Of a stretch of 64,000 nucleotides of DNA, positions 1 to 64,000 are shown piece by piece. Both the position numbers and the translations under genes were made by a program. The stretch spans positions 1-64,000 of the forward strand of contig CALUKE010000012.1 in assembly GCA_944321165.1 (NCBI GenBank). The letters are read 5' to 3'. How positions within the stretch are numbered: position 1 is the first letter of the stretch; every line of letters starts with the position of its first letter. The stretch comes from an uncultured Odoribacter sp. Lineage in GTDB: Bacteria > Bacteroidota > Bacteroidia > Bacteroidales > Marinifilaceae. The notes under the pieces are model-generated. The model made no database searches, was not told where the DNA came from, and saw only the letters and a list, made by a program, of their open reading frames with translations.

Positions 1-78
1 AGGTTTGATTGTATTCGCTACCGCAAAGCTACAACCAAACCTCAAACTATAAAAGGTGCATTTGTCCGAATGCTTACA

Positions 79-138
79 ATAAATTTCTTCAACGAGGAAG
101 AATATTAGTGCGATTTTAAGCACAAAAACGATTATTAA
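79..138. repeat. 60-bp structured direct repeat, copy 1
   Basis: This copy differs from 2314-2373 at only three positions by eye. It contains two small inverted repeats: TTCTTC/GAAGAA and, after a short spacer, GTGC/GCAC. Its last bases (ATTAA) run straight into a 10-bp hairpin (134-174). The two copies bracket the hipBST-like operon in the same orientation. It could be a small structured RNA, the end of a mobile element, or a recombination site. I do not recognise the family. Confidence 0.85.
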
Positions 139-174
139 ATCCCTGTAAATCAATTAGATTAACGGGGATTTAAT
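134..174. terminator. Hairpin after repeat copy 1
   Basis: Perfect 10-bp arms, ATTAAATCCC at 134-143 and GGGATTTAAT at 165-174, enclose a 21-base loop, followed by TTGTTT. The left arm begins inside the end of the 60-bp repeat. It could end a short transcript carrying the repeat, but the loop is long and no gene precedes it, so the terminator call is tentative. Confidence 0.45.
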
Positions 175-200
175 TTGTTTGGACAACGGCGTCTGACCGC

Positions 201-229
201 CTCAGATGGCGCGGTTTGTTTGGACAAAA
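201..229. repeat. Short dispersed repeat, copy 1
   Basis: Matches 2246-2274 with a few differences. The shared core is CTCAGA, then GCGGTTTGTTTG, then CAAA. The copy lies between the first 60-bp repeat and the hip operon, while its partner lies between the hip operon and the second 60-bp repeat, so this pair also brackets the operon. The sequence around each copy can fold into a small GC-rich hairpin. Confidence 0.65.
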
Positions 230-326
230 TACGTTTTTTTCGCTCAAAATCGGAGTTTGTTTGTCTGAAATACACCAGTTTTCTCATCCTCGGGAATATT
301 CTTGACAGGCCTGCGGAACTGGGTGA

Positions 327-491
327 TATCCATTCACAATCGACAGTGGGATACAGCCTAACTGTTGTGCCAAATTCATCTTCGGCGGCAACCACGACCG
401 CACTCTCGAAATGGCATTCGGAGACCAAGCCGTCAATCTGGACAAGGAGGCGGACAACAACCGCCTGCGGTGGTGTCCGGAGATTGAATAA
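327..491 (+). pseudogene. Possible C-terminal gene remnant with GNHD motif
   Basis: One forward frame, closed upstream by a stop at 324-326, reads protein-like through KFIFGGNHDRTLEMAFGDQ (372-428) and continues to a stop at 489-491. It has no start codon. GNHD is a hallmark of calcineurin-like metallophosphoesterases, so this may be the tail of such a gene left by a rearrangement. The segment is short and one motif is weak evidence, so chance similarity is possible. Confidence 0.3.
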
Positions 492-618
492 TGACCAATT
501 CCCGCGACAGGGTTGCGGATTTTGAATTCGGTCTACACTGTTGCGCCAATCTGATCTAAAGTTGTGTTCGCGAATATTTATAAGCAGTTCGTAAAAGAAA
601 ATAAAACTACATACTATC

Positions 619-720
619 TATACCCATAATGATATAATTCGCACTTGAGGTATATTATTTATACCCAATATGATATAATTTAAAATAATTCAGTATATTT
701 GTACCCGAACTGATATAATT
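619..720 (+). promoter_or_regulatory. Three operator-like repeats and hipB promoter
   Basis: Three 21-bp direct repeats of the form TATACCC, four variable bases, TGATATAATT lie at 619-639, 660-680 and 700-720. The third begins TGTACCC. They start 41 and 40 bp apart, about four helical turns. A Bacteroidales -7 box, TATATTTG, lies at 694-701 and is partly covered by the third repeat, which ends six bases before the hipB start codon. The layout suggests cooperative autorepression by the HipB-like protein. The sequence does not match the E. coli HipB operator TATCC-N8-GGATA. Confidence 0.7.
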
Positions 721-726
721 CAAGAC

Positions 727-936
727 ATGAATACGTTATCTGCCACAGTAAAATCGTTGCGCAAGCAATTCAATATGACACAGGAGGAGCTTTCCGTCAA
801 ATCCGGTGTCGGGCTGCGCTTTGTCCGTGATCTGGAACAGGGGAAATCAACATTGCGCCTTGACAAGGTCAATCAACTGCTTGATTTCTTCAACTATGAG
901 ATGATTCCTCAACCGAAACAGAAAAAACAGCGATGA
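727..936 (+). CDS. hipB: HipB-like XRE-family antitoxin/repressor
   Basis: A 69-residue helix-turn-helix protein, essentially only the DNA-binding fold. The XRE core covers about residues 7-62, with the recognition region MTQEELSVKSGVG at 17-29. It is first in a three-gene operon: its stop overlaps the next start by four bases (ATGA, 933-936), then the third gene overlaps the second by eight. In HipBA and HipBST modules this protein represses the operon and takes part in toxin neutralisation. The three direct repeats just upstream are its likely operators. The basic tail (KQKKQR) is short. Family is certain, pairing with the downstream kinase very likely. Confidence 0.88.
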   Translation: MNTLSATVKSLRKQFNMTQEELSVKSGVGLRFVRDLEQGKSTLRLDKVNQLLDFFNYEMIPQPKQKKQR

Positions 937-1271
937 AACGAGCAAACATATATTACAAGAGTGTATTGGCAGGAATCCTTACAGAAGGAGATGACGGCTA
1001 TGAATTCCATTATCTTCCGGAATATCTGACATCGGATAAAGCGAAACCTGTCAGCCTGACCATGCCTTTGCGGGAAGGGGTTTACAGAAGCAATGTGCTC
1101 TTCCCTTTCTTTGACGGGCTTATACCTGAAGGATGGCTGCTGGATGTGGCATTGCGCAATACGGATATCAGCATGCTTGACAGAATGTCCCTATTGCTGC
1201 TTTGCTGCAAGGACTGTATAGGAGCCGTAAGTGTAGAACCTGTAATTGAGGAGGAAAGTGCAAATGTGTAA
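933..1271 (+). CDS. HipS-like protein (HipA N-terminal subdomain alone)
   Basis: The 112 residues correspond to the small N-terminal subdomain (Couple_hipA) that is normally fused to HipA. The visible signature is PVSLTMPLREGVY at about 40-52, then LFPFFDGLIPEGW and LLLLCCKDCIGAVSV. The kinase domain is a separate downstream gene, so this is not a broken HipA: both genes have intact ends and overlap by eight bases. The arrangement matches HipBST of enteropathogenic E. coli, where HipS, rather than HipB, is the main neutraliser of the HipT kinase. I infer an antitoxin role here from that precedent. HipA genes split in this way are common in Bacteroidetes. Confidence 0.8.
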   Translation: MKRANIYYKSVLAGILTEGDDGYEFHYLPEYLTSDKAKPVSLTMPLREGVYRSNVLFPFFDGLIPEGWLLDVALRNTDISMLDRMSLLLLCCKDCIGAVSVEPVIEEESANV

Positions 1272-2202
1272 ATGCCTGTATTGTTACCGTCCTCTTGAAA
1301 AGGGAGAGAAGGATTTTCATGCCAAGTGTGCAAAGAAGTTCTTTGGCACAGAGGAAGTCCCGGTTTTAGACTATACTTGCGAGGATTTGGAAAAACTGGC
1401 CATACAGGTCATAAAAGACCAGACGTCCCTCACCGGTGTGCAGCCGAAACTGTCCTTGCATCTTAATGAACATGAAGGAAGTCAACGGTTGACCATAGTT
1501 GGCTTGTGGGGAGGCTTTATATGCAAACCTCAAACCTCACAATTTGACCAGATGCCGGAAACTGAAGACCTGACCATGCATTTGGCAGAATTGGCTAAAA
1601 TCGATGTAGTGCCGCATACGCTGATGCGTATGGCTGACAATAGTCTGTGTTACCTGACAAAGAGGATTGACCGCTCAAGTACCGGTGAAAAGGTGGCGAT
1701 GGAAGACATGTGCCAGTTGACTGAAAGGCAGACTGAACATAAATACAAAAGCAGTTATGAACGTATAGCCAAAGCAATAATACAATATTCTTCAATGCCC
1801 AAAATGGATGTGACAAATTTCTTTGAAGTTGTATTATTTTCATGGATTACAGGCAATAATGATATGCATCTGAAGAATTTTTCATTGTTTGAACCGCATG
1901 ATGACAATATACGTCTGACCCCGGCTTACGATATGCTGAATGCCGTAATCCTGAATCCGAAAGACGATGAGGAGTTGGCCTTGACATTGAACGGGAAAAA
2001 GAAGAGACTGACACGCCATGATTTTATTACCTCCGGCCTGTCAATGGATGTTGAACAGAAGACTATTGAACGCCTTATAGGCAAATATGCGAGACTATTG
2101 CCCGAAATGAAAAAGCTTATCGGCAATTCATTTCTGAATGATGAACTTAAAGACAAATATGCAGAGCTGATTACCGAGCGTACAAACAGAATCATGGATT
2201 AG
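1264..2202 (+). CDS. HipT-like serine/threonine kinase toxin (HipA C-terminal)
   Basis: About 312 residues of HipA-like kinase. I chose ATG 1264, which sits just after GAGGAGGAAAG; an upstream TTG at 1246 is less likely. The protein opens with a possible zinc ribbon (CKCLYC, then H and C in DFHAKCAKK). Next comes TSLTGVQPKLSL, in the position of the HipA gate/autophosphorylation loop. The catalytic segment is GNNDMHLKNFSL and the metal-binding segment LTPAYDM. HipA and HipT kinases phosphorylate aminoacyl-tRNA synthetases (GltX and TrpS respectively); the target here cannot be read from sequence. The catalytic motifs appear intact, so the toxin is probably active. Confidence 0.83.
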   Translation: MCKCLYCYRPLEKGEKDFHAKCAKKFFGTEEVPVLDYTCEDLEKLAIQVIKDQTSLTGVQPKLSLHLNEHEGSQRLTIVGLWGGFICKPQTSQFDQMPETEDLTMHLAELAKIDVVPHTLMRMADNSLCYLTKRIDRSSTGEKVAMEDMCQLTERQTEHKYKSSYERIAKAIIQYSSMPKMDVTNFFEVVLFSWITGNNDMHLKNFSLFEPHDDNIRLTPAYDMLNAVILNPKDDEELALTLNGKKKRLTRHDFITSGLSMDVEQKTIERLIGKYARLLPEMKKLIGNSFLNDELKDKYAELITERTNRIMD

Positions 2203-2245
2203 GCCCCTGTCTGTTGCCACCGTCAATTCAATCGCCTCCGCCCGT

Positions 2246-2274
2246 CTCAGACGGTGCGGTTTGTTTGCGCAAAT
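2246..2274. repeat. Short dispersed repeat, copy 2
   Basis: Partner of 201-229. Immediately to the left, CCGTCT and AGACGG (2242-2254) form a tight palindrome, followed by GCGGTTTGTTTG and CAAA. It lies 44 bases after the hipT-like stop codon and upstream of the second 60-bp repeat. Confidence 0.65.
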
Positions 2275-2313
2275 TTCATTGATTATTATATAATATATTG
2301 ATAATCAATATAG

Positions 2314-2373
2314 ATAAATTTCTTCAACGAGGAAGAATATTAGTGCGATTTTAAGCACGGAAACGACTATTAA
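2314..2373. repeat. 60-bp structured direct repeat, copy 2
   Basis: Near-identical to 79-138, with two small hairpins (TTCTTC/GAAGAA, GTGC/GCAC). It is again followed without a gap by a terminator-like hairpin, but that hairpin has a different sequence from the one after copy 1. A conserved body next to changed hairpins suggests either an RNA module or an element that settles next to terminators. Confidence 0.85.
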
Positions 2374-2423
2374 GAGGGTAACCCTTTGGACCATATCGAA
2401 TGGCTTTGGGGTTACCCTCTTTC
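2372..2423 (+). terminator. Strong hairpin after repeat copy 2
   Basis: Perfect 13-bp arms, AAGAGGGTAACCC at 2372-2384 and GGGTTACCCTCTT at 2409-2421, followed by TTCT. It is the likely terminator of the hip operon or of a short RNA carrying the 60-bp repeat. The remaining intergenic sequence up to 2517 holds only a weak inverted repeat, CTCAA/TTGAG at 2499-2512, just past the end of the minus-strand porin gene. Confidence 0.65.
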
Positions 2424-2517
2424 TATAATTGGATAATATTTAACTTGTCCAACTTTTGAGGTCACTTCACCGATGGATAGACAACCTCACAAATACTACT
2501 CAAAAACTTGAGAAAAC

Positions 2518-3885
2518 TTAGAATGCGAACATTACCCGCAATTGCAGCTGGTGGAAGTTCTGATCATCCGGGAAATATACATTGCTCAGATTGGCATATT
2601 GATATTCTCCCATAAGTTTTATATACTGGTTGAAAGAATAGTTCAATCCCAGGGTTACAGCATGCAGCGTACCGCCATCGATGCTGGAAGAATAGGGATA
2701 ATCCACGATGTCACCCACTCCGTCGCCATCTTTGTCAGGATAGAACTTGTGATTTCCGATCAGGAAACGGTCGCCTTTGGTAATATCGGTCAGGTTCGTA
2801 CAAGAATAACGAGCCACGATTTCCAGAGCATTCTTATCACCCATGCCTTTCAACAAACCGTATTCATCATCATAGGTATATGCATTTCCACAGAGCAAAT
2901 AACCCAATTCCACATATCCTCCGTTCAGGATTGTCGGACGCAGTTTGTTTCCACCTCTCCAGCTTTCCAGGTCAGTCCAGCTCTGCTGTCCGCCCAACTG
3001 ACTTTCGAACAGTTTCTGATCGTCGCGTTCTTTCCATACCTTTTTCCAGGTAAATTCACCACGGGCAAAGAAACGGTCAGTCTTGGCCAGAAATTCCGGA
3101 TTCAAAGTAAAGGCATTCTTTGCCCAAGGCAGATCACAGCTCAAAAATTGAGTAGTAGCATCTACATAGGTCTGCATATTGGCAGCCACGTGCATATTGG
3201 TTTTATATACACCATCCTGATAAACCTCACCACCGTTGATCCGCTCGTAACGCAATCCGGTACCGAACTGAACGGTTACATGTTCATCATTCACCGGTTT
3301 CCACAGCCAACGTCCACTCAAACTGAATCCCTGATAACCTTCTTTCTGCTCATTGTATTTCATTTGGGCAAAAATACCCTGATCAGCGAAGAAATGACGG
3401 CTGTAGAACTTATAGGTAGCACCCAGCGCACGTCCCGGAGCCAAAGCCTGTGCTACGGTCGGACGAGTAATAAAATGATAGTTGTATGAACTGGTCATCA
3501 TACTCATGGAAGAGGGTTCGTTATAATACCCTGCTTTCAGGCTATGAATTCCTCTCAGACTCTCTTTCAGATTATATCTTACAAAAAGATTTTTCTGACT
3601 GAACACTCCGTTACCGAAACCGAAATCAGCATACAGATACCATTTCCCATAAGTCAAAGCAGCATGAATCCGGGCATCCGTAATAGCAGCACCCGATTTC
3701 ATCGGCGTCCATTCCGTATGATAATAAGCCAGATCAGCAAACATACGTCCTCCGACACTTGCTTCCAGACCGTTGTCTTTATTGATATATTTCAACAGAG
3801 GATTTACGTCTTCCTGAGCATTTACAACGTGACTCGATAATACCGAAGCCACCAACATTGCAGGTAATAAAATATATTTCTTCAT
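2518..3885 (-). CDS. Outer-membrane porin, phosphate-selective O/P family-like
   Basis: About 455 residues, starting at MKKYILLPAMLVASVL. An in-frame ATG six codons upstream (3903) precedes a run of isoleucines and is less likely. A cleavable signal peptide ends near NAQED. The rest is rich in alternating aromatic strands, as in OprO/OprP-type 16-strand barrels, and ends in MFAF with a terminal aromatic residue typical of outer-membrane barrels. It is the last gene of a glpT-glpQ-porin operon, so it probably admits glycerophosphodiesters or glycerol-3-phosphate through the outer membrane. The substrate is inferred from context only. Confidence 0.8.
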   Translation of the reverse strand: MKKYILLPAMLVASVLSSHVVNAQEDVNPLLKYINKDNGLEASVGGRMFADLAYYHTEWTPMKSGAAITDARIHAALTYGKWYLYADFGFGNGVFSQKNLFVRYNLKESLRGIHSLKAGYYNEPSSMSMMTSSYNYHFITRPTVAQALAPGRALGATYKFYSRHFFADQGIFAQMKYNEQKEGYQGFSLSGRWLWKPVNDEHVTVQFGTGLRYERINGGEVYQDGVYKTNMHVAANMQTYVDATTQFLSCDLPWAKNAFTLNPEFLAKTDRFFARGEFTWKKVWKERDDQKLFESQLGGQQSWTDLESWRGGNKLRPTILNGGYVELGYLLCGNAYTYDDEYGLLKGMGDKNALEIVARYSCTNLTDITKGDRFLIGNHKFYPDKDGDGVGDIVDYPYSSSIDGGTLHAVTLGLNYSFNQYIKLMGEYQYANLSNVYFPDDQNFHQLQLRVMFAF

Positions 3886-3909
3886 AATAATAATAATTGC
3901 CATTAATGA

Positions 3910-5472
3910 TTATTTTTCATAACCTAACTGATCCAACACATCATTCGGGTCCAATACAGGGAACGGAGCCACTTCAGCATCTCTCCAACCGAAATTATAC
4001 AAATATTGAAGTGACATATCGGTATGATTGGTAAAGAATGCATCTACATACGGAGCCTCATAGCGAGAACCGCCTTCAACACCCCAGTTGTATTGACCGA
4101 AATACTTGGCCATCTGATCATAAGTATCAAATGAATACGGATGGTTCTTCATTTTAGCCCGGTGAATCAGATTGTGCTGCCACGGATAGTTCAGTTCCGG
4201 ATAATTGTTAGGTGCACCGGCAATACACGGTCCGATATAGTGAGCCTTGTACTCTACTCCCAGATTGATAAAAGAAGCATATCCCTGCGGATCATCATAA
4301 GTCAGGTCGGTTGCACCGCTACCCAACCACAACAAGAAACACATCGGCACTTCCCCTTTAAATACTTTGCTAACCTGTACCAGACTCTGCAAAGAGAAGG
4401 TCTGCAGGATCACTTTTCCACGGGTTTCTCCCACATTGACTACCCGGCCATTTCCAGAAAGGATCGGATCGGAACCAATCCGGGTCCGTTCGCTTTTGTT
4501 TACATAGAACGGCACATTCTCAGCTACATTGTACTCCATGATATTCATGTTTTCCACTTCTGCCAGTTCGTTATAAACCATCTGCTCGAAACCGGCAGGA
4601 TTCAGCCAGGGCTCTTTGAACTCGATGTAAATACCCGGGATGTTACCGCCCCATTTTTCATCGATCACATAATCACATTCATAATCCACAACGGCATCTA
4701 CCGTATAATAGTTTACCGGATTGGTAATCTTGCTGCCGGTCAATTTCATACCCGTTACAACACGATGTCCCTGTGCGGCATCAGCATCTCCCCAAACCAA
4801 GTTATAGCTGGCAGCTTTCTGGTCTACACCATATCTTTTCAAACGGTATCCCTTGGAATACTTGATCAAGTCCTCCAGTGTAGAGATATACTGATGATGA
4901 GTTGCAAAACCGGAACGGGCAACCTCCAGATTGTCTTCATTAAACCATTTTCCTGCATCCAACTGCATCAACTCATAATAAGTATATGAACTCGGATAAT
5001 TCGGAACGAAATATTTGATATCCTGACTGATCAGGCTATCGATATATTTTTTATGAGCATCACCGCTTCCCGGATAAATAATTTCATAATATTCCCGTCT
5101 GAGTGTTTCCGGAAATCTTTCTCCGAATACTTCCTCAATATTGGTAGTACGTTTCAGGTCCGTATCATGCAATGCCAATACCACACCATCCTTTGACACC
5201 TGCATATCACACTCCAAATAATCAGCCCCCATTTCACGAGCCCAGCGATAAGCCGATTCTGTTTCTTCCGGTACCCAATAAGTAGACCCACGATGAGCCA
5301 CCAACGCATATTGCGGTACATAATCACGCACCTTCTGCATTTCTGTCGACAAGGTATCCACATGCACACGCTCTGAATCGACAAACGTGTCATTAAATTT
5401 TTGATCTTCGCACGATGTTACAGCAAATAAAGCACCGCAAGCCAAAGACGCATAAAATAATTTTTTTACCAT
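3910..5472 (-). CDS. glpQ: Glycerophosphodiester phosphodiesterase lipoprotein
   Basis: Cleaves glycerophosphodiesters such as glycerophosphocholine to glycerol-3-phosphate plus an alcohol. The signal peptide ends in the lipobox AVTSC (Cys21), so the protein is a lipoprotein, periplasmic or surface facing. The GDPD fold starts with VAHRG (His60), followed by LECDMQ (Glu87, Asp89) and LALHD (His102), the usual catalytic and metal-binding set. At 520 residues it is longer than E. coli GlpQ (about 358), with extra inserts. It lies 24 bases downstream of the glycerol-3-phosphate transporter gene on the same strand, and its product feeds that transporter. Confidence 0.93.
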   Translation of the reverse strand: MVKKLFYASLACGALFAVTSCEDQKFNDTFVDSERVHVDTLSTEMQKVRDYVPQYALVAHRGSTYWVPEETESAYRWAREMGADYLECDMQVSKDGVVLALHDTDLKRTTNIEEVFGERFPETLRREYYEIIYPGSGDAHKKYIDSLISQDIKYFVPNYPSSYTYYELMQLDAGKWFNEDNLEVARSGFATHHQYISTLEDLIKYSKGYRLKRYGVDQKAASYNLVWGDADAAQGHRVVTGMKLTGSKITNPVNYYTVDAVVDYECDYVIDEKWGGNIPGIYIEFKEPWLNPAGFEQMVYNELAEVENMNIMEYNVAENVPFYVNKSERTRIGSDPILSGNGRVVNVGETRGKVILQTFSLQSLVQVSKVFKGEVPMCFLLWLGSGATDLTYDDPQGYASFINLGVEYKAHYIGPCIAGAPNNYPELNYPWQHNLIHRAKMKNHPYSFDTYDQMAKYFGQYNWGVEGGSRYEAPYVDAFFTNHTDMSLQYLYNFGWRDAEVAPFPVLDPNDVLDQLGYEK

Positions 5473-5496
5473 AATCTTAATTTTTAGATAAAGAGC

Positions 5497-6837
5497 TTAC
5501 TTTCTATTTTTGACTAAATATTGTTCTTCCTTATAAGTAAAAGCGATGAACAGGAATGCGAGTACACAAGCCACCAAGAGAACGATAAAGTTCCAATCCC
5601 AACCGAGATGCTGAACAATATATCCCAAACCGATGTTGGCCAAAAGGGCGGTACCAAAGAAATAGCCGAAAAATCCGGTCAATCCGGCAGCCGTTCCGGC
5701 AGCTTTCTTCGGAGCCAGGTCCAAAGCATGTACACCAATCAACATCACCGGTCCATAAATCAAGAAACCGATCGCAATCAAACAAATACTATCCATCAGC
5801 GGAGTCGTACTGAATTGCCAGTAAACAAAGATACATACAGCAACCAATACCATATAAATCATAGTCGTCAGAGCCCGACGTCCCTTAAACAATCTATCAC
5901 TCAACAAACCGCAAACAATCGTTCCGGGAATAGCTGCAAATTCATAGGCAAAATAGGCCCATCCAATTTCGTGGATATCATATCCCTTCACCTCTTTCAG
6001 GTAGGTCGGAGCCCAATCGAGTACTCCATAACGGATTAAATAAATAAAGGCATTGGCCAAAGCGATAAACCACAGAGTTTTGTTATTCAGCACATATTTA
6101 AAGAAAATCTCCTTGGCTGTCAATTCTACCTCCGATTTAGCAGAGTAGTTTTTGGGATAGTCATTCCGGAATTCTTCGATGGGAGGCAAACCGCAAGATT
6201 GCGGGGTGTCACGGATCAGAAGAAATGCCAGCACAACAATGATAAATGCAACGACGGCAGGGAACCAGAAGGTTCCGGCCTGCCAGGAACCGAACCAAGT
6301 CAAACCGACAGCAGCCATCGGACCTACCAATGCACCACCGACATTGTGAGCACAGTTCCAGATAGACATCTTGGTTCCTCTTTCATTCTGAGAAAACCAG
6401 TGTGTCATTACCCGTCCACACGGAGGCCATCCCATTCCCTGAAACCATCCGATCAAAAACTGCAAAATAAACATAGACACAATGGAAGACAGACCGACTT
6501 GCGTTCCCAGAATCAGTGTAGCCAAAGCCGACAGGAACAACCCCAACGGCAAAAACTTCCGAGCACTACTTCTATCGGAAACACCTCCCATGATAAACTT
6601 TGAAAGTCCATAAGCGATTGCATTGGCTGAAATCGCAACCCCCAAAAGACCTTTGTCAAACCCCATATCCACCAGATAGGGCATCGCCAGTGCAAAATTC
6701 TTCCGCACTAAATAGTAACCTGCGTATCCTATAAAGATACCGATAAATACCTGCCAACGCAAGCGTTTATACGTTGGATCGATTTTTTCTTTTGGCAACA
6801 AAGCCTGATGAGGCTCCGGCTTTAAAAAACTCCACAT
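5497..6837 (-). CDS. glpT: Glycerol-3-phosphate/phosphate antiporter
   Basis: Major facilitator of the organophosphate:Pi antiporter family, which imports glycerol-3-phosphate in exchange for phosphate across the inner membrane. I prefer the start at 6837 (MWSFLKPEPHQA) because it lines up with the start of E. coli GlpT; an upstream ATG at 6858 would add seven residues. The family hallmark GYAGYYLVRKNFALAMPYL follows, and its arginine corresponds to the substrate-binding Arg45 of E. coli. SKFIMGGVSDRS is also conserved. Twelve membrane segments are expected. It is first gene of the glpT-glpQ-porin operon; GlpR-like repeats overlap its promoter. Confidence 0.95.
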   Translation of the reverse strand: MWSFLKPEPHQALLPKEKIDPTYKRLRWQVFIGIFIGYAGYYLVRKNFALAMPYLVDMGFDKGLLGVAISANAIAYGLSKFIMGGVSDRSSARKFLPLGLFLSALATLILGTQVGLSSIVSMFILQFLIGWFQGMGWPPCGRVMTHWFSQNERGTKMSIWNCAHNVGGALVGPMAAVGLTWFGSWQAGTFWFPAVVAFIIVVLAFLLIRDTPQSCGLPPIEEFRNDYPKNYSAKSEVELTAKEIFFKYVLNNKTLWFIALANAFIYLIRYGVLDWAPTYLKEVKGYDIHEIGWAYFAYEFAAIPGTIVCGLLSDRLFKGRRALTTMIYMVLVAVCIFVYWQFSTTPLMDSICLIAIGFLIYGPVMLIGVHALDLAPKKAAGTAAGLTGFFGYFFGTALLANIGLGYIVQHLGWDWNFIVLLVACVLAFLFIAFTYKEEQYLVKNRK

Positions 6838-6913
6838 AGCATTTAGTTTAAGATTCAAATAGTTTCACTGAAATATATAACTTTCGTTATTAAAACGTTT
6901 TCACAGCACACAA

Positions 6914-6955
6914 TTTCGAAACAAAAATTTAACATTTCATTTCGAAACAAAAGTA
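6914..6955 (-). promoter_or_regulatory. glpT promoter with putative GlpR operators
   Basis: On the minus strand TACTTTTG (6948-6955) fits the TAnnTTTG -7 box. Two direct copies of TTTCGAAACAAAA lie at 6914-6926 and 6940-6952, 26 bp apart, each centred on the palindrome TTTCGAAA, and the second overlaps the -7 box. A near copy (TTTCAAAACAAAA, 11337-11349) lies upstream of glpA. These are good candidates for binding by the DeoR-family regulator encoded at 11471-12244. Confidence 0.6.
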
Positions 6956-7071
6956 ACTAAAAACTTTTTATACCAAAAGATTTAAAGAAAATTTTTATAG
7001 TTTTTTTTAATGCATTCATACACACCCCGACACCAAAGCATAGAATGGTTAATTTTTTTCATAAAAAGCAC

Positions 7072-7098
7072 AAAAAATTCCCGGCTTGCACCGGGAAT
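7072..7098 (-). terminator. Terminator of glpABC
   Basis: ATTCCCGG (7077-7084) and CCGGGAAT (7091-7098) form an 8-bp stem with a six-base loop. On the minus strand the stem is followed by a run of Ts. It lies just beyond the glpC stop codon. Confidence 0.85.
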
Positions 7099-7116
7099 CA
7101 AGCACAACAATTAAAA

Positions 7117-8355
7117 TCAACTGTCCATATCCAACATCTGGGCCAAGATAGAGATCGGATGCTCACAATGCTTTGAGGTTGACATTTCGATTTGCCATTT
7201 ACAGGTTTCACAATCAGTCACCACACAATCGACCTGAGCCTCCTCAATCTGCTTAAACAAAGCTTCGCCTATCCGTTGAGAAGTTTGATAATTTTCTTTT
7301 TTAAAACCATAAGTTCCGGCAATACCACAACACTGGGAATCCAATACCACCAATTCTACATTCGGAATCAACTTCAACAATTCGATGGAATAATAAGCCC
7401 AGCCCAATTTTTCCATGTGACAAGGCGTATGGTAAGCCACCCGCAGTTTTTTATCTTTTCGAAATTTCAATGCGATCTCCGATTGACTCAACAAGCGGTA
7501 AATATAACGAGTAGCCAATTCCACCCCGTTTCGGACATCCTCGTTTTCAATCCCCAAGAGATGCGGATATTCATCCCGAATCGTAAAAGTACAGGTTGAA
7601 GAAGTGGCAATCACCGGAATATTCTTTTCAATCACAGATTTTCGGATCGAATCCACATTGACACGAGCCTGCTTTTGAGCCTGTTTGATGAAACCGTTCG
7701 AAATCAGAGCAACCCCACAACATTTTTCCTTATCCAACAGACGCACCCCGACTCCCAATGCATTCATCACCCGAACCAGATCTTTTCCCAATTGCGGATA
7801 GTTATAATTTACATAACAACCATGGAAATAACTGACCTGTTTCGAAAAAGAAAGTTGTTTTGAAAGCTGTTTTTTATACCAGCTTTCGAAAGTTCCGAAA
7901 GCATATTTCGGAAATACACGCCGATGATCAATCTTCATCACTCCATCCAAAACCGTTTTCACCGGCTTCAAACCCAAGGTCGTATTCACAATCGGAGCCA
8001 GGGGCGTTGACAAAGTGCCGACCAGATCGGTATTTGCCAATACGAAATCCCGCAAAGTCGGTTTTTTACGGCTGAATTTAATCCTTGCCGCCTGAATAAT
8101 ATCCCCAATCCGAACATTGGAAGGACAAGCCACTTCACACCGCTTACAATTGATACAATATTTCAGACTTTCATCATAAAAGTCGAACTTTTTCAAACGC
8201 AGACGCTCACCATCCGGTCCCGCCTGTTTCGGTCCCGGATAATCAGGATTCACGGCTGCCACCGGACAATAAACAGTACAAACCGTACACTTGATACACT
8301 GTTCGAAATTATTGTCGCTCACATTGTGCTGCTGAAGATTCATCACCTCTTTCAT
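7117..8355 (-). CDS. glpC: Anaerobic glycerol-3-phosphate dehydrogenase subunit C
   Basis: The 412-residue iron-sulfur subunit that anchors GlpAB to the membrane and passes electrons to the quinone pool. Two [4Fe-4S] motifs lie near the N-terminus (CIKCTVCTVYCP and CINCKRCEVACP). Two cysteine-rich CCG domains follow (KCCGVAL and QCCGIAGTYG), as in heterodisulfide-reductase-like subunits. Its start overlaps the glpB stop by four bases, which indicates coupled translation. The gene order A-B-C is as in E. coli. Confidence 0.95.
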   Translation of the reverse strand: MKEVMNLQQHNVSDNNFEQCIKCTVCTVYCPVAAVNPDYPGPKQAGPDGERLRLKKFDFYDESLKYCINCKRCEVACPSNVRIGDIIQAARIKFSRKKPTLRDFVLANTDLVGTLSTPLAPIVNTTLGLKPVKTVLDGVMKIDHRRVFPKYAFGTFESWYKKQLSKQLSFSKQVSYFHGCYVNYNYPQLGKDLVRVMNALGVGVRLLDKEKCCGVALISNGFIKQAQKQARVNVDSIRKSVIEKNIPVIATSSTCTFTIRDEYPHLLGIENEDVRNGVELATRYIYRLLSQSEIALKFRKDKKLRVAYHTPCHMEKLGWAYYSIELLKLIPNVELVVLDSQCCGIAGTYGFKKENYQTSQRIGEALFKQIEEAQVDCVVTDCETCKWQIEMSTSKHCEHPISILAQMLDMDS

Positions 8356-9611
8356 TTACTTAAAATTTGTTCCGCTACATACAACGCCGTCAAGACAGAA
8401 ACTCCTCCGCCACAACCCTCCTTAATCGGATTAAATCCTTCCAGCAAAGCTCCTGCCACATACACATTTTTCAACATCTGCCCCCGATACAGTCCCCGGA
8501 AATCAGCCGTCGTCTTAACCCCAAAACCATGATAGGGCTGTCGGGCAAACACATTCAGATCATACCACTGATTTCGATGTGCCACAAAATCAACATCCAA
8601 ATCAAAAATCGGTTCATATACCCGATCAGGTGCAGCCACCAGTCCCTGGCTGAAATAGCTACCACTCGCCAAAATCACATTTTCAGCGACAAAAGGTATA
8701 TCTCCATGATTATACGAATAAAGACGCACGACTCTATCCTGCTCCTTCTCCGCCCGCAGAACCGTATCTCCCAACATATACACGCCCCCCTGATCCTGAA
8801 AACATTTCCGCAAACGTTGCTGGGTGCGAATACCCGGTACAGATGGAGGCAAAGTCGGCAACACCCGAATTTCCTTTCCAGTCTTCTGACACAGATATTT
8901 CAAAGTTCCCGTCTGCGTAATTCCCAACACTGCCGGCAATAGAATCACTTCCACATCTCCAGCCTCTCTTTGCAGGTCAAGCGCCAATAAGTCCAGGTTT
9001 TCTGTCTGATCAAACAAACGAGCAATATTTACCGAACGCATCTCACTCGGATTTTTCCGCAAATTTTCCAAAGCAGGCAAATGAATCAGATGAGATTCAC
9101 ACTCCGTTCCCCATTTACGAAATTCATCCACGACAAACTGAGTATAAAAATCCAGGAAACCAGCCACATTAAAAATAGCAACCTTCTTCCAGGGCAGACT
9201 ATTTTCCGATTCTGCCACAGCATACTCTTTCAAAGTTAACCAAGTCGGTTTCAAAGTACCCATCGGAGTTACCCGATAATGATTCTTTAAGGCACTTCCT
9301 TCCAGTTGAATCCCCCACTCTTCCATCAAACGCTCTGCTTTTGCGGTCAACTCATTAAACTTCACCACTCCCAATTTTGCATAAGGATGGGCAGGAGCCT
9401 GCGCCACAAGCTGGGCAACCGAAGTTGAAGGATGCGACACCGCCGTACCGTCCGGCAAAAAATTCAACAAATCCAAAGAACCGGAAGAAAAATGCAAAGC
9501 ACTTTGCCCCGAAGAGATGATAACACATCGCTGTCCGTGCCTGACCAGATAATTACCGGCCACCAAGCCAGACAACCCGCCACCTATGATAATCGTATCG
9601 AATTTCATCAC
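8352..9611 (-). CDS. glpB: Anaerobic glycerol-3-phosphate dehydrogenase subunit B
   Basis: A 419-residue flavoprotein subunit. The Rossmann dinucleotide motif IIIGGGLSGLVAGNYL opens the protein, and a typical C-terminal glycine-rich segment (CGGGVSVLTAL) closes the FAD site. It works with GlpA to oxidise glycerol-3-phosphate to dihydroxyacetone phosphate under anaerobic conditions. It lies 18 bases after glpA and overlaps glpC by four bases. Confidence 0.94.
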   Translation of the reverse strand: MMKFDTIIIGGGLSGLVAGNYLVRHGQRCVIISSGQSALHFSSGSLDLLNFLPDGTAVSHPSTSVAQLVAQAPAHPYAKLGVVKFNELTAKAERLMEEWGIQLEGSALKNHYRVTPMGTLKPTWLTLKEYAVAESENSLPWKKVAIFNVAGFLDFYTQFVVDEFRKWGTECESHLIHLPALENLRKNPSEMRSVNIARLFDQTENLDLLALDLQREAGDVEVILLPAVLGITQTGTLKYLCQKTGKEIRVLPTLPPSVPGIRTQQRLRKCFQDQGGVYMLGDTVLRAEKEQDRVVRLYSYNHGDIPFVAENVILASGSYFSQGLVAAPDRVYEPIFDLDVDFVAHRNQWYDLNVFARQPYHGFGVKTTADFRGLYRGQMLKNVYVAGALLEGFNPIKEGCGGGVSVLTALYVAEQILSK

Positions 9612-9629
9612 TATAAAATTTCTGAATTA

Positions 9630-11285
9630 CTAATTACCGGATTCAAGCTTTTCTGATTCATGCCGAAGCAAATCTGCTCCAAGCCCGCAAACACCTTCAT
9701 AAATCCAATTCGTATATTCACTTTCCCGCAAAGTGTCCCCCCAAGCAATCGGAGCCATTCCTTTCCAGCGTTCATTCAAGAAAGAGGCCAGATCCTCCTT
9801 GGCTCTCCGCGTACAATATTTATGCATACTACTCATCAAACCAGCGGCCCGACAAGCACAAAGTTCTCCCTGACAGGTTCCCATACCGACCCGAGTTCTG
9901 CGCCTCAAATCCACCAGATTATTCACATCCAATTCGTTCAACGCATATTTCACCTCCCCGACAGACACCTCTTCACACTCACACACCAGACTATTTTCCA
10001 AAGAAGTATTCCCAGATAATTTCTCTGCCAGATCTCCATGCCGGGCAATAGAAGAATTCCGGGGAGCCAAAGGCATTGAAATGATCTTCTTCCGGACTTC
10101 CTCCCGATCTTCCCGCGAACCGGGCAATTTTTCCGTAGCCGTTGAACATTCGGCTGTTATATTCAATTTCTTGCAAATCAAATCCGTTGTCCACTCTGCC
10201 ATCAAACGGTAGGTCATCAACTTTCCACCCGTAATCGTAACAAATCCCTGCAACCCATCCCGTTGAGCATGATCCAGAAGCACGATTCCCCGACTCACAT
10301 TCCGGCCACTGGGATCATCATCAGCTGCCACCAAAGGACGCACTCCTGCATAAGCCCGCAAAATACGGGTCTGAGCCAATATCGGAGCAAGCTTTTCACC
10401 TTCGCGCAACAACAAATCCACCTCTTCCGGAGTCACCAACATATGATCGATCTCCTCGAAAGGCACCTTGCTCGAGGTGGTCCCAATCAAAGAAATCGTA
10501 TCTCCAGGCACCAGGATATCCGCATCCGCAGGCTTACGACAACGGTTCAATACAATATTGTTCACCCGATGTCCAAATATCAACAACGCACCTTTCGCCG
10601 GAAGCATATTCACGGTAATACCGGCCAATTTCGCAATGTTATGTCCCCAGATACCACCGGCATTCACGACAACGTTCGCATAATAATTCTTAACTTCTTT
10701 CGTTTTATGATCCAACACCTTTACCCCGATAATACGATCCTGCTCACGCAACAACTCTGTCACTTCATGATAAGTCAGAATCTCGGCCCCATGATTTCGG
10801 GCATCGATCACATTAGAAGTTGTCAAACGGAAAGGATCCACAGCACCGTCCGGCACCCGAACGGCCCCGATAATCGCCGGATTCGCCGAAGGTTCAAGCC
10901 GCAACGCTTCCTTCGGATCAATCACTTCCGCTCGAATACCTGCCCGCAGACAAGCTTCGACAAATTTTGCCTGATACTGGATATCATCCTCCGGCAAACT
11001 GAGGAACAAACCATCCGTTTCTTCCACACAATGACTAGCAATCCGCCGAAGAATCATATTTTCCTTGATACACTCCTCTGCAGATTCCTGATCAGTTACC
11101 GCATAACGCGCTCCACTGTGCAACAAACCATGATTGCGTCCGGTTGCCCCGGTCGAAATGTCAAAACGTTCGATCAACAGCACCCGAATACCCCTGCGAG
11201 CACAATCCCGAGCGGTTCCGGCCCCCGTTGCGCCTCCGCCGATGACGATCACATCAAACGGTTTGGTCATATCATTTTGTTTCAT
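9630..11285 (-). CDS. glpA: Anaerobic glycerol-3-phosphate dehydrogenase subunit A
   Basis: A 551-residue catalytic FAD subunit. The FAD motif VIVIGGGATGAGTA is followed by the DAO-type GATGRNHGLLHSGARY segment. The C-terminal region carries a BFD-like [2Fe-2S] domain with spaced cysteines (VCECEEVS and GTCQGELCACRAAG); GlpD-type enzymes lack this domain, so it identifies the anaerobic form. First gene of glpABC. A terminator after glpR (11392-11425) separates it from the upstream regulator gene, so it probably has its own promoter. Confidence 0.95.
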   Translation of the reverse strand: MKQNDMTKPFDVIVIGGGATGAGTARDCARRGIRVLLIERFDISTGATGRNHGLLHSGARYAVTDQESAEECIKENMILRRIASHCVEETDGLFLSLPEDDIQYQAKFVEACLRAGIRAEVIDPKEALRLEPSANPAIIGAVRVPDGAVDPFRLTTSNVIDARNHGAEILTYHEVTELLREQDRIIGVKVLDHKTKEVKNYYANVVVNAGGIWGHNIAKLAGITVNMLPAKGALLIFGHRVNNIVLNRCRKPADADILVPGDTISLIGTTSSKVPFEEIDHMLVTPEEVDLLLREGEKLAPILAQTRILRAYAGVRPLVAADDDPSGRNVSRGIVLLDHAQRDGLQGFVTITGGKLMTYRLMAEWTTDLICKKLNITAECSTATEKLPGSREDREEVRKKIISMPLAPRNSSIARHGDLAEKLSGNTSLENSLVCECEEVSVGEVKYALNELDVNNLVDLRRRTRVGMGTCQGELCACRAAGLMSSMHKYCTRRAKEDLASFLNERWKGMAPIAWGDTLRESEYTNWIYEGVCGLGADLLRHESEKLESGN

Positions 11286-11312
11286 TTGCGTAGAAAATTA
11301 TATTTTCATCGA

Positions 11313-11380
11313 CAAAGTAACAAACAATTCAAAACTTTTCAAAACAAAAACGAAAGTATTTTTCAATAAAACGAAAATAA
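11313..11380 (-). promoter_or_regulatory. glpABC promoter region with operator-like elements
   Basis: The AT-rich region between glpA and the glpR terminator contains TTTCAAAACAAAA (11337-11349), which differs by one base from the two repeats at the glpT promoter, and a looser relative, TTTCAATAAAAC, 24 bp further on (11361). A weak -7 candidate on the minus strand, TACTTTG, lies at 11313-11319. Regulation by GlpR is inferred from the shared elements. Confidence 0.45.
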
Positions 11381-11391
11381 ATGAAACTTCA

Positions 11392-11425
11392 AGAATAAAA
11401 AAAAGGTCACAACAACGACCTGCTG
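11392..11425 (-). terminator. Terminator of glpR
   Basis: AGGTC (11404-11408) and GACCT (11417-11421) flank an eight-base loop. Reading the minus strand, the stem is followed by nine Ts. This ends glpR before the glpABC promoter. Confidence 0.7.
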
Positions 11426-11470
11426 CAACCCACCATTCAAGACAGTCAAAACCTGTTTATCCCAAAGAGC

Positions 11471-12244
11471 TCACACGACAGAAACCCGGATACCCAATTC
11501 TTCCAATTCTTTGACAATTTTAGGGGAAACACCTGCATCCGTAATTATATGATCCACCGCATCCAATTCACAAATTTTCCCAAACCCCCGACGACCGAAT
11601 TTGGAAGAATCCGTCAAAACGATAATCTTTTGAGCGGCCTCGATCATGGCCCGATTGACACTGGCCTCCATAAAATTCGTTGTCGTCAGGCCATACTTTA
11701 AATCAATACCGTCTACTCCCAAAAAAAGTTTGGTACAGGAAAAATTTTTCAACATATTCACGGCATACTCTCCCGTGACAGAAGTAGAGGTATGTCGTAC
11801 GGCACCTCCCAACTGAATCACCTCCACCTGTTGACAATTCAACAAGGCCATGGAGACATTCATGGCAGATGTCAATACGGTCAATTGCGAATCGGTCGGG
11901 ATACAACGGGCAAAAGCGAGAACCGTCGTACCGGAAGCAATAATAATAGCATCATTGGGTTTCAACATTTCGACCGCTTTCATACCAATGCGCTTTTTCT
12001 CTTCCGGGAACTGTTTTTCTTTTTCCTGAACATGCCTGTTAGCGATATAAGGATCCCGCTGTATGGCCCCCCCATGAGAACGATACAACAACTTTTTTTC
12101 TTCCAGCAATCCCAAATCTTTCCGAATAGTCACCGAAGAAACATTCAACTGCTGACTCAGATTATTCACTGAAACAATACCGTTCAACTTCAATAACTCC
12201 AATATTTTCCGATGCCTTTCCGACAACGACATGATCTTTTCCAT
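11471..12244 (-). CDS. glpR: DeoR-family glycerol-3-phosphate regulon repressor
   Basis: About 257 residues. The start at 12244 (MEKIMSLSERHRKIL) has AAAGGA six bases upstream; an in-frame ATG at 12265 would add seven residues. The N-terminal winged helix-turn-helix is of DeoR type (SVNNLSQQLNVSSVTIRKDL, then YRSHGGA). The C-terminal DeoRC sugar-phosphate sensor domain carries IIIASGTTV and FLGVDGID. DeoR members respond to phosphorylated metabolites; the setting next to glpABC and glpT points to glycerol-3-phosphate. Its likely operators are the TTTCGAAACAAAA elements. Confidence 0.85.
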   Translation of the reverse strand: MEKIMSLSERHRKILELLKLNGIVSVNNLSQQLNVSSVTIRKDLGLLEEKKLLYRSHGGAIQRDPYIANRHVQEKEKQFPEEKKRIGMKAVEMLKPNDAIIIASGTTVLAFARCIPTDSQLTVLTSAMNVSMALLNCQQVEVIQLGGAVRHTSTSVTGEYAVNMLKNFSCTKLFLGVDGIDLKYGLTTTNFMEASVNRAMIEAAQKIIVLTDSSKFGRRGFGKICELDAVDHIITDAGVSPKIVKELEELGIRVSVV

Positions 12245-12318
12245 TCCCAGTCCTTTAAAATTCACTTCAACAGATAAATCACCATCTCACGATCACTGAT
12301 GTTACCAAATGATGAAGA

Positions 12319-12326
12319 CAAAGATA
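12319..12326 (-). promoter_or_regulatory. glpR -7 promoter box
   Basis: TATCTTTG on the minus strand matches TAnnTTTG and would give a leader of about 70 bases before the start at 12244. The remaining sequence to 12419 is AT-rich with nothing else evident. Confidence 0.5.
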
Positions 12327-12419
12327 CAAAGAACTCATGGAAAAATGACAGTATTTGCACAAATAAAGTAATCTTCCTAAAACCACCGACTCCAATTCCC
12401 CACAAAAATATCCGTCATA

Positions 12420-12462
12420 TACAATGGTTTTGGTGTGTTGCCCACTTTCCAAAACCATTGTA
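12420..12462 (-). terminator. 14-bp inverted repeat after the metalloprotease gene
   Basis: Perfect 14-bp arms (TACAATGGTTTTGG and its complement) enclose a 15-base loop, 13 bases past the stop codon of the minus-strand gene at 12476. No T-run follows on either strand, so it may be a mRNA-stabilising hairpin or an inefficient terminator for the SusCD operon. Confidence 0.5.
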
Positions 12463-12475
12463 AACAGATTAAAAC

Positions 12476-15028
12476 TTATTTCAAGGCATTGTCTAATTCG
12501 AAATACAGATAATCGTAATGCACTTTATCATCCTCGCTCGCAGCATTCCGCTTATTCTTCAACAACTCTTTCAATTTTACCAACTGTCCGTAATAAAGAG
12601 TTTTAGAAACAATCCCCAGATCCGAAATTTTCGTATTAGCAGTCATGTCATGATTCCCATGGTGATGGGCACCATAACAACAACAGGGAAGAAAATCATC
12701 TTCATCCAAGCATTCGGAAGAAAATTCTTTCGGTTTTTCTGTTCCTTTTGTCAATTCCATTTCCTTCAACAGGCACTGTACATATACATACTGCAAATTA
12801 CGGTCATAACAATTCAACTTTTTTCCCTGCTCGGTTTTACTCCATACTCCCCGATACAGATCTTCCAGATATTCTTTCTGAGTATAAGGTTGATCCGCAT
12901 ACTTCGCATTCACTCCCACTTTTCCCAAAACAGAACTGTTCAACAGACTCCGAAGTATATTAGCCTGAGTATTTGCGATGATATCATTGTTAGGATCAAA
13001 TAAAGTCACAACCTCTTTGGGTGCCATCCAGTCCGGTTGTTTTTTAAATTCTTCAAAGAAGAACTTCACGACTTCTTTTTGTTTTTCACGAGTTACCGGG
13101 ACAAAACCTTTCTGCCCATCACCAGATACCGGATGATACAAATACAATCCTCCGATATAAGCCTTGCAATGATTCATGTAACGCAAATACTGTTTGATCA
13201 GCTCATTGTACAGTTCCTTGGTCTGATTATAAGAGCGATTTTCCAAGGCACTCCATTCCACCAGATGCTCCATGATATAACGCAGATTTTTTATTCCATA
13301 ACGGCTGGCCTTGACCGCATCGTCCCCCAAAGCTTCCGACTGGGAGGCCGGATCCAAAACGCCCAACATCTGCTGTTCGCCATAAGTATACATCGGATCA
13401 TCCGCTTTTTCCAATATCCATTTATTCAAAGTTTCATACTCATCTTCCGGAGTCACCGCGTCGTAGATCGGAGCATATCCCAATTTAATCATAAAAATAT
13501 CATAAACCCCCAAAAGTGGCGGGATCAAACGCACATCCTTGTCTTCCGGTTGTGCGACATAATTATTCCGGGCATAATCCATAATAGAAGTTGTTGTTCC
13601 GTATTTGGCCGTAAAAGAAGGAGAACGCAATGAATCCACCGGAATGGAATAAGAAGCTCTCATATTATGCATCAATCCCAAAGTATGACCAATCTCATGC
13701 GAAGCGACATAACGCAGGCTTGCCCCCATTGTCTCCTCATCAAAAACAGCTGCCCGGGCTTTGGGATCGACCTGTGCGGTCTGAACAAATTTCCAATTAT
13801 GCAATAATTTCAACACATCGTGATACATATAAACCGATGCCTGAATAATTTCTCCGGAACGGGGATCTGTCCAGGACGGTCCCATCGCATTTGCCACCGT
13901 CGTTGTCGCGTAACGGAAACAGGAATACCGAATGTCATCCGGATCAAACTCCGGATCATCTGTCGGGAAATCCCGGGCAATAATCGCATTCTTAAAACCA
14001 ATTGCCTCAAAAGCAGGCTGCCAATCTTCAATTCCCAACTTGATATATTTCTTCCACTTTTCAGGCAATGCATTATCAACATAAAATACGATCGGTTTGG
14101 CCGGTTCGACCATTTCTCCCTGTTTATAACGCTCAAGATCTTCGGGTTTCGGTTCCAGCCGCCAACGGTTCACATATGCGATTTTCTCACTTTGATCCTT
14201 ATCCGTAGAATATTGTATCTTACGATCGGCAAAATACCCCATACGCGGATCAAGCAAACGGGGTCTCATCGGCTCTTCCGGCAATTGAATCATCGACAAA
14301 TGAACGACAGCGGTAAAAGGAGTCCCGTTCACCGTATAAGCTACCCGGCTTTTCACCGAAATATTCTGGGGAAAAGCTTTAAAATCCAAGATAGAAGACA
14401 AATCCGCTTTAAAAGTTCCTTTCATTTTCTTCACACCAAACAATGCATCAAACGGAGAGGCAGGAATAAAAGGAGAAACCGGCTTTTCATCCGCACAAAA
14501 TAATTTAGTAGCATCTATTACCATCGCACTGGAATCTTTACTGAACGCTTTTATCGGGAAAGCCCGGATTACCGGTTTCAAATTATTCCTTTCCAAAGAG
14601 GAAGCAATGGATTCATCTTTATCACAAACAGCCTGACTGATCATTTGATGGAGGTAAACCTTTCCTTCATCACAACTCCATTCCACCAGCATCGGATCCT
14701 GCGGCATTTGCCCTGCTATGACATCCTTGTTATCACTAATCCCAGCCACTCTTCCTGCAAACAACATCGGTTTCCCCATCAAATTGACCGGAATTTCCAT
14801 ATAAAAAGTACCCTTCACCATATGCAAAGTGATCAGCCCCTTTTTTGTCTTGGCCTCCTTGGTAATCACTTTGTCATACGCTTTTTCATCTTTCTTTTCT
14901 TTTGAAAAGGCCTCGCTCAAAGCAGGAACACTTCCCTTTTTCTTCTTATTCTTCTTAAAATCATTTGCGTCAACCGAAAAAGAAAAAGCCAACACAAAAA
15001 TCATAAAATAAAAAAATTTGTTTCGCAT
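12476..15028 (-). CDS. Zinc-dependent metalloprotease, DUF5117/DUF5118 type
   Basis: An 850-residue secreted protein with a signal peptide ending near SVDAND and a lysine-rich linker after it. The metzincin zinc signature HEIGHTLGLMH lies at about residue 440, and the Met-turn SIMDYARNN follows at the usual distance. The N-terminal half matches the DUF5118/DUF5117 layout of large Bacteroidetes metalloproteases. It is last in an operon with SusC, SusD and a lipoprotein, so it probably trims proteins or peptides for uptake. A histidine-rich patch (GAHHHGNHD) near the C-terminus may bind additional metal. Confidence 0.87.
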   Translation of the reverse strand: MRNKFFYFMIFVLAFSFSVDANDFKKNKKKKGSVPALSEAFSKEKKDEKAYDKVITKEAKTKKGLITLHMVKGTFYMEIPVNLMGKPMLFAGRVAGISDNKDVIAGQMPQDPMLVEWSCDEGKVYLHQMISQAVCDKDESIASSLERNNLKPVIRAFPIKAFSKDSSAMVIDATKLFCADEKPVSPFIPASPFDALFGVKKMKGTFKADLSSILDFKAFPQNISVKSRVAYTVNGTPFTAVVHLSMIQLPEEPMRPRLLDPRMGYFADRKIQYSTDKDQSEKIAYVNRWRLEPKPEDLERYKQGEMVEPAKPIVFYVDNALPEKWKKYIKLGIEDWQPAFEAIGFKNAIIARDFPTDDPEFDPDDIRYSCFRYATTTVANAMGPSWTDPRSGEIIQASVYMYHDVLKLLHNWKFVQTAQVDPKARAAVFDEETMGASLRYVASHEIGHTLGLMHNMRASYSIPVDSLRSPSFTAKYGTTTSIMDYARNNYVAQPEDKDVRLIPPLLGVYDIFMIKLGYAPIYDAVTPEDEYETLNKWILEKADDPMYTYGEQQMLGVLDPASQSEALGDDAVKASRYGIKNLRYIMEHLVEWSALENRSYNQTKELYNELIKQYLRYMNHCKAYIGGLYLYHPVSGDGQKGFVPVTREKQKEVVKFFFEEFKKQPDWMAPKEVVTLFDPNNDIIANTQANILRSLLNSSVLGKVGVNAKYADQPYTQKEYLEDLYRGVWSKTEQGKKLNCYDRNLQYVYVQCLLKEMELTKGTEKPKEFSSECLDEDDFLPCCCYGAHHHGNHDMTANTKISDLGIVSKTLYYGQLVKLKELLKNKRNAASEDDKVHYDYLYFELDNALK

Positions 15029-15037
15029 ATTTTGAAT

Positions 15038-15928
15038 TTATAAAGATTGATCATTTCCTATAGCCTGAATATCTACTCCATACACCTCAGACAAACGATT
15101 TACCAGTAAATAATATTTATCTTTCAAACGGTCATACGGAGCGATCAATGCAGCCATTTCTTCCGCTGTATGCGTCGTAATCATATAGACAAACTGACTG
15201 AGATCCAATGTCTTGCTTGGAGCCATGCAATACGAGGTCCCATAATCCGACAATCGGTCCCGATCCCAGAAACCATACTTCTTCGGATCGATTTCATCCG
15301 GTTTCAAGGTATTGTTTCCATCTACCTGTTTCAGATTTATCCCGTAATAATCGTTACTGACATTCCAGAACGCGTCCGAAAGTTTCAACATGTCATTGTT
15401 ATACAAAAAATCCGCCCAGAAAACAGCCTGCACTTTCCCTTTCAATTCCCGCAAACTGTCGGCAGATATCTCACTGATTCCCGGACGTATCCGACCGAAT
15501 CCCAGAAAACTCAGGCCGGCGGTAGCCGGTTCGTCCAGATATACGGTTCCACTTTTTACAATGTACAGCGAATCCGCCATTAAAATTTTAAAGGGGAAAT
15601 AATGCTTTTTAAAATCATCCGTAAAATACTTGAAAAATACTTTATCCATATAAGTCAACCCTTCATTCAAAGCCGTCTTGCTGGGTTGTTCGATAAGGTC
15701 TACCGTCAAAGTACTACTCATATTCCATTTATAATCGGTCCATTCATAGTCATACAGAATAAATACCCCATACTTCTGATAAAACTGATAAATAAAGTGA
15801 TCCAAGGGTTCTTCACTATCTTCGACTTTATATTTGGGTTCCTCGACTTCTCCTTCTATCGCTTCTTCTTTATAGCAGGAGATCAGCAAAACAGCCAGTA
15901 AAATATATATCAATTCCTTTATTCTCAT
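15038..15928 (-). CDS. Lipoprotein related to putative zinc peptidase Mx1, motif lost
   Basis: About 296 residues. The start is probably MRIKELIYILLAVLLISC (15928), giving a lipobox at LISC; an upstream ATG at 15940 adds four residues. Size, lipoprotein nature and position directly after SusD fit the 'putative zinc-binding metallopeptidase' lipoproteins (Peptidase_Mx1) common in such loci. The C-terminal DLSQFVYMITTHTAEEM and YGVDIQAI segments resemble that family. Where an HExxH would be expected the sequence reads VFWADFLYN, and no HExxH is present anywhere. I infer a non-catalytic surface binding role. Family assignment is from memory of layout and is uncertain. Confidence 0.55.
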   Translation of the reverse strand: MRIKELIYILLAVLLISCYKEEAIEGEVEEPKYKVEDSEEPLDHFIYQFYQKYGVFILYDYEWTDYKWNMSSTLTVDLIEQPSKTALNEGLTYMDKVFFKYFTDDFKKHYFPFKILMADSLYIVKSGTVYLDEPATAGLSFLGFGRIRPGISEISADSLRELKGKVQAVFWADFLYNNDMLKLSDAFWNVSNDYYGINLKQVDGNNTLKPDEIDPKKYGFWDRDRLSDYGTSYCMAPSKTLDLSQFVYMITTHTAEEMAALIAPYDRLKDKYYLLVNRLSEVYGVDIQAIGNDQSL

Positions 15929-15971
15929 AATTGTAACCATTTAAATTATCATTTTTGATGATGCATGCACT

Positions 15972-17402
15972 TCAATCCTCTTCCACTGCATTCTGATCAA
16001 TCCTGGTCGGACGGGGGTTATTGGGTAAAGTCGGATCGAACTCCACCACAGATCGGGGCAAAGGCAAAGTATAAGCCAGATCATCTTTTTCCAATACGTA
16101 TTTTTCCACGATAGCCGGTTGTTTGATATCCGGTGTAAAAGTATGCACCAGACGTGGCCGATCCCAACGTCTCAAATCAAACCAACGATGAAACTCAAAA
16201 CAGAGTTCCCGACGTCTTTCTTCTCTCACCCGCAAAACAAGTTCCTCCTGACTGTCAGCCTCGATCGCCACATATGTTTTCAAACGACTTTCCCGAATGG
16301 TTTTCAAATCCTGCAAGGCATTCTCCTTATCCCCTTTTTCCGCATAAGCTTCTGCCCGGTTCAGATAAGCCTCTGCGGTCCGGAAAGCATAACCGTACAC
16401 TCCGGTGGTACTAGATATCTCGGATTTTTGTGCGGTATATACAGAACCTCTCTTATAAAAGAAATGACTCAAGCGCCAATCATTGTTTCCATACAAAGCC
16501 GACAATTCAGCGGAAATCGGAAAATTACACTTAGCCAACCATGCGTAATAAGTCACCAAATAATAACCATAAGTAAATAAAATCTCCGGATTCTTCTCAT
16601 TCAGGAAATAATCATTGTTGTTCATCGTCGACAAATCATACAATTGGGGATGAGTCTTGAGAACAGCGCTTGCATATTCAATGGTCTTGTCATAATCCTT
16701 CTTATACAGACTCACCCGAGATGCCAGCAAATAAACAGCCGGCAAATTCCAGCGAAAATAATTTTTGTTCAGATTGGAGGATTCGAAATAAGCAATCGCT
16801 TTTTCCAGATCACTGTCTATCTGCCGATAAATAGTGGCTACACTTTCTCTGGTAAATTTTCGATCTTCCATTCCGACCACATTATTGATCGGAACCCCCA
16901 AATCCGTCTCGGCTGTTTCTGCCTGATACGGCTGACCGTACAAATTTACAAGCATGAAATAACAATATGCACGCAAAGCATAGGCTTCTGCCATCAAGTC
17001 CTCTTTCTCGGCGTTACTTCCCTCCATCTCACCGATGTTATTCAAGGTAATATTACAAATCAAAATCGAATGATAGTAAGTGGCCCAAGCCTGGTCCGCA
17101 TTTAGCGCTCCAGAAACAGTTTCTTCCGGTTCGGCCTGCCAGGTATAGTATCCATAGCCACTACTCCGAGCATCACTACCCAAAAAACTGCCGGAAATAT
17201 TTTCTTTCACATCATCCGTCATGATATCCAGATAAGTATGAATCTGAGTTTCATCCCGAATATAAGCTTCCCCAAAAAGAAATTCCTGATAATCCTTCAC
17301 CGATTTCGGAATAATCAGATCCTGTGATTTTTCTTCCAGGAAATCAGAGCAAGCGGAAAAGAGAAGGAGACATACTCCCAACAAGTTTATATATTGTTTC
17401 AT
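15972..17402 (-). CDS. SusD/RagB-family nutrient-binding lipoprotein
   Basis: A 476-residue protein with lipobox LFSAC (Cys18) followed by SDFLEEKSQD, typical of SusD N-termini. TPR-like helices form the body (AYALRAYCYFMLVNLYGQPY is a classic segment). The C-terminal EERRRELCFEFHRWFDLRRW motif is diagnostic of the family. It caps the SusC pore and binds substrate at the cell surface. It starts 10 bases after the SusC stop codon. With two peptidase-family neighbours and no glycoside hydrolase nearby, a peptide or protein substrate is more likely than a glycan. Confidence 0.94.
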   Translation of the reverse strand: MKQYINLLGVCLLLFSACSDFLEEKSQDLIIPKSVKDYQEFLFGEAYIRDETQIHTYLDIMTDDVKENISGSFLGSDARSSGYGYYTWQAEPEETVSGALNADQAWATYYHSILICNITLNNIGEMEGSNAEKEDLMAEAYALRAYCYFMLVNLYGQPYQAETAETDLGVPINNVVGMEDRKFTRESVATIYRQIDSDLEKAIAYFESSNLNKNYFRWNLPAVYLLASRVSLYKKDYDKTIEYASAVLKTHPQLYDLSTMNNNDYFLNEKNPEILFTYGYYLVTYYAWLAKCNFPISAELSALYGNNDWRLSHFFYKRGSVYTAQKSEISSTTGVYGYAFRTAEAYLNRAEAYAEKGDKENALQDLKTIRESRLKTYVAIEADSQEELVLRVREERRRELCFEFHRWFDLRRWDRPRLVHTFTPDIKQPAIVEKYVLEKDDLAYTLPLPRSVVEFDPTLPNNPRPTRIDQNAVEED

Positions 17403-17412
17403 AGTTCTTTAT

Positions 17413-20400
17413 TTAAAAAGTTATATCCAAACCCAAAGTATATGAAGAAGTCGGAGGAGTCGTTGCACCTCCCAAAGTAATCTGTTCCGGATCCTGGCCT
17501 TTCAGTTTTTTATCAGCCAACAGCCAGAGATTGGTCGCCTCAAAACGAACACTGATACGTTTCGCATAAATTTTATGACATACCTTCTCATTAAAATTAT
17601 AACGCACATAAATGTTTCTCAAGCGCAAATAATTTCCGGAAGCCACTCGCAAATCACTCTTATTGTACATTTCCCAGGCATTGTCTGCAATTTTAATCTT
17701 CCGGTCGACCCCCAGTCCATACATTTTCATGGCATCTGTTGTCAAAACCGGAATATCCGTATGCTTTTCATCCCCAGGCTTCCTCCAGCGATAGACAAAA
17801 TCTTTGTTCATATTTTGCTGTGGCTGCGGCAAACGCTGACCGGAATTATTATACAAACCGTTCATTCGAATCTTGGTTCCCAGACTATATGAGAAAAAAC
17901 CTCCGACAGTCAAATTCTTATAGGAAATATCCGTCCCGAATCCCCCGGTAATATCCGGAATACGGGTACCGGAATATGCAAATACCTTTTCAAACATCTC
18001 CGTTTGAGTAATCCCGTCCGTTTCCTCAATATCCTTAAAAGTGGGCAAACCGCTCTCGTTCAATTTATCATATTTATAAGAATAAAAAGTATTCAACGCC
18101 TCCCCCGGAATAACAGCCGACCCATTCAGATACTCATTATAACCATACTCCGTCGTAATACCGGATTTTGTCACTTTATTGACATTACGAGCTCCATTCA
18201 AGTTTAAAGACCAGGTCAATACCTTTGTCCGTACAGGCACCACATTCAATACAAGTTCATACCCCTTATTCTCAAGATTTCCGGCATTGAGCTGCATGGT
18301 CGTACTACCTGTCGTCGAAGCCACCTCTTTGGAAATAATCTGATCCTTGCCTTTCTTCCGATAAATCTCAATACTACCGTTCAGACGATTTTTCAGAAAG
18401 GCAAAATCAACCCCCAGATTCCAGGAAGTAGTCTTCTCCCACCGCAAATACGGATTCGGTAATTTGGACAATTTAGAAATATATTGTTTGGATATAATAT
18501 CCAGCGATCCCAACTGGATCAACAGATTGGGAGTCTGATCAGGAGATACATTTCCTTGAATGCCATAAGAACCCCGGAAAGCCAGCATATTCATCCACAT
18601 CGCATTTTTCAAAAAAGCCTCCTCGTGTAAATTCCAACGACCAGAGACCGACCAGATCGGCAAAAAACGGTTACTCTTATCCTGTCCGAACTTATTGGAG
18701 CCATCCGCCCGAATATTGAAATTGGCAATATAACGATTTTTATAATCATAAGTAAAGGTCCCGTACCAGGACATCACGTTGGTCAACGTATTAGTCACAA
18801 CATTCTGATGATTTTGTACCAGTTCTCCATATTTGGGCCATTGTACGGGATCTATTTTTATAAACTTTTCTCCCCGATCCGGCAAATATCCATACTCCGT
18901 AGACTTCAGTCCCTGATATTTAGATGAACGAGCCTCCGTTCCGAGTACTGTCGTAATCTGATGATCTTCTAAAAATCTGAATGTATAATTCACCTGTGCC
19001 CTCAAGGTATAGGATGTATTCCGGGTATCCGTATTCTCCAGACCTCCGCCATAAGGAAGCTGACATTGTTGCTGACTCCACTCCTGGCTATCAGGCAATG
19101 GTAGTCCATAATTATATTTCCGAAACGATGCCGCGACATAAGATTGTTCATCAAACCATTTCTTCTGATCAGTATTCGAACGGTTATAGCTCAAACCTCC
19201 CATAAACTGTAAACCCGGGATAATCTCCCACAACAAATTGGCATTGAAATTAATCGACGTAGCATCGATATGCATACCCGTATGCTGCATCTCGTTCACG
19301 ATATTATATTGAAGCGGGAACTCAAATCCCTGTGTTTTATTATAATAAGCCAAGGTTCCATCCTCATTGTAACAGGGAATTGCCCGAGAGGTATTATAAG
19401 CATATTGATAGGGAGATACGGAAGAATGCAGATAATCTTTATCATCGGTGGAAGCCCTCATTTGCAATTCGACCTTCAAATTTGACAAAAGATTGACACC
19501 CAACTTCATAAAACCATTGAACTGTTTCACTCCCGTTCCTTTCACTGTTGCAGGCACATGCTGTAAGCCACCGGAAAAATAATAATTGATTTTATCGCTA
19601 GATCCGGAAATAGAAATATTGTGTTTCTGAGAGAAGGAAGTTCTGTAAATAATATCAAACCAGTCGGTATTGACCTCTTCCAATCTTTTCACGGTCTGCA
19701 AGAATTCGTTGTAGGAGATCGTCCGATCGTACAAATCCATCAAAGCCCCCTCGTAAGAAACACGGGCCGGCTGAAATCCAAATGGCAATCCCCGTTCTTC
19801 AATTTCTTTGGAAACTTCAATCCGTTCTTTTGAATTCATCCGGTATAATCCATCATATTCCGGTCGCTCATTAATCGACAAATTCATCGAATAAGTCAAT
19901 CTGGGTTTCCCGATTTTTCCTTTTTTGGTCGTAATGACGATAACTCCATTCGCAGCCTTCACGCCATAAATCGCAGTAGCCGAAGCATCCTTCAACACAT
20001 CGATCCGTTCGATATCCTGCGGATTCAGGGAAGAAATGGCATTCCCGATCAAATTTACATTATCCAGACTGTTCAATTCTTCTGCACTGATCGGCACGGG
20101 ATCTTCCAGAATGAAACCATCGACAACCCATAATGGTTCACGATTTCCAGAAATGGTCGAAGAGCCTCTGATCCTGATTTTCGTAGCAGCTCCGGGAGTC
20201 GAAGAAGAACCCATCACATTCATTCCGGGAATTTTCCCCTGCAACATATTGTCCAATCCCAAAGCAGCCCCTTCCCGAACCACATCTCCATCAATGGAAA
20301 AAACGGATGAAGACAATTTCCGCTTCTCGATATTTTGATATCCCGTTCTTACAATCACCTCCTCCATGATTGCCGCGACATCTTCCATCACCACACGTAA

Positions 20401-20964
20401 ATTATCCTTATCCACCTTTACTTCCTGTGTACGCATTCCGACAAACGAAAATACCAATATCTCTTCTCCCGTCTTCAACTGAATTTCAAACTTTCCTTCC
20501 GCATTGGTAGATACTCCGACAGTGGTATTTTTCACCACAATAGAAACCCCCGGCAGAGGAGAACCATCGGAAGTCACTACGATTCCCTTTACTGTCCGTA
20601 ATACAGTCTTGTCCGGTTCTGTCATTTTTTTGGGAGTAATCAATATATAATCTTCCACCTGATTATATCCATACGGCAAATTTTCAAAAATACGCTTCAA
20701 CGCCTCCTCCAATTGCATATCACTGAGTGATACCGTCACTCTGGTATCAACATTCACTTCTTGGGTATTGTACATGAAATAAATACCTGTCTGCTCTTTC
20801 ATTACTTTCAGCACTTCCCCCAGGGGCTTATTTCTTGCTTCTACAGTCACTTTACACTGTGCCCAGACGGTCGCCTGGCTGTGCAGACTCAATACAAGCA
20901 TGAAAAAACAGCACAACCGAACAATCAGTCGCAAGCTGGATTGATCTTTCTTTCTCTTTCTCAT
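17413..20964 (-). CDS. SusC/RagA TonB-dependent transporter with STN domain
   Basis: 1183 residues. The order is: signal peptide (ending near WAQC), an STN (secretin/TonB N-terminal) domain at about 40-110, a carboxypeptidase-like domain (VKGIVVTSDGSPLPGVSI) at about 125-200, a plug with the SusC-type segment IRGSSTISGNREPLWVVDG, and a 22-strand barrel ending in TLGLDITF. The STN domain is the part that contacts a FecR-type anti-sigma factor, and fecR and the ECF sigma gene lie immediately upstream. This makes it a self-regulating transducer as well as a transporter. Confidence 0.94.
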   Translation of the reverse strand: MRKRKKDQSSLRLIVRLCCFFMLVLSLHSQATVWAQCKVTVEARNKPLGEVLKVMKEQTGIYFMYNTQEVNVDTRVTVSLSDMQLEEALKRIFENLPYGYNQVEDYILITPKKMTEPDKTVLRTVKGIVVTSDGSPLPGVSIVVKNTTVGVSTNAEGKFEIQLKTGEEILVFSFVGMRTQEVKVDKDNLRVVMEDVAAIMEEVIVRTGYQNIEKRKLSSSVFSIDGDVVREGAALGLDNMLQGKIPGMNVMGSSSTPGAATKIRIRGSSTISGNREPLWVVDGFILEDPVPISAEELNSLDNVNLIGNAISSLNPQDIERIDVLKDASATAIYGVKAANGVIVITTKKGKIGKPRLTYSMNLSINERPEYDGLYRMNSKERIEVSKEIEERGLPFGFQPARVSYEGALMDLYDRTISYNEFLQTVKRLEEVNTDWFDIIYRTSFSQKHNISISGSSDKINYYFSGGLQHVPATVKGTGVKQFNGFMKLGVNLLSNLKVELQMRASTDDKDYLHSSVSPYQYAYNTSRAIPCYNEDGTLAYYNKTQGFEFPLQYNIVNEMQHTGMHIDATSINFNANLLWEIIPGLQFMGGLSYNRSNTDQKKWFDEQSYVAASFRKYNYGLPLPDSQEWSQQQCQLPYGGGLENTDTRNTSYTLRAQVNYTFRFLEDHQITTVLGTEARSSKYQGLKSTEYGYLPDRGEKFIKIDPVQWPKYGELVQNHQNVVTNTLTNVMSWYGTFTYDYKNRYIANFNIRADGSNKFGQDKSNRFLPIWSVSGRWNLHEEAFLKNAMWMNMLAFRGSYGIQGNVSPDQTPNLLIQLGSLDIISKQYISKLSKLPNPYLRWEKTTSWNLGVDFAFLKNRLNGSIEIYRKKGKDQIISKEVASTTGSTTMQLNAGNLENKGYELVLNVVPVRTKVLTWSLNLNGARNVNKVTKSGITTEYGYNEYLNGSAVIPGEALNTFYSYKYDKLNESGLPTFKDIEETDGITQTEMFEKVFAYSGTRIPDITGGFGTDISYKNLTVGGFFSYSLGTKIRMNGLYNNSGQRLPQPQQNMNKDFVYRWRKPGDEKHTDIPVLTTDAMKMYGLGVDRKIKIADNAWEMYNKSDLRVASGNYLRLRNIYVRYNFNEKVCHKIYAKRISVRFEATNLWLLADKKLKGQDPEQITLGGATTPPTSSYTLGLDITF

Positions 20965-20995
20965 AATGTTGTTATTAGTAGTAGGTAATAATTAA

Positions 20996-22159
20996 TTATT
21001 GTTTCGACACTTTGATCATTTTATCCTGCCGATGAAAATGAACATGAGCCAATTCTTCCAACCTCCGCAAAACAAAATCCAATTCCCGGTAACGGGTGGC
21101 AGCCCCCGTGAAAGTAATCTCCCTCAAGGTCGGATCCATAAATAAAAAGTCTACATCGTACCAACGTCCCAATTGATCCGTAATCTCTCCCAAACTCATA
21201 TTTTCAAATTCAAAGACACCGTTCACCCAAGCAACAATACTCTGTGTATCAACCTTTCTCTTCGCAAGCGTTACTATCTCTGAAACAGCTTGTTCGCCAG
21301 GTTGCAATATCAACTCTTTCTTTCCGTTCGACACCCGAACACTTCCCTGCAACAAAGTCGTTTTGACCGCCGCCGTTTCCTCATAAGCCGAAACATTGAA
21401 ACGGGTACCCAAAACTTCAACCCGATTATGTAAACTCTCAACAATAAAAGGGCGGGCAGTATCTTTTAACACTTCAAAATAAGCTTCTCCTTTCAACAGC
21501 AGTTTGCGTTCCTTCTCCCCAAAAACTGCCGGGAAAGTCAACTCTGTTCCCGCATTCAACCATACACGAGAGCCATCCGACAATACCAATGAATATTCTC
21601 CGCCACGGGGAACCCGGATCGTGTTATAAACCGGCTCCTTCGACATCTCCGAACAAGCCTCATAAACCATGGGCTTCTCTCCTCCGACAGTTATTCGAGT
21701 TCCGTTTTTCTCCGTCAATATGCAATTACTCTCTTCTTCCAATGCCACCCGTCTCCCATCCGACAATTCCAAAACCGCCTTCCGATTCCCGGGTGCAATC
21801 GCGCTCGAAGAAAATTCAACCGACGGATCCTGTACCCGCAACATTTCATACAACAGCCCTCCTCCCAACAAAACGACCAACACTGCCGCATATTTCCACC
21901 AAATCCTCATCCGACGACGAAACATTCCGGACGAAGAATTAGAAATACGATGGGCAATTATCTTCCAGGCGACCTCCTCCCGAATAGCTTTCCAACAGCC
22001 GACTTTCCGCCCTTGACGATAAACCGCCAGCATCTGTTCAAACAATTTCCGATTCTCTTCTTTCTCCGCCAACCACCCTTCCAAACGCCGATATTCCGTT
22101 TCCGTCAAATCATGTTTACAATAACGAACTATATACGAACTCAATTCCTCCTCATTCAT
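20996..22159 (-). CDS. FecR-family anti-sigma factor
   Basis: About 387 residues from MNEEELSSYIVRYC; the upstream in-frame ATG at 22183 is less likely. A cytoplasmic anti-sigma segment (LTETEYRRLEGWLAE) precedes one membrane span (YAAVLVVLLGGGLLYEM, about residue 85). The periplasmic FecR domain (VPRGGEYSLVLSDGSRVWLN) and a C-terminal DUF4974-like domain follow. It holds the ECF sigma inactive until the STN domain of the SusC protein signals ligand. It ends 31 bases before the susC start. Confidence 0.92.
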   Translation of the reverse strand: MNEEELSSYIVRYCKHDLTETEYRRLEGWLAEKEENRKLFEQMLAVYRQGRKVGCWKAIREEVAWKIIAHRISNSSSGMFRRRMRIWWKYAAVLVVLLGGGLLYEMLRVQDPSVEFSSSAIAPGNRKAVLELSDGRRVALEEESNCILTEKNGTRITVGGEKPMVYEACSEMSKEPVYNTIRVPRGGEYSLVLSDGSRVWLNAGTELTFPAVFGEKERKLLLKGEAYFEVLKDTARPFIVESLHNRVEVLGTRFNVSAYEETAAVKTTLLQGSVRVSNGKKELILQPGEQAVSEIVTLAKRKVDTQSIVAWVNGVFEFENMSLGEITDQLGRWYDVDFLFMDPTLREITFTGAATRYRELDFVLRRLEELAHVHFHRQDKMIKVSKQ

Positions 22160-22308
22160 ATCCTTTATTTTTATAAATACCACACCACACTTTTTATTAT
22201 CAAAAGCTCAAAACCACTAAAATGGGTGAATGAAATGGGAAAAAAATCACAAAAAAATTTGACGACAGGGAAAAACAACAGAAATGAATGAGATACACAT
22301 CCTCGCTC

Positions 22309-22872
22309 TTAAAGCACTCCTCTGTTCCTAAGTAAAACAAACAATAAAATTTGAATAGAACTCCGCAACTGTTTCAATGCTCGAGCAAAGTGAGTCTTTA
22401 CCGTATTAACGGATAAATTCAATGACAAAGCCACCTCTTTATATCGCATATCCTCCAAAACAATCAATTCGAACACCTTCCGACACTGTTCAGGCAAACG
22501 TGCAATTTCCGCATACAACTTCTGACATTGGATTTCCAATTCTTCTTCTCGATATGAAGACTCTTCCGCACAAATTTCCGGAATAACAGGAAAACGAGAA
22601 TGTGTCTTCGATTTTAATGATTTAATACAATTATGTTGGACAGAAGAAAAAAGATATGCCCTTAAAGATCCTTCAAATACTTTCCCTCTATATTTTTCCC
22701 AAAAACGGACAAACAGTTCCTGTACAATATCTTCAGATTCTTCGAAAGAATCCGTAAAATTCATGGCAAAAACACAAAGAGGTTTATAATAAAGATCAAA
22801 AAGACATTTCACACCATCCGGATTATCATTACGAATCAAGGCCAGTATTTCTTGTTCATCCTTATACCTCAT
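22309..22872 (-). CDS. ECF RNA polymerase sigma factor, FecI-like
   Basis: About 188 residues from MRYKDEQEILALIRN (22872); the longer reading from 22908 lacks support. Sigma region 2 contains FEESEDIVQELFVRFWEKYRG. Region 4 contains the helix-turn-helix DMRYKEVALSLNLSVNTVKTHFARALKQL. It belongs to the Bacteroidetes group of ECF factors paired with FecR and SusC. It is expected to drive the susCD operon. The 149-bp gap to fecR is AT-rich and may hold a second promoter. Confidence 0.93.
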   Translation of the reverse strand: MRYKDEQEILALIRNDNPDGVKCLFDLYYKPLCVFAMNFTDSFEESEDIVQELFVRFWEKYRGKVFEGSLRAYLFSSVQHNCIKSLKSKTHSRFPVIPEICAEESSYREEELEIQCQKLYAEIARLPEQCRKVFELIVLEDMRYKEVALSLNLSVNTVKTHFARALKQLRSSIQILLFVLLRNRGVL

Positions 22873-22983
22873 AATCTGCAAATATATAAAGAACTTACAG
22901 CAGAACAACAGAATTTAAAGAAATAAAACAAAATCTTATACATCTATTCCTAACTGTAAGGACAATTATTCCATTTTCTTGCA

Positions 22984-22991
22984 TAACTTTG
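22984..22991 (+). promoter_or_regulatory. Promoter -7 box of the araC-family gene
   Basis: TAACTTTG matches TAnnTTTG, 24 bases before the start codon at 23016. The intergenic region is shared with the divergently transcribed ECF sigma gene. Confidence 0.55.
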
Positions 22992-23015
22992 TATGAATAA
23001 TCATCCCGTGAGCAT

Positions 23016-23915
23016 ATGGAAGAAATCATAAAACTCGATAGCGTAGATAAATACAACCAACTGTTCGGTCTGGAAACAAAACATCCGTTAGTCAGTGTCA
23101 TCGATTTATCAAAAGCCACCCGCTGGCCAAAACAGTTACGGATCAATTACGGAGTATACGCCCTGTATCTGAAAGAAAGTCGTTGTGGAGATATTCTTTA
23201 CGGACGTCAAAAATACGATTACCAGGAAGGGACCATCGTCAGTTTTGCCCCCGGGCAAGTTGCCTCATCGGAACTACCGGCAGATATACAACCGCAGGCA
23301 CACGGCCTTCTGTTTCATCCGGAACTGATACAAGGTTCCTCACTCGGACAGGAAATAAAAAATTATTCGTTTTTCTCTTACGAAACCCGGGAAGCCTTAC
23401 ATCTTTCCGAAAAAGAAAGAGAAATTGTCATGGATTGTCTAAACAAAATAGAGATAGAACTCCAGCATAATACCGACAAATACAGTCAACGCCTGATTAT
23501 CGCCAATATCAGTCTATTGCTCGATTATTGCATGCGTTTTTATGAACGCCAATTCACCACCCGCAAGATCGTCAACCAAGATGTCATCGTTCGTTTCGAA
23601 AAATTATTAAATGAATATTTTGAGGGCGAAACGCCACAGCAGGAAGGATTACCGACAGTAAAATACTTTGCGGATAAAGTATTTCTTTCCCCGAACTATT
23701 TCGGCGATTTAATCCGCAAACAAACAGGACAGACGGCCTCTGAATACATCCAACAAAAACTGATTGAACGGGCCAAAGAAGCCTTATTGTTTTCTCACAA
23801 GACCATGAGCCAAATTGCCTATGAATTGGGATTTCAATATCCGCAACACCTACATCGGATGTTCAAGCGAATCGTAGGATGCACTCCTCGAGAATTCTGT
23901 TCGCGGGTGGGATGA
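23016..23915 (+). CDS. AraC-family transcriptional regulator
   Basis: A 299-residue activator-type protein. The N-terminal half is a cupin-like ligand or dimerisation domain with no recognisable specificity. The C-terminal AraC domain has two helix-turn-helix units: VKYFADKVFLSPNYFGDLIRK and the signature region MSQIAYELGFQYPQHLHRMFKR, then GCTPREF. It lies 77 bases upstream of glpD in the same direction, with only a weak AT hairpin (23928-23946) between, so it might control glpD and the following dehydrogenase. The effector is unknown. Confidence 0.9.
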   Translation: MEEIIKLDSVDKYNQLFGLETKHPLVSVIDLSKATRWPKQLRINYGVYALYLKESRCGDILYGRQKYDYQEGTIVSFAPGQVASSELPADIQPQAHGLLFHPELIQGSSLGQEIKNYSFFSYETREALHLSEKEREIVMDCLNKIEIELQHNTDKYSQRLIIANISLLLDYCMRFYERQFTTRKIVNQDVIVRFEKLLNEYFEGETPQQEGLPTVKYFADKVFLSPNYFGDLIRKQTGQTASEYIQQKLIERAKEALLFSHKTMSQIAYELGFQYPQHLHRMFKRIVGCTPREFCSRVG

Positions 23916-23992
23916 AAATTCAAGAGGATAAAAAGTCACTTTTTATTCGATTTATCGTATGATCTTCTAGTTACAAATACAAAAAACAATGT

Positions 23993-25558
23993 ATGAAACG
24001 AGAAGATCTATTGAAAAAGATTTCTGATACCAGCAAAACCTGGGATGTTATTGTCATCGGAGGCGGAGCAACTGGACTGGGAATTGCGGTAGATGCAGCC
24101 TCTCGAGGCTATCAGGTCGCCTTACTCGAAGGGGAAGATTTTGCCAAAGCGACTTCCAGCAGAAGTACAAAACTGGTACATGGAGGCGTACGTTACCTGG
24201 CTCAGGGAGATATTGCTTTGGTCCTGGAGGCATTGCACGAACGGGGACTGTTAAAACAGAATGCTCCTCATTTAGTCAAGAATCTATCGTTTTTGATACC
24301 GAATTACCGCTATTGGGACAATGTTCTATACACCATCGGCCTCACCCTGTACGATGTTTTAGCCGGACGTCTCAGTTTCGGTCGTTCAAAATACCTCTCC
24401 AAACAAAAAACCCTCCACAAGCTGCAAACCCTGCAGGAAAAGGGTCTGAAAGGCGGTGTTTTGTATCACGACGGCCAATTCGACGACTCCCGCTTAGCCA
24501 TCCACTTGGCACAAAGCAGTGTCGATCAGGGAGGTTGTCCGATCAATCATATAAAAGTAACAAACCTCCTGCATGCTCCCGACGGGACAATATGCGGTGT
24601 CAAAGCCCAGGATCAACTCTCCGGAAACATATATCAGATAAGAGCCAAGGCGGTCATCAATGCCACCGGCATATTCGTAGACTCCATTATGCAAATGGAC
24701 ATACCGGGCCATGAAGAAGTGGTTCGCCCCAGCCAAGGTATCCATCTGGTACTCGACAAATCCTTTTTACCCGGCCATTGCGCCATGATGATTCCCAAAA
24801 CAGAGGATGGACGAGTACTGTTCGCTGTTCCCTGGCACGATAAAGTGGTGGTAGGAACTACAGACACTCTCCGGGAGCAGGCGTCGCTGGAACCCCAGGC
24901 TTTGGATGCTGAAATTGAATTTGTTTTAAATACTGCCGGGAAATATCTGATCCGACAGCCACGACGCAGCGATGTTCTCTCTGTTTTTGCCGGTCTGAGA
25001 CCACTGGCCGCTCCCCAAAAAGAAGGCAAAAATACCAAAGAAATATCCAGGAACCACAAAATTCTGGTCTCTCCCAACCGGCTCATTACCATCATCGGCG
25101 GGAAATGGACCACCTACCGACGCATGGCCGAAGACACACTCGACAAAGCCATTGAGCTGCAATTGTTAGAGAAAAAGCCCTGTGTAACCAGAAATCTTCA
25201 TCTTCACGGCTATCTGGCTCACCCCGACTTTTCCAACCCGTTATACATCTACGGATCCGATGCATCCCAAATCGAAAGCTGGATAAAAGGAAACCCAGTC
25301 TTAAGCAAAAAACTCCACGCCCGATACACATATACGGTTGCGGAGGTCATCTGGGCCGTCCGGGAAGAAATGGCCCGAACCGTAGAAGATGTCCTGGCCA
25401 GACGTGTCAGACTGTTATTCTTGGATGCCCGGGCCGCCATTGAAATAGCACCCCAAGTGGCCCGAATTATCGCCCGGGAACTGGGACACGACCAGAACTG
25501 GATCAATCGACAAATAAACGAATTTACGGAATTGGCCCAAAATTACCTCCTTGCATGA
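23993..25558 (+). CDS. glpD: FAD-dependent glycerol-3-phosphate dehydrogenase, GlpD type
   Basis: 521 residues. The FAD motif VIVIGGGATGLGIAVDAASRG and the SRSTKLVHGGVRYL segment are typical of GlpD. The GGKWTTYRRMAEDTLDKA segment is the conserved substrate/FAD loop, and a C-terminal DAO_C domain (YTVAEVIWAVREEMARTVEDVLARR) completes the fold. Unlike GlpA (9630-11285) there is no cysteine-rich BFD domain. The enzyme oxidises glycerol-3-phosphate to dihydroxyacetone phosphate and feeds the quinone pool. The window therefore encodes two different respiratory systems for the same reaction. Confidence 0.93.
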   Translation: MKREDLLKKISDTSKTWDVIVIGGGATGLGIAVDAASRGYQVALLEGEDFAKATSSRSTKLVHGGVRYLAQGDIALVLEALHERGLLKQNAPHLVKNLSFLIPNYRYWDNVLYTIGLTLYDVLAGRLSFGRSKYLSKQKTLHKLQTLQEKGLKGGVLYHDGQFDDSRLAIHLAQSSVDQGGCPINHIKVTNLLHAPDGTICGVKAQDQLSGNIYQIRAKAVINATGIFVDSIMQMDIPGHEEVVRPSQGIHLVLDKSFLPGHCAMMIPKTEDGRVLFAVPWHDKVVVGTTDTLREQASLEPQALDAEIEFVLNTAGKYLIRQPRRSDVLSVFAGLRPLAAPQKEGKNTKEISRNHKILVSPNRLITIIGGKWTTYRRMAEDTLDKAIELQLLEKKPCVTRNLHLHGYLAHPDFSNPLYIYGSDASQIESWIKGNPVLSKKLHARYTYTVAEVIWAVREEMARTVEDVLARRVRLLFLDARAAIEIAPQVARIIARELGHDQNWINRQINEFTELAQNYLLA

Positions 25559-25628
25559 TATCACAATATTCATTATTTTAGAGGCTTCAGAGAAACGGTT
25601 TTTAACCCTTATCCTAAAAAGTCAAAAT

Positions 25629-26573
25629 ATGAATATTGTATTTGTCGAACCCCTGGGCATGTGTGAATGCCAACTGCATAAAAAAGTAGCAGGCTTAAAG
25701 CAAAAAGGACATACCATCACTTTCTATCAGGATCGCCATGAGGACGAAGATATCTTAATCGAACGGGCCAAAGATGCCGAAATCGTCATAGTCAGCAATC
25801 TGCCAATCCGGAAACGCTTTCTGGAAAGTTGTCCCAAACTCCGCATGCTTTCGGTAGCCTTCACCGGAGTCGATCACATTGACCTGCAAACCTGCCGGGA
25901 ACGGGACATCACGGTTTGCAATGCAGCCGGTTATTCCACGGAAGCAGTCGCAGAATTAAGTATCGGCATGATGATTGCCGTTTATCGAAAAATCGTCGGC
26001 GGAGATTCCATCATCCGAATTGGCGGAGACCGCCAGGGAGTGCTGGGAGGAGAACTTCGCGGGAAAACCGTCGGTATCATCGGTCTGGGTGCCATCGGAC
26101 AACGGACGGCAGAACTGGCTCACGCTTTCGGCTGCCGAATCATCGCCTATAACCGTTCGCCCCGATCACTACCACATGTTACTTCCGTCGATAAAACAAC
26201 CCTTTTGCAGCAATCCGACATCATCTCCCTGCATCTGCCATTAACGGCAGAAACCAAAGATTTCATCGGAACGGCCGAATTTGCCCTCATGCAGCCTCAT
26301 ACCGTCTTGATCAATACCGCCAGAGGCCCTATCGTCAATCAGGAAGCGCTCTACACTGCCTTGAAAAAAGGACAAATCGCCGGAGCTGCCGTCGATGTCT
26401 ACGATCGGGAACCGCCATTGCCGCTGAACTCGGAACTGTTCAATGCACCGAACCTGCTGATGCTGCCCCACCTGGGATATGCTACCAAAGAGGCGTTCGA
26501 GACACGGCTGGACATTGTCATTCAAAACGTTGAAAAATGGCTGGCAGGAACACCCCAAAACAAGGTTATCTGA
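25629..26573 (+). CDS. D-isomer-specific 2-hydroxyacid dehydrogenase
   Basis: About 315 residues from MNIVFVEPLGMCECQ; the open frame reaches back to 25551 inside glpD, but the ATG at 25629 fits family length. The NAD-binding motif is VGIIGLGAIGQRTAELA. The catalytic Arg (INTARGPIVN), Glu (DVYDREPPL) and His (MLPHLGYAT) are all present. Relatives reduce hydroxypyruvate, glyoxylate or phosphohydroxypyruvate; the sequence alone does not say which. It lies 70 bases after glpD and may be cotranscribed with it. Confidence 0.88.
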   Translation: MNIVFVEPLGMCECQLHKKVAGLKQKGHTITFYQDRHEDEDILIERAKDAEIVIVSNLPIRKRFLESCPKLRMLSVAFTGVDHIDLQTCRERDITVCNAAGYSTEAVAELSIGMMIAVYRKIVGGDSIIRIGGDRQGVLGGELRGKTVGIIGLGAIGQRTAELAHAFGCRIIAYNRSPRSLPHVTSVDKTTLLQQSDIISLHLPLTAETKDFIGTAEFALMQPHTVLINTARGPIVNQEALYTALKKGQIAGAAVDVYDREPPLPLNSELFNAPNLLMLPHLGYATKEAFETRLDIVIQNVEKWLAGTPQNKVI

Positions 26574-26580
26574 AAAAACA

Positions 26581-26624
26581 GACCTGTCCCCTGAAAGTTA
26601 GGCAACTACTTCAGAAGACAGGTC
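26581..26624. terminator. Shared terminator between convergent genes
   Basis: GACCTGTC (26581-26588) pairs with GACAGGTC (26617-26624), with an inner CTGAA/TTCAG stem, then AAAATTT. It sits between the convergent hydroxyacid dehydrogenase and MurF-Alr genes. Confidence 0.7.
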
Positions 26625-26654
26625 AAAATTTATGAGACAGCCCCCATTTTTCGG

Positions 26655-29147
26655 CTATTCTTTAAAATAAACCCGTTTGACCCGTTGAGAAACACCTGTC
26701 AATACCTCATAAGGAATCGTTCCCAGTTTCTCAGACAATTCGGTAACCAAAATATGTTTCCCGAATATTTCCACTTCATCCCCCAGACAAGCCTCCGTAT
26801 CGGTAATATCCACCATACAGGCATCCATACAAATATTTCCGACAATAGGAGCCCTTTCCCCCCGAACCCATACTTCTCCCACCCCCCGGCTCAAATGTCG
26901 ATCAAGTCCATCCGCATACCCCACCGGAATAACTGCAATGCGGGAATCACGAGTCAATACTCCCTTCCGTCCATACCCAACCGTCTGGTCGGCTTTCACC
27001 TTCCGAATCGCCGCAATATAAGTCTTGAACGTACTGACCGGCCGTAAAGGAGCCCCCACGGCACTGATGCCGTGCAAACCGATTCCCAGACGCACCATGT
27101 CAAAGGCATACTGTCCAAAACGTTCTATACCGGCAGAATTTAAAATATGCCGGAGGATACGATAATCGAAATGTGACTGTATTTCATCCGTCATCTCTAT
27201 AAAACGGTGAATCTGATATAACGTATAATCGTCATGTACAGCCTCATCACTCCCGGCCAAATGAGAAAACATGGAACGGATTACCACTCTCCGTTTCACC
27301 TTGAAAAACTCCCACAAGGCCGATAACTCTTCCGGATCTAAACCGGAACGGTTCATGCCGGTATTCAATTTCAAATGCACCGGATATTTCTCTATTCCAT
27401 GTTTCACCAATGCCCGGTCGAACGCTTCCAAAAGTTCGAGCGAATAAATCTCCGGTTCCAAATTAAATTCAATCATATGATCGAATGCCTCCGGCTCCGG
27501 ATTCATAACACCGATCGGAATGGTAATCCCCGCAGCCCTTAATTCTACCCCTTCGTCCGCAAAAGCCACCATCAGGTAATTCACGCCCTGGTACTGCAAT
27601 AAACTGGCCACTTCTCCAGATCCACTACCATAAGAAAAGGCCTTGACCATAACAGCAATCATCGTCTGAGGCGGCAGCAAAGAACGGAAATAATTCAGGT
27701 TATGTACCATCGCATCGAAATCCACCTCAAGTACAGTGGCATGTGACTGTTTTTGCAAAAAACCGGCAATATACTCAAAACGGAATTTTCGAGCACCCTT
27801 GATCAAAATAACCTGATTTTTAAAGCCCCCCCTATTCTCCTGCTTTAAAAAACTATCCGTATCCCGGTAAAAGCGACATTGAGGCAGTAAAAAATAAGGT
27901 TTATACCGATTCAATTTTTCACCTATACCGATAAACAAACTCACTTTCGCTTTCCGAAGCAACATGGCCACTTCCCGATACAGTTTCTTTTCCTCCGTTC
28001 CCGTATCGATAAAATCAGACAAAATCACCACTTTTTCCCGTCCGGCATCCTGCATCGCCAATGTATTCAACGCCAACTGAAAAGAGGCCGCATCGGAATT
28101 ATAATAGTCATTGATCAATACACAATGATTGATACCATCCTTGATTTCCATCCGCATGGCAATAGGCTGTAATCCAGCCACCCGCTGATTGATGAAATCC
28201 GGAGATTTTCCTTGTAACAGCAACACACACACGGCATTCATACAATTCTCAAAAGCAGCCTCATCCGGGAAAGGAATCGTCAGATCAAATATATGACCTT
28301 CATAACCTATTTCCAGTTGCCGTTCATGCGCATCCACTCTTTTCACCGTCACCCGCACCGGTAAACCTTCTTCCTCCCCCCAAATCATTTTTTTCACTTC
28401 AGGAGCGACGGTGGAAGCAATATAATCCAAAGCCTCTCCAGCCCTTCCGATAATACAACGGCACTCCCGGAACAAAAGAGCTTTCTCGGCCAATTTCTGT
28501 CGTCTCGACTCAAAATTTTCCCCATGAGCATCTCCCAGATGCGTAAAAATTCCGATTCCCGACTGAATCATTCGTTGCAGTTTCTCCATTTCACCAGGTT
28601 GTGAAATACCGGCTTCGATTATTGCCAAACGGGTTTGCGAATCCATCCCCATCAAAGAAAGAGGAACTCCAATCTGCGAATTGTAACTGCGAGGACTTCG
28701 ATAAACACCCGGATCCTCAGACAAAAGCTGATACAACCATTCCTTAACGACAGTTTTCCCATTGCTGCCGGTGACGGCGATTACTTCCGCCGACAATCGG
28801 TGACGATACCAGGCGGCCAAACGTTGTAAAGCCGGCAACACTCTATCAACGACAAAAAAATTAGCCTCCAAACAAGAAGAAAATTCCGTTTTCATCTCCG
28901 CCACCACAAAATTTCTCACCCCCTGCTCATATAACTTCTTTACATAAGCATGTCCATCGTGATTGAGCCCTTTCATGGCAAAAAATAAAGTCGCTTCGGG
29001 TTTATTCACAGAACGACTGTCCACACTTACTTCCGTTATCTCAAAGTCTTTTACTTCACGGACTTTGGCATCTAACACACTTACAATTTCTTTACTGCTA
29101 AACATACGCTTCGTTTCATTCACACGATATTGATATTCTATACTCAA
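26655..29147 (-). CDS. MurF-alanine racemase fusion
   Basis: 830 residues joining two peptidoglycan enzymes, a fusion known across Bacteroidetes. The N-terminal half is a Mur ligase (ATP loop AVTGSNGKTVVKEW near residue 127), which adds D-Ala-D-Ala to UDP-MurNAc-tripeptide. The C-terminal half is a fold-III alanine racemase: PLP lysine in MVKAFSYGSG near residue 500, and the catalytic-loop segments GYGRKGVL and PVGYADGLDRHL. The racemase makes D-Ala for the Ddl encoded at 42862-43839. The true start may be MFSSKEIVSV at 29105. The ligase half has HDGHAY where many MurF proteins have a similar histidine/aspartate segment. Confidence 0.94.
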   Translation of the reverse strand: MSIEYQYRVNETKRMFSSKEIVSVLDAKVREVKDFEITEVSVDSRSVNKPEATLFFAMKGLNHDGHAYVKKLYEQGVRNFVVAEMKTEFSSCLEANFFVVDRVLPALQRLAAWYRHRLSAEVIAVTGSNGKTVVKEWLYQLLSEDPGVYRSPRSYNSQIGVPLSLMGMDSQTRLAIIEAGISQPGEMEKLQRMIQSGIGIFTHLGDAHGENFESRRQKLAEKALLFRECRCIIGRAGEALDYIASTVAPEVKKMIWGEEEGLPVRVTVKRVDAHERQLEIGYEGHIFDLTIPFPDEAAFENCMNAVCVLLLQGKSPDFINQRVAGLQPIAMRMEIKDGINHCVLINDYYNSDAASFQLALNTLAMQDAGREKVVILSDFIDTGTEEKKLYREVAMLLRKAKVSLFIGIGEKLNRYKPYFLLPQCRFYRDTDSFLKQENRGGFKNQVILIKGARKFRFEYIAGFLQKQSHATVLEVDFDAMVHNLNYFRSLLPPQTMIAVMVKAFSYGSGSGEVASLLQYQGVNYLMVAFADEGVELRAAGITIPIGVMNPEPEAFDHMIEFNLEPEIYSLELLEAFDRALVKHGIEKYPVHLKLNTGMNRSGLDPEELSALWEFFKVKRRVVIRSMFSHLAGSDEAVHDDYTLYQIHRFIEMTDEIQSHFDYRILRHILNSAGIERFGQYAFDMVRLGIGLHGISAVGAPLRPVSTFKTYIAAIRKVKADQTVGYGRKGVLTRDSRIAVIPVGYADGLDRHLSRGVGEVWVRGERAPIVGNICMDACMVDITDTEACLGDEVEIFGKHILVTELSEKLGTIPYEVLTGVSQRVKRVYFKE

Positions 29148-29159
29148 ATTTCTTTACAA

Positions 29160-30626
29160 TCACAACAGCGGAGCAAACAAACGGGCAATGGATTCGCACA
29201 CCTTATCCTGTTTGGATCTGAATTTCCATTGCTGAATGAATGCTTCCTTACTCTCTTTCAAATCTCTTAAAAAATCTCCCGCCAATTTCTTTACCACTTC
29301 CCGATCATATATAATGAGGCTCACCTCGAAATTCTGTTCAAAACTTCTCAAATCCATATTGGCCGACCCCACACTGGCCACAATACCATCCACAATGATC
29401 ACCTTGCTGTGATTGATACCCGGTTGGAACCAATAAATCTTCACTCCAGCTTCCAACAACTCTTCCACATAAGAACGGGTACACCAGTGTGTCAACCGGG
29501 AATCCGACTTGTGCGGCAACAACAAACGCACATCCACACCACTCATTGCTGCCGTTTTCAAAGAATTCAAGGTCGTCTCCCCGGGCATAAAATAAGGAGT
29601 AGAAATAAAAACATACCGTTTGGCCATATTGATCAACGTAAAATAGGCCTGTTGAATCGATGCCCAGTCGCTATCCGGTCCGGAAGTTACAGTCTGCACC
29701 ACAACATTCCCGTCTGCCTGAAAATAAGGCAGATATTCATTTTTATTCAACAACAGTTCCTGGCGAACAAAATACCAATCGATTAAAAAAACCACCTGCA
29801 AAGAGGTCACCACTTCCCCCCATACTCTCAAATGAGTATCTCTCCAAATCCCGATACCGGGAACTCCATCCATATAACGGTCGGCAATATTCAAACCACC
29901 CACCAAACCGATTTCTCCATCAATCACCGCGATTTTCCGGTGATTCCGATAATTGGCTTTGTTTGCCAGATGATGGAAACGTACCGGCAAAAACGGATAT
30001 ATCTGAATACCGGCTTTTCGAAGTTCCCGAATAAACTCCTTCGAAAGACTCCAAGAGCCGACATCATCGTATATGATCCTTACCTCAACGCCCTCCGATG
30101 CCTTCTGAAGCAATATCTCCTTTAACTCGGTCGCCAGACGTCCTTCCCCAATGATATAATATTCCAAATGAATGAATTTCCGGGCATTTCTCAATGCATC
30201 AAATAAAGCGGGGAAAGTTTCTTCCCCATTGTTCAACACTTCCACCCGGTTGAAACGAGTCAGTAAAGCCTTGCTGTTGTTCAACAAAAGCGTCATCAGC
30301 TTACGCACCTCTATCGTTTCTCTTTTCTGTAGGAATTCAGACTTCCGGATCAGCTGCTTTTGGTCCTCGCTCATATACTGCAACCATTTCATGTCCCCCA
30401 GTCCTTTCATCGAAAATATCTTTTTTTTCCGATAGTTCACCCCAAAATAAAGATAAAAGAGAAAACCGACCAAAGGAATGGTCACCAGTACAATAATCCA
30501 AGCCAAAGTACGTACCGGATTCCGATTTTCAAGGATCACATTGAAAATCACACTCACCACTGTCAATACATACAGAGCACTTAAAACATATATGACGATC
30601 TGCAACCAGGACATATCAACGGTCAA
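29160..30626 (-). CDS. cls: Cardiolipin synthase
   Basis: 488 residues with two N-terminal membrane segments (LQIVIYVLSALYVLTVVSVIF and a second at about 40-60) and two phospholipase-D HKD motifs: NHRKIAVIDG with GGLNIADRY, and NHSKVIIVDG with GSANMDLRSF. It condenses phosphatidylglycerols to cardiolipin at the inner membrane. It is upstream of murF-alr on the same strand with a 12-base gap, so the two are probably cotranscribed. Confidence 0.93.
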   Translation of the reverse strand: MTVDMSWLQIVIYVLSALYVLTVVSVIFNVILENRNPVRTLAWIIVLVTIPLVGFLFYLYFGVNYRKKKIFSMKGLGDMKWLQYMSEDQKQLIRKSEFLQKRETIEVRKLMTLLLNNSKALLTRFNRVEVLNNGEETFPALFDALRNARKFIHLEYYIIGEGRLATELKEILLQKASEGVEVRIIYDDVGSWSLSKEFIRELRKAGIQIYPFLPVRFHHLANKANYRNHRKIAVIDGEIGLVGGLNIADRYMDGVPGIGIWRDTHLRVWGEVVTSLQVVFLIDWYFVRQELLLNKNEYLPYFQADGNVVVQTVTSGPDSDWASIQQAYFTLINMAKRYVFISTPYFMPGETTLNSLKTAAMSGVDVRLLLPHKSDSRLTHWCTRSYVEELLEAGVKIYWFQPGINHSKVIIVDGIVASVGSANMDLRSFEQNFEVSLIIYDREVVKKLAGDFLRDLKESKEAFIQQWKFRSKQDKVCESIARLFAPLL

Positions 30627-30672
30627 AGGAAATTAAAATTCTCTGTTTTCAATTTTCAAGCTTCAAATACCT

Positions 30673-30680
30673 TATATTTG
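30673..30680 (+). promoter_or_regulatory. prmC -7 box very close to the start codon
   Basis: TATATTTG matches TAnnTTTG exactly and ends only four bases before the ATG at 30685. By the usual spacing, transcription would begin at or next to the start codon, implying a leaderless or nearly leaderless mRNA. No good -33 TTTG is visible. Confidence 0.5.
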
Positions 30681-30684
30681 TATT

Positions 30685-31530
30685 ATGAATACGATTCATC
30701 ATTTATCCCAATACGCGTTGCAAGAATTAAAAGATTCATATTCTGCCAACGAAATTCAATGTATCTGTAAAATCATTTACATGGATGTTTTCCATTTCAC
30801 AAATATAGACATCCATCTCAGAAAAAACGAAATTTTAGAAGAAAGCTTTTTAAATAATTTTTTCGAAATTATCGGTCTATTAAAATGCGGACATCCGATT
30901 CAATATATACTCGGAGAGACGGAATTTGCCGGTCTCCGCTTCCGGCTGAATGCCGCTACACTGATTCCGCGTCCGGAGACGGAAGAGCTGGTCTATTGGG
31001 TCAGAACCCACCTCAAAGCGGGCGACCGGCTGCTGGATATCGGATGTGGCAGCGGTTGCATCGGAATCGCCCTGGGACATTTATGCCCCGGTATCCGTCT
31101 GACGGGCATCGACATCTCTCCTGAAGCACTCGATATGGCCAGTCAAAATGCAGCGTACAATCGAGTAGACGGGGAATTCCTTTTAAGAGATATTCTGCAT
31201 TCCGAAAAAGATGTCTGGAAAAACTACGAAGTCATTGTCAGCAATCCTCCCTATGTCCGGGAATGTGAAAAAACAGACATGGACGCTCGGGTACTCGATC
31301 ATGAACCCCACCGGGCCCTGTTCGTTCCGGACGAAGATCCTCTGCTCTTTTACCGGGAAATAGCCCGGTTCGGTCAGAGGTATCTGTCAGAAGAAGGCTT
31401 TCTGTTTTTCGAAATCAACGAAGCTTTCGGGCCTGCAGTCACCGATCTGTTACAACAACAAGGTTACCGGTCTGTCGAACTACGGAAAGATTTTTATGGA
31501 AAAGACCGAATGGTAAAAGGACAAAAATAA
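30685..31530 (+). CDS. prmC: Release factor glutamine methyltransferase
   Basis: 281 residues. It methylates the glutamine of the GGQ motif in peptide release factors. The SAM-binding motif LLDIGCGSGCIGIAL and the catalytic VSNPPYV are clear, and the N-terminal helical domain with GHPIQYILGETEFAGLRF is typical. The first methionine gives normal family length and the next lies too far in. It is divergent from cls and followed four bases later by recX. Confidence 0.95.
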   Translation: MNTIHHLSQYALQELKDSYSANEIQCICKIIYMDVFHFTNIDIHLRKNEILEESFLNNFFEIIGLLKCGHPIQYILGETEFAGLRFRLNAATLIPRPETEELVYWVRTHLKAGDRLLDIGCGSGCIGIALGHLCPGIRLTGIDISPEALDMASQNAAYNRVDGEFLLRDILHSEKDVWKNYEVIVSNPPYVRECEKTDMDARVLDHEPHRALFVPDEDPLLFYREIARFGQRYLSEEGFLFFEINEAFGPAVTDLLQQQGYRSVELRKDFYGKDRMVKGQK

Positions 31531-31533
31531 CCC

Positions 31534-32037
31534 ATGCCAGCAATGAAAAAAGAGAAAGCGTTAAATATAGCCGCCGGCCTTTGCAGCAAAAAAGAACAGT
31601 GCAGTGATGAGATCCGGAGGAAACTGCAGAAATGGGAGCTAACCGAAACTGAAATCGAAGAAATCCTGTGTTTTTTACAGAAGCATCAATTTATCGATGA
31701 TACCCGCTACGCCCAGGCTTATGCAGAAGATAAATTTCGTTTCAACCACTGGGGCAAACAAAAAATAGCCTTGATGTTACACCGTAAAAAAATCGATGCC
31801 GCAAGCATTGCCCAAGCATTGGAAAACTTGAATGAAGAAAATTATACAGAAGCCTGTCTGTCTCTATTGAAACAAAAAATGAAAATACTGCCAGCGGAAG
31901 ATCCTTATCGACGCAGAGCCAAACTGATCCGCTTCGCCCTGGGACGCGGTTTCGATTACGAACTGATCCAACAATGCCTGACACAACTGTTCGAAAATCC
32001 GGAAGAAGCCGCAACAGAGATTGATTTTGAGGATTAA
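31534..32037 (+). CDS. recX: RecA-modulating regulatory protein
   Basis: 167 residues composed of RecX-type three-helix repeats; [25 protein letters not shown] is the family signature. RecX proteins bind and limit RecA filaments. The start is at [10 protein letters not shown], or possibly the methionine three codons further on. It is cotranscribed with prmC, and recA is not in this window. Confidence 0.9.
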
Positions 32038-32043
32038 TTTTTA

Positions 32044-32051
32044 TAGTTTTG
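32044..32051 (+). promoter_or_regulatory. Promoter -7 box of the GT/DUF4922/SpoIID/MFS operon
   Basis: TAGTTTTG fits TAnnTTTG. Transcription would start near 32056, which excludes the TTG start at 32049 and supports ATG 32070. The box lies directly after the recX stop, so the next four genes can be expressed separately from prmC-recX. Confidence 0.5.
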
Positions 32052-32069
32052 AACAAAAATTCGGACCCT

Positions 32070-33452
32070 ATGTATCCTGTTCATCTATTTTTATTACAGC
32101 CAGCACTTTTCCCGAACCCGGATTTATATTTTACAAATCTCATCACTTCCTATACCGATACAGCCTCGCTCCGATACATGGCCAAAGAGGCCAAGGCCGC
32201 CTACCTTCTGCTGTATACCGGAAGCACTCCGATCGAACTTCATCCGCATGCCATCGAACGGATGTTGTCCATCGCCGAACATCAGGAAGCGGATCTGTTT
32301 TATTTTGATTATCAAGAAATCAAACAGGGGAAAAACATCGTCCATCCAACCATCGAATACCAAAGCGGCAGTCTCCGAGACGATTTTGATTTCGGCAGTC
32401 TGCTGCTTTTCCGAACATCAGGTTTTCAGAAAACAGTAAACGAAATCGATGTGGAATATCGGTATGCGGCCCTGTATGCCTTGCGGTTAAGCATGGCTCG
32501 CCAGGGAAAGATCCTGCATGTACCGGAAGTTCTCTATACCATTCAGGAAAGCGATCCCCGCCGGTCCGGAGAAAAACAATTCGACTATGTCCATCCGAAT
32601 AACCGGGCCGTTCAGATTGAAATGGAAGCCGCCTGCACCTCTCATCTGAAAGCCATCGGAGCCTGGCTCGCACCGGATTTTAAAAAGGTCCATCTACAAG
32701 CGGACGGATTTCCCGTAGAAGCCTCCGTTATTATTCCTGTAAAAAATCGTGTCCGTACCATTGCCGATGCCATTGAATCGGCTTGTCAACAACAAACCGG
32801 TTTCCCCTTCAATGTCATCGTGGTCGACAATCACTCGGATGACGGCACTGCCGCCATTCTCCAAGGTTTAAGTCAAATATATCCGAACCTGATTCATCAC
32901 ATTCCCAACAGCCTGCACCTGGGCATTGGAGGATGCTGGAACGAAGCCGCGTTTTTACCGGTTTGTGGAAAATTTGTCGTACAACTGGATAGCGACGACC
33001 TGTATGCAGACACGGGAGTATTACAACGCATCGTCGATACTTTTTACCGGGAATCATGCGCCATGGTGATCGGCAGTTACCGCATGGTCAATTTCAAACT
33101 GGAAGAAATTCCACCGGGAGTCATCGATCACCGGGAATGGACCCCCGACAACGGTCGCAACAACGCTTTGCGTATCAACGGTCTCGGTGCGCCTCGAGCT
33201 TTTTATACGCCTTTATTGAGAAACATCCGCTTTCCCAATGTCAGTTATGGAGAAGATTATGCAACAGCACTGGCCCTCTCCCGGGAATACCCCATCGCCC
33301 GGATCTATGAGCCGCTTTACCTGTGCAGACGCTGGGAAGAGAATTCTGATCATGACCTGGACATTCCCCGCTTGAATGCCTACAATTTTTACAAAGATAA
33401 AATCAGGACCCTGGAAATTCAGGCCAGAATTTCGATGAACCGTCGGAAATAA
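32070..33452 (+). CDS. Tandem GT-A (family 2-like) glycosyltransferase
   Basis: About 460 residues from [13 protein letters not shown]. The C-terminal half is a regular family-2 glycosyltransferase: [31 protein letters not shown], and the metal-binding [11 protein letters not shown]. The N-terminal 200 residues look like a second, degenerate GT-A domain: [20 protein letters not shown] sits where YxLxLDSDD is expected, so the DxD is lost. No signal peptide or membrane segment is evident, so it should act in the cytoplasm. It is 12 bases from the next gene of the operon. Donor and acceptor are unknown. Confidence 0.78.
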
Positions 33453-33464
33453 AATTTTCATCTC

Positions 33465-34445
33465 ATGAAAAATCAAGCATTACAACAATTATATATCCGT
33501 CAGCTTCAGGAATTCGAATTAGCCCGACAGAATTACGAAGGGCTGAAACAGGTGCAAGTCCGGGAAATCCCGTGGGAACATTTTCATCTTCGGATACAGT
33601 ACAACCCGGCCCGTATGATTTCCACCAATGCCAAAACAGACCGACAATCCCTGGAAAGTCGCCCCTGTTTTTTATGCGCCTCTCACATGCCGACGGCGCA
33701 AAAAGGACTTCCCTACCTGGATCGTTACCACCTCTTTGTCAATCCCTATCCGATTTTTGAACGTCATTTCACCATTCCGTCCGACCGGCATTTACCGCAA
33801 CGCCTGGAAGGACGATTAAAGGATTTTCTGGCCTTGAGTTTCGATTTTCCGGAGTTTACTCTTTTTTATAACGGTCCCCGTTGTGGAGCATCCGCACCGG
33901 ATCATTTTCATTTTCAAATGGCTCCGCGCCACCACATGCCTCTGGAAGAAGATGTAGAAAACGATTCCATCCGACATCCACTCCTTCGGGATGATTATTA
34001 TTCGATTTTTACCCTGACGGACTATCTCCGGCCAGTCATTGTCCTCCGGGCATCCGATGCGCTAATCCTTACGGAATTATTCCGACAGACCCAGCAAATC
34101 ATCGGCCAAACCATTCCCTTTGAAGAAGAACCGATGATCAATTTACTGGGATGGTTTGACAACTGCCAGTGGACCGTCTGTATTTTTCCGCGTCGCACCC
34201 TCCGTCCCTGGCAATTCCATGCCGACGGTGCAGAAAAGGTGCTGTTCAGTCCGGGATGTGTCGACATGGCCGGTCTGATCATTGCCCCCCGGGAAGAAGA
34301 TTTTTACAAATATTCGACAGAGCTGCTGACCGATTTGTTCGCACAGGTCTCGATAGCCCCGACGGACTGGGACATCATTCAACAGCGTTTGAAACATCTT
34401 GTACCTTTTCAACCATTACCTGAAGCAACCGAACCCCATGATTAA
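33465..34445 (+). CDS. DUF4922 protein, HIT/GalT-like nucleotidyltransferase or phosphorylase
   Basis: 326 residues. A CFLC pair (near residue 65) precedes a domain with FYNGPRCGASAPDHFHFQM, whose HFHFQ resembles the HxHxQ active site of GalT-type and other histidine-triad enzymes. VNPYPIFERHFTIPS is also reminiscent of GalT-like folds. Such enzymes transfer nucleotidyl groups to sugar phosphates or phosphorolyse nucleotide sugars. No specific substrate can be named. Its last eight bases (ATGATTAA) include the start of the SpoIID-like gene, so translation is coupled. Confidence 0.75.
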   Translation: MKNQALQQLYIRQLQEFELARQNYEGLKQVQVREIPWEHFHLRIQYNPARMISTNAKTDRQSLESRPCFLCASHMPTAQKGLPYLDRYHLFVNPYPIFERHFTIPSDRHLPQRLEGRLKDFLALSFDFPEFTLFYNGPRCGASAPDHFHFQMAPRHHMPLEEDVENDSIRHPLLRDDYYSIFTLTDYLRPVIVLRASDALILTELFRQTQQIIGQTIPFEEEPMINLLGWFDNCQWTVCIFPRRTLRPWQFHADGAEKVLFSPGCVDMAGLIIAPREEDFYKYSTELLTDLFAQVSIAPTDWDIIQQRLKHLVPFQPLPEATEPHD

Positions 34446-35769
34446 CTCAGCATCATACAGCATCATGCCCCAGTTGGAAGTAGGCATCCTCTTCGCAAAC
34501 GAAATCCGTTTCCGGCTAAACGGCCGGTTTACCTGTCTGGAAAACGGCCGATCATATAGCGGTTCCTGCCGTATCCTCCGAAATAGAGAAGGATATTGTC
34601 TAATACAGGCAGCACGACAAGAAAATGTCAGTCTACCCATAACTTTCCAAGCAGAAAATAGCGAAATCTCCGATTTCGATCTGACCGATGTCGTTATCGG
34701 CATTGATTTCCACTGGGAACGCAAGGAAAATCAGAAATTCAAGGGAGCTCTGAAAATCATAGACGAAGGGAAACACCTGACAGCCATCAACATCCTGCCC
34801 CTGGAAGAGTATCTGCTCAGTGTCATCTCTTCCGAAATGAGTGCCACCTCCTCGCTCGAGTTCCTGAAAGCCCATGCTGTAATCTCCCGAAGCTGGCTGT
34901 TGGCCCAACTTTACAAATCCAGCCATCTGACAAAAGCATATTCCTCCTGTCAGGAGAGTCCGGAGGAATACATCCGTTGGTATGACCGGGAAGATCATGC
35001 ACACTTTGATGTATGCGCCGACGATCATTGTCAGCGTTATCAGGGCATCAGCAAGGCATATACCCCCGCCGTACAAAAAGCGCTGGAAGCCACTCGCGGA
35101 GAGGTACTGACTTATGCAGGCGAAATTTGCGACGCCCGTTTTTCCAAATGCTGTGGAGGAGTCACAGAACGCTTTGAAAACACCTGGGAACCAGTCGTTC
35201 ATCCCTATCTCGACCGGGTTTACGATGCTGCGGATCCGACAGATTGCAGTGACTTGCGGGACGAACAGGCCGCCCGCCAATGGATTCTCTCCTCTCCACC
35301 GGTTTTCTGCAATACCGACGACCAAGAAATTTTATCCCAGATACTCCATGATTACGATCAGGAGACCCGACATTTCTTCCGCTGGCAAGTCCGCTATACA
35401 CGCCAGGAACTTTCCGAATTGGTCCATCGCAAACTCGGCATCGATTTCGGAGAAATACAAGAGATTCTCCCCATCGAAAGAGGAGTATCCGGCAGATTGA
35501 TACGAGTAAAAATCATCGGGACAAAAAAATCCTTGATCATCGGCAAAGAACTGCTCATTCGAAAAGCCTTTTCCGAGACACACCTGTACAGTTCGGCTTT
35601 TATCGTCGATACAAAGGGAGATGAAATCATCTTTCACGGCGCGGGTTGGGGACATGGAGTCGGGCTTTGTCAAATAGGAGCAGCCGTCATGGGAGCCCGT
35701 GGTTATGACTACCAGACCATTCTGCAACATTATTTCAAAGGATGCAAACTTGTAAAACTGTATGAATAA
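34438..35769 (+). CDS. SpoIID/LytB-family protein without signal peptide
   Basis: About 443 residues from MINSASYSIMPQL; a TTG start at 34399 is unlikely. SpoIID proteins are lytic transglycosylases or amidase enhancers acting on peptidoglycan glycan strands. The family core is present: LPLEEYLLSVISSEM with the catalytic-type Glu, then LEFLKAHAVISRSW, then CCGGVTERFENTWE, and the C-terminal GWGHGVGLCQIGAAVMG. There is no signal peptide or membrane anchor, which is odd for an enzyme that normally works outside the cytoplasm. It overlaps both neighbours by eight bases (ATGATTAA, ATGAATAA). Confidence 0.85.
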   Translation: MINSASYSIMPQLEVGILFANEIRFRLNGRFTCLENGRSYSGSCRILRNREGYCLIQAARQENVSLPITFQAENSEISDFDLTDVVIGIDFHWERKENQKFKGALKIIDEGKHLTAINILPLEEYLLSVISSEMSATSSLEFLKAHAVISRSWLLAQLYKSSHLTKAYSSCQESPEEYIRWYDREDHAHFDVCADDHCQRYQGISKAYTPAVQKALEATRGEVLTYAGEICDARFSKCCGGVTERFENTWEPVVHPYLDRVYDAADPTDCSDLRDEQAARQWILSSPPVFCNTDDQEILSQILHDYDQETRHFFRWQVRYTRQELSELVHRKLGIDFGEIQEILPIERGVSGRLIRVKIIGTKKSLIIGKELLIRKAFSETHLYSSAFIVDTKGDEIIFHGAGWGHGVGLCQIGAAVMGARGYDYQTILQHYFKGCKLVKLYE

Positions 35770-37093
35770 AGCAATAAGCAAATCCGGAGTCTCCCCCTGG
35801 AAATGGGTTCCCACGTTATATTTCGCCCAAGGTCTTCCTTACGTAGTCGTTATGACCATCGCAGTCATCATGTTTAAACGCATGGGCATGTCGAACACAG
35901 ACATTGCCCTATATACCAGCGGCCTAAACCTTCCCTGGGTCATCAAGCCCTTGTGGAGCCCTTTGGTCGATCTGCTAAAAACCAAACGGTGGTGGATCGT
36001 TGTCATGCAAATCGTCATCGGAGGAGGACTGGCAGGCATTGCCCTCACCGTTCCAGGACCTTGGGCCTTCCGCTACTGCCTGGCATTCATGTGGCTGTTA
36101 GCCTTCAGTTCCGCCACCCATGACATCGCTGCCGATGGTTTCTACATGCTGGAACTCGATGAAAAAAAACAGGCCTATTTCGTTGGTATCCGGAACACTT
36201 TTTACCGTTTTGCCGTTATTTTCGGGCAAGGCATTCTGGTCATGATTGCCGGTTGGTTAGAAGAACACTATTCCACAAAAATACCCGAAACGGAGGCTAT
36301 TCCACGAGCCTGGTCCATTACATTCTATATCCTGACAGCACTATTTACGATCCTCTTCATTTATCATCACCTTTTTTTGCCACGTCCAAAACGCGACAGC
36401 GCCACCCTGAACTCCCCACAGGCCTCCATCTCAACAGTCGTTCAAGAGTTTCTCCTTACCTTTCTCGCTTTCTTTCAAAAAAAACACATAGGCAAAGCAC
36501 TGATATTCATATTACTTTATCGTTTTGCCGAAGCCCAGTTGGTAAAAATCACCTCTCCTTTTCTATTGGATGACATCGAAAGCGGAGGCCTGGCTCTTTC
36601 AACCACAGAAGTCGGCTTCATTTACGGCACCATCGGCGTCATTGCCCTGACGGTCGGCGGTATCTTCGGCGGTATCGCCATCGCCCGCAAAGGCCTGCGA
36701 TCCTATCTGTGGACGATGACCTTCGCCTTGAACCTGCCCAATATCGTCTATCTATACCTGGCATTCGCACGCCCGGAAAACATATCGCTTATCTCCGGAT
36801 GCGTCGCCCTCGAACAGTTCGGATATGGCTTCGGATTCACCTCATTGACCTATTTTATGATGCTGTTCAGTCACGGGAAACATCAAACCGCCCACTACGC
36901 CCTTTGCACCGGTTTCATGGCATTGGGATTGATGTTGCCGGGCATGGCATCCGGATGGATCGAAGAAGCCATCGGCTATCGCTATTTTTTCGTCTGGATC
37001 ATGCTCTGTACCCTGCCAAGCTTCTGGGCAACCGGTCTGATCCGAACGATCTTACCGGCAAATTCCGACGTTCAGGTCCCTGCCAAAGAGTAA
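35762..37093 (+). CDS. AmpG-like MFS transporter
   Basis: 443 residues with about twelve membrane segments. The N-terminus WVPTLYFAQGLPYVVV and FSSATHDIAADGFYM match AmpG-type permeases, which import anhydro-muropeptides for cell-wall recycling. It overlaps the SpoIID-like gene by eight bases. The context of SpoIID here, LD-carboxypeptidase at 39630, and MurF/Ddl makes a muropeptide or cell-wall sugar the leading substrate, though this is inferred. Confidence 0.83.
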   Translation: MNKAISKSGVSPWKWVPTLYFAQGLPYVVVMTIAVIMFKRMGMSNTDIALYTSGLNLPWVIKPLWSPLVDLLKTKRWWIVVMQIVIGGGLAGIALTVPGPWAFRYCLAFMWLLAFSSATHDIAADGFYMLELDEKKQAYFVGIRNTFYRFAVIFGQGILVMIAGWLEEHYSTKIPETEAIPRAWSITFYILTALFTILFIYHHLFLPRPKRDSATLNSPQASISTVVQEFLLTFLAFFQKKHIGKALIFILLYRFAEAQLVKITSPFLLDDIESGGLALSTTEVGFIYGTIGVIALTVGGIFGGIAIARKGLRSYLWTMTFALNLPNIVYLYLAFARPENISLISGCVALEQFGYGFGFTSLTYFMMLFSHGKHQTAHYALCTGFMALGLMLPGMASGWIEEAIGYRYFFVWIMLCTLPSFWATGLIRTILPANSDVQVPAKE

Positions 37094-37378
37094 TCTTCGT
37101 TTTTTATCCTTGTTTACGCATTTTTTTGAAAAAAAAATCAGAATTCTGAAACTCTTCTTCCCGGTATGCGTATAATCCCATGATTTAGCACACACCACGG
37201 GGAGAGGAAGTTTATAAAACAAGCTGATTTCCGAGGAAGTTCTTAAAAATGATGAACGGTAAACTACGGGATTACACCACGCACACACCACACAGACGCA
37301 CATATAATAGTTTCTTTTCAACCATCCCTACCGCTTTGAATTTTAAGAAACCCCAGAAATGTCTCCCTAAAAAACACA
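37094..37378. other. Intergenic stretch, nothing recognised
   Basis: About 285 bases between the AmpG-like gene and the metG terminator. A 270-base open frame overlaps it on the minus strand but begins in a CAC/GTG-rich low-complexity patch and shows no family features. No promoter, RNA gene or repeat stands out. Confidence 0.5.
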
Positions 37379-37416
37379 GAGACTGCCTCGCATTACTTTG
37401 AGGCAGTCTCTTGTTT
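37379..37416. terminator. Bidirectional terminator downstream of metG
   Basis: GAGACTGCCTC (37379-37389) and GAGGCAGTCTC (37400-37410) form a perfect 11-bp stem with T-rich tracts on both strands. It ends metG on the minus strand and can stop transcripts from the AmpG-like gene. Confidence 0.85.
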
Positions 37417-37433
37417 TAAATTATTAATGTCTT

Positions 37434-39464
37434 TCAACGGATTTCAGAACCGTTCTTCACCTCTTTGTCTGGACGAACAAAAGCCAAAGAACCATCTGCA
37501 TTTTCCGCCATCAGAATCATTCCCTGAGACTCGATTCCTTTCAACAGCTTCGGTTCCAAGTTAACGAGGATACTTACCTGCTGGCCTATCACCTCCTCCG
37601 GTGTATAATATTCGGCGATACCAGAAACAACCGTTCGAGTATCAATTCCCGTATCAATCGTCAGTTTCAACAGTTTTTTGGTCTTGGCCACCTTCTCTGC
37701 CGCAATGATTTTCCCTGCCCGAATATCCAATTTGGCAAAATCGTCGAAAGAAACATTCTCTTTGGCCGGAGCCACCTGAGCATTGGCTATTTCATTCGCC
37801 TTCTTGGTTGCCAACAATTTGTCGATCTGACGCTGAATCTGATCATCCTCGATCTTTTCAAACAGCAATCCCGGTTCATTCAGACGATGTCCTGCCGGTA
37901 TCACATCATCTCCCATCCGGTTCCAGGCAATCGGTTCTATCTGCAGGAAATTCCGCAATTTCACAGCACTGAACGGCAGGAAAGGTTCCGTCAGCGTAGA
38001 CAAATCCCCGGCAATCTGCAAACAGATATTCAGAATCGTCTTCACACGGTTCTCATCTGTTTTATAACATTTCCAAGGTTCTGTATCCGCCAGATATTTG
38101 TTTCCCAAACGGGCCAGATTCATACACTCCTTCAAAGCTTCCCGGAAATGGAAATTATCCAGATTCTTTTCCACCCGTTCCACAATCCCCGGTATTTCAG
38201 CCAGCACATCCCGATCATAAGAAGTCAACTCTCCCCGTTCAGGTACCACACCGCCGAAATACTTCTGCGTCAATACCAGTGTCCGGTTGATGAAATTCCC
38301 GTAAATTGCCACCAACTCACTATTGTTACGAGCCTGAAAATCTTTCCAGGTAAAATCATTGTCTTTGGTTTCCGGAGCATTTGCGGTCAACACATACCGC
38401 AAAACATCCTGTTTCCCTTCAAAATCACGCAAATATTCATGTAACCAGACAGCCCAGTTCCGGGAGGTGGAAATCTTATCACCTTCCAGGTTCAGAAACT
38501 CATTGGCCGGAACGTTGTCCGGCAAGATATAACTTCCCTCCGCCTTCAACATTGCGGGGAAAATAATGCAATGGAATACGATATTGTCCTTCCCGATGAA
38601 GTGAATCATCCGCGTTTCCGGGTCTTTCCAATATTTTTCCCAATCCGGTGTCAGATCTTTCGTAGCAGAAATGTAACCGATCGGAGCATCAAACCATACA
38701 TAAAGCACTTTTCCCTGAGCATCGTCCAAAGGCACCGGTACCCCCCAGTCCAGATCGCGGGTAACGGCCCGTGGCTGCAACCCATTATCCAACCAAGACT
38801 TACATTGCCCATACACATTGCTCTTCCATTCCTTATGTTCTTCCAGGATCCACTCTTTCAACCAATTTTCATATTGATCCAGAGGCAAATACCAATGTTT
38901 CGTTTCTCTCAGTTCCGGCTTATTCCCGGTAATCGCCGATACCGGATTGATCAGGTCCGTGGCATTCAGACTCGTTCCGCAAGCCTCGCACTGATCGCCA
39001 TAAGCCCGTTCATTCCCGCAATGAGGACACTTCCCGACAATGTAGCGGTCGGCTAAAAACTGTCCCGCTTTTTCATCGTAAAACTGCATAGACGTCCGCT
39101 CGATGAATTTTCCTTCATCATACAATTTCTTAAAAAAAGCCGACGACAACTCATGATGTGTTTTCGAACTGGTACGAGAATAAATATCAAAAGAGATGCC
39201 GAATTCTTCAAAAGAATCTTTGATGATCTTATGATAACGGTCTACGATATCCTGCGGAGTCACCCCTTCTTTTTGCGCCTTGATCGTAATGGGCACACCA
39301 TGCTCATCCGATCCTCCGATAAATACTACTTCTTCCCCTTTTTGCCGCAAATAGCGAACATAAATATCAGCCGGTACGTACACCCCTGCCAGATGGCCGA
39401 TGTGAACAGGCCCGTTAGCATACGGTAATGCTGTTGTGATCAGATTTCTCTTGAACTTAGCCAT
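37434..39464 (-). CDS. metG: Methionyl-tRNA synthetase
   Basis: 676 residues. The class I HIGH motif appears as [13 protein letters not shown], and the KMSKS loop is the variant [10 protein letters not shown]. The zinc knuckle is [20 protein letters not shown]-terminal Trbp111-type tRNA-binding domain ([20 protein letters not shown]) completes the long form. Charges tRNA-Met in the cytoplasm. The -7 box is at 39510-39517. Confidence 0.97.
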
Positions 39465-39509
39465 ATCTCTTTTTGTTATGTCGATTTCAAAATCTTAAAT
39501 TCCAAGATG

Positions 39510-39517
39510 CAAAGGTA
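39510..39517 (-). promoter_or_regulatory. metG promoter -7 box
   Basis: TACCTTTG on the minus strand fits TAnnTTTG, about 46 bases ahead of the metG start. The upstream -33 region is occupied by the period-7 repeat at 39524-39555. Confidence 0.55.
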
Positions 39518-39523
39518 AGAAAT

Positions 39524-39555
39524 AATTGAAAATTGAAAATTGAAAATTGAAAATT
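39524..39555. repeat. Period-7 AT-rich tandem repeat
   Basis: Four tandem ATTGAAA units plus partial units (32 bases) lie between the divergent metG and ldcA genes, directly upstream of the metG -7 box. Slippage here could alter promoter spacing. Confidence 0.8.
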
Positions 39556-39629
39556 ACTTATCTTCGCAATCGAAAAGCCTGGCATTTTCCAGACTTTCAC
39601 TTTAATTGATTTCAATTTTTACACAGCCT

Positions 39630-40526
39630 ATGTTCAGACCACCCTATCTCCAAGCCGGTGACCAGGTTGCCTTAGTTTCTCCTGCAGGCAGCGTCGACCC
39701 AAGCTACATCCATTATGCCATGGATCTACTGCGTTCCTGGGACCTGAAGCCCATTGTCGGTCCGAATGCCACTGCGGCATACGGTTACTTTGCGGGAAAA
39801 GACGAACAACGCCTCCAAGACATGCAATGGGCCCTCGATGATGAAGACATCCGGGCCATTTTCTGTACCCGAGGCGGTTACGGAAGCATGCGGATCGTGG
39901 AAAAGTTGGACTACTCGCTTTTTCAAGGCTCCCCCAAATGGCTGGTCGGTTTCAGCGATATCACCGTATTCCATTCCAAACTGAACACCTTGGGAATCGA
40001 AAGCATGCACGCAGCCATGCCGAAAAGTTTCCGCACCACCCATCCGGAGGCCATACGCCGTTTAAAAGAATTTTTGTTCGGGCAGATTTCTTCTTACGAA
40101 CTGCCCCCGCATCCATTCAACCGGGAAGGTGTCGTCCAGGCAGAACTGACCGGTGGCAATCTGACTCTGTTACACTGTCTGCGTTCTTCCGTACTGGAAT
40201 GTAAACATCAGAGCTCCATTCTTTTTATGGAAGATGTCGGAGAAAATCTATATGCCATCGACCGCATGTTGCAGAGTATGAAACTGACCGATAAATTCTT
40301 CAAACTACAAGGCTTGATCGTCGGAGAATTTTCCGAGATGAAAGGCCTTAATTTCGGGAAGGATGCGTATGAAATCATACAGGAAATATTCTCCGACTAT
40401 GCCTATCCGATCTGTTTCGGCTTTCCGGCAGGCCATGGAGAGAATAACTACCCGCTGATCATCGGTTCCACCATCGAAATGGAGATCAGCTCTTCCGGAA
40501 CCGTTATCCATTTTCAAAATGATTAA
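39630..40526 (+). CDS. ldcA: LD-carboxypeptidase, S66 family
   Basis: About 298 residues from MFRPPYLQAGDQVALV; a start at 39606 is less likely. The S66 catalytic set is visible: nucleophile Ser in TRGGYGSMRIVEKL, Glu in LFMEDVGENLYAIDRM, and His in FPAGHGENNYPL. It removes D-Ala from tetrapeptides in the cytoplasm during murein recycling. Its last eight bases (ATGATTAA) contain the possible gldH start. Confidence 0.93.
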   Translation: MFRPPYLQAGDQVALVSPAGSVDPSYIHYAMDLLRSWDLKPIVGPNATAAYGYFAGKDEQRLQDMQWALDDEDIRAIFCTRGGYGSMRIVEKLDYSLFQGSPKWLVGFSDITVFHSKLNTLGIESMHAAMPKSFRTTHPEAIRRLKEFLFGQISSYELPPHPFNREGVVQAELTGGNLTLLHCLRSSVLECKHQSSILFMEDVGENLYAIDRMLQSMKLTDKFFKLQGLIVGEFSEMKGLNFGKDAYEIIQEIFSDYAYPICFGFPAGHGENNYPLIIGSTIEMEISSSGTVIHFQND

Positions 40527-40983
40527 CCGTTCCGAGATGAAAAAATACCTGATTCCTTTTTTTATTCTCAGCTTGGGAGCCTGTCAACAGGGAATTGTTT
40601 TCGAGAAATACGAAAGCCTGCCGGAGGAGGTTTGGTACAAATACCATGCCGTTGAATTTCTCGTTCCCATTCCGGATAGCGGACAATACCGGGTAAGCCT
40701 CTGTCTGCGACATACCACCGATTACGAAATGACCGATCTGTGGTGTATGGTTTCTACCCGCAGTCACGCCACCACCCAATTGGCCGATACCGTGGATCTG
40801 AAAATTACGGAAACGGACGGACGCTGGATCGGAACAGGTGGACGCATCAAAACTTTGGAACAGGCAATCAATCTGAATCCGGTCAATTTACCGAAAGGAA
40901 ACGTTATTTTCCGGATCGAGCCGGGCATGCCCCTCGAAGAAATCAACGGCGTGAAAGACATCGGTATAAAAATTGAAAAATAA
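40519..40983 (+). CDS. gldH: Gliding-type lipoprotein GldH
   Basis: 154 residues with a lipoprotein signal (FILSLGAC). The start may be the overlapping ATG at 40519 or MKKYLIPF at 40537. The body (VEFLVPIPDSGQYRVSLCLRHTTDY and DLWCMVS) matches GldH. GldH is needed for gliding in Flavobacterium; many non-gliding gut Bacteroidales also keep it, where its role is unclear. No other gld genes are in the window. Confidence 0.86.
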   Translation: MINRSEMKKYLIPFFILSLGACQQGIVFEKYESLPEEVWYKYHAVEFLVPIPDSGQYRVSLCLRHTTDYEMTDLWCMVSTRSHATTQLADTVDLKITETDGRWIGTGGRIKTLEQAINLNPVNLPKGNVIFRIEPGMPLEEINGVKDIGIKIEK

Positions 40984-41003
40984 ACATGAATTTCTAACAC
41001 ACC

Positions 41004-41753
41004 ATGGCAAAAAAGAAACTGGCACGATTTGCAGAAATGGAGATACTCCCCAACGTTTTTCAACCCCAACACAAAGAGGTTTTCCGTACGGATTACCAAT
41101 TAAAAGGGAAATGGCATCAGGAGGTATTCCACAACGATCACCCCATTCTACTGGAAATCGGATGTGGCAAAGGAGAATATACCGTCGGTCTGGGCAAGCT
41201 CTATCCGGAAAAAAACTTTATCGGACTGGACATTAAGGGAGCCCGTATGTGGAAAGGTGCCAAAACAGCCATCGAAGAAGGACTGCAAAACGTCGCATTT
41301 CTCCGTATGTATGCAGAAATGCTTGAATCGGCTTTTGCTCCGGGCGAAATCTCCGAGCTATGGATCACTTTTCCCGACCCACAAATGGCCAAAGCCAGGA
41401 AACGACTTACAGGCAGCCGTTTTCTGAATCTCTACCGAAAAATTCTGAGTCCGAACGCCGTGATTCATTTGAAAACAGACAGTCCGTTTTTATATGCCTA
41501 CACCACGGAAATCATCCGCCACAACCAGTTACCGGTCGACCTACAGACAGAAGACTTGTACGGCTGCGGCTGGGATGACAAAATACTAAGTATCAAAACA
41601 TTCTATGAGAAGCAGTGGTTATCGAGAGGCAAAACCATCAAATACATCCGTTTTTCCTTGGGAACAAACGATCTTTTATCCGAACCCGACATAGAAATAG
41701 AAAAAGACGATTATCACAGTGAAGCCCGTTTTATGAATCTTCTTGAGCAATAA
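41004..41753 (+). CDS. trmB: tRNA (guanine-N7)-methyltransferase
   Basis: 249 residues. The SAM motif LEIGCGKGEYTVGL, then NFIGLDIKGARMWKGAK, and the TrmB signature WITFPDPQMAKARKRLTGSRFL are all present. Forms m7G46 in the variable loop of tRNAs. It lies 20 bases after gldH and 11 bases before mnmA, so a gldH-trmB-mnmA run is likely. Confidence 0.95.
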   Translation: MAKKKLARFAEMEILPNVFQPQHKEVFRTDYQLKGKWHQEVFHNDHPILLEIGCGKGEYTVGLGKLYPEKNFIGLDIKGARMWKGAKTAIEEGLQNVAFLRMYAEMLESAFAPGEISELWITFPDPQMAKARKRLTGSRFLNLYRKILSPNAVIHLKTDSPFLYAYTTEIIRHNQLPVDLQTEDLYGCGWDDKILSIKTFYEKQWLSRGKTIKYIRFSLGTNDLLSEPDIEIEKDDYHSEARFMNLLEQ

Positions 41754-41764
41754 AAACACAGCGC

Positions 41765-42850
41765 ATGAAAAAGAAAAAAGTATTGATCGCCATGAGCGGA
41801 GGAATCGACAGTACGGTTGCCGCCATGCTGTTATTGGAACAAGGATATGAACTGGTCGGTGTCACTTACCGCACCTTCGACCAGATCTCCCGGGCTTGCC
41901 TGGAAAAAGAAAAAGGATGCTGCAGCGTAGACTCTCTGTTCGAAGCCAAGCGGATGGCTCAGGAACTGGGATTTCCCCATCATATTCTGGACATCCGGGA
42001 AGAATTCAAGTCGACCGTCATCGCCAATTTCATCGGGGAATATCTGCGAGGCCGGACTCCGAATCCTTGCGTAATATGCAATTCCGTCATCAAATGGGGG
42101 AAACTGATGCAAACAGCGGACGAAATGGGATGCGACTACATCGCCACCGGCCACTATGCCCGCATCGGTCACCAAACAGAACGCTGGTATTTACGCAAAG
42201 GAGTAGACACCACCAAAGACCAGACCTATTTTCTTTGGACACTGAATCAGGAAAATCTGTCCCGTACGATATTTCCATTGGGAGAACTCACCAAGCCGCA
42301 AGTACGGAAAATTGCGTTCGACCACGGCTATGAAAAACTCTCACAAAAAGGGGAGAGTCAGGAGATCTGTTTCATTCCCGACAACGATTACCGCTCTTTT
42401 CTGGCTGAACAGGTCGAAAACTACGCAGAAAAATACGGACCCGGTATTTTCGTAAATACCCGGGGAGAGAAATTAGGAGAACACAAAGGCTTCCCCAATT
42501 ATACCATCGGACAGCGCAAAGGCTTAGGCATCGCTTTGGGACAACCGATGTTTGTGGTCGCCATTCATCCGGAGAGCAATACAGTCGTATTGGGGACCAA
42601 AGAGGAACTGCAGGGAAAAACATGTTACATCAGCCGACTCAACTGGATGAAATACGATCAGATAGCCGACGGATTCGAAATTACAGCCAAAATCCGCTAC
42701 CGGAACGAAGGCGGGAAAGCTCTTTTATATCCGGAAGGAGAACGCATCAGAATGGTTTTCCAGGATCCGATGGATTCCATCACCCCCGGACAAAGCGCCG
42801 TCTTCTATGAAGGCGACGATGTAGTAGGCGGTGGCATCATTGAAAGCTAA
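41765..42850 (+). CDS. mnmA: tRNA-specific 2-thiouridylase
   Basis: 361 residues. The PP-loop AMSGGIDSTVAAML, the first catalytic cysteine segment TPNPCVICNSVIKWG, the second ESQEICFIPD and the GQRKGLGIA loop are all intact. It makes s2U34 in tRNA-Glu, -Gln and -Lys, using sulfur relayed from a cysteine desulfurase. Contains an extra CLEKEKGCCSVDS insertion near the N-terminus, typical of one of the MnmA paralogues seen in Bacteroidetes. Confidence 0.93.
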   Translation: MKKKKVLIAMSGGIDSTVAAMLLLEQGYELVGVTYRTFDQISRACLEKEKGCCSVDSLFEAKRMAQELGFPHHILDIREEFKSTVIANFIGEYLRGRTPNPCVICNSVIKWGKLMQTADEMGCDYIATGHYARIGHQTERWYLRKGVDTTKDQTYFLWTLNQENLSRTIFPLGELTKPQVRKIAFDHGYEKLSQKGESQEICFIPDNDYRSFLAEQVENYAEKYGPGIFVNTRGEKLGEHKGFPNYTIGQRKGLGIALGQPMFVVAIHPESNTVVLGTKEELQGKTCYISRLNWMKYDQIADGFEITAKIRYRNEGGKALLYPEGERIRMVFQDPMDSITPGQSAVFYEGDDVVGGGIIES

Positions 42851-42876
42851 ACTGAACCGGCCTACCGATTCAGTTT
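42849..42876. terminator. Convergent terminator between mnmA and ddl
   Basis: AAACTGAA (42849-42856) pairs with TTCAGTTT (42869-42876), followed on the plus strand by GTCTTCT. The stem lies partly within the last codons of ddl. Confidence 0.55.
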
Positions 42877-43839
42877 GTCTTCTATGATCTCCGTAAGCAC
42901 ATCCCGTAAACGGATTCCCATTACCTTCACCATTTTAGGTACGAAACTATTGGCAGTCATTCCGGGAGTGGTATTTACCTCCAGCATAATCACCTCTTCC
43001 CCCCGGACAAAACCGTCGATGCGGATAATTCCGTCACAACGGAGGACATCGTACACGACAGACGCCATTTCCTGGATCCGATCTGTAATTTCCTCCGAGA
43101 AACGTCCCGGAATGATCTCCTCCGACATTTTTGCGTCGTATTTCGCCTCATAATCGAAAAACTCCTTCTTCGGGATAACTTCCGCTACCGGCATAATCAC
43201 TTTTTTATCACCGACTTTATACAATCCACATGTAAACTCCGTTCCGTCAATAAAACTTTCCACCAGGATCTCTTTGCACTTACCGAATGCCGTTTCAATT
43301 GCCGTTTCAAAATCCTCCGCCGATTTTACCTTGGAAACTCCGAAACTGGATCCCTCTGCATTGGGCTTCACGAAACAGGGCAATCCCACAGCCTTCAATA
43401 CCGCCTCTTTATCGAATGCCTTTCCCCGTGTCAACAGGATCGGCTGGGTAGTTTTAATGCCAAAGTTGCTAAGATAATTGGTACAGGTATATTTATCAAA
43501 CGTCATGGCTTCTACCAGAGTACTACAAGTAGAATAAGGTACCCCCATCATATCCAGATACCCCTGCAACATACCGTTCTCTCCCGGATTTCCATGAATC
43601 GTAATATAAGCAAAATCAAAAATGATTTTCTCTCCGGCCCGGACAAAAGAAAAGTCATTCTTATCGACTGGCCATTTCTGATCGCCAATCTCTACCATCC
43701 ATTCTCTTCCCCTCAAAATCATCAAATATTTATTGTATTTCTCTTCGTCTATCTCTGAAAAAATATGGTTCCCGGATTTTATGGATACTTCATATTCCGA
43801 AGAGTTGCCACCTGCGATCACTACAATGTTTTTCTTCAT
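42862..43839 (-). CDS. ddl: D-alanine--D-alanine ligase
   Basis: About 325 residues from MKKNIVVIAGGNSSEYEVS (43839). The open frame extends 35 codons upstream without family features. ATP-grasp motifs are present: LPCFVKPNAEGSSFGVSKV, ILVESFIDGTEFTCGLY and the metal-binding VIMLEVNTTPGMT. It makes the D-Ala-D-Ala dipeptide that the MurF half of the 26655-29147 fusion attaches. Confidence 0.95.
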   Translation of the reverse strand: MKKNIVVIAGGNSSEYEVSIKSGNHIFSEIDEEKYNKYLMILRGREWMVEIGDQKWPVDKNDFSFVRAGEKIIFDFAYITIHGNPGENGMLQGYLDMMGVPYSTCSTLVEAMTFDKYTCTNYLSNFGIKTTQPILLTRGKAFDKEAVLKAVGLPCFVKPNAEGSSFGVSKVKSAEDFETAIETAFGKCKEILVESFIDGTEFTCGLYKVGDKKVIMPVAEVIPKKEFFDYEAKYDAKMSEEIIPGRFSEEITDRIQEMASVVYDVLRCDGIIRIDGFVRGEEVIMLEVNTTPGMTANSFVPKMVKVMGIRLRDVLTEIIEDKLNR

Positions 43840-44013
43840 GTTCCTAAAATTAACATTTACTAAAAAGTTCTTTACGATCGTCGCAAAATTAACTCTCAAA
43901 TTCAAAAACCTTTCTATCCGTCCGCATAAATTTTTACCGGTCAATCATTTTTCTTACCCGGCATAAAGTTCGGATTCCCGTTTTCTCGCTGAATATCCAT
44001 AAAAATTTATTAT

Positions 44014-44021
44014 TACTTTTG
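44014..44021 (+). promoter_or_regulatory. MATE gene promoter -7 box
   Basis: TACTTTTG matches TAnnTTTG, 47 bases before the start at 44069. Confidence 0.5.
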
Positions 44022-44068
44022 TCCACCAATTCACAAAGCTATACATTCGAAAACCGACTTCTATTATA

Positions 44069-45418
44069 ATGCACACCACCGATCTGACACAGGGAAGCAT
44101 CTTCCGCAGCTTATGGACCATGGCGGTTCCATTGATTTCGGCTTCATTTATCCAGATGGCCTACAGCATGACCGACATGCTTTGGTTAGGCCACCTGGGC
44201 AGCGATGCCGTCGCCGCTGCCGGAGCAGCCGGATTCTTTACCTGGCTTTGCAATGCACTGTCGTTTATGACCAAGATCGGTTCCGAAATCACGGTTTCCC
44301 AGTCAATCGGAGCCAAAGACTACAAGCGGGCCTGCTGCTATGCCGGCCAGGCCATCACCTTGTCCACCCTGTTCGGTTTTGCTTATACCTGTCTGATTCT
44401 GATCGCCGCCCCGGCATTAATCGGTCTGTTTCGTTTTGACACGAATATTTCAGAACAGGCCATCCATTACATGCGCATTGTGGCACCGGGTCTGTTTTTT
44501 CAATTCAACAACAATACCTTCAGCGGTCTCTACAACGGCCAAGGAGACAGTCGTACCCCTTTCCGCACTTCTGCCGTCGGTCTGTTGGTCAATATCCTGC
44601 TTGATCCGATCCTCATATACGGCATCGGTCCGATCCCGGCATTAGGGACTGCCGGAGCAGCCCTGGCCACCGCATTCGCCCAATTCGTCGTTTTCTGTAT
44701 TTTTGCCCGACGGATTTTCACGTCCCGCTTTCCATTAGGCCGTATGCATCTGTTCAACCCTCTGATAAACGATTTTGCCCGACGGATCATACTCCTCGGC
44801 TTGCCTGTCAGCATGCAAAATGCCTTGTTTTCCATGTTTTCCCTGACATTGGCAACGCTGGCTGCCCGTTGGGGAGCAATTGGAGTCGCCGCACAAAGCA
44901 TCGGATCACAAATCGAAGCGATCTCCTGGATGACAGCGGCCGGTTTCTCTACCGCTCTTGCCGCCTTCACCGGTCAGAACTACGGAGCCGGCCAGTATGA
45001 ACGTATCCGACAAGGCTATCAATTGACCTTAAAAATAGCCGGCAGTATCGGTCTTGCTGCCGGAATCCTGTTTTTTATCCTGAATCAGGAAATTTTCGGA
45101 CTTTTCGTTACTGAGCCCGAAGCCATCCAGGCTGGAGGCGATTACCTGAAAATTCTGGCCCTTTCGCAACTTTTCATGGTAACGGAATCAGTCACAGCCG
45201 GAGCTTTCAACGGAACAGGCAGAACGACGCCACCCGCTCTGATCGGTATTCTCTTCACCGGAGCCCGCATCCCCATGGCTTATTTTCTAACCACCTTCCC
45301 CGCTCTCGGACTAAACGGAATCTGGTGGAGCATAACCTTGTCCAGCATACTGAAAGGCAGCCTGCTGCCACTCTGGTTTCTGCATTTTCAACGCACAGTT
45401 CTCCAAAAGCATTCATAA
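44069..45418 (+). CDS. MATE-family efflux transporter
   Basis: 449 residues with about twelve membrane segments in two homologous halves; NVLLDPILIY-like text (NILLDPILIYGIGPIPALGTAGAA in the protein, around residue 175) is characteristic of the NorM/DinF-type MATE group. Expels cationic drugs or metabolites in exchange for Na+ or H+. Monocistronic by context; substrate unknown. Confidence 0.92.
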   Translation: MHTTDLTQGSIFRSLWTMAVPLISASFIQMAYSMTDMLWLGHLGSDAVAAAGAAGFFTWLCNALSFMTKIGSEITVSQSIGAKDYKRACCYAGQAITLSTLFGFAYTCLILIAAPALIGLFRFDTNISEQAIHYMRIVAPGLFFQFNNNTFSGLYNGQGDSRTPFRTSAVGLLVNILLDPILIYGIGPIPALGTAGAALATAFAQFVVFCIFARRIFTSRFPLGRMHLFNPLINDFARRIILLGLPVSMQNALFSMFSLTLATLAARWGAIGVAAQSIGSQIEAISWMTAAGFSTALAAFTGQNYGAGQYERIRQGYQLTLKIAGSIGLAAGILFFILNQEIFGLFVTEPEAIQAGGDYLKILALSQLFMVTESVTAGAFNGTGRTTPPALIGILFTGARIPMAYFLTTFPALGLNGIWWSITLSSILKGSLLPLWFLHFQRTVLQKHS

Positions 45419-45476
45419 CCCGAGATAACTCCCTCCCAGAAAAACGAATATTATTAGAGAATTTTTTCTGTAATAT

Positions 45477-45507
45477 TTTGTATTGGCACAAAAAAGAATT
45501 AAATTTG
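45477..45507 (+). promoter_or_regulatory. mdh promoter
   Basis: A TTTG -33 box (45477-45480) and TAAATTTG -7 box (45500-45507) are spaced by 19 bases, matching the Bacteroidales sigma-ABfr consensus. The leader to ATG 45573 is about 60 bases. Confidence 0.7.
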
Positions 45508-45572
45508 ACGTCGGAATAAAAACTCCAAAAAAGATAATACATTATTAAGTATAACAATAAAATTATTACAAA

Positions 45573-46508
45573 ATGAAAGTAACAGTTGTTGGAGCAGGTA
45601 ATGTGGGTGCAACATGTGCCAACTGCATCGCAGAAAAAGACATCGTAAACGAAGTCGTTCTTTTGGACATCAAAGAAGGAATTGCTGAAGGAAAATCTCT
45701 GGATATGTGGCAAACTGCCCCTATCAATTTGTATGACACCCGCATCAAAGGGGTTACCAATGACTATGCAGCGACTGACAATTCAGAAGTAGTAGTCATC
45801 ACTTCCGGTCTTCCCCGTAAACCGGGCATGAGCCGTGACGATTTGATTTCGACCAATGCCGGAATTGTAAAATCTGTTACCGAAAATGTAATCAAACATT
45901 CCCCGAATGCCAAGATCATCATCGTTTCCAATCCGTTGGATGTGATGTGTTACTGTGCATTTTTAGCAGCAAAAGTAGATTCTTCCAAAGTATTCGGTAT
46001 GGCCGGAGTATTGGACACCGCCCGTTATCGCGCTTTCCTGGCAGAAGCCCTGAACGTGTCTCCGAAAGATATCCAGGCTTTACTGTTGGGCGGACACGGA
46101 GATACCATGGTTCCACTTCCCCGTTACACCTCTGTCGGCGGTATCCCTGTTACAGAGTTGATTGAGGCAGACAAACTGCATGCCATCATCGAACGGACCA
46201 AAGTCGGCGGCGGAGAATTGGTTAAATTAATGGGAACTTCCGCTTGGTATGCTCCAGGAGCAGCTGCAGCACAAATGGTTGAAGCCATTATTCGTGACCA
46301 GAAACGGGTATTCCCGGTATGTGCCATGTTGAACGGCGAATACGGCATGAAAGACATCTATTTGGGCGTTCCGGTGGTATTGGGCAAGAACGGTATCGAA
46401 AAAATCATCGAAGTACAACTCGATGCAGAAGAAAAAGAACTGTTAGCCACATCAGCCAAAGCAGTCAGATCCGTAATGGATGTTTTAGACAACATGAAAA
46501 TGTTCTAA
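45573..46508 (+). CDS. mdh: Malate dehydrogenase
   Basis: 311 residues of the lactate dehydrogenase-like MDH group. The NAD motif VVGAGNVGATCANCIAE, the substrate loop RKPGMSRDDL and the catalytic His in GGHGDTMVPLPRYT are present; the arginine of the specificity loop fits malate/oxaloacetate. Serves the reductive branch toward fumarate and succinate in Bacteroidales. It has its own promoter and terminator. Confidence 0.96.
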   Translation: MKVTVVGAGNVGATCANCIAEKDIVNEVVLLDIKEGIAEGKSLDMWQTAPINLYDTRIKGVTNDYAATDNSEVVVITSGLPRKPGMSRDDLISTNAGIVKSVTENVIKHSPNAKIIIVSNPLDVMCYCAFLAAKVDSSKVFGMAGVLDTARYRAFLAEALNVSPKDIQALLLGGHGDTMVPLPRYTSVGGIPVTELIEADKLHAIIERTKVGGGELVKLMGTSAWYAPGAAAAQMVEAIIRDQKRVFPVCAMLNGEYGMKDIYLGVPVVLGKNGIEKIIEVQLDAEEKELLATSAKAVRSVMDVLDNMKMF

Positions 46509-46532
46509 TTGCCTCAAAGGTTAAAAATAAGC

Positions 46533-46563
46533 AAACCGTCCTGAAAATTCAGGACGGTTTTTT
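46533..46563 (+). terminator. mdh terminator
   Basis: AAACCGTCCTGAA (46533-46545) and TTCAGGACGGTTT (46548-46560) form a 13-bp stem with a two-base gap, ending in a T-run. Confidence 0.92.
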
Positions 46564-46595
46564 ATTTTTGCGCCGGAAATATCAAGCAAGAAGAA

Positions 46596-47081
46596 ATGAA
46601 GAGAAAAAAGAGACAAAAGCTTTGTCATTTTAAAACTCCGCCTTCCTATCTGTCCCGTTTCAAAACACATACGTTCTCTGTTGAGATCGTCGAATTGGAA
46701 GATAACAGTTTTCATATGATCGTACCTGTCGAAATCGACGGCATACAAGGAGACATGATCCTCGACACGGGAGCATCGGTTTCGGTGGTTGACGATCGTC
46801 TGTTTCATGCCGACCCTCTTTCCGAAACAGATGTCCAGATGAGTTCCGGCAGCGTAACCGGGCAAATCCACAATGTCCGTTTGGTAAAAGCCGCCAAATT
46901 CAAACTCGGCGGACGAACGCTCAAAGAAATCCAACTGGCTGCTATCGATCTGAAATATGTAAACGAAATGTATGACAAACACCTGCACCGAAAAATCATC
47001 GGGTTATTGGGCTGCGATTTTTGTGTCAGGTACAAAGTCCTCATTGATTACCAAAATAAAGAGATTTCCATGCATTTTTAG
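46596..47081 (+). CDS. Retropepsin-like aspartic protease domain protein
   Basis: 161 residues. The single-lobe retropepsin motif MILDTGASVSVVDDRLF contains the catalytic DTGA, and the second hallmark IIGLLGCDFCVRYKVLIDYQNK resembles the closing region of such folds. Single-lobe proteins of this kind must dimerise to be active. No signal peptide; a basic N-terminus (KRKKRQK) suggests a cytoplasmic protein. It stands alone between mdh and secDF. Substrate unknown. Confidence 0.75.
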   Translation: MKRKKRQKLCHFKTPPSYLSRFKTHTFSVEIVELEDNSFHMIVPVEIDGIQGDMILDTGASVSVVDDRLFHADPLSETDVQMSSGSVTGQIHNVRLVKAAKFKLGGRTLKEIQLAAIDLKYVNEMYDKHLHRKIIGLLGCDFCVRYKVLIDYQNKEISMHF

Positions 47082-47175
47082 GCCCATAACACCCTTTCGG
47101 GAATAAAATTCGGGGTAAAAACAGAAATCTATCATCTAAAAATCAGAATTATCTGTTTTTTTAGAAAAAATATTA

Positions 47176-47183
47176 TACTTTTG
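47176..47183 (+). promoter_or_regulatory. secDF promoter -7 box
   Basis: TACTTTTG matches TAnnTTTG, about 60 bases ahead of the start codon at 47244. Confidence 0.55.
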
Positions 47184-47243
47184 CGCATTAATCTTACGCA
47201 AAGAATTAATAAAAATTAAGTAATATAATAATCTATTGTAAAA

Positions 47244-50200
47244 ATGCAGAATAAAGGAGCGATCACATTACTTGCTATAGCTTTAGCATTAGTAAGTATT
47301 TACCAGTTATCTTTTACCTGGAAAACCAACCGGGTGGAAAAAGCGGCGAGAGAATATGCGCAGGGAGATCCCGCCAAGGAAAAAGTATACCTGGATTCTA
47401 TTGCAAACACGGAAGTATATAATCTTCTGGGAATTGCACATTACACCTACAAAGAGTGTAAAGAGTTGGAATTGAACTTAGGTCTTGACTTGCGTGGCGG
47501 TATGAACGTAACTATGGAAGTAGACGTCGTGGATGTTGTCCGCAGTTTGGCCAACTACAGCCAGGACGAAGCGTTCAATCAGGCATTGCAGGAAGCGATA
47601 CAAATGCGCAATACCAGCCCTAAGGACTTTGTGACCCTGTTTGGGGAAGCATTTGAAAGAATTGCACCGAATGCCCAGCTGGCTTCTCCGAATATTTTCG
47701 GAACCGTAGAACTGAAAGATAAAATCAAAATCGGTGCCACCAACAAAGAAGTATTGGATGTAATCCGTCAGGAAGCGGAAGGAGCCATCGACAATACCTT
47801 CAATATCTTGCGGACCCGTATCGACCGTTTCGGCGTCGCTCAGCCCAACATCCGTAAAGCAGATATTTCCGGTCGTATCGTCATCGAATTACCGGGTATC
47901 AAAGATGCACAGCGTGTCCGGAAACTGTTGCAGGGAACCGCCGCTCTGGAATTTTATGAAACATTCGACAACGGTGATTTCTTCCCCTATCTGCAAAGCA
48001 TCAATGAAAAAGCACGCACGATTCTGGAAGCCGAAGAGACATTGAATGCCGGCGATTCAACGACGGTTGTTGCCGTAGAGGAAACAGTCACAGAGACCGC
48101 AGACTCCACCGACAATAGCCTGATTTCCCAAGTAGCGACACAGGATTCACTGAGCAATCTGTTGGCAGACGAAACCGCTTTCAAAAAAGCCAATCCGCTG
48201 TTCTCTATACTGAGCCCGAATGTTGACCGAAACGGTCAGATCATTCCCAACAATTCCTTGGTAGGATATGCACAAGTCAAAGATACTGCAGCCGTAAATG
48301 AACTGCTCAACAAACCGCAGATCAAATCCTTACTTCCGCGGAATTCCCGTTTGCTATGGGAAATGAAACCCACGGGAGAGATCATCGCCTTGCACGCCAT
48401 CAAAATCACCACCCGCGACGGCAAAGCCCCGCTGGACGGAGGTGCCGTGGAAGATGCCCGTCAGGAATATGAACAAAACTCGGGACGTCCCGTTGTTTCC
48501 ATGAACATGAATGCAGAAGGTGCCAAAATCTGGGCCCGTCTGACCAAAGACAACACCGGTCACTGTATTGCGATCGTATTGGACGGTTATGTATGTTCTT
48601 CTCCGGTTGTAAACGGTGAAATCAAAGGCGGTAGCTCCCAAATCACCGGTCAATTTGATGTAAAAGAGGCACAGGACCTCGCCAACATCTTGAAATCCGG
48701 TAAATTGCCGGCACCGGCACGTATCATTGCCGATGAAATTGTCGGACCGTCTTTGGGTAGCGAATCTATCGAATCCGGTATGTGGTCATTCGTAATCGCA
48801 TTCTGCCTTGTTTTGATTTACATGCTGTTCTTCTATAGCAAGGGTGCCGGTTTGGCTGCAGATATCGCTCTGTTTACCAACCTGTTCTTCCTGTTTGGCG
48901 TATTGGCCTCTATCGGTGCCGTTTTGACCTTACCGGGTATCGCAGGTATCGTTTTGACCATGGGTATGTCTGTCGACGCCAACGTATTGATATATGAACG
49001 TATTCAAGAAGAGCTCAGAGCCGGCAAAGGCCTGAAGCTGGCCATCAAAGAGGGATACAAACAGGCCTACTCCGCCATCATCGACGGTAACGTCACAACT
49101 CTGTTGACCGGTTTCATTCTTTACTATTTCGGAGAAGGCCCGATCAAAGGTTTTGCAACGACCTTGATCATCGGTATCTTCACCTCTCTGTTCTGCGCCA
49201 TCTTTATTTCCCGTCTTATCCTGGACAATGCCGCCAAGAAGAACGATCATGTCAGCTTTACCACTGCATTTACGGCCAATTGGTTGCGGGACGTACACTT
49301 CCCGTTCCTCGAAAAACGGAAAATCGGTTATACCATCTCCGGAATCATCACCGTTGTCTGCCTGATTTCCATGTTTACCCGTGGATTTGACAAAGGTATC
49401 GACTTCGTCGGAGGTAGAACTTATACCGTCGCCTTCGATCAACCGGTAGAAGTGGAGAAAATCGCTGAAAGTCTCTCCCATGTATACGGAAGCGCTCCTG
49501 AAGTAAAAACTTTCGGAGGTAACAATCAGGTCAGAATTACGACTAAATATAAGATCGCCGATGAAGGAACCGAAGCCGACGACGAGGTAGAAAGCCTGTT
49601 ATACGAAGGTTTGAAAGAATATTTACCGGATGGTACGAGCAAAGAAGTATTCTTGAGCGATTACCGTCAGATGTCACAGAAAGTGGGACCGGCCGTTGCG
49701 GAAGATGTTACACGAGCCGCTATCTGGTCTGTTATCTTCGCTTTGTTGGTAATCTTCGTTTATATCATGGTTCGGTTCAGTAAGTGGCAATACGGAGCCG
49801 GTGCTGTTTTGGGATTGGCGCACAACACCATTGTGGTTTTGGGAGTCTTCTCTCTGTTAGCCGGTTTCTTACCCTTCTCACTGGAAATCGACCAATCTTT
49901 CATCGCAGCCATCCTGACCGTAGTAGGTTATTCTATCAATGACACCGTGGTAGTATTCGACCGTATCCGTGAATATCACCATCTGTACCCCAAACGGAAT
50001 GATATGGAAGTAACCGATGCAGCCTTAAATTCCACGTTGCGTCGTACCTTCAGTACCTCTTTATCAACTTTGGTGGTATTGCTGGCCATCTTCATCTTCG
50101 GTGGTACTTCCATCAAAGGATTTGTATTTGCCCTTTTGATCGGTATCATCATCGGAACCTATTCTTCCTTGTTTGTGGCTACCCCGCTGTCATACGAATT

Positions 50201-50246
50201 CAGACAAAAATTCGGCAAGAAAGATGCCAATGTTGTCAAGAAATAA
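47244..50246 (+). CDS. secDF: Fused protein-export subunits SecD-SecF
   Basis: 1000 residues with about twelve membrane segments. The SecD half has LNLGLDLRGGMNVTMEV and the later GMSVDANVLIYERIQEE. The SecF half has KGIDFVGGRTYTV and the matching SINDTVVVFDRIREY. These paired Asp-containing motifs carry the proton-driven movement that pulls translocating proteins out of SecYEG. The fusion is normal in Bacteroidetes. A Ser/Thr-rich insertion (about residues 270-310) separates parts of the first periplasmic domain. Confidence 0.97.
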   Translation: MQNKGAITLLAIALALVSIYQLSFTWKTNRVEKAAREYAQGDPAKEKVYLDSIANTEVYNLLGIAHYTYKECKELELNLGLDLRGGMNVTMEVDVVDVVRSLANYSQDEAFNQALQEAIQMRNTSPKDFVTLFGEAFERIAPNAQLASPNIFGTVELKDKIKIGATNKEVLDVIRQEAEGAIDNTFNILRTRIDRFGVAQPNIRKADISGRIVIELPGIKDAQRVRKLLQGTAALEFYETFDNGDFFPYLQSINEKARTILEAEETLNAGDSTTVVAVEETVTETADSTDNSLISQVATQDSLSNLLADETAFKKANPLFSILSPNVDRNGQIIPNNSLVGYAQVKDTAAVNELLNKPQIKSLLPRNSRLLWEMKPTGEIIALHAIKITTRDGKAPLDGGAVEDARQEYEQNSGRPVVSMNMNAEGAKIWARLTKDNTGHCIAIVLDGYVCSSPVVNGEIKGGSSQITGQFDVKEAQDLANILKSGKLPAPARIIADEIVGPSLGSESIESGMWSFVIAFCLVLIYMLFFYSKGAGLAADIALFTNLFFLFGVLASIGAVLTLPGIAGIVLTMGMSVDANVLIYERIQEELRAGKGLKLAIKEGYKQAYSAIIDGNVTTLLTGFILYYFGEGPIKGFATTLIIGIFTSLFCAIFISRLILDNAAKKNDHVSFTTAFTANWLRDVHFPFLEKRKIGYTISGIITVVCLISMFTRGFDKGIDFVGGRTYTVAFDQPVEVEKIAESLSHVYGSAPEVKTFGGNNQVRITTKYKIADEGTEADDEVESLLYEGLKEYLPDGTSKEVFLSDYRQMSQKVGPAVAEDVTRAAIWSVIFALLVIFVYIMVRFSKWQYGAGAVLGLAHNTIVVLGVFSLLAGFLPFSLEIDQSFIAAILTVVGYSINDTVVVFDRIREYHHLYPKRNDMEVTDAALNSTLRRTFSTSLSTLVVLLAIFIFGGTSIKGFVFALLIGIIIGTYSSLFVATPLSYEFRQKFGKKDANVVKK

Positions 50247-50264
50247 TTTTCAGGATATTCATAA

Positions 50265-50295
50265 AAAAAACCGCTCCACGTGGAGCGGTTTTTTT
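50265..50295 (+). terminator. secDF terminator
   Basis: An uninterrupted palindrome, CCGCTCCACGTGGAGCGG (50271-50288), is flanked by A- and T-runs. It ends secDF and insulates the hydrogenase cluster. Confidence 0.93.
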
Positions 50296-50311
50296 ATTTA
50301 GATGCATTTGT

Positions 50312-50319
50312 TATATTTG
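50312..50319 (+). promoter_or_regulatory. Promoter -7 box of the hydrogenase cluster
   Basis: TATATTTG matches TAnnTTTG and places the transcript start near 50324. This rules out an earlier reading from 50302 and supports ATG 50335 for the first gene. Confidence 0.6.
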
Positions 50320-50334
50320 CAAAAAAATGTTTTT

Positions 50335-50574
50335 ATGCGTCAAATAAAAATATGCTTAGGGAGTTCATGTTATTCACGGGGAAATAATGTCCATCTTGAA
50401 ATCATAAAAAAATACATCGCCGAAAACCATCTGGAAGCAGAAATTTCCTTCTCCGGCCATTTGTGCGAAGAACTGTGTAGCAAAGGTCCCATTCTCCGCA
50501 TAGACGACAAGATCTACCAGGAAGTTAATCTTTCCGGTTTATACAAAATACTTCAGGAAGAATTTCCTGCCTGA
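50335..50574 (+). CDS. Thioredoxin-fold [2Fe-2S] protein, NuoE-like
   Basis: 79 residues. Four cysteines (CLGSSC and, later, CEELC) have the spacing of the NuoE/HoxE C-terminal [2Fe-2S] domain. Such small proteins pass electrons to or from hydrogenases and diaphorases. First gene of the hydrogenase run, 28 bases before the sensory-type hydrogenase. Its partner is inferred from position. Confidence 0.8.
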   Translation: MRQIKICLGSSCYSRGNNVHLEIIKKYIAENHLEAEISFSGHLCEELCSKGPILRIDDKIYQEVNLSGLYKILQEEFPA

Positions 50575-50602
50575 AAATTGTTTTACCTCAATTCGTTAGA
50601 CA

Positions 50603-52330
50603 ATGAACAGAACCATGGATCTAAAACCTATTTACACGGAGCCGGAAAATTGTCAGGACTGTTACAAATGTGTCCGAGAATGTCCGGTAAAAGCGATCCG
50701 AATTGAAAACAACAAAGCTTACATCATTGAAGAACGTTGTATATACTGCGGACATTGTACCCAAGTGTGTCCCACCGGAGCGAAGAAAATCCGGGACGGA
50801 GTCAGTCGGGTACGCCTGATGCTACAAAACCATCCTCGGGTCATCTTATCCCTGGCTCCTTCCTGGGCTTGTGAATTCGAAGATCTGTCGATCCATCAAC
50901 TCATTGCAGCCATTCGAAAACTGGGTTTCTTTGCCGTATCCGAAACAGCGATCGGTGCAGAACTGGTTTCAGCCCGGGTATCTCAATACCTTCAACAGGC
51001 CCAACCCGGCGTATACATCTCCTCCGCCTGTCCTGTCGTTGTGGAATATATCCGGAAATACTCCGTCGAGCATATTCCGGCCATTACCCCCATGCTTTCT
51101 CCCATGCTGACACATGCCCGGATTTTGAAAGACTACTACGGAAACGATTTAAAAATTGTTTTTGCAGGTCCCTGCATCTGTAAGAAACTGGAAGCAGATC
51201 ATTTCAAGGATCTCATCGAAGTCGCCATTACCTTCAAAGACTTGAAAAACTGGTTTGAAAAAGAAAAGATCATTCCCCAGCAATTGACTCCAACAGCTGA
51301 GGATTGCTTCACTCCCTGGCAAGCAGGAATCGGTTCGCTGTATCCCATTGAAGGAGGTATGTTGCCTGGTATCCATGGCGAAGAAAAAAAGATCATCAAA
51401 ATGGCCTTTTCGGACCTGAACAATATCAAAGATGTGATCAAAAATTTAAATACCCGCCATGAGAAAGACACGCTTTTTCTGGAGCTGTTAGCCTGCCGGG
51501 GGGGATGTATCAACGGACCGGCCAAACTCAGCCAGACCTCTTTAGCTGTCAAAAGATACAACATCCAGCGTCAACGGGCCTTACATCCGGAAAGTACAGT
51601 TCCGCCACTGGACCACATCGACGTAACGACCACTTTCCAAGCTCACGACTGCTCAACCAAACAGCATTCGGAGGAAGAAATCAAACAAGCTCTTTCTGCT
51701 GTCGGCAAGAATAGTCCTGAAGATGAATTGAATTGCAGCGGCTGCGGTTACGACTCTTGTCGCGATTTTGCCATTGCCATGCTGGAAGGACGGGCAGAAG
51801 AAAACATGTGTGTCTCCTACATGCGCCGAATCGCTCATGACAAAGCAACTGTCTTGTTACAAAAAATTCCCTCCGGAGTATTGCTCGTCGATAATGAATT
51901 GAAAATTTCAGACATGAACAGCTGTTGTGCCAATCTGCTGGGCGAAGATGTTGCCCTCATATACGAAGCCTCCCCGGGATTACAGGGCATGGAACTGGCA
52001 CAGATCAGTCCTTTTTCCGACCTGTTCAAAACAGTACTCAGTACCGGTAAAGAAATCACAGAGCGTCAAATTCGGGACGGAGACCGAATCTGGCTTTTGT
52101 CGATTTACAACATACAACCGCACCGGTTGGTATTCGGTATTCTTCAGGATCTTCGGGAACCTTATGTACACAAAGAATGGATGCACGAGAAAACCCAGGA
52201 GGTCATCCGCAAATATATGACAACCGTTCAGGAAGTGGCCTGCCTGTTAGGAGAAAATGCCGCCTTTACAGACGCCACTTTACGGGCAATCATGGGAAAT
52301 GACGATAGAAGAATCAAGCAAGAAGAATGA
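50603..52330 (+). CDS. Sensory-type [FeFe] hydrogenase with PAS domain
   Basis: 575 residues. Domains in order: two [4Fe-4S] motifs (CQDCYKCVRECP, CIYCGHCTQVCP); an [FeFe] hydrogenase core with H-cluster motifs SSACPVVVEY, AGPCICKKLEAD and LACRGGCINGPA; an extra Fe-S motif (CSGCGYDSCRDF); then a PAS domain (about 420-530, PSGVLLVDNELKISDMN). The first H-cluster motif lacks the second Cys of the TSCCP form. This layout fits group C sensory hydrogenases, thought to report H2 to a downstream domain. The next gene, a SpoIIE phosphatase, overlaps it by four bases (ATGA). Confidence 0.88.
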   Translation: MNRTMDLKPIYTEPENCQDCYKCVRECPVKAIRIENNKAYIIEERCIYCGHCTQVCPTGAKKIRDGVSRVRLMLQNHPRVILSLAPSWACEFEDLSIHQLIAAIRKLGFFAVSETAIGAELVSARVSQYLQQAQPGVYISSACPVVVEYIRKYSVEHIPAITPMLSPMLTHARILKDYYGNDLKIVFAGPCICKKLEADHFKDLIEVAITFKDLKNWFEKEKIIPQQLTPTAEDCFTPWQAGIGSLYPIEGGMLPGIHGEEKKIIKMAFSDLNNIKDVIKNLNTRHEKDTLFLELLACRGGCINGPAKLSQTSLAVKRYNIQRQRALHPESTVPPLDHIDVTTTFQAHDCSTKQHSEEEIKQALSAVGKNSPEDELNCSGCGYDSCRDFAIAMLEGRAEENMCVSYMRRIAHDKATVLLQKIPSGVLLVDNELKISDMNSCCANLLGEDVALIYEASPGLQGMELAQISPFSDLFKTVLSTGKEITERQIRDGDRIWLLSIYNIQPHRLVFGILQDLREPYVHKEWMHEKTQEVIRKYMTTVQEVACLLGENAAFTDATLRAIMGNDDRRIKQEE

Positions 52331-53508
52331 TGAAAGAATCAGACATATTCATTGAAGTCGACTGTTTTCAGAAAAACAAGGCCGGCAACATCGTTTGCGG
52401 TGATAGCTACATGTGCCAAAAGTTGAAAGAAGAAGACCGGATTATCAGTGTTCTTTCTGACGGACTGGGAAGCGGCATTAAAGCCAGTGTTCTATCGACC
52501 ATGACCGCCACCATGGCCATGAATTACACAGCCATGAATGAAAGCATTCTCCAGACAGCTCTTTCAATCATACATACCCTGCCGAGAGACATGGTCCGGA
52601 AAATCAGTTATTCCACCTTCTGCATTTTCGATATCGACTGTTTCGGCAACACACGGGTCGTTGAATATGAAAGCCCGGCAGTCTATCTCTTCCGCCACGG
52701 TCAGACCATGGATATCAAAAAACAAAAAATCCCGATCGAAAGAGAAGATCTCAGCAATACCTTTCTTTGGGTATCGGAATTCAAGTTGGAAAAAGAAGAT
52801 CGACTGATCTGTTTTTCCGATGGGGTCAGCCAATCGGGAATGGGTAGCAACAACATGCCCTTCGGCTGGGATGACGGAGTTCGCCTCTTTATCGCAGAAA
52901 CCTTGCAGCAACAACCGGAAATCTCAGCAAAAGAATTGGCCCGTAAAATTGTATTGCGAGCAGAGCGTAACGACAATTACCGCTTGCTGGATGATACCAG
53001 CTGTTGTGTCGTTTATCGGCGTACTCCCCGAAATCTACTAATCTGCACCGGTCCTCCCTACGATGAAAAAAAAGACCGCTATCTGGCAGAAAAAGTTAAA
53101 AATTTCAAGGGGAAACGGGTTCTTTGCGGAGGAACAACGGCTAGCATTATCTCGCGAGAATTACAATTGCCGCTGACCGTCAGCATGGAAATCACGGACA
53201 AGGAACTACCGCCCCTTTCATTCATGGACGGCATCGACCTGATTACAGAAGGGATATTGACCCTGAGCAAGGTCGAACGCCTGCTGACCGAAGGCATTCC
53301 TGAAAAAACGCAAGGACCAGCACACGATCTGCTGACACTGATCCAGAACAGCGACAAAATCACCTTTATCGTCGGTACCCGTATCAACGTCGCACACCAG
53401 GATCCCAATCTGCCGGTAGAATTGGAAATCCGGCGGAACGTCGTAAAAAAAATTAAATATTTATTAGAAACGAAATACCTGAAAGATGTAGAAATTAGCT
53501 ATCTTTGA
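52327..53508 (+). CDS. SpoIIE-family serine phosphatase
   Basis: 393 residues. PP2C-type metal motifs are present: VLSDGLGSGIKAS, LICFSDGVSQSGMG and LDDTSCCVVY. The catalytic domain covers about residues 20-230, and a further domain of unknown function follows (FKGKRVLCGGTTASIISREL). SpoIIE enzymes dephosphorylate anti-sigma-factor antagonists in partner-switching systems. Translational overlap with the PAS-hydrogenase suggests that H2 or redox state controls its activity. No STAS-domain antagonist is encoded in the window, though an RsbW-like ATPase is (55299-55709). Confidence 0.86.
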   Translation: MMKESDIFIEVDCFQKNKAGNIVCGDSYMCQKLKEEDRIISVLSDGLGSGIKASVLSTMTATMAMNYTAMNESILQTALSIIHTLPRDMVRKISYSTFCIFDIDCFGNTRVVEYESPAVYLFRHGQTMDIKKQKIPIEREDLSNTFLWVSEFKLEKEDRLICFSDGVSQSGMGSNNMPFGWDDGVRLFIAETLQQQPEISAKELARKIVLRAERNDNYRLLDDTSCCVVYRRTPRNLLICTGPPYDEKKDRYLAEKVKNFKGKRVLCGGTTASIISRELQLPLTVSMEITDKELPPLSFMDGIDLITEGILTLSKVERLLTEGIPEKTQGPAHDLLTLIQNSDKITFIVGTRINVAHQDPNLPVELEIRRNVVKKIKYLLETKYLKDVEISYL

Positions 53509-53573
53509 CGCCCCAAAGTAGCACGCTACACCCAATAACAGGAAACAAGGAATAACCTTTAAACAATCATCCG

Positions 53574-53831
53574 ATGGACAAAATCAAACTGAAATTATGT
53601 GCAGGAACCATGTGCTATGTCATGGGGGGGGCCCAACTAATGGAAGTAGAGGAATTGTTATCCGCAGAAGAGAAACAATACGTAGAAATCACCCTTTCTC
53701 CCTGTCTGCAACGGTGTAACGGCCAAGATACTCCGCCGTTTGCAGAGTTAGACGGAGAAATCATCACTGGAGTCAGCAAAGAAATCCTATTACGAATTAT
53801 AAAAGAAAAATTAAGACATGTTGTACGATAA
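53574..53831 (+). CDS. Second thioredoxin-fold [2Fe-2S] protein
   Basis: 85 residues. Cysteines at about 9, 14, 44 and 48 (CAGTMC, CLQRC) fit a NuoE-like [2Fe-2S] site. It overlaps the following hydrogenase by 14 bases, so the two are translated together. It is not close in sequence to 50335-50574 apart from the cysteine pattern. A dedicated electron partner for the second hydrogenase is likely. Confidence 0.78.
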   Translation: MDKIKLKLCAGTMCYVMGGAQLMEVEELLSAEEKQYVEITLSPCLQRCNGQDTPPFAELDGEIITGVSKEILLRIIKEKLRHVVR

Positions 53832-55233
53832 TTTTGCGATGCTCACCAAACGGGAGTTATTGATCCGGATTGTCAAATTATTGAAAAACGACGAATTAAT
53901 CACAGGACTGAAGTACCTGCCTGTCGAGATGCGTCCACGGAACAAACGCCCGGTGAGATGTTGTATCCACAAAGACCGTTACATTCTCAAACACAAAATC
54001 ATTTCGATACTGGGTTTTGAAATCACGGATGAGGAGATCGACCTGATCCACCTTTCCGATTTTGCACGCATGGCCATGGCCAATAAAAATATGAAGGAAA
54101 ACATCCTTTCCGTGGTACACGAAGCGTGCAGCGCCTGTATCCAATCACAATATGCAGTCACCAATCTCTGCCGGGGATGCGAAGGACGTCCCTGCGTGAT
54201 GAACTGCCCGAAAGCCGCGATTTCTTTTATTAACGGAAAGGCCAGCATCAGTAGCGAAGACTGTGTCAGCTGCGGATTATGCCAGAAGGTATGTCCTTAC
54301 CATGCCATTGTATACACTCCGGTTCCTTGCGAAGACGTCTGTCCGGTAAAAGCCATCAGCAAGGATGCAGAAGGAGTCGAACACATCGACAAAGACAAAT
54401 GTATCTATTGTGGAAAATGTATGCAGGCCTGCCCTTACGGAGCCATTATGGAACGATCCAAAATCATCGATATCCACAAGACTCTCAGCAACCCGAAGAA
54501 AAAAATCATTGCGATTCCGGCTCCGGCCATTTATGGACAATTCAATGCCACACCGGGCCAGGTGCTGGCTGCGATCAAGCAAATCGGCTTCGATGACGTG
54601 ATCGAAGTCGCTCTGGGAGCGGAAATCACGGCTGCCAATGAAGCCAAGGAACTGGAAGAAAAAATGCAGGAAGGACAATCTTTCATGACCACCTCTTGCT
54701 GTCCGGCTTACACCGGCTGGGTAGAAAAACATGCGCCCATGCTGAAGCCCTATGTTTCGGAAACCCGTAGTCCGATGGTTTACGCAGCACGCTATGCCAA
54801 AGAAAAATATCCGGATGCCGAAGTTGTATTTATCGGTCCGTGTCTGGCCAAACGTCACGAAGCAGACTCCGTCGATGAGGTGGATTACGTCATGAGCTTC
54901 GAAGAATTGGGGGCTTTTATGGTTGCCTACGACATCGATGTGTCCAACTGCAGTGAAAAAGAGCTTAACCGGGAAGTGACGAAATACGGTAGAGGCTTCG
55001 CACAGGCAGGAGGCGTACAGGCCGCAGTTGTCAATGCGATCGGTGACAAATATACCAATATCCATGTAGAAGGTCTGGACAAAAAGAACCAGGCATTGCT
55101 AAAAGCCATGGCAAAGAAACCGGAAGCCCAATTCGTAGAGGTTATGGCCTGCGACGGCGGTTGCATCAACGGTCCTTGTTCCCTGGCACCTCTCACTCTG
55201 GCCAAACGGCAGATAAAAAAGGTATTGGAATAA
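53818..55233 (+). CDS. [FeFe] hydrogenase, group B-like
   Basis: 471 residues. The N-terminal region has several Fe-S motifs (CSACIQ, CRGCEGRPCVMNCP, CVSCGLCQKVCP, CEDVCP, CIYCGKCMQACP). The H-domain motifs are TTSCCPAYTGW, IGPCLAKRHEAD and VMACDGGCINGPC. Spacing and the CINGPC ending resemble the group B enzymes common in gut Bacteroidetes, thought to evolve H2 from reduced ferredoxin. Unlike the 50603-52330 enzyme it has no PAS domain and keeps both cysteines of TSCCP, so it is the more likely catalytic enzyme. Confidence 0.9.
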   Translation: MLYDNFAMLTKRELLIRIVKLLKNDELITGLKYLPVEMRPRNKRPVRCCIHKDRYILKHKIISILGFEITDEEIDLIHLSDFARMAMANKNMKENILSVVHEACSACIQSQYAVTNLCRGCEGRPCVMNCPKAAISFINGKASISSEDCVSCGLCQKVCPYHAIVYTPVPCEDVCPVKAISKDAEGVEHIDKDKCIYCGKCMQACPYGAIMERSKIIDIHKTLSNPKKKIIAIPAPAIYGQFNATPGQVLAAIKQIGFDDVIEVALGAEITAANEAKELEEKMQEGQSFMTTSCCPAYTGWVEKHAPMLKPYVSETRSPMVYAARYAKEKYPDAEVVFIGPCLAKRHEADSVDEVDYVMSFEELGAFMVAYDIDVSNCSEKELNREVTKYGRGFAQAGGVQAAVVNAIGDKYTNIHVEGLDKKNQALLKAMAKKPEAQFVEVMACDGGCINGPCSLAPLTLAKRQIKKVLE

Positions 55234-55250
55234 TTCCCGTCAAACAACTA

Positions 55251-55289
55251 AAAAACCTCCGAATTCTCATCCTTTTCGGAGGTTTTTTA
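55251..55289. terminator. Terminator between hydrogenase and RsbW-like gene
   Basis: AAAAACCTCCGAA (55251-55263) and TTCGGAGGTTTTT (55275-55287) form a stem with T-runs on both strands, serving the convergent genes. Confidence 0.9.
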
Positions 55290-55298
55290 TCATCCGAC

Positions 55299-55709
55299 CT
55301 ACCGATCCAGTGCAAAAGACATGACTATTTTGCGTCCTTTATCGATAAAGCGCAATTCATCAGTCAAGGCCGCCATCACATAGATACTCCTGCCGGTCAG
55401 TCCCTCCCGTTCCTTCGACAAGGGACAAGGTGGATGAGTATAATCGAACCCATTGCCACTCTCTTCTATGGTGACCACAATTTTCCTACGATTCTTGACT
55501 GCAGTAAATTTTGCAAATTTTTGTACCGTTTCCCGAGGATCCGGCAACAAGGCATTATAGGACACTTCGACAAGTGCAAGCATAAGATCCGATTGCACTT
55601 TTTCCGGCATTTCAAAAGTTGCAATGATTTGCTCGATAAAACGCTCCACCAAATGCAGATTACTGTAAGACGAAGGGATAGATGTCTCCAATTTATTGAT
55701 CTCTTCCAT
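55299..55709 (-). CDS. RsbW-like ATP-binding protein (HATPase)
   Basis: About 136 residues from MEEINKLETSIPSSYS; the longer reading from 55778 adds 23 residues of no known type. The GHKL ATPase N-box LMLALVEVSYNALLPDP and the G1 box EESGNGFDY are visible, with a later GRSIYVMAALTDEL. This is the fold of anti-sigma serine kinases such as RsbW and SpoIIAB. It is convergent with the hydrogenase cluster that includes a SpoIIE phosphatase, so the two may work in one partner-switching circuit. No sigma or STAS gene is adjacent. Confidence 0.75.
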   Translation of the reverse strand: MEEINKLETSIPSSYSNLHLVERFIEQIIATFEMPEKVQSDLMLALVEVSYNALLPDPRETVQKFAKFTAVKNRRKIVVTIEESGNGFDYTHPPCPLSKEREGLTGRSIYVMAALTDELRFIDKGRKIVMSFALDR

Positions 55710-56079
55710 TTTATGATACGATTTGACAATACCTTTACATTCGAGTCTTCTCGGATTGCGTCCCGTTTTTTTGCACAATGCCGTTGAGAAAAAAAGCGTG
55801 GAAACACAATCTTATCTGACATCACCGGTATCGCCAAACACCTCGTTATACAGCAAGACAGGTTCCACGCCTATATACGTGAACTCCTTGTCAAATCTTG
55901 TATAACGTAGAAATTTGGCGATTTCGGATGTCAAGATTTAAACAAATCCTAAAAATACGATGCAGACTTTTCTGCATCTCTCTATTTACAAAAATAGCAA
56001 ATTATTCAGACACGGCCAAATAGCCGCAACAATATGCACACATACATTCTCTCATGCACACACAAATTCTTTCAAAAAA
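55710..56079. other. Intergenic region with two inverted repeats
   Basis: About 370 bases between hydG and the RsbW-like gene. GCGTGGAA (55796-55803) is matched by TTCCACGC (55863-55870). A compact hairpin, GATGCAGA/TCTGCATC with a four-base loop, lies at 55959-55978. These may be leader or terminator structures upstream of the RsbW-like gene. No gene, tRNA or known riboswitch is recognised. Confidence 0.5.
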
Positions 56080-56117
56080 AACGGATAAAACAAACACCCA
56101 TGTTCGCTTTATCCGTT
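56080..56117 (-). terminator. hydG terminator
   Basis: AACGGATAAA (56080-56089) pairs with TTTATCCGTT (56108-56117), and a run of eight Ts follows on the minus strand, 22 bases beyond the hydG stop codon. Confidence 0.85.
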
Positions 56118-56138
56118 TCAGATCCTTCATTCTCCGGA

Positions 56139-57638
56139 TCACATATACAAATCCCGCTCTCCCGAAGCGATCCGCTTATAATAAGTCAGGAAAGTCGGTA
56201 AAAGCCTTTTTTCTGTAAAGAACGGCATATTTTCAATTTCTTTCAGTTCTTTTTCTATCAACTGTTCTCCGATTCGACGAGTCTCGGCAGAAGCATAATC
56301 GTTGAGGTATTCCCGGAACGTCAGGACCGCATTCAATTTACAGAACTTTCCTTCCACTCCTTTCTCCAGCAAATTCATAATCTTATCGCCCGTCCGACCG
56401 CAACGATAACCGGCCGTGCAGAAGGAAGTGATATAACCGTCCTCCGCCAATTCACGAATCACGGTATCCAAACTGCGTTCATCTCCCAAAGAAAATTGCA
56501 CCTTGTCCGGATTATCCTTTTGTACTTTCTTCTCAGAATAAGCTCCGATACCGATCTTTGAAGAAGCATCAGTCTGGGTACAACCATAACGGATGATCTC
56601 ACGTCTCAATTCCGCTTGTTCCCGGGCCGTGACAATCAAACCCGTATAGGGTACCGCCAAGCGCAACACCATGACCAACCGCTTGAAGGCATCATCTTTT
56701 ACCAGATAAGGCGAATTTTCACTCATGAACGATCCCAAAGCCGGTTGCATTCGCGGGAAAGAAATGGTATGCGGACCAATTCCGAACTGCCGTTCGAGAT
56801 CATGGGCATGGAGAACCAGTCCCATCACTTCAAACCGCCAATCGTACAAACCGAACAGAGCACCGATCGCCACATCGTCTATACCCGCATCCATGGCTCT
56901 ATGCATCGCATACAAACGCCAACGGAAATTTCCTTTGACCGTATTGGCCGGATGCAGTTCGGCATAACGTCCCGGATGATAAGTCTCCTGAAAAACCTGA
57001 TAAGTTCCAATTCCAGCCCGCCACAATTTCCGTAAATTTTCAATACTCATCGGAGCTGCATTGATATTGATACGACGGATATTGTTAAAACCATTTCCGG
57101 TTGGAGTCGTCCGCTTGGTAGCATAGATCGTCTGCATGGTATCGACGATATAGTCGGCATCACTCTGCGGATGCTCACCATACACCGCAATCAAACGTTT
57201 GTGACCTTCATCGATCACAGCCTCCGTTTCTCTCCGAACCTCTTCCATCGTCAGTACATGCCGTTTCTCTGCGGAATTATCACTTCGAAAACCACAATAA
57301 ACACAACTATTTACACACAAGTTGGAACAGTATAAGGGTGCAAAGAAGACAATTCGATTATCATACACCCGCTTTTTTACTTCCAAGGCTGTCTCTCTCA
57401 TTTCCTCCAACAACTCGGGATCTTCCACATTCAACAGTACTGCCGTTTCCTCTGGAGACAGTAATTTTATATCCAAAGATTTCTGTAGAATATCCCGTAC
57501 CTGTTGCTTATCCGGCTGACGGTATTTCTCCAGATTTCCATAAATCGACTCTACATCGATAAAATCCTTGCCATTTACCAGATATTTTTCTATTTCAGCC
57601 GGTTTAATCACCTGCTGAGCCCATTCTTTCACGTTCAT
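56139..57638 (-). CDS. hydG: [FeFe] hydrogenase maturase HydG
   Basis: 499 residues. This radical-SAM enzyme splits tyrosine to give the CO and cyanide ligands of the H-cluster. The SAM cluster motif CVNSCVYC follows the ThiH/HydG-type segment FFAPLYCSNLC. The C-terminal auxiliary-cluster region reads FCTAGYRCGRTG with a later Cys in GKFCKLNA. The usual CxxC there appears as CTAG, with another Cys three residues on, which may be a variant ligand set. hydE and hydF are not in this window. It lies beside both hydrogenases. Confidence 0.9.
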   Translation of the reverse strand: MNVKEWAQQVIKPAEIEKYLVNGKDFIDVESIYGNLEKYRQPDKQQVRDILQKSLDIKLLSPEETAVLLNVEDPELLEEMRETALEVKKRVYDNRIVFFAPLYCSNLCVNSCVYCGFRSDNSAEKRHVLTMEEVRRETEAVIDEGHKRLIAVYGEHPQSDADYIVDTMQTIYATKRTTPTGNGFNNIRRININAAPMSIENLRKLWRAGIGTYQVFQETYHPGRYAELHPANTVKGNFRWRLYAMHRAMDAGIDDVAIGALFGLYDWRFEVMGLVLHAHDLERQFGIGPHTISFPRMQPALGSFMSENSPYLVKDDAFKRLVMVLRLAVPYTGLIVTAREQAELRREIIRYGCTQTDASSKIGIGAYSEKKVQKDNPDKVQFSLGDERSLDTVIRELAEDGYITSFCTAGYRCGRTGDKIMNLLEKGVEGKFCKLNAVLTFREYLNDYASAETRRIGEQLIEKELKEIENMPFFTEKRLLPTFLTYYKRIASGERDLYM

Positions 57639-57669
57639 ATTGATTCATATTAAAAAGAGGATTCCTCAT

Positions 57670-57984
57670 CTATATATCATACCCCAATTCCAATTTTGCC
57701 ACATCACTCATCCGTTCCGGGGTCCATACCGGTTCAAATACCAAATCCACAGTAACACTTTCGATACCGGCCACTTCCATTACTACATCATGAACCTGCT
57801 GTACAATTTCATCGGCAATCGGACATCCCGGAGCAGTAAGAGTCATGCGAATAATAACTTCGGAAGGTTTCGGGAATTCAATGTCATATACCAAACCCAA
57901 CTCCCAAATATTCACCGGGATTTCCGGATCATATACCGTACATAACTTTTCTATTATCAAGTCTCTCGTTATACTGGCTGTCAT
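57670..57984 (-). CDS. SufT-like DUF59/MIP18 Fe-S assembly protein
   Basis: 104 residues of the DUF59 (MIP18-like) family. DPEIPVNIWELGLVYDIEF and MTLTAPGCPIADEIVQQV, which carries the conserved Cys, are the hallmark. Homologues (SufT, CIA2) help deliver Fe-S clusters. Last gene of the suf operon, 12 bases after sufE. Confidence 0.88.
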   Translation of the reverse strand: MTASITRDLIIEKLCTVYDPEIPVNIWELGLVYDIEFPKPSEVIIRMTLTAPGCPIADEIVQQVHDVVMEVAGIESVTVDLVFEPVWTPERMSDVAKLELGYDI

Positions 57985-57996
57985 ATCGGACCGTAC

Positions 57997-58440
57997 TTAT
58001 TCGTTAAAACCCTTTTTTGTCTCTTGTGCTGCGGAAGCCGCAAGCGCATACAGTTTAATCTGTTTTACCATCGACAACAATCCATTTGAACGGGTTGGCG
58101 ATAAATGCTGAGTCAAACCGATTTCATCGATAAAACGCAAATCTGCTTGAGCGATATCAGATGGCCGCTGTCCGGAAAATACCCGAACCAGCAATCCGGC
58201 AATTCCTTTGGTAATAATGGCATCGCTATCAGCCGTAAAAAACAGGCGGTCATCCCGCATCTCAGCATGAAACCAAACCCGGGATTGGCATCCTTTGATC
58301 AGATTATCATCCGTCTTGTGCGCCTCATCCATTCCTTCCAGATTCGAACCCAATTCGATCAGATAGGCATATTTATCCATCCAATCATCATATATCGAAA
58401 ATTCATCTATAATTTCCTGTTCTATTTCTTCTATGGTCAT
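57997..58440 (-). CDS. sufE: SufE sulfur acceptor
   Basis: 147 residues. The active Cys lies in NLIKGCQSRVWF. SufE takes persulfide sulfur from SufS and passes it to SufBCD. The order sufS-sufE places it 48 bases downstream of its partner. Confidence 0.93.
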   Translation of the reverse strand: MTIEEIEQEIIDEFSIYDDWMDKYAYLIELGSNLEGMDEAHKTDDNLIKGCQSRVWFHAEMRDDRLFFTADSDAIITKGIAGLLVRVFSGQRPSDIAQADLRFIDEIGLTQHLSPTRSNGLLSMVKQIKLYALAASAAQETKKGFNE

Positions 58441-58488
58441 CTTTTCAAATTTTATCCGAACAAAAACAAAGATAAAAATAAAATTTCT

Positions 58489-59715
58489 TTATGCCAACCG
58501 GAACATTTTGGCCACTTTTCGCAAAGCGTCACAGAATTGATCGATCTCTTCCGTCGTATTATACATGGCCAAAGAAGCCCGTACCATTCCGGTCACTCCA
58601 TAATGTTGCATCACCGGTTCGGCACATAACTGTCCCGTCCGCACCGCAATTCCCATTTTATCCAACAAAATACCCGTATCAGAATGATGTATCTCTCCCA
58701 AAGCGAAAGAAATAACAGAAGATTTGTGCTCTGCCTCGCCGAAAATACGAATCCCCGGTATTTGCCGGATCTGTTTCATGGCATATTCCAACACATGCTG
58801 TTCGTAAGCCGCAATGGCGTCCAATCCGATCTGTCTGACATAACGCAACGCTTCCCCCAACCCGATTACTCCTATAAAATCGGGTGTTCCAGCCTCAAAT
58901 TTGAATGGCAGTTCATTATAAGTCGTCTTTTCAAAATGTACCTCCTTGATCATTTCACCCCCGCCTTGCCATGGCGGCATCTGTTCCAGCCATTTTTCCT
59001 TTCCATACAAGACTCCCACTCCTGTCGGGCCGTAAATCTTATGCCCGGAAAACACCAAAAAGTCACAGTTCAACTCTTGTACATCAATCGGTATATGTTG
59101 AATCGCCTGAGCGGCATCGACCAATACTTTCGCCCCCACCGCATGAGCCCGGTCGATGATCTCCTTCACTGGATTAACCGTTCCGAGTACATTTGAAACA
59201 TAGGCCACTCCGACCATTTTCACCCGATCTGTCAACAAATCCTCCAATCGGGCCATATCGAGCTCCCCCTGATCCTGAAAAGGCAATACCTTCAAAATCG
59301 CCCCCTTCCGTTCACAAAGCATCTGCCAAGGCACAATATTCGCATGGTGTTCCATCTCGGTCACCAGAATTTCATCTCCACTCTGAATAAAAGCTTCCCC
59401 AAATGAAAAAGCAACCAGATTAATGCTTTCCGTCGTTCCCCGGGTGAATATAATCTCCTTATCCGAAGCAGCTCCGATAAAATCCCGGACCTCTGCCCGT
59501 GCCTCTTCATTGGCATCCGTACATTTATTACTCAGGAAATGGACCCCCCGGTGTACGTTGGAATTATATTTCAGATAATACTCATTCATCTTATCAATCA
59601 CCCGCAACGGCCGCTGCATAGTAGCCCCATTATCCAGATAAACCAACGGTTTACCGTAAACCTTCTCTTCCAGAATCGGAAAATCTTTCCGAATTTTTTC
59701 GATTTCAAACATCAC
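58489..59715 (-). CDS. sufS: SufS cysteine desulfurase
   Basis: 408 residues, class V aminotransferase fold. The PLP lysine is in VFSGHKIYGPTGVGVLYG, and the catalytic Cys in RTGQLCAEPVMQHYG. This is a group II desulfurase with the short loop, which depends on SufE for activity. It mobilises cysteine sulfur for Fe-S clusters and possibly for tRNA thiolation by MnmA. Confidence 0.95.
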   Translation of the reverse strand: MMFEIEKIRKDFPILEEKVYGKPLVYLDNGATMQRPLRVIDKMNEYYLKYNSNVHRGVHFLSNKCTDANEEARAEVRDFIGAASDKEIIFTRGTTESINLVAFSFGEAFIQSGDEILVTEMEHHANIVPWQMLCERKGAILKVLPFQDQGELDMARLEDLLTDRVKMVGVAYVSNVLGTVNPVKEIIDRAHAVGAKVLVDAAQAIQHIPIDVQELNCDFLVFSGHKIYGPTGVGVLYGKEKWLEQMPPWQGGGEMIKEVHFEKTTYNELPFKFEAGTPDFIGVIGLGEALRYVRQIGLDAIAAYEQHVLEYAMKQIRQIPGIRIFGEAEHKSSVISFALGEIHHSDTGILLDKMGIAVRTGQLCAEPVMQHYGVTGMVRASLAMYNTTEEIDQFCDALRKVAKMFRLA

Positions 59716-59737
59716 CTTTTACGATTCTTGATTCCAC

Positions 59738-61102
59738 TTACGACTTTTTACACTGCATAATACAATTATAGCATTTCGACATTTCCCCTCTCAAACGTTT
59801 ATCTATCAAATCGTCGAGTTTCACCCGCAAGGGTTCCAATTTCACCCGCTGGATAATATCGTGAGCAAACCCGAACATCATCATCATCCGAGCTTCCTCC
59901 AGACTGATTCCCCTGGATCGCAAATAAAACATCGCCTCCTCGTCTATTTGACCGACAGTTGCCCCATGGCTACATTTCACATCATCGGCATCAATGATTA
60001 GCTGAGGCTTTGCATTTACACGGGTCGTATCCGTCAGCAACAGATTGTGATTGGCCTGATACGCTTCGGTCTTTTGAGCATCGGGCCGTACCCGAATACA
60101 ACCGCAAAAATTCGCCATGGCCGCATCATCCAGCACTCCTTTGAAATGTTCATTGCTGACACAGCGAGGCGCAATATGATCGATATATGAATAATTGTCA
60201 ACGACCTGTTTCTTATCCTGAATATACAAGCCATACAAATGGCATTCTCCCCCCTCTTCATTCAAAGCCACATACAGATTATTCCGAATCACACCTCCAT
60301 ACAAAGTCACTAAATTACTGTCGAAAACAGCATGACGCTGCTGAGAAACAAACAGTGAATTGATCTGAGAAGCTCCCAGATGCTGGTTTTGTACCTGGTA
60401 ATACTCCATATGGGCATTGGGGCCCAAATACACCTCTGTGGCATTGTTTATCAAAAAGTCATGTTCCGAAAGGGTATGATCACAGACCAAAATCGTTGCC
60501 TTGGCATTTCTGCCCAAAACGATCAGATTACGTTGGAACCCCATCAAATCAGCTTTTGCCCGTAAAAGATTGATAATCTGCAAAGGCCGTTCCATAACAA
60601 CATCATCCGGGACATAAACAAAAACTCCATCCTGAGCAAAGGCCGTATTCAGGGCGACCAAACTGTCTTTCCGGGCCGCAGTTACATAATGATTGTAATG
60701 CCGGACAAACAGATCGGGATATTTTACACTCGCCTCCTGCATGCTGCAAACAACGACCTCTTCCGGAATTTCAGGTTTCAAATTACCATCAAACCACCAA
60801 CCGTTCACCGTCAATACCGGATTGGTAACCAGGTCTGTCACCGTACAACGGAAGGTCTCGTTCAGATCCACCTCTTGCCGGATGTATTTCAACACAACAT
60901 GATAATCCTTATCGAACAAAGGCAATAACTTGAGATAGCGATATTCTTCCTGTTCGTGTGGAATACCTCCCAGATCGAGGAATTTCCGAAACGCTTCCTT
61001 CCGACAACTGTTCATCACAGCACTATTGCCGGCATCAAGCAACGCTCGTCCATCCAGGAACAAGGTGGTAAAATCGGTATTTATTTTTTCAAAATCACTC
61101 AT
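59738..61102 (-). CDS. sufD: SufD scaffold subunit
   Basis: 454 residues, paralogue of SufB. The beta-helix core and the C-terminal segment CSHGATVGQIDEEAMFYLRSRGI, with the conserved His, are typical of SufD. Forms the SufBC2D scaffold. Lies 22 bases upstream of sufS. Confidence 0.93.
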   Translation of the reverse strand: MSDFEKINTDFTTLFLDGRALLDAGNSAVMNSCRKEAFRKFLDLGGIPHEQEEYRYLKLLPLFDKDYHVVLKYIRQEVDLNETFRCTVTDLVTNPVLTVNGWWFDGNLKPEIPEEVVVCSMQEASVKYPDLFVRHYNHYVTAARKDSLVALNTAFAQDGVFVYVPDDVVMERPLQIINLLRAKADLMGFQRNLIVLGRNAKATILVCDHTLSEHDFLINNATEVYLGPNAHMEYYQVQNQHLGASQINSLFVSQQRHAVFDSNLVTLYGGVIRNNLYVALNEEGGECHLYGLYIQDKKQVVDNYSYIDHIAPRCVSNEHFKGVLDDAAMANFCGCIRVRPDAQKTEAYQANHNLLLTDTTRVNAKPQLIIDADDVKCSHGATVGQIDEEAMFYLRSRGISLEEARMMMMFGFAHDIIQRVKLEPLRVKLDDLIDKRLRGEMSKCYNCIMQCKKS

Positions 61103-61130
61103 GCCATTTCAGGTTTTAAGTCCGCCACGC

Positions 61131-61895
61131 TCATTTACATTTCTTTACTTCTTCCTTGATCCAGTCGTATCCTTTCTCTTCCAATTCTGCCACCAGTTCC
61201 TTGCCGGCAGTCTTTACGATACGACCGTCATACAGTACATGTACGACATCCGGAACAATATAATCCAGCAAACGCTGATAATGGGTGATGACAATCGTCG
61301 CGTTTTCCGGTTTTTTAAGTTTATTCACGCCCTGGGCAACAGTCCGAAGCGCATCGATATCCAGCCCCGAATCCGTTTCATCCAGGATGGCCAACTTCGG
61401 TTCGAGCACTGCCATCTGGAAAATTTCATTTTTCTTCTTCTCCCCGCCGGAAAAACCTTCATTCAAAGAACGGTTCAACAAACGGTTGTCAATACCGACC
61501 AATTCCATTTTCTGACGGATCAGTTTCAAAAATTCTCCTGCAGGATAAGGCGGTTGCCCATGATATTTCCGAATTTCATTCATCGCGGTTTTCAAAAAAT
61601 TCACGGTACTTACTCCCGGAATTTCTACCGGATACTGGAAACTCAAGAAAATGCCCTCCCGAGCCCGGTCCTCTGCCGGCATCTCCAACAGATGCTTTCC
61701 ATTAAATTCAACCTCACCCTGGGTTACCTCAAACCGTTCGCGTCCAGCCAGAACGGCAGAAAGCGTACTCTTTCCGGCCCCATTCGGCCCCATAATCGCA
61801 TGGACTTCTCCGGCCTTGATTTCCAGATCAATCCCCTTCAATATTTCTTTGCCTTCCACCGAGGCATGCAAATTTTTTATCTTTAACAGTGTCAT
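61131..61895 (-). CDS. sufC: SufC ATPase
   Basis: 254 residues of ABC-type ATPase: Walker A GPNGAGKSTL, signature FSGGEKKKNEI, Walker B LAILDETDSGLDID. It powers shape changes in SufB and SufD during cluster assembly. Confidence 0.96.
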   Translation of the reverse strand: MTLLKIKNLHASVEGKEILKGIDLEIKAGEVHAIMGPNGAGKSTLSAVLAGRERFEVTQGEVEFNGKHLLEMPAEDRAREGIFLSFQYPVEIPGVSTVNFLKTAMNEIRKYHGQPPYPAGEFLKLIRQKMELVGIDNRLLNRSLNEGFSGGEKKKNEIFQMAVLEPKLAILDETDSGLDIDALRTVAQGVNKLKKPENATIVITHYQRLLDYIVPDVVHVLYDGRIVKTAGKELVAELEEKGYDWIKEEVKKCK

Positions 61896-61940
61896 TCTAT
61901 CTTACAATTTACAATTTATACTTTCACATTCAGTATCCGT

Positions 61941-63374
61941 CTATCCGACCGATCCCTCTAAACTGATCTGCAACAATTTTTGAGCTTCCACCGCAAACTC
62001 CATCGGCATCTTGTTCAGCACATCCCCCGCATACCCCTTGATAATCAATCCGACTGCATCCTCCGTAGATATTCCGCGCTGATTACAATAAAAGATCTGA
62101 TCTTCTCCGATCTTGGACGTCGTCGCTTCGTGTTCCACCTGAGCGGTAGAGTTCTCAATCTCCAGATAAGGAAAGGTATGTGCACCGCACTTATCTCCCA
62201 ACAACAAAGAATCGCATTGGGAATAGTTGCGTGCATGCTGGCAACTCTTTACGACCTTCACTTTGCCCCGATAGGAATTACTGCTGAAACCGGCAGAAAT
62301 ACCTTTTGACACAATCCGGCTCCGGGTATTGTTTCCGATATGAATCATTTTGGTTCCCGTATCAGCCTGCTGATAATTATTGGTCACAGCCACAGAATAA
62401 AATTCACTCACAGAACCGTCCCCCTTCAGGATGGTACTGGGATATTTCCAGGTAATCGCCGAACCGGTTTCTACCTGTGCCCAGATCAAACGGGCATTTT
62501 CTCCACGACAGAGTCCGCGTTTGGTGACAAAATTATAGATACCGCCTTTCCCGTCTTTATCGCCAGGATACCAGTTCTGCACGGTACTGTACTTCACTTC
62601 CGCATTTTTTTCGACAATGATCTCCACGATAGCTGCATGCAACTGATTTTCATCTCGTTGCGGAGCCGTACAGCCTTCCAGATAGCTCACATAGGCATCA
62701 TCTTCCGCTACAATCAGGGTTCTTTCAAACTGCCCCGTATTTCTGGCATTGATCCGGAAATAAGTCGACAACTCCATCGGACAACGAACTCCTTTCGGTA
62801 TATATACAAACGATCCGTCACTAAAAACAGCTGAATTCAGTGCCGCAAAATAATTATCGTTATAGGGGACCACTGATCCCAGGTATTTCCGAATCAGATC
62901 CGGATGATTCTTGACAGCTTCAGAAAAAGAGCAAAAGATAATTCCCCGTTCTGCCAAGGAATCCTTAAAAGTCGTTTTTACCGACACACTGTCCATCACC
63001 GCATCCACGGCCACCCCAGACAGAGCCATCTGTTCGCTCAAAGGAATCCCCAGTTTGTCGAAAGTCGCTTTCAATTCAGGATCGACTTCCTCCCAGGAGC
63101 GATTTTCCTTTTGTTTGGGAGCGGCATAATATACGATATCCTGATAATCGATATCAGGAATATCCAACTGTGCCCATCGGGGCATTTTCATCGTCAACCA
63201 ATGCCGGTATGCTTTCAATCGAAATTCCAACAGCCAATCGGGTTCTTCCTTCTTGGCAGAGATGGTCCGAATCACATCCTCGTTCAAACCTTTCCCGATT
63301 GTATCAGTCTCGACATTCGTCACAAATCCATATTTATACTCACTCCCGGTAAATTCTTCTATAATATTATCCAT
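61941..63374 (-). CDS. sufB: SufB scaffold subunit
   Basis: About 477 residues from [17 protein letters not shown] (63374); the 17 codons upstream lack family features. Conserved blocks include [41 protein letters not shown] and the C-terminal [24 protein letters not shown]. Builds the nascent Fe-S cluster with SufC and SufD. First gene of the operon sufB-C-D-S-E-DUF59. Confidence 0.96.
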
Positions 63375-63441
63375 AAATACAATTGAAACTTGAAAATTAA
63401 ACTTAGAACATCCGTTCCAAGCCAACTTTACGATTATATCG

Positions 63442-63449
63442 CAAAAATA
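63442..63449 (-). promoter_or_regulatory. suf operon promoter -7 box
   Basis: TATTTTTG on the minus strand matches TAnnTTTG, about 68 bases ahead of the sufB start. No IscR-like operator is recognised. Confidence 0.55.
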
Positions 63450-63556
63450 AGAAATTTATTCTACACATATTAAGCGTCTAAGAAGCAAAAGTCAAAAAAG
63501 TATTACTCTAACAAGAATAAATAGCCCCGACCATTGACCGATCTGTCAATTTACAC

Positions 63557-63564
63557 TATTTTTG
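63557..63564 (+). promoter_or_regulatory. thiL promoter -7 box
   Basis: TATTTTTG matches TAnnTTTG, with a TTG (63534-63536) 20 bases upstream as a possible -33 box. The start codon follows at 63607. Confidence 0.55.
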
Positions 63565-63606
63565 CATCGTAACAAACGGAAAACAGTAATATATTTTGAA
63601 TTTACC

Positions 63607-64000
63607 ATGTCCAAGTACACAGAGCTTTCAACCTTAGGAGAATTCGGACTTATCGACCATTTGACCAAAACCGTTCAACTCAAGAACCCTTCTACCCTGA
63701 AAGGGGTTGGCGACGATGCGGCAGTGTTGGATTATTGCAACAAAAAAATCTTAGTCAGCACGGATATGTTGATCCAAGGTATTCATTTCGACCTGACATA
63801 TATCCCCTTAAAACACTTGGGATACAAAGCGGTTGCAGTAAATGCCAGCGACATTTATGCCATGAATGGCACGCCGAAACAAATAACAGTCGCGTTGGCC
63901 GTTTCCAATCATTTTTCGGTCGAAAGCTTGGAAGAATTCTATGCCGGTATGTATTCGGCCTGCGAAACATACGGCATCGATCTGGTCGGAGGAGACACCA
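63607..64000 (+). CDS. thiL: Thiamine-monophosphate kinase (cut by window end)
   Basis: The first 131 residues only. GVGDDAAVLDY, the metal-binding STDMLIQGIHFDL and HLGYKAVAVNASDIYAMNGTPK are typical of ThiL, which phosphorylates thiamine monophosphate to the diphosphate cofactor. It is divergent from the suf operon. Confidence 0.92.
   Translation, partial: MSKYTELSTLGEFGLIDHLTKTVQLKNPSTLKGVGDDAAVLDYCNKKILVSTDMLIQGIHFDLTYIPLKHLGYKAVAVNASDIYAMNGTPKQITVALAVSNHFSVESLEEFYAGMYSACETYGIDLVGGDT

Follow-up and report, generated by a model that had tools for sequence, protein, structure and literature searches.

It has been proposed for Ruminococcus albus that a PAS hydrogenase and a Ser/Thr phosphatase serve as an H2 sensor, and a cluster containing a group C hydrogenase and the phosphatase was 111-fold down in co-culture with an H2 consumer (PMC6776011). 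In a 64,000-nt window of an uncultured Odoribacter sp., a gut bacterium (the window being the whole stretch of DNA analysed, to which coordinates refer unless a contig is named), a five-gene run on the plus strand (50335-55233) encodes, in this order, [2Fe-2S] protein A, HydS, SpoIIE, [2Fe-2S] protein B and a group B hydrogenase (Table 1). The run resembles the R. albus 7 cluster in that a putative sensory hydrogenase of the PAS type and a Ser/Thr phosphatase lie beside a catalytic [FeFe] hydrogenase; the latter cluster, however, comprises a group A1 hydrogenase and an alcohol/aldehyde dehydrogenase, whereas Odoribacter possesses the group B enzyme and two [2Fe-2S] proteins (PMC6776011). The logic of an H2 sensor acting with a phosphatase has already been proposed, and the pairing is found across the order Bacteroidales.

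The phosphatase also invites comparison with the RsbU/RsbW/RsbV (SpoIIE/SpoIIAB/SpoIIAA) systems, with which Odoribacter shares a SpoIIE/RsbU-type PP2C as well as STAS and RsbW-like proteins encoded elsewhere in the genome. The conserved Odoribacter module differs, however, in that it has neither a linked kinase nor a linked STAS protein, and in that its phosphatase carries an extra, undescribed C-terminal domain.

The gene run and the class of HydS

Table 1. Features of the HydS-SpoIIE locus and its surroundings in window coordinates.
Feature	Position	Strand	Evidence
Thioredoxin-like [2Fe-2S] protein A, NuoE C-terminal type, four Cys	50335-50574	+	PF01257 E=1.7e-6
HydS, putative sensory group C (M2f) [FeFe] hydrogenase	50603-52330	+	PF02906 E=3.9e-44; PF04060; PAS_8 sub-threshold
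SpoIIE/PP2C phosphatase	52327-53508	+	PF07228 E=1.2e-14; ATGA overlap with hydS
Thioredoxin-like [2Fe-2S]/DUF1450-like protein B	53574-53831	+	PF07293 (E=1.9e-5) and PF01257 (E=6e-4), neither reaching the cut-off
Group B monomeric [FeFe] hydrogenase (hydA)	53818-55233	+	TIGR04105, 522.7 bits (cut-off 450)
Bidirectional intrinsic terminator	55249-55289		15-bp hairpin, -19.7 kcal/mol, z=-6.9
RsbW-like HATPase, probably lineage-specific and outside the module	55299-55709	-	PF13581 E=1.9e-11
HydG, radical SAM maturase of the H-cluster, convergent neighbour	56139-57638	-	TIGR03955, 457 bits

A preliminary description of this DNA had named two hydrogenases, a SpoIIE phosphatase overlapping the first of them by four bases, and an RsbW-like ATPase. 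These genes, their coordinates and the overlap are real, and the profile matches bear out the phosphatase, the second [FeFe] hydrogenase (group B, with TSCCP intact in its translation) and the HATPase (HATPase_c_2), but the two genes for thioredoxin-like [2Fe-2S] proteins had been omitted. Protein A, the gene of which lies 5' of hydS at most orthologous loci, finds its best PDB match in the alpha subunit of a bifurcating hydrogenase (7p5h, residues 570-630, E=7.9e-10); the gene for protein B overlaps hydA and keeps its position across the family. A strong terminator separates hydA from the convergent ATPase gene, and hydG likewise lies 3' of hydA, and convergent to it, in two congeners devoid of the ATPase (L121, L122). 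A simple promoter scan yielded sites no more numerous than in shuffled sequence.

HydS shares with HydS from Thermotoga maritima (PMC10055695) two N-terminal [4Fe-4S] motifs, the H-domain, a Cx2Cx4Cx16C cluster motif (C378, C381, C386 and C403, invariant in 45 aligned sequences) and a putatively PAS-like C-terminus, and all four H-cluster ligands (C143, C191, C298, C302) are present. Both enzymes have Ala in place of C299 of CpI, the proton-transfer cysteine, and Gly at the M353 position; HydS from Odoribacter differs in exhibiting Leu (as does Tam HydS) instead of Ser at the M497 position and in belonging to a module of Bacteroidales, next to a group B hydrogenase. Judged from its sequence, it belongs to the group C (M2f) putative sensory [FeFe] hydrogenases.

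The preliminary description correctly noted that one cysteine of T-S-C-C-P is lost: the motif reads S-S-A-C-P, with A142 at the C299 position, which is occupied by Ala, Asn, Lys and other residues in homologues. Its view that this loss speaks for sensing rather than turnover does not hold, since T. maritima HydS is catalytically active with Ala at the same position (PMC10055695). A142 therefore marks the subclass but does not prove sensing; the substitution is real and does not imply loss of turnover. The C-terminal PAS domain, likewise proposed earlier, fares better among homologues than in HydS itself, for which the PAS_8 match is weak (E=0.0099, below the Pfam cut-off) and the AlphaFold model too poor to be of use (pLDDT 50). 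Since PAS_8 matches 10 and PAS 8 of 20 aligned homologues (best E 5.8e-8), the assignment is nonetheless acceptable as a tentative one.

The four ligands, the activity of the T. maritima enzyme and the adjoining [2Fe-2S] proteins, which could carry electrons, are also what one would expect if HydS were not a sensor but a weakly active catalytic hydrogenase supplying these small proteins with electrons, and if the phosphatase acted on something unrelated to H2. We consider this rather unlikely in view of the PAS-like domain and of the pairing with the phosphatase, which is nearly invariable and survives even where H-cluster ligands have been lost.

HydS and its neighbouring phosphatase

The comparative search used SpoIIE alone as query; a single-protein scan of genome contigs gave 9 loci only, and a genome search was relied on instead. 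In Bacteroidales, hydS lies directly 5' of the SpoIIE gene and on the same strand at 41 measured junctions, with a spacing that is mostly within about 50 bp and always within about 125 bp. This near-invariable pairing points to the phosphatase as the likely partner of the group C sensor. Since HydS belongs to group C (M2f) and is tied to SpoIIE at nearly every locus, it is plausible that phosphatase activity responds to H2 or redox state, as put forward in the preliminary description and already in print; the further step to the ATPase is not supported (see below). At five of these loci, the HydS homologue is missing at least one H-cluster cysteine, and some members therefore cannot use an H-cluster to sense H2.

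The phosphatase comprises a PP2C domain (residues 1-232) with metal-site Asp residues 26, 45, 165 and 222/223 conserved in about 45 homologues. Its model fits SpoIIE (5mqh) with a TM-score of 0.72 by target length, which indicates a predicted SpoIIE-type PP2C fold. The C-terminal domain (residues 233-393) is conserved yet undescribed: no Pfam family recurs among 36 homologues, for which only scattered weak matches were obtained, and profile searches against the PDB likewise yielded no reliable match. A GGTT motif had suggested a DeoR-effector (ISOCOT) or SIS domain, and both were discarded when profile comparison gave probabilities of only 0.5% and 3.3%, respectively.

The convergent ATPase and a candidate kinase elsewhere

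According to the preliminary description, the RsbW-like ATPase follows the hydrogenases and relays the signal to a regulator. Its gene in fact lies on the minus strand, pointing towards the run from beyond the bidirectional terminator. When it was checked, as suggested there, whether the four genes stay together across Bacteroidales, HydS-SpoIIE adjacency was found at the junctions described above, but the ATPase gene lies beside that of SpoIIE at no other mapped locus, including those of the congeners G247, G243, G244 and G242 (SpoIIE identity 91, 88, 82 and 80%); the preliminary description had itself named such a lack of conservation as refuting the proposed relay. Moreover, (i) its G1 and G2 boxes (E-S-G-N-G and T-G-R-S-I-Y) are altered, Asp being replaced by Glu and Gly by Ser, and are not those of an intact RsbW kinase, (ii) nearly all homologues checked in other genomes represent a different gene with the order EnvC-ATPase-YbeY-MnmG, and (iii) a class-wide search revealed no relative above 35% identity outside its own genome. 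We rejected it as a module member on account of strand, terminator, lack of conservation beside SpoIIE and altered boxes; comparative sequence evidence indicates that it is most probably an unrelated, lineage-specific neighbour.

HydS might still act on SpoIIE with the output passing through an unlinked STAS antagonist to this very ATPase. Its gene is just 1.8 kb from that of SpoIIE, Glu48 and Asn52 of the N-box are retained and a search for STAS proteins encoded elsewhere, as the preliminary description had advised, revealed a stand-alone one (C2:83710) that has a possible phospho-serine and is unlinked to the module. Of the four RsbW-like ATPases of this genome, the one at 55299-55709 is predicted to be inactive on this STAS protein. 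However, strand, terminator, box changes and absence from beside SpoIIE in other genomes likewise weigh against this relay, and RsbW-like ATPases of this type are not associated with the HydS-SpoIIE pair (odds ratio 1.7, p=0.10), so that we regard the relay as highly improbable. STAS homologues were detected, at the search sensitivity used, in 20 of 68 HydS-SpoIIE genomes, and we found no sigma factor or other kinase-bound target linked to the module.

A better candidate kinase, judged by its motifs, is an RsbT/RsbW-like ATPase at C1:407364-407774 with canonical N, G1 and G2 boxes. It is encoded in an operon of the order DRTGG-ATPase-group D hydrogenase-DRTGG-PHP-HATPase-bifurcating hydrogenase. 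Tam HydS, a group D (M2e) hydrogenase (PMC8163306), has its Odoribacter homologue in this operon, next to the intact ATPase and the bifurcating hydrogenase; Tam HydS has no PAS domain, and the locus of its homologue is outside the window. The ATPase of the group D operon tends to occur together with HydS-SpoIIE (49 of 68 genomes as against 14 of 130, uncorrected for shared ancestry); in eight genomes it is encoded no more than 11 kb away, and in two of them it lies directly downstream and co-directional.

One may extend the reading of HydS-SpoIIE as a sensory module by naming this kinase: the group D hydrogenase and the C1 ATPase would form a kinase arm opposing the phosphatase arm on one target protein. 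The presence of the operon with its domains in the same genome is consistent with such an arrangement, which we nevertheless consider doubtful: the co-occurrence could reflect merely having [FeFe] hydrogenases, SpoIIE occurs without the group D-operon ATPase in 19 genomes, and the two Odoribacter loci lie on separate contigs. It is somewhat more speculative still that anaerobes may generally use an H2-gated push-pull, in which group D hydrogenase and RsbT/RsbW-like kinase act against group C hydrogenase and SpoIIE, and phosphorylation of a regulator reads H2.

Proposed signalling and its significance

Based on what was observed, namely gene order and conservation, domain composition and the presence of intact catalytic residues, we consider it probable that HydS and SpoIIE constitute an H2- or redox-sensing module which acts through the phosphatase on a regulator, with the convergent ATPase outside. 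H2 sensing, HydS-SpoIIE contact, substrate and regulated genes are what we infer. H2, or a redox state set by H2, would alter the H-cluster and Fe-S clusters of HydS; the C-terminal end of HydS, with its [4Fe-4S], PAS and helical parts, would relay the change to the PP2C phosphatase, with which it is translationally coupled; the phosphatase would dephosphorylate a Ser/Thr-phosphorylated regulator encoded elsewhere; and this would adjust how strongly fermentative hydrogenases are expressed, among them the group B enzyme of the same run. Counting against this sensory module are the weak PAS match of HydS, the five homologues with incomplete H-cluster ligands, and the finding that the C-terminal cluster of the group D enzyme TamHydS is not reduced by H2 (PMC13104023). 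In the literature as far as found, neither an H2 response nor HydS-SpoIIE contact nor a substrate has been published for the module.

Removal of the ATPase at 55299-55709 eliminates a misleading candidate, and a candidate kinase that can be tested comes from the group D-ATPase operon. A 2026 study of the group D enzyme considered finding interaction partners to be critical (PMC13104023), and the HydS-SpoIIE pairing bears on how putative sensory [FeFe] hydrogenases may relay their signal. Finally, the group B hydrogenase type has been reported to drive most H2 production in the gut (PMC12578642), and it is beside a hydrogenase of this type that the gene for the putative sensor HydS is placed.

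Gene run and putative sensor-phosphatase pairing

The genes of the preliminary description are real. After secDF, the two hydrogenases and the phosphatase form part of a five-gene run on the plus strand, while the ATPase lies on the minus strand (table below). The genome has 3.40 Mb in 33 contigs, of which contig 12 carries the window; judged by SpoIIE, the named records nearest to it belong to Odoribacter and Butyricimonas. The claimed four-base hydS/SpoIIE overlap is confirmed (ATGA), its exact length varying among homologous loci.

Genes of the run and those following it
Product	Position	Strand
Thioredoxin-like [2Fe-2S] protein, first of run	50335-50574	+
HydS	50603-52330	+
SpoIIE-type phosphatase	52327-53508	+
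Second thioredoxin-like [2Fe-2S]/DUF1450-like protein	53574-53831	+
Group B [FeFe] hydrogenase (hydA)	53818-55233	+
Window RsbW-like ATPase	55299-55709	-
hydG	56139-57638	-

When SpoIIE alone served as query, it was found in 68 of 198 genomes of the order and 40 of 59 of the family, and at the 41 junctions measured the gene immediately preceding it, in the same orientation, is hydS. Conservation of the gene neighborhood across Bacteroidales holds for hydS-SpoIIE, a near-invariable pair in this order, and fails for the window ATPase. Odoribacter and its nearer relatives also have the second [2Fe-2S] protein next in the run, followed by the group B hydrogenase. Several family genera carry tandem HydS-SpoIIE pairs (L132-L136), the second HydS being far more diverged from the window copy.

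HydS matches Fe_hyd_lg_C (E=3.9e-44) and PF04060, an FeS domain, and has two ferredoxin motifs. The PAS_8 match of the window copy falls under its curated cut-off; in a 20-member alignment PAS_8, PAS and PAS_9 match 10, 8 and 6 members, respectively (best E 5.8e-8). All H-cluster ligands are present (C143, C191, C298, C302), and A142 stands where the proton-transfer cysteine would be, so that the reported loss of a TSCCP cysteine is real, but it is no proof of sensing over turnover. Given the residues at this position in a 45-row alignment (Ala 21, Asn 8, Lys 6, Cys 3) and an Ala in ∼43% of sensory enzymes (PMC10055695), the substitution is normal for the subclass; and since the Thermotoga maritima group C enzyme, likewise with Ala, is active and becomes less so upon substitution by Cys (PMC10055695), A142 is no argument against turnover. 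Five SpoIIE-adjoining homologues lack at least one H-cluster cysteine (L080:8551-10464(-), L147:9231-11159(-), L140, L145, L152), and those at L080 and L147 lack all four; judging from these sequences, such proteins may sense a signal other than H2.

The phosphatase and its C-terminal domain

SpoIIE matches PF07228 (E=1.2e-14), its metal-site Asp residues are kept across aligned homologues, and its AlphaFold model (pLDDT 75) resembles B. subtilis SpoIIE (5mqh; TM-score 0.72 by target length). Residues 233-393 (window 53023-53505; alignment A4) constitute a separate, strongly conserved α/β domain with the motifs GGTT, TEG and GTRxNxAHQDP, found in the HydS-linked copies examined. Pfam yielded no match to this domain in the window copy and scattered weak matches only among 36 homologues, and a PDB profile search returned nothing convincing. 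Kinship with DeoR-effector or SIS domains was tested and is unsupported. The domain is undescribed.

The neighboring ATPase and an alternative kinase candidate

The window ATPase had been proposed as the last link of the H2-sensing chain, which comparison refutes. It is missing at the locus in four congeners with SpoIIE 91, 88, 82 and 80% identical (G247, G243, G244 and G242), and any matches that these genomes do have lie elsewhere, at 32-34% identity; in the first two, convergent hydG follows hydA directly. The window's own genome is alone among the 198 of the order in having an ATPase of this type on the SpoIIE-bearing contig at a distance of up to 350 kb, and homologues show no notable co-occurrence with SpoIIE (odds ratio 1.7, p=0.10). 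These homologues are mostly one orthologous gene in the order EnvC-ATPase-YbeY-MnmG, also present in the own genome (C3:216870-217271; L012:5874-6278); this order is kept across Bacteroidales. Across 395 genomes of the class, the top match from outside the own genome reaches 35% identity with the window ATPase, and in the family search the top match reaches 38%. The G1 and G2 boxes of the window ATPase read ESGNG and TGRSIYVM versus DEGEG and [AT]GRGLYLM in paralogues. A hairpin (-19.7 kcal/mol, z=-6.9), with flanking A and T runs suiting both directions, separates it from hydA. The preferred reading of the window ATPase is an additional, lineage-specific copy.

A further own-genome paralogue (L075:6465-6860; C1:547464), which the genome search places at 38% identity with the window ATPase, has lost its N, G1 and G2 boxes; it is an orphan, with tsaD and a gene for a hydroxyacid dehydrogenase upstream of it. 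Extra copies in genome G214 (L156, L157) adjoin an IS30-like transposase and a phage-type integrase, which suggests that these orphan copies are mobile.

Elsewhere in the own genome, an operon at C1 (∼406990-415000; L013:4988-8936; L078) encodes, in order, DRTGG, an intact RsbT/RsbW-like ATPase, a group D-like sensory hydrogenase devoid of PAS, DRTGG, PHP, HATPase, and NuoF-like plus bifurcating hydrogenase subunits. A histidine kinase-like ATPase flanking the group D enzyme Tam HydS was also noted by its authors (PMC8163306). Of the 68 genomes with HydS-SpoIIE, 49 have an ATPase of the C1 type; of the 130 that lack the pair, 14 do (odds ratio 21, shared ancestry uncorrected). In eight genomes such ATPases lie at most 11 kb from SpoIIE, in two of these immediately downstream and co-directional (L141, L142). 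The C1 ATPase, a putative kinase, would be a better candidate than the window ATPase. A search for STAS proteins encoded elsewhere succeeded: a stand-alone one at C2, together with a Cache-HAMP-SpoIIE protein at C1, indicates that partner-switch components exist in the genome, none of them linked to the HydS-SpoIIE module. STAS homologues were found in 20 of the 68 HydS-SpoIIE genomes at the search sensitivity used.

Relation to proposed H2 sensors

The sensor-phosphatase half of the proposed chain is sound, though proposed before, and its ATPase half is the part that fell. In Ruminococcus albus, a PAS-type group C hydrogenase with a phosphatase was proposed as H2 sensor, and its cluster is down 111-fold when the species is grown together with an H2 consumer (PMC6776011); the window module resembles it as a Bacteroidales member of the same kind. 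H2 sensing, contact between HydS and SpoIIE, and a target of the module are inferences. What is added here is the near-invariable, order-wide HydS-SpoIIE pairing, an undescribed phosphatase domain, the exclusion of the neighboring ATPase and a testable kinase candidate.
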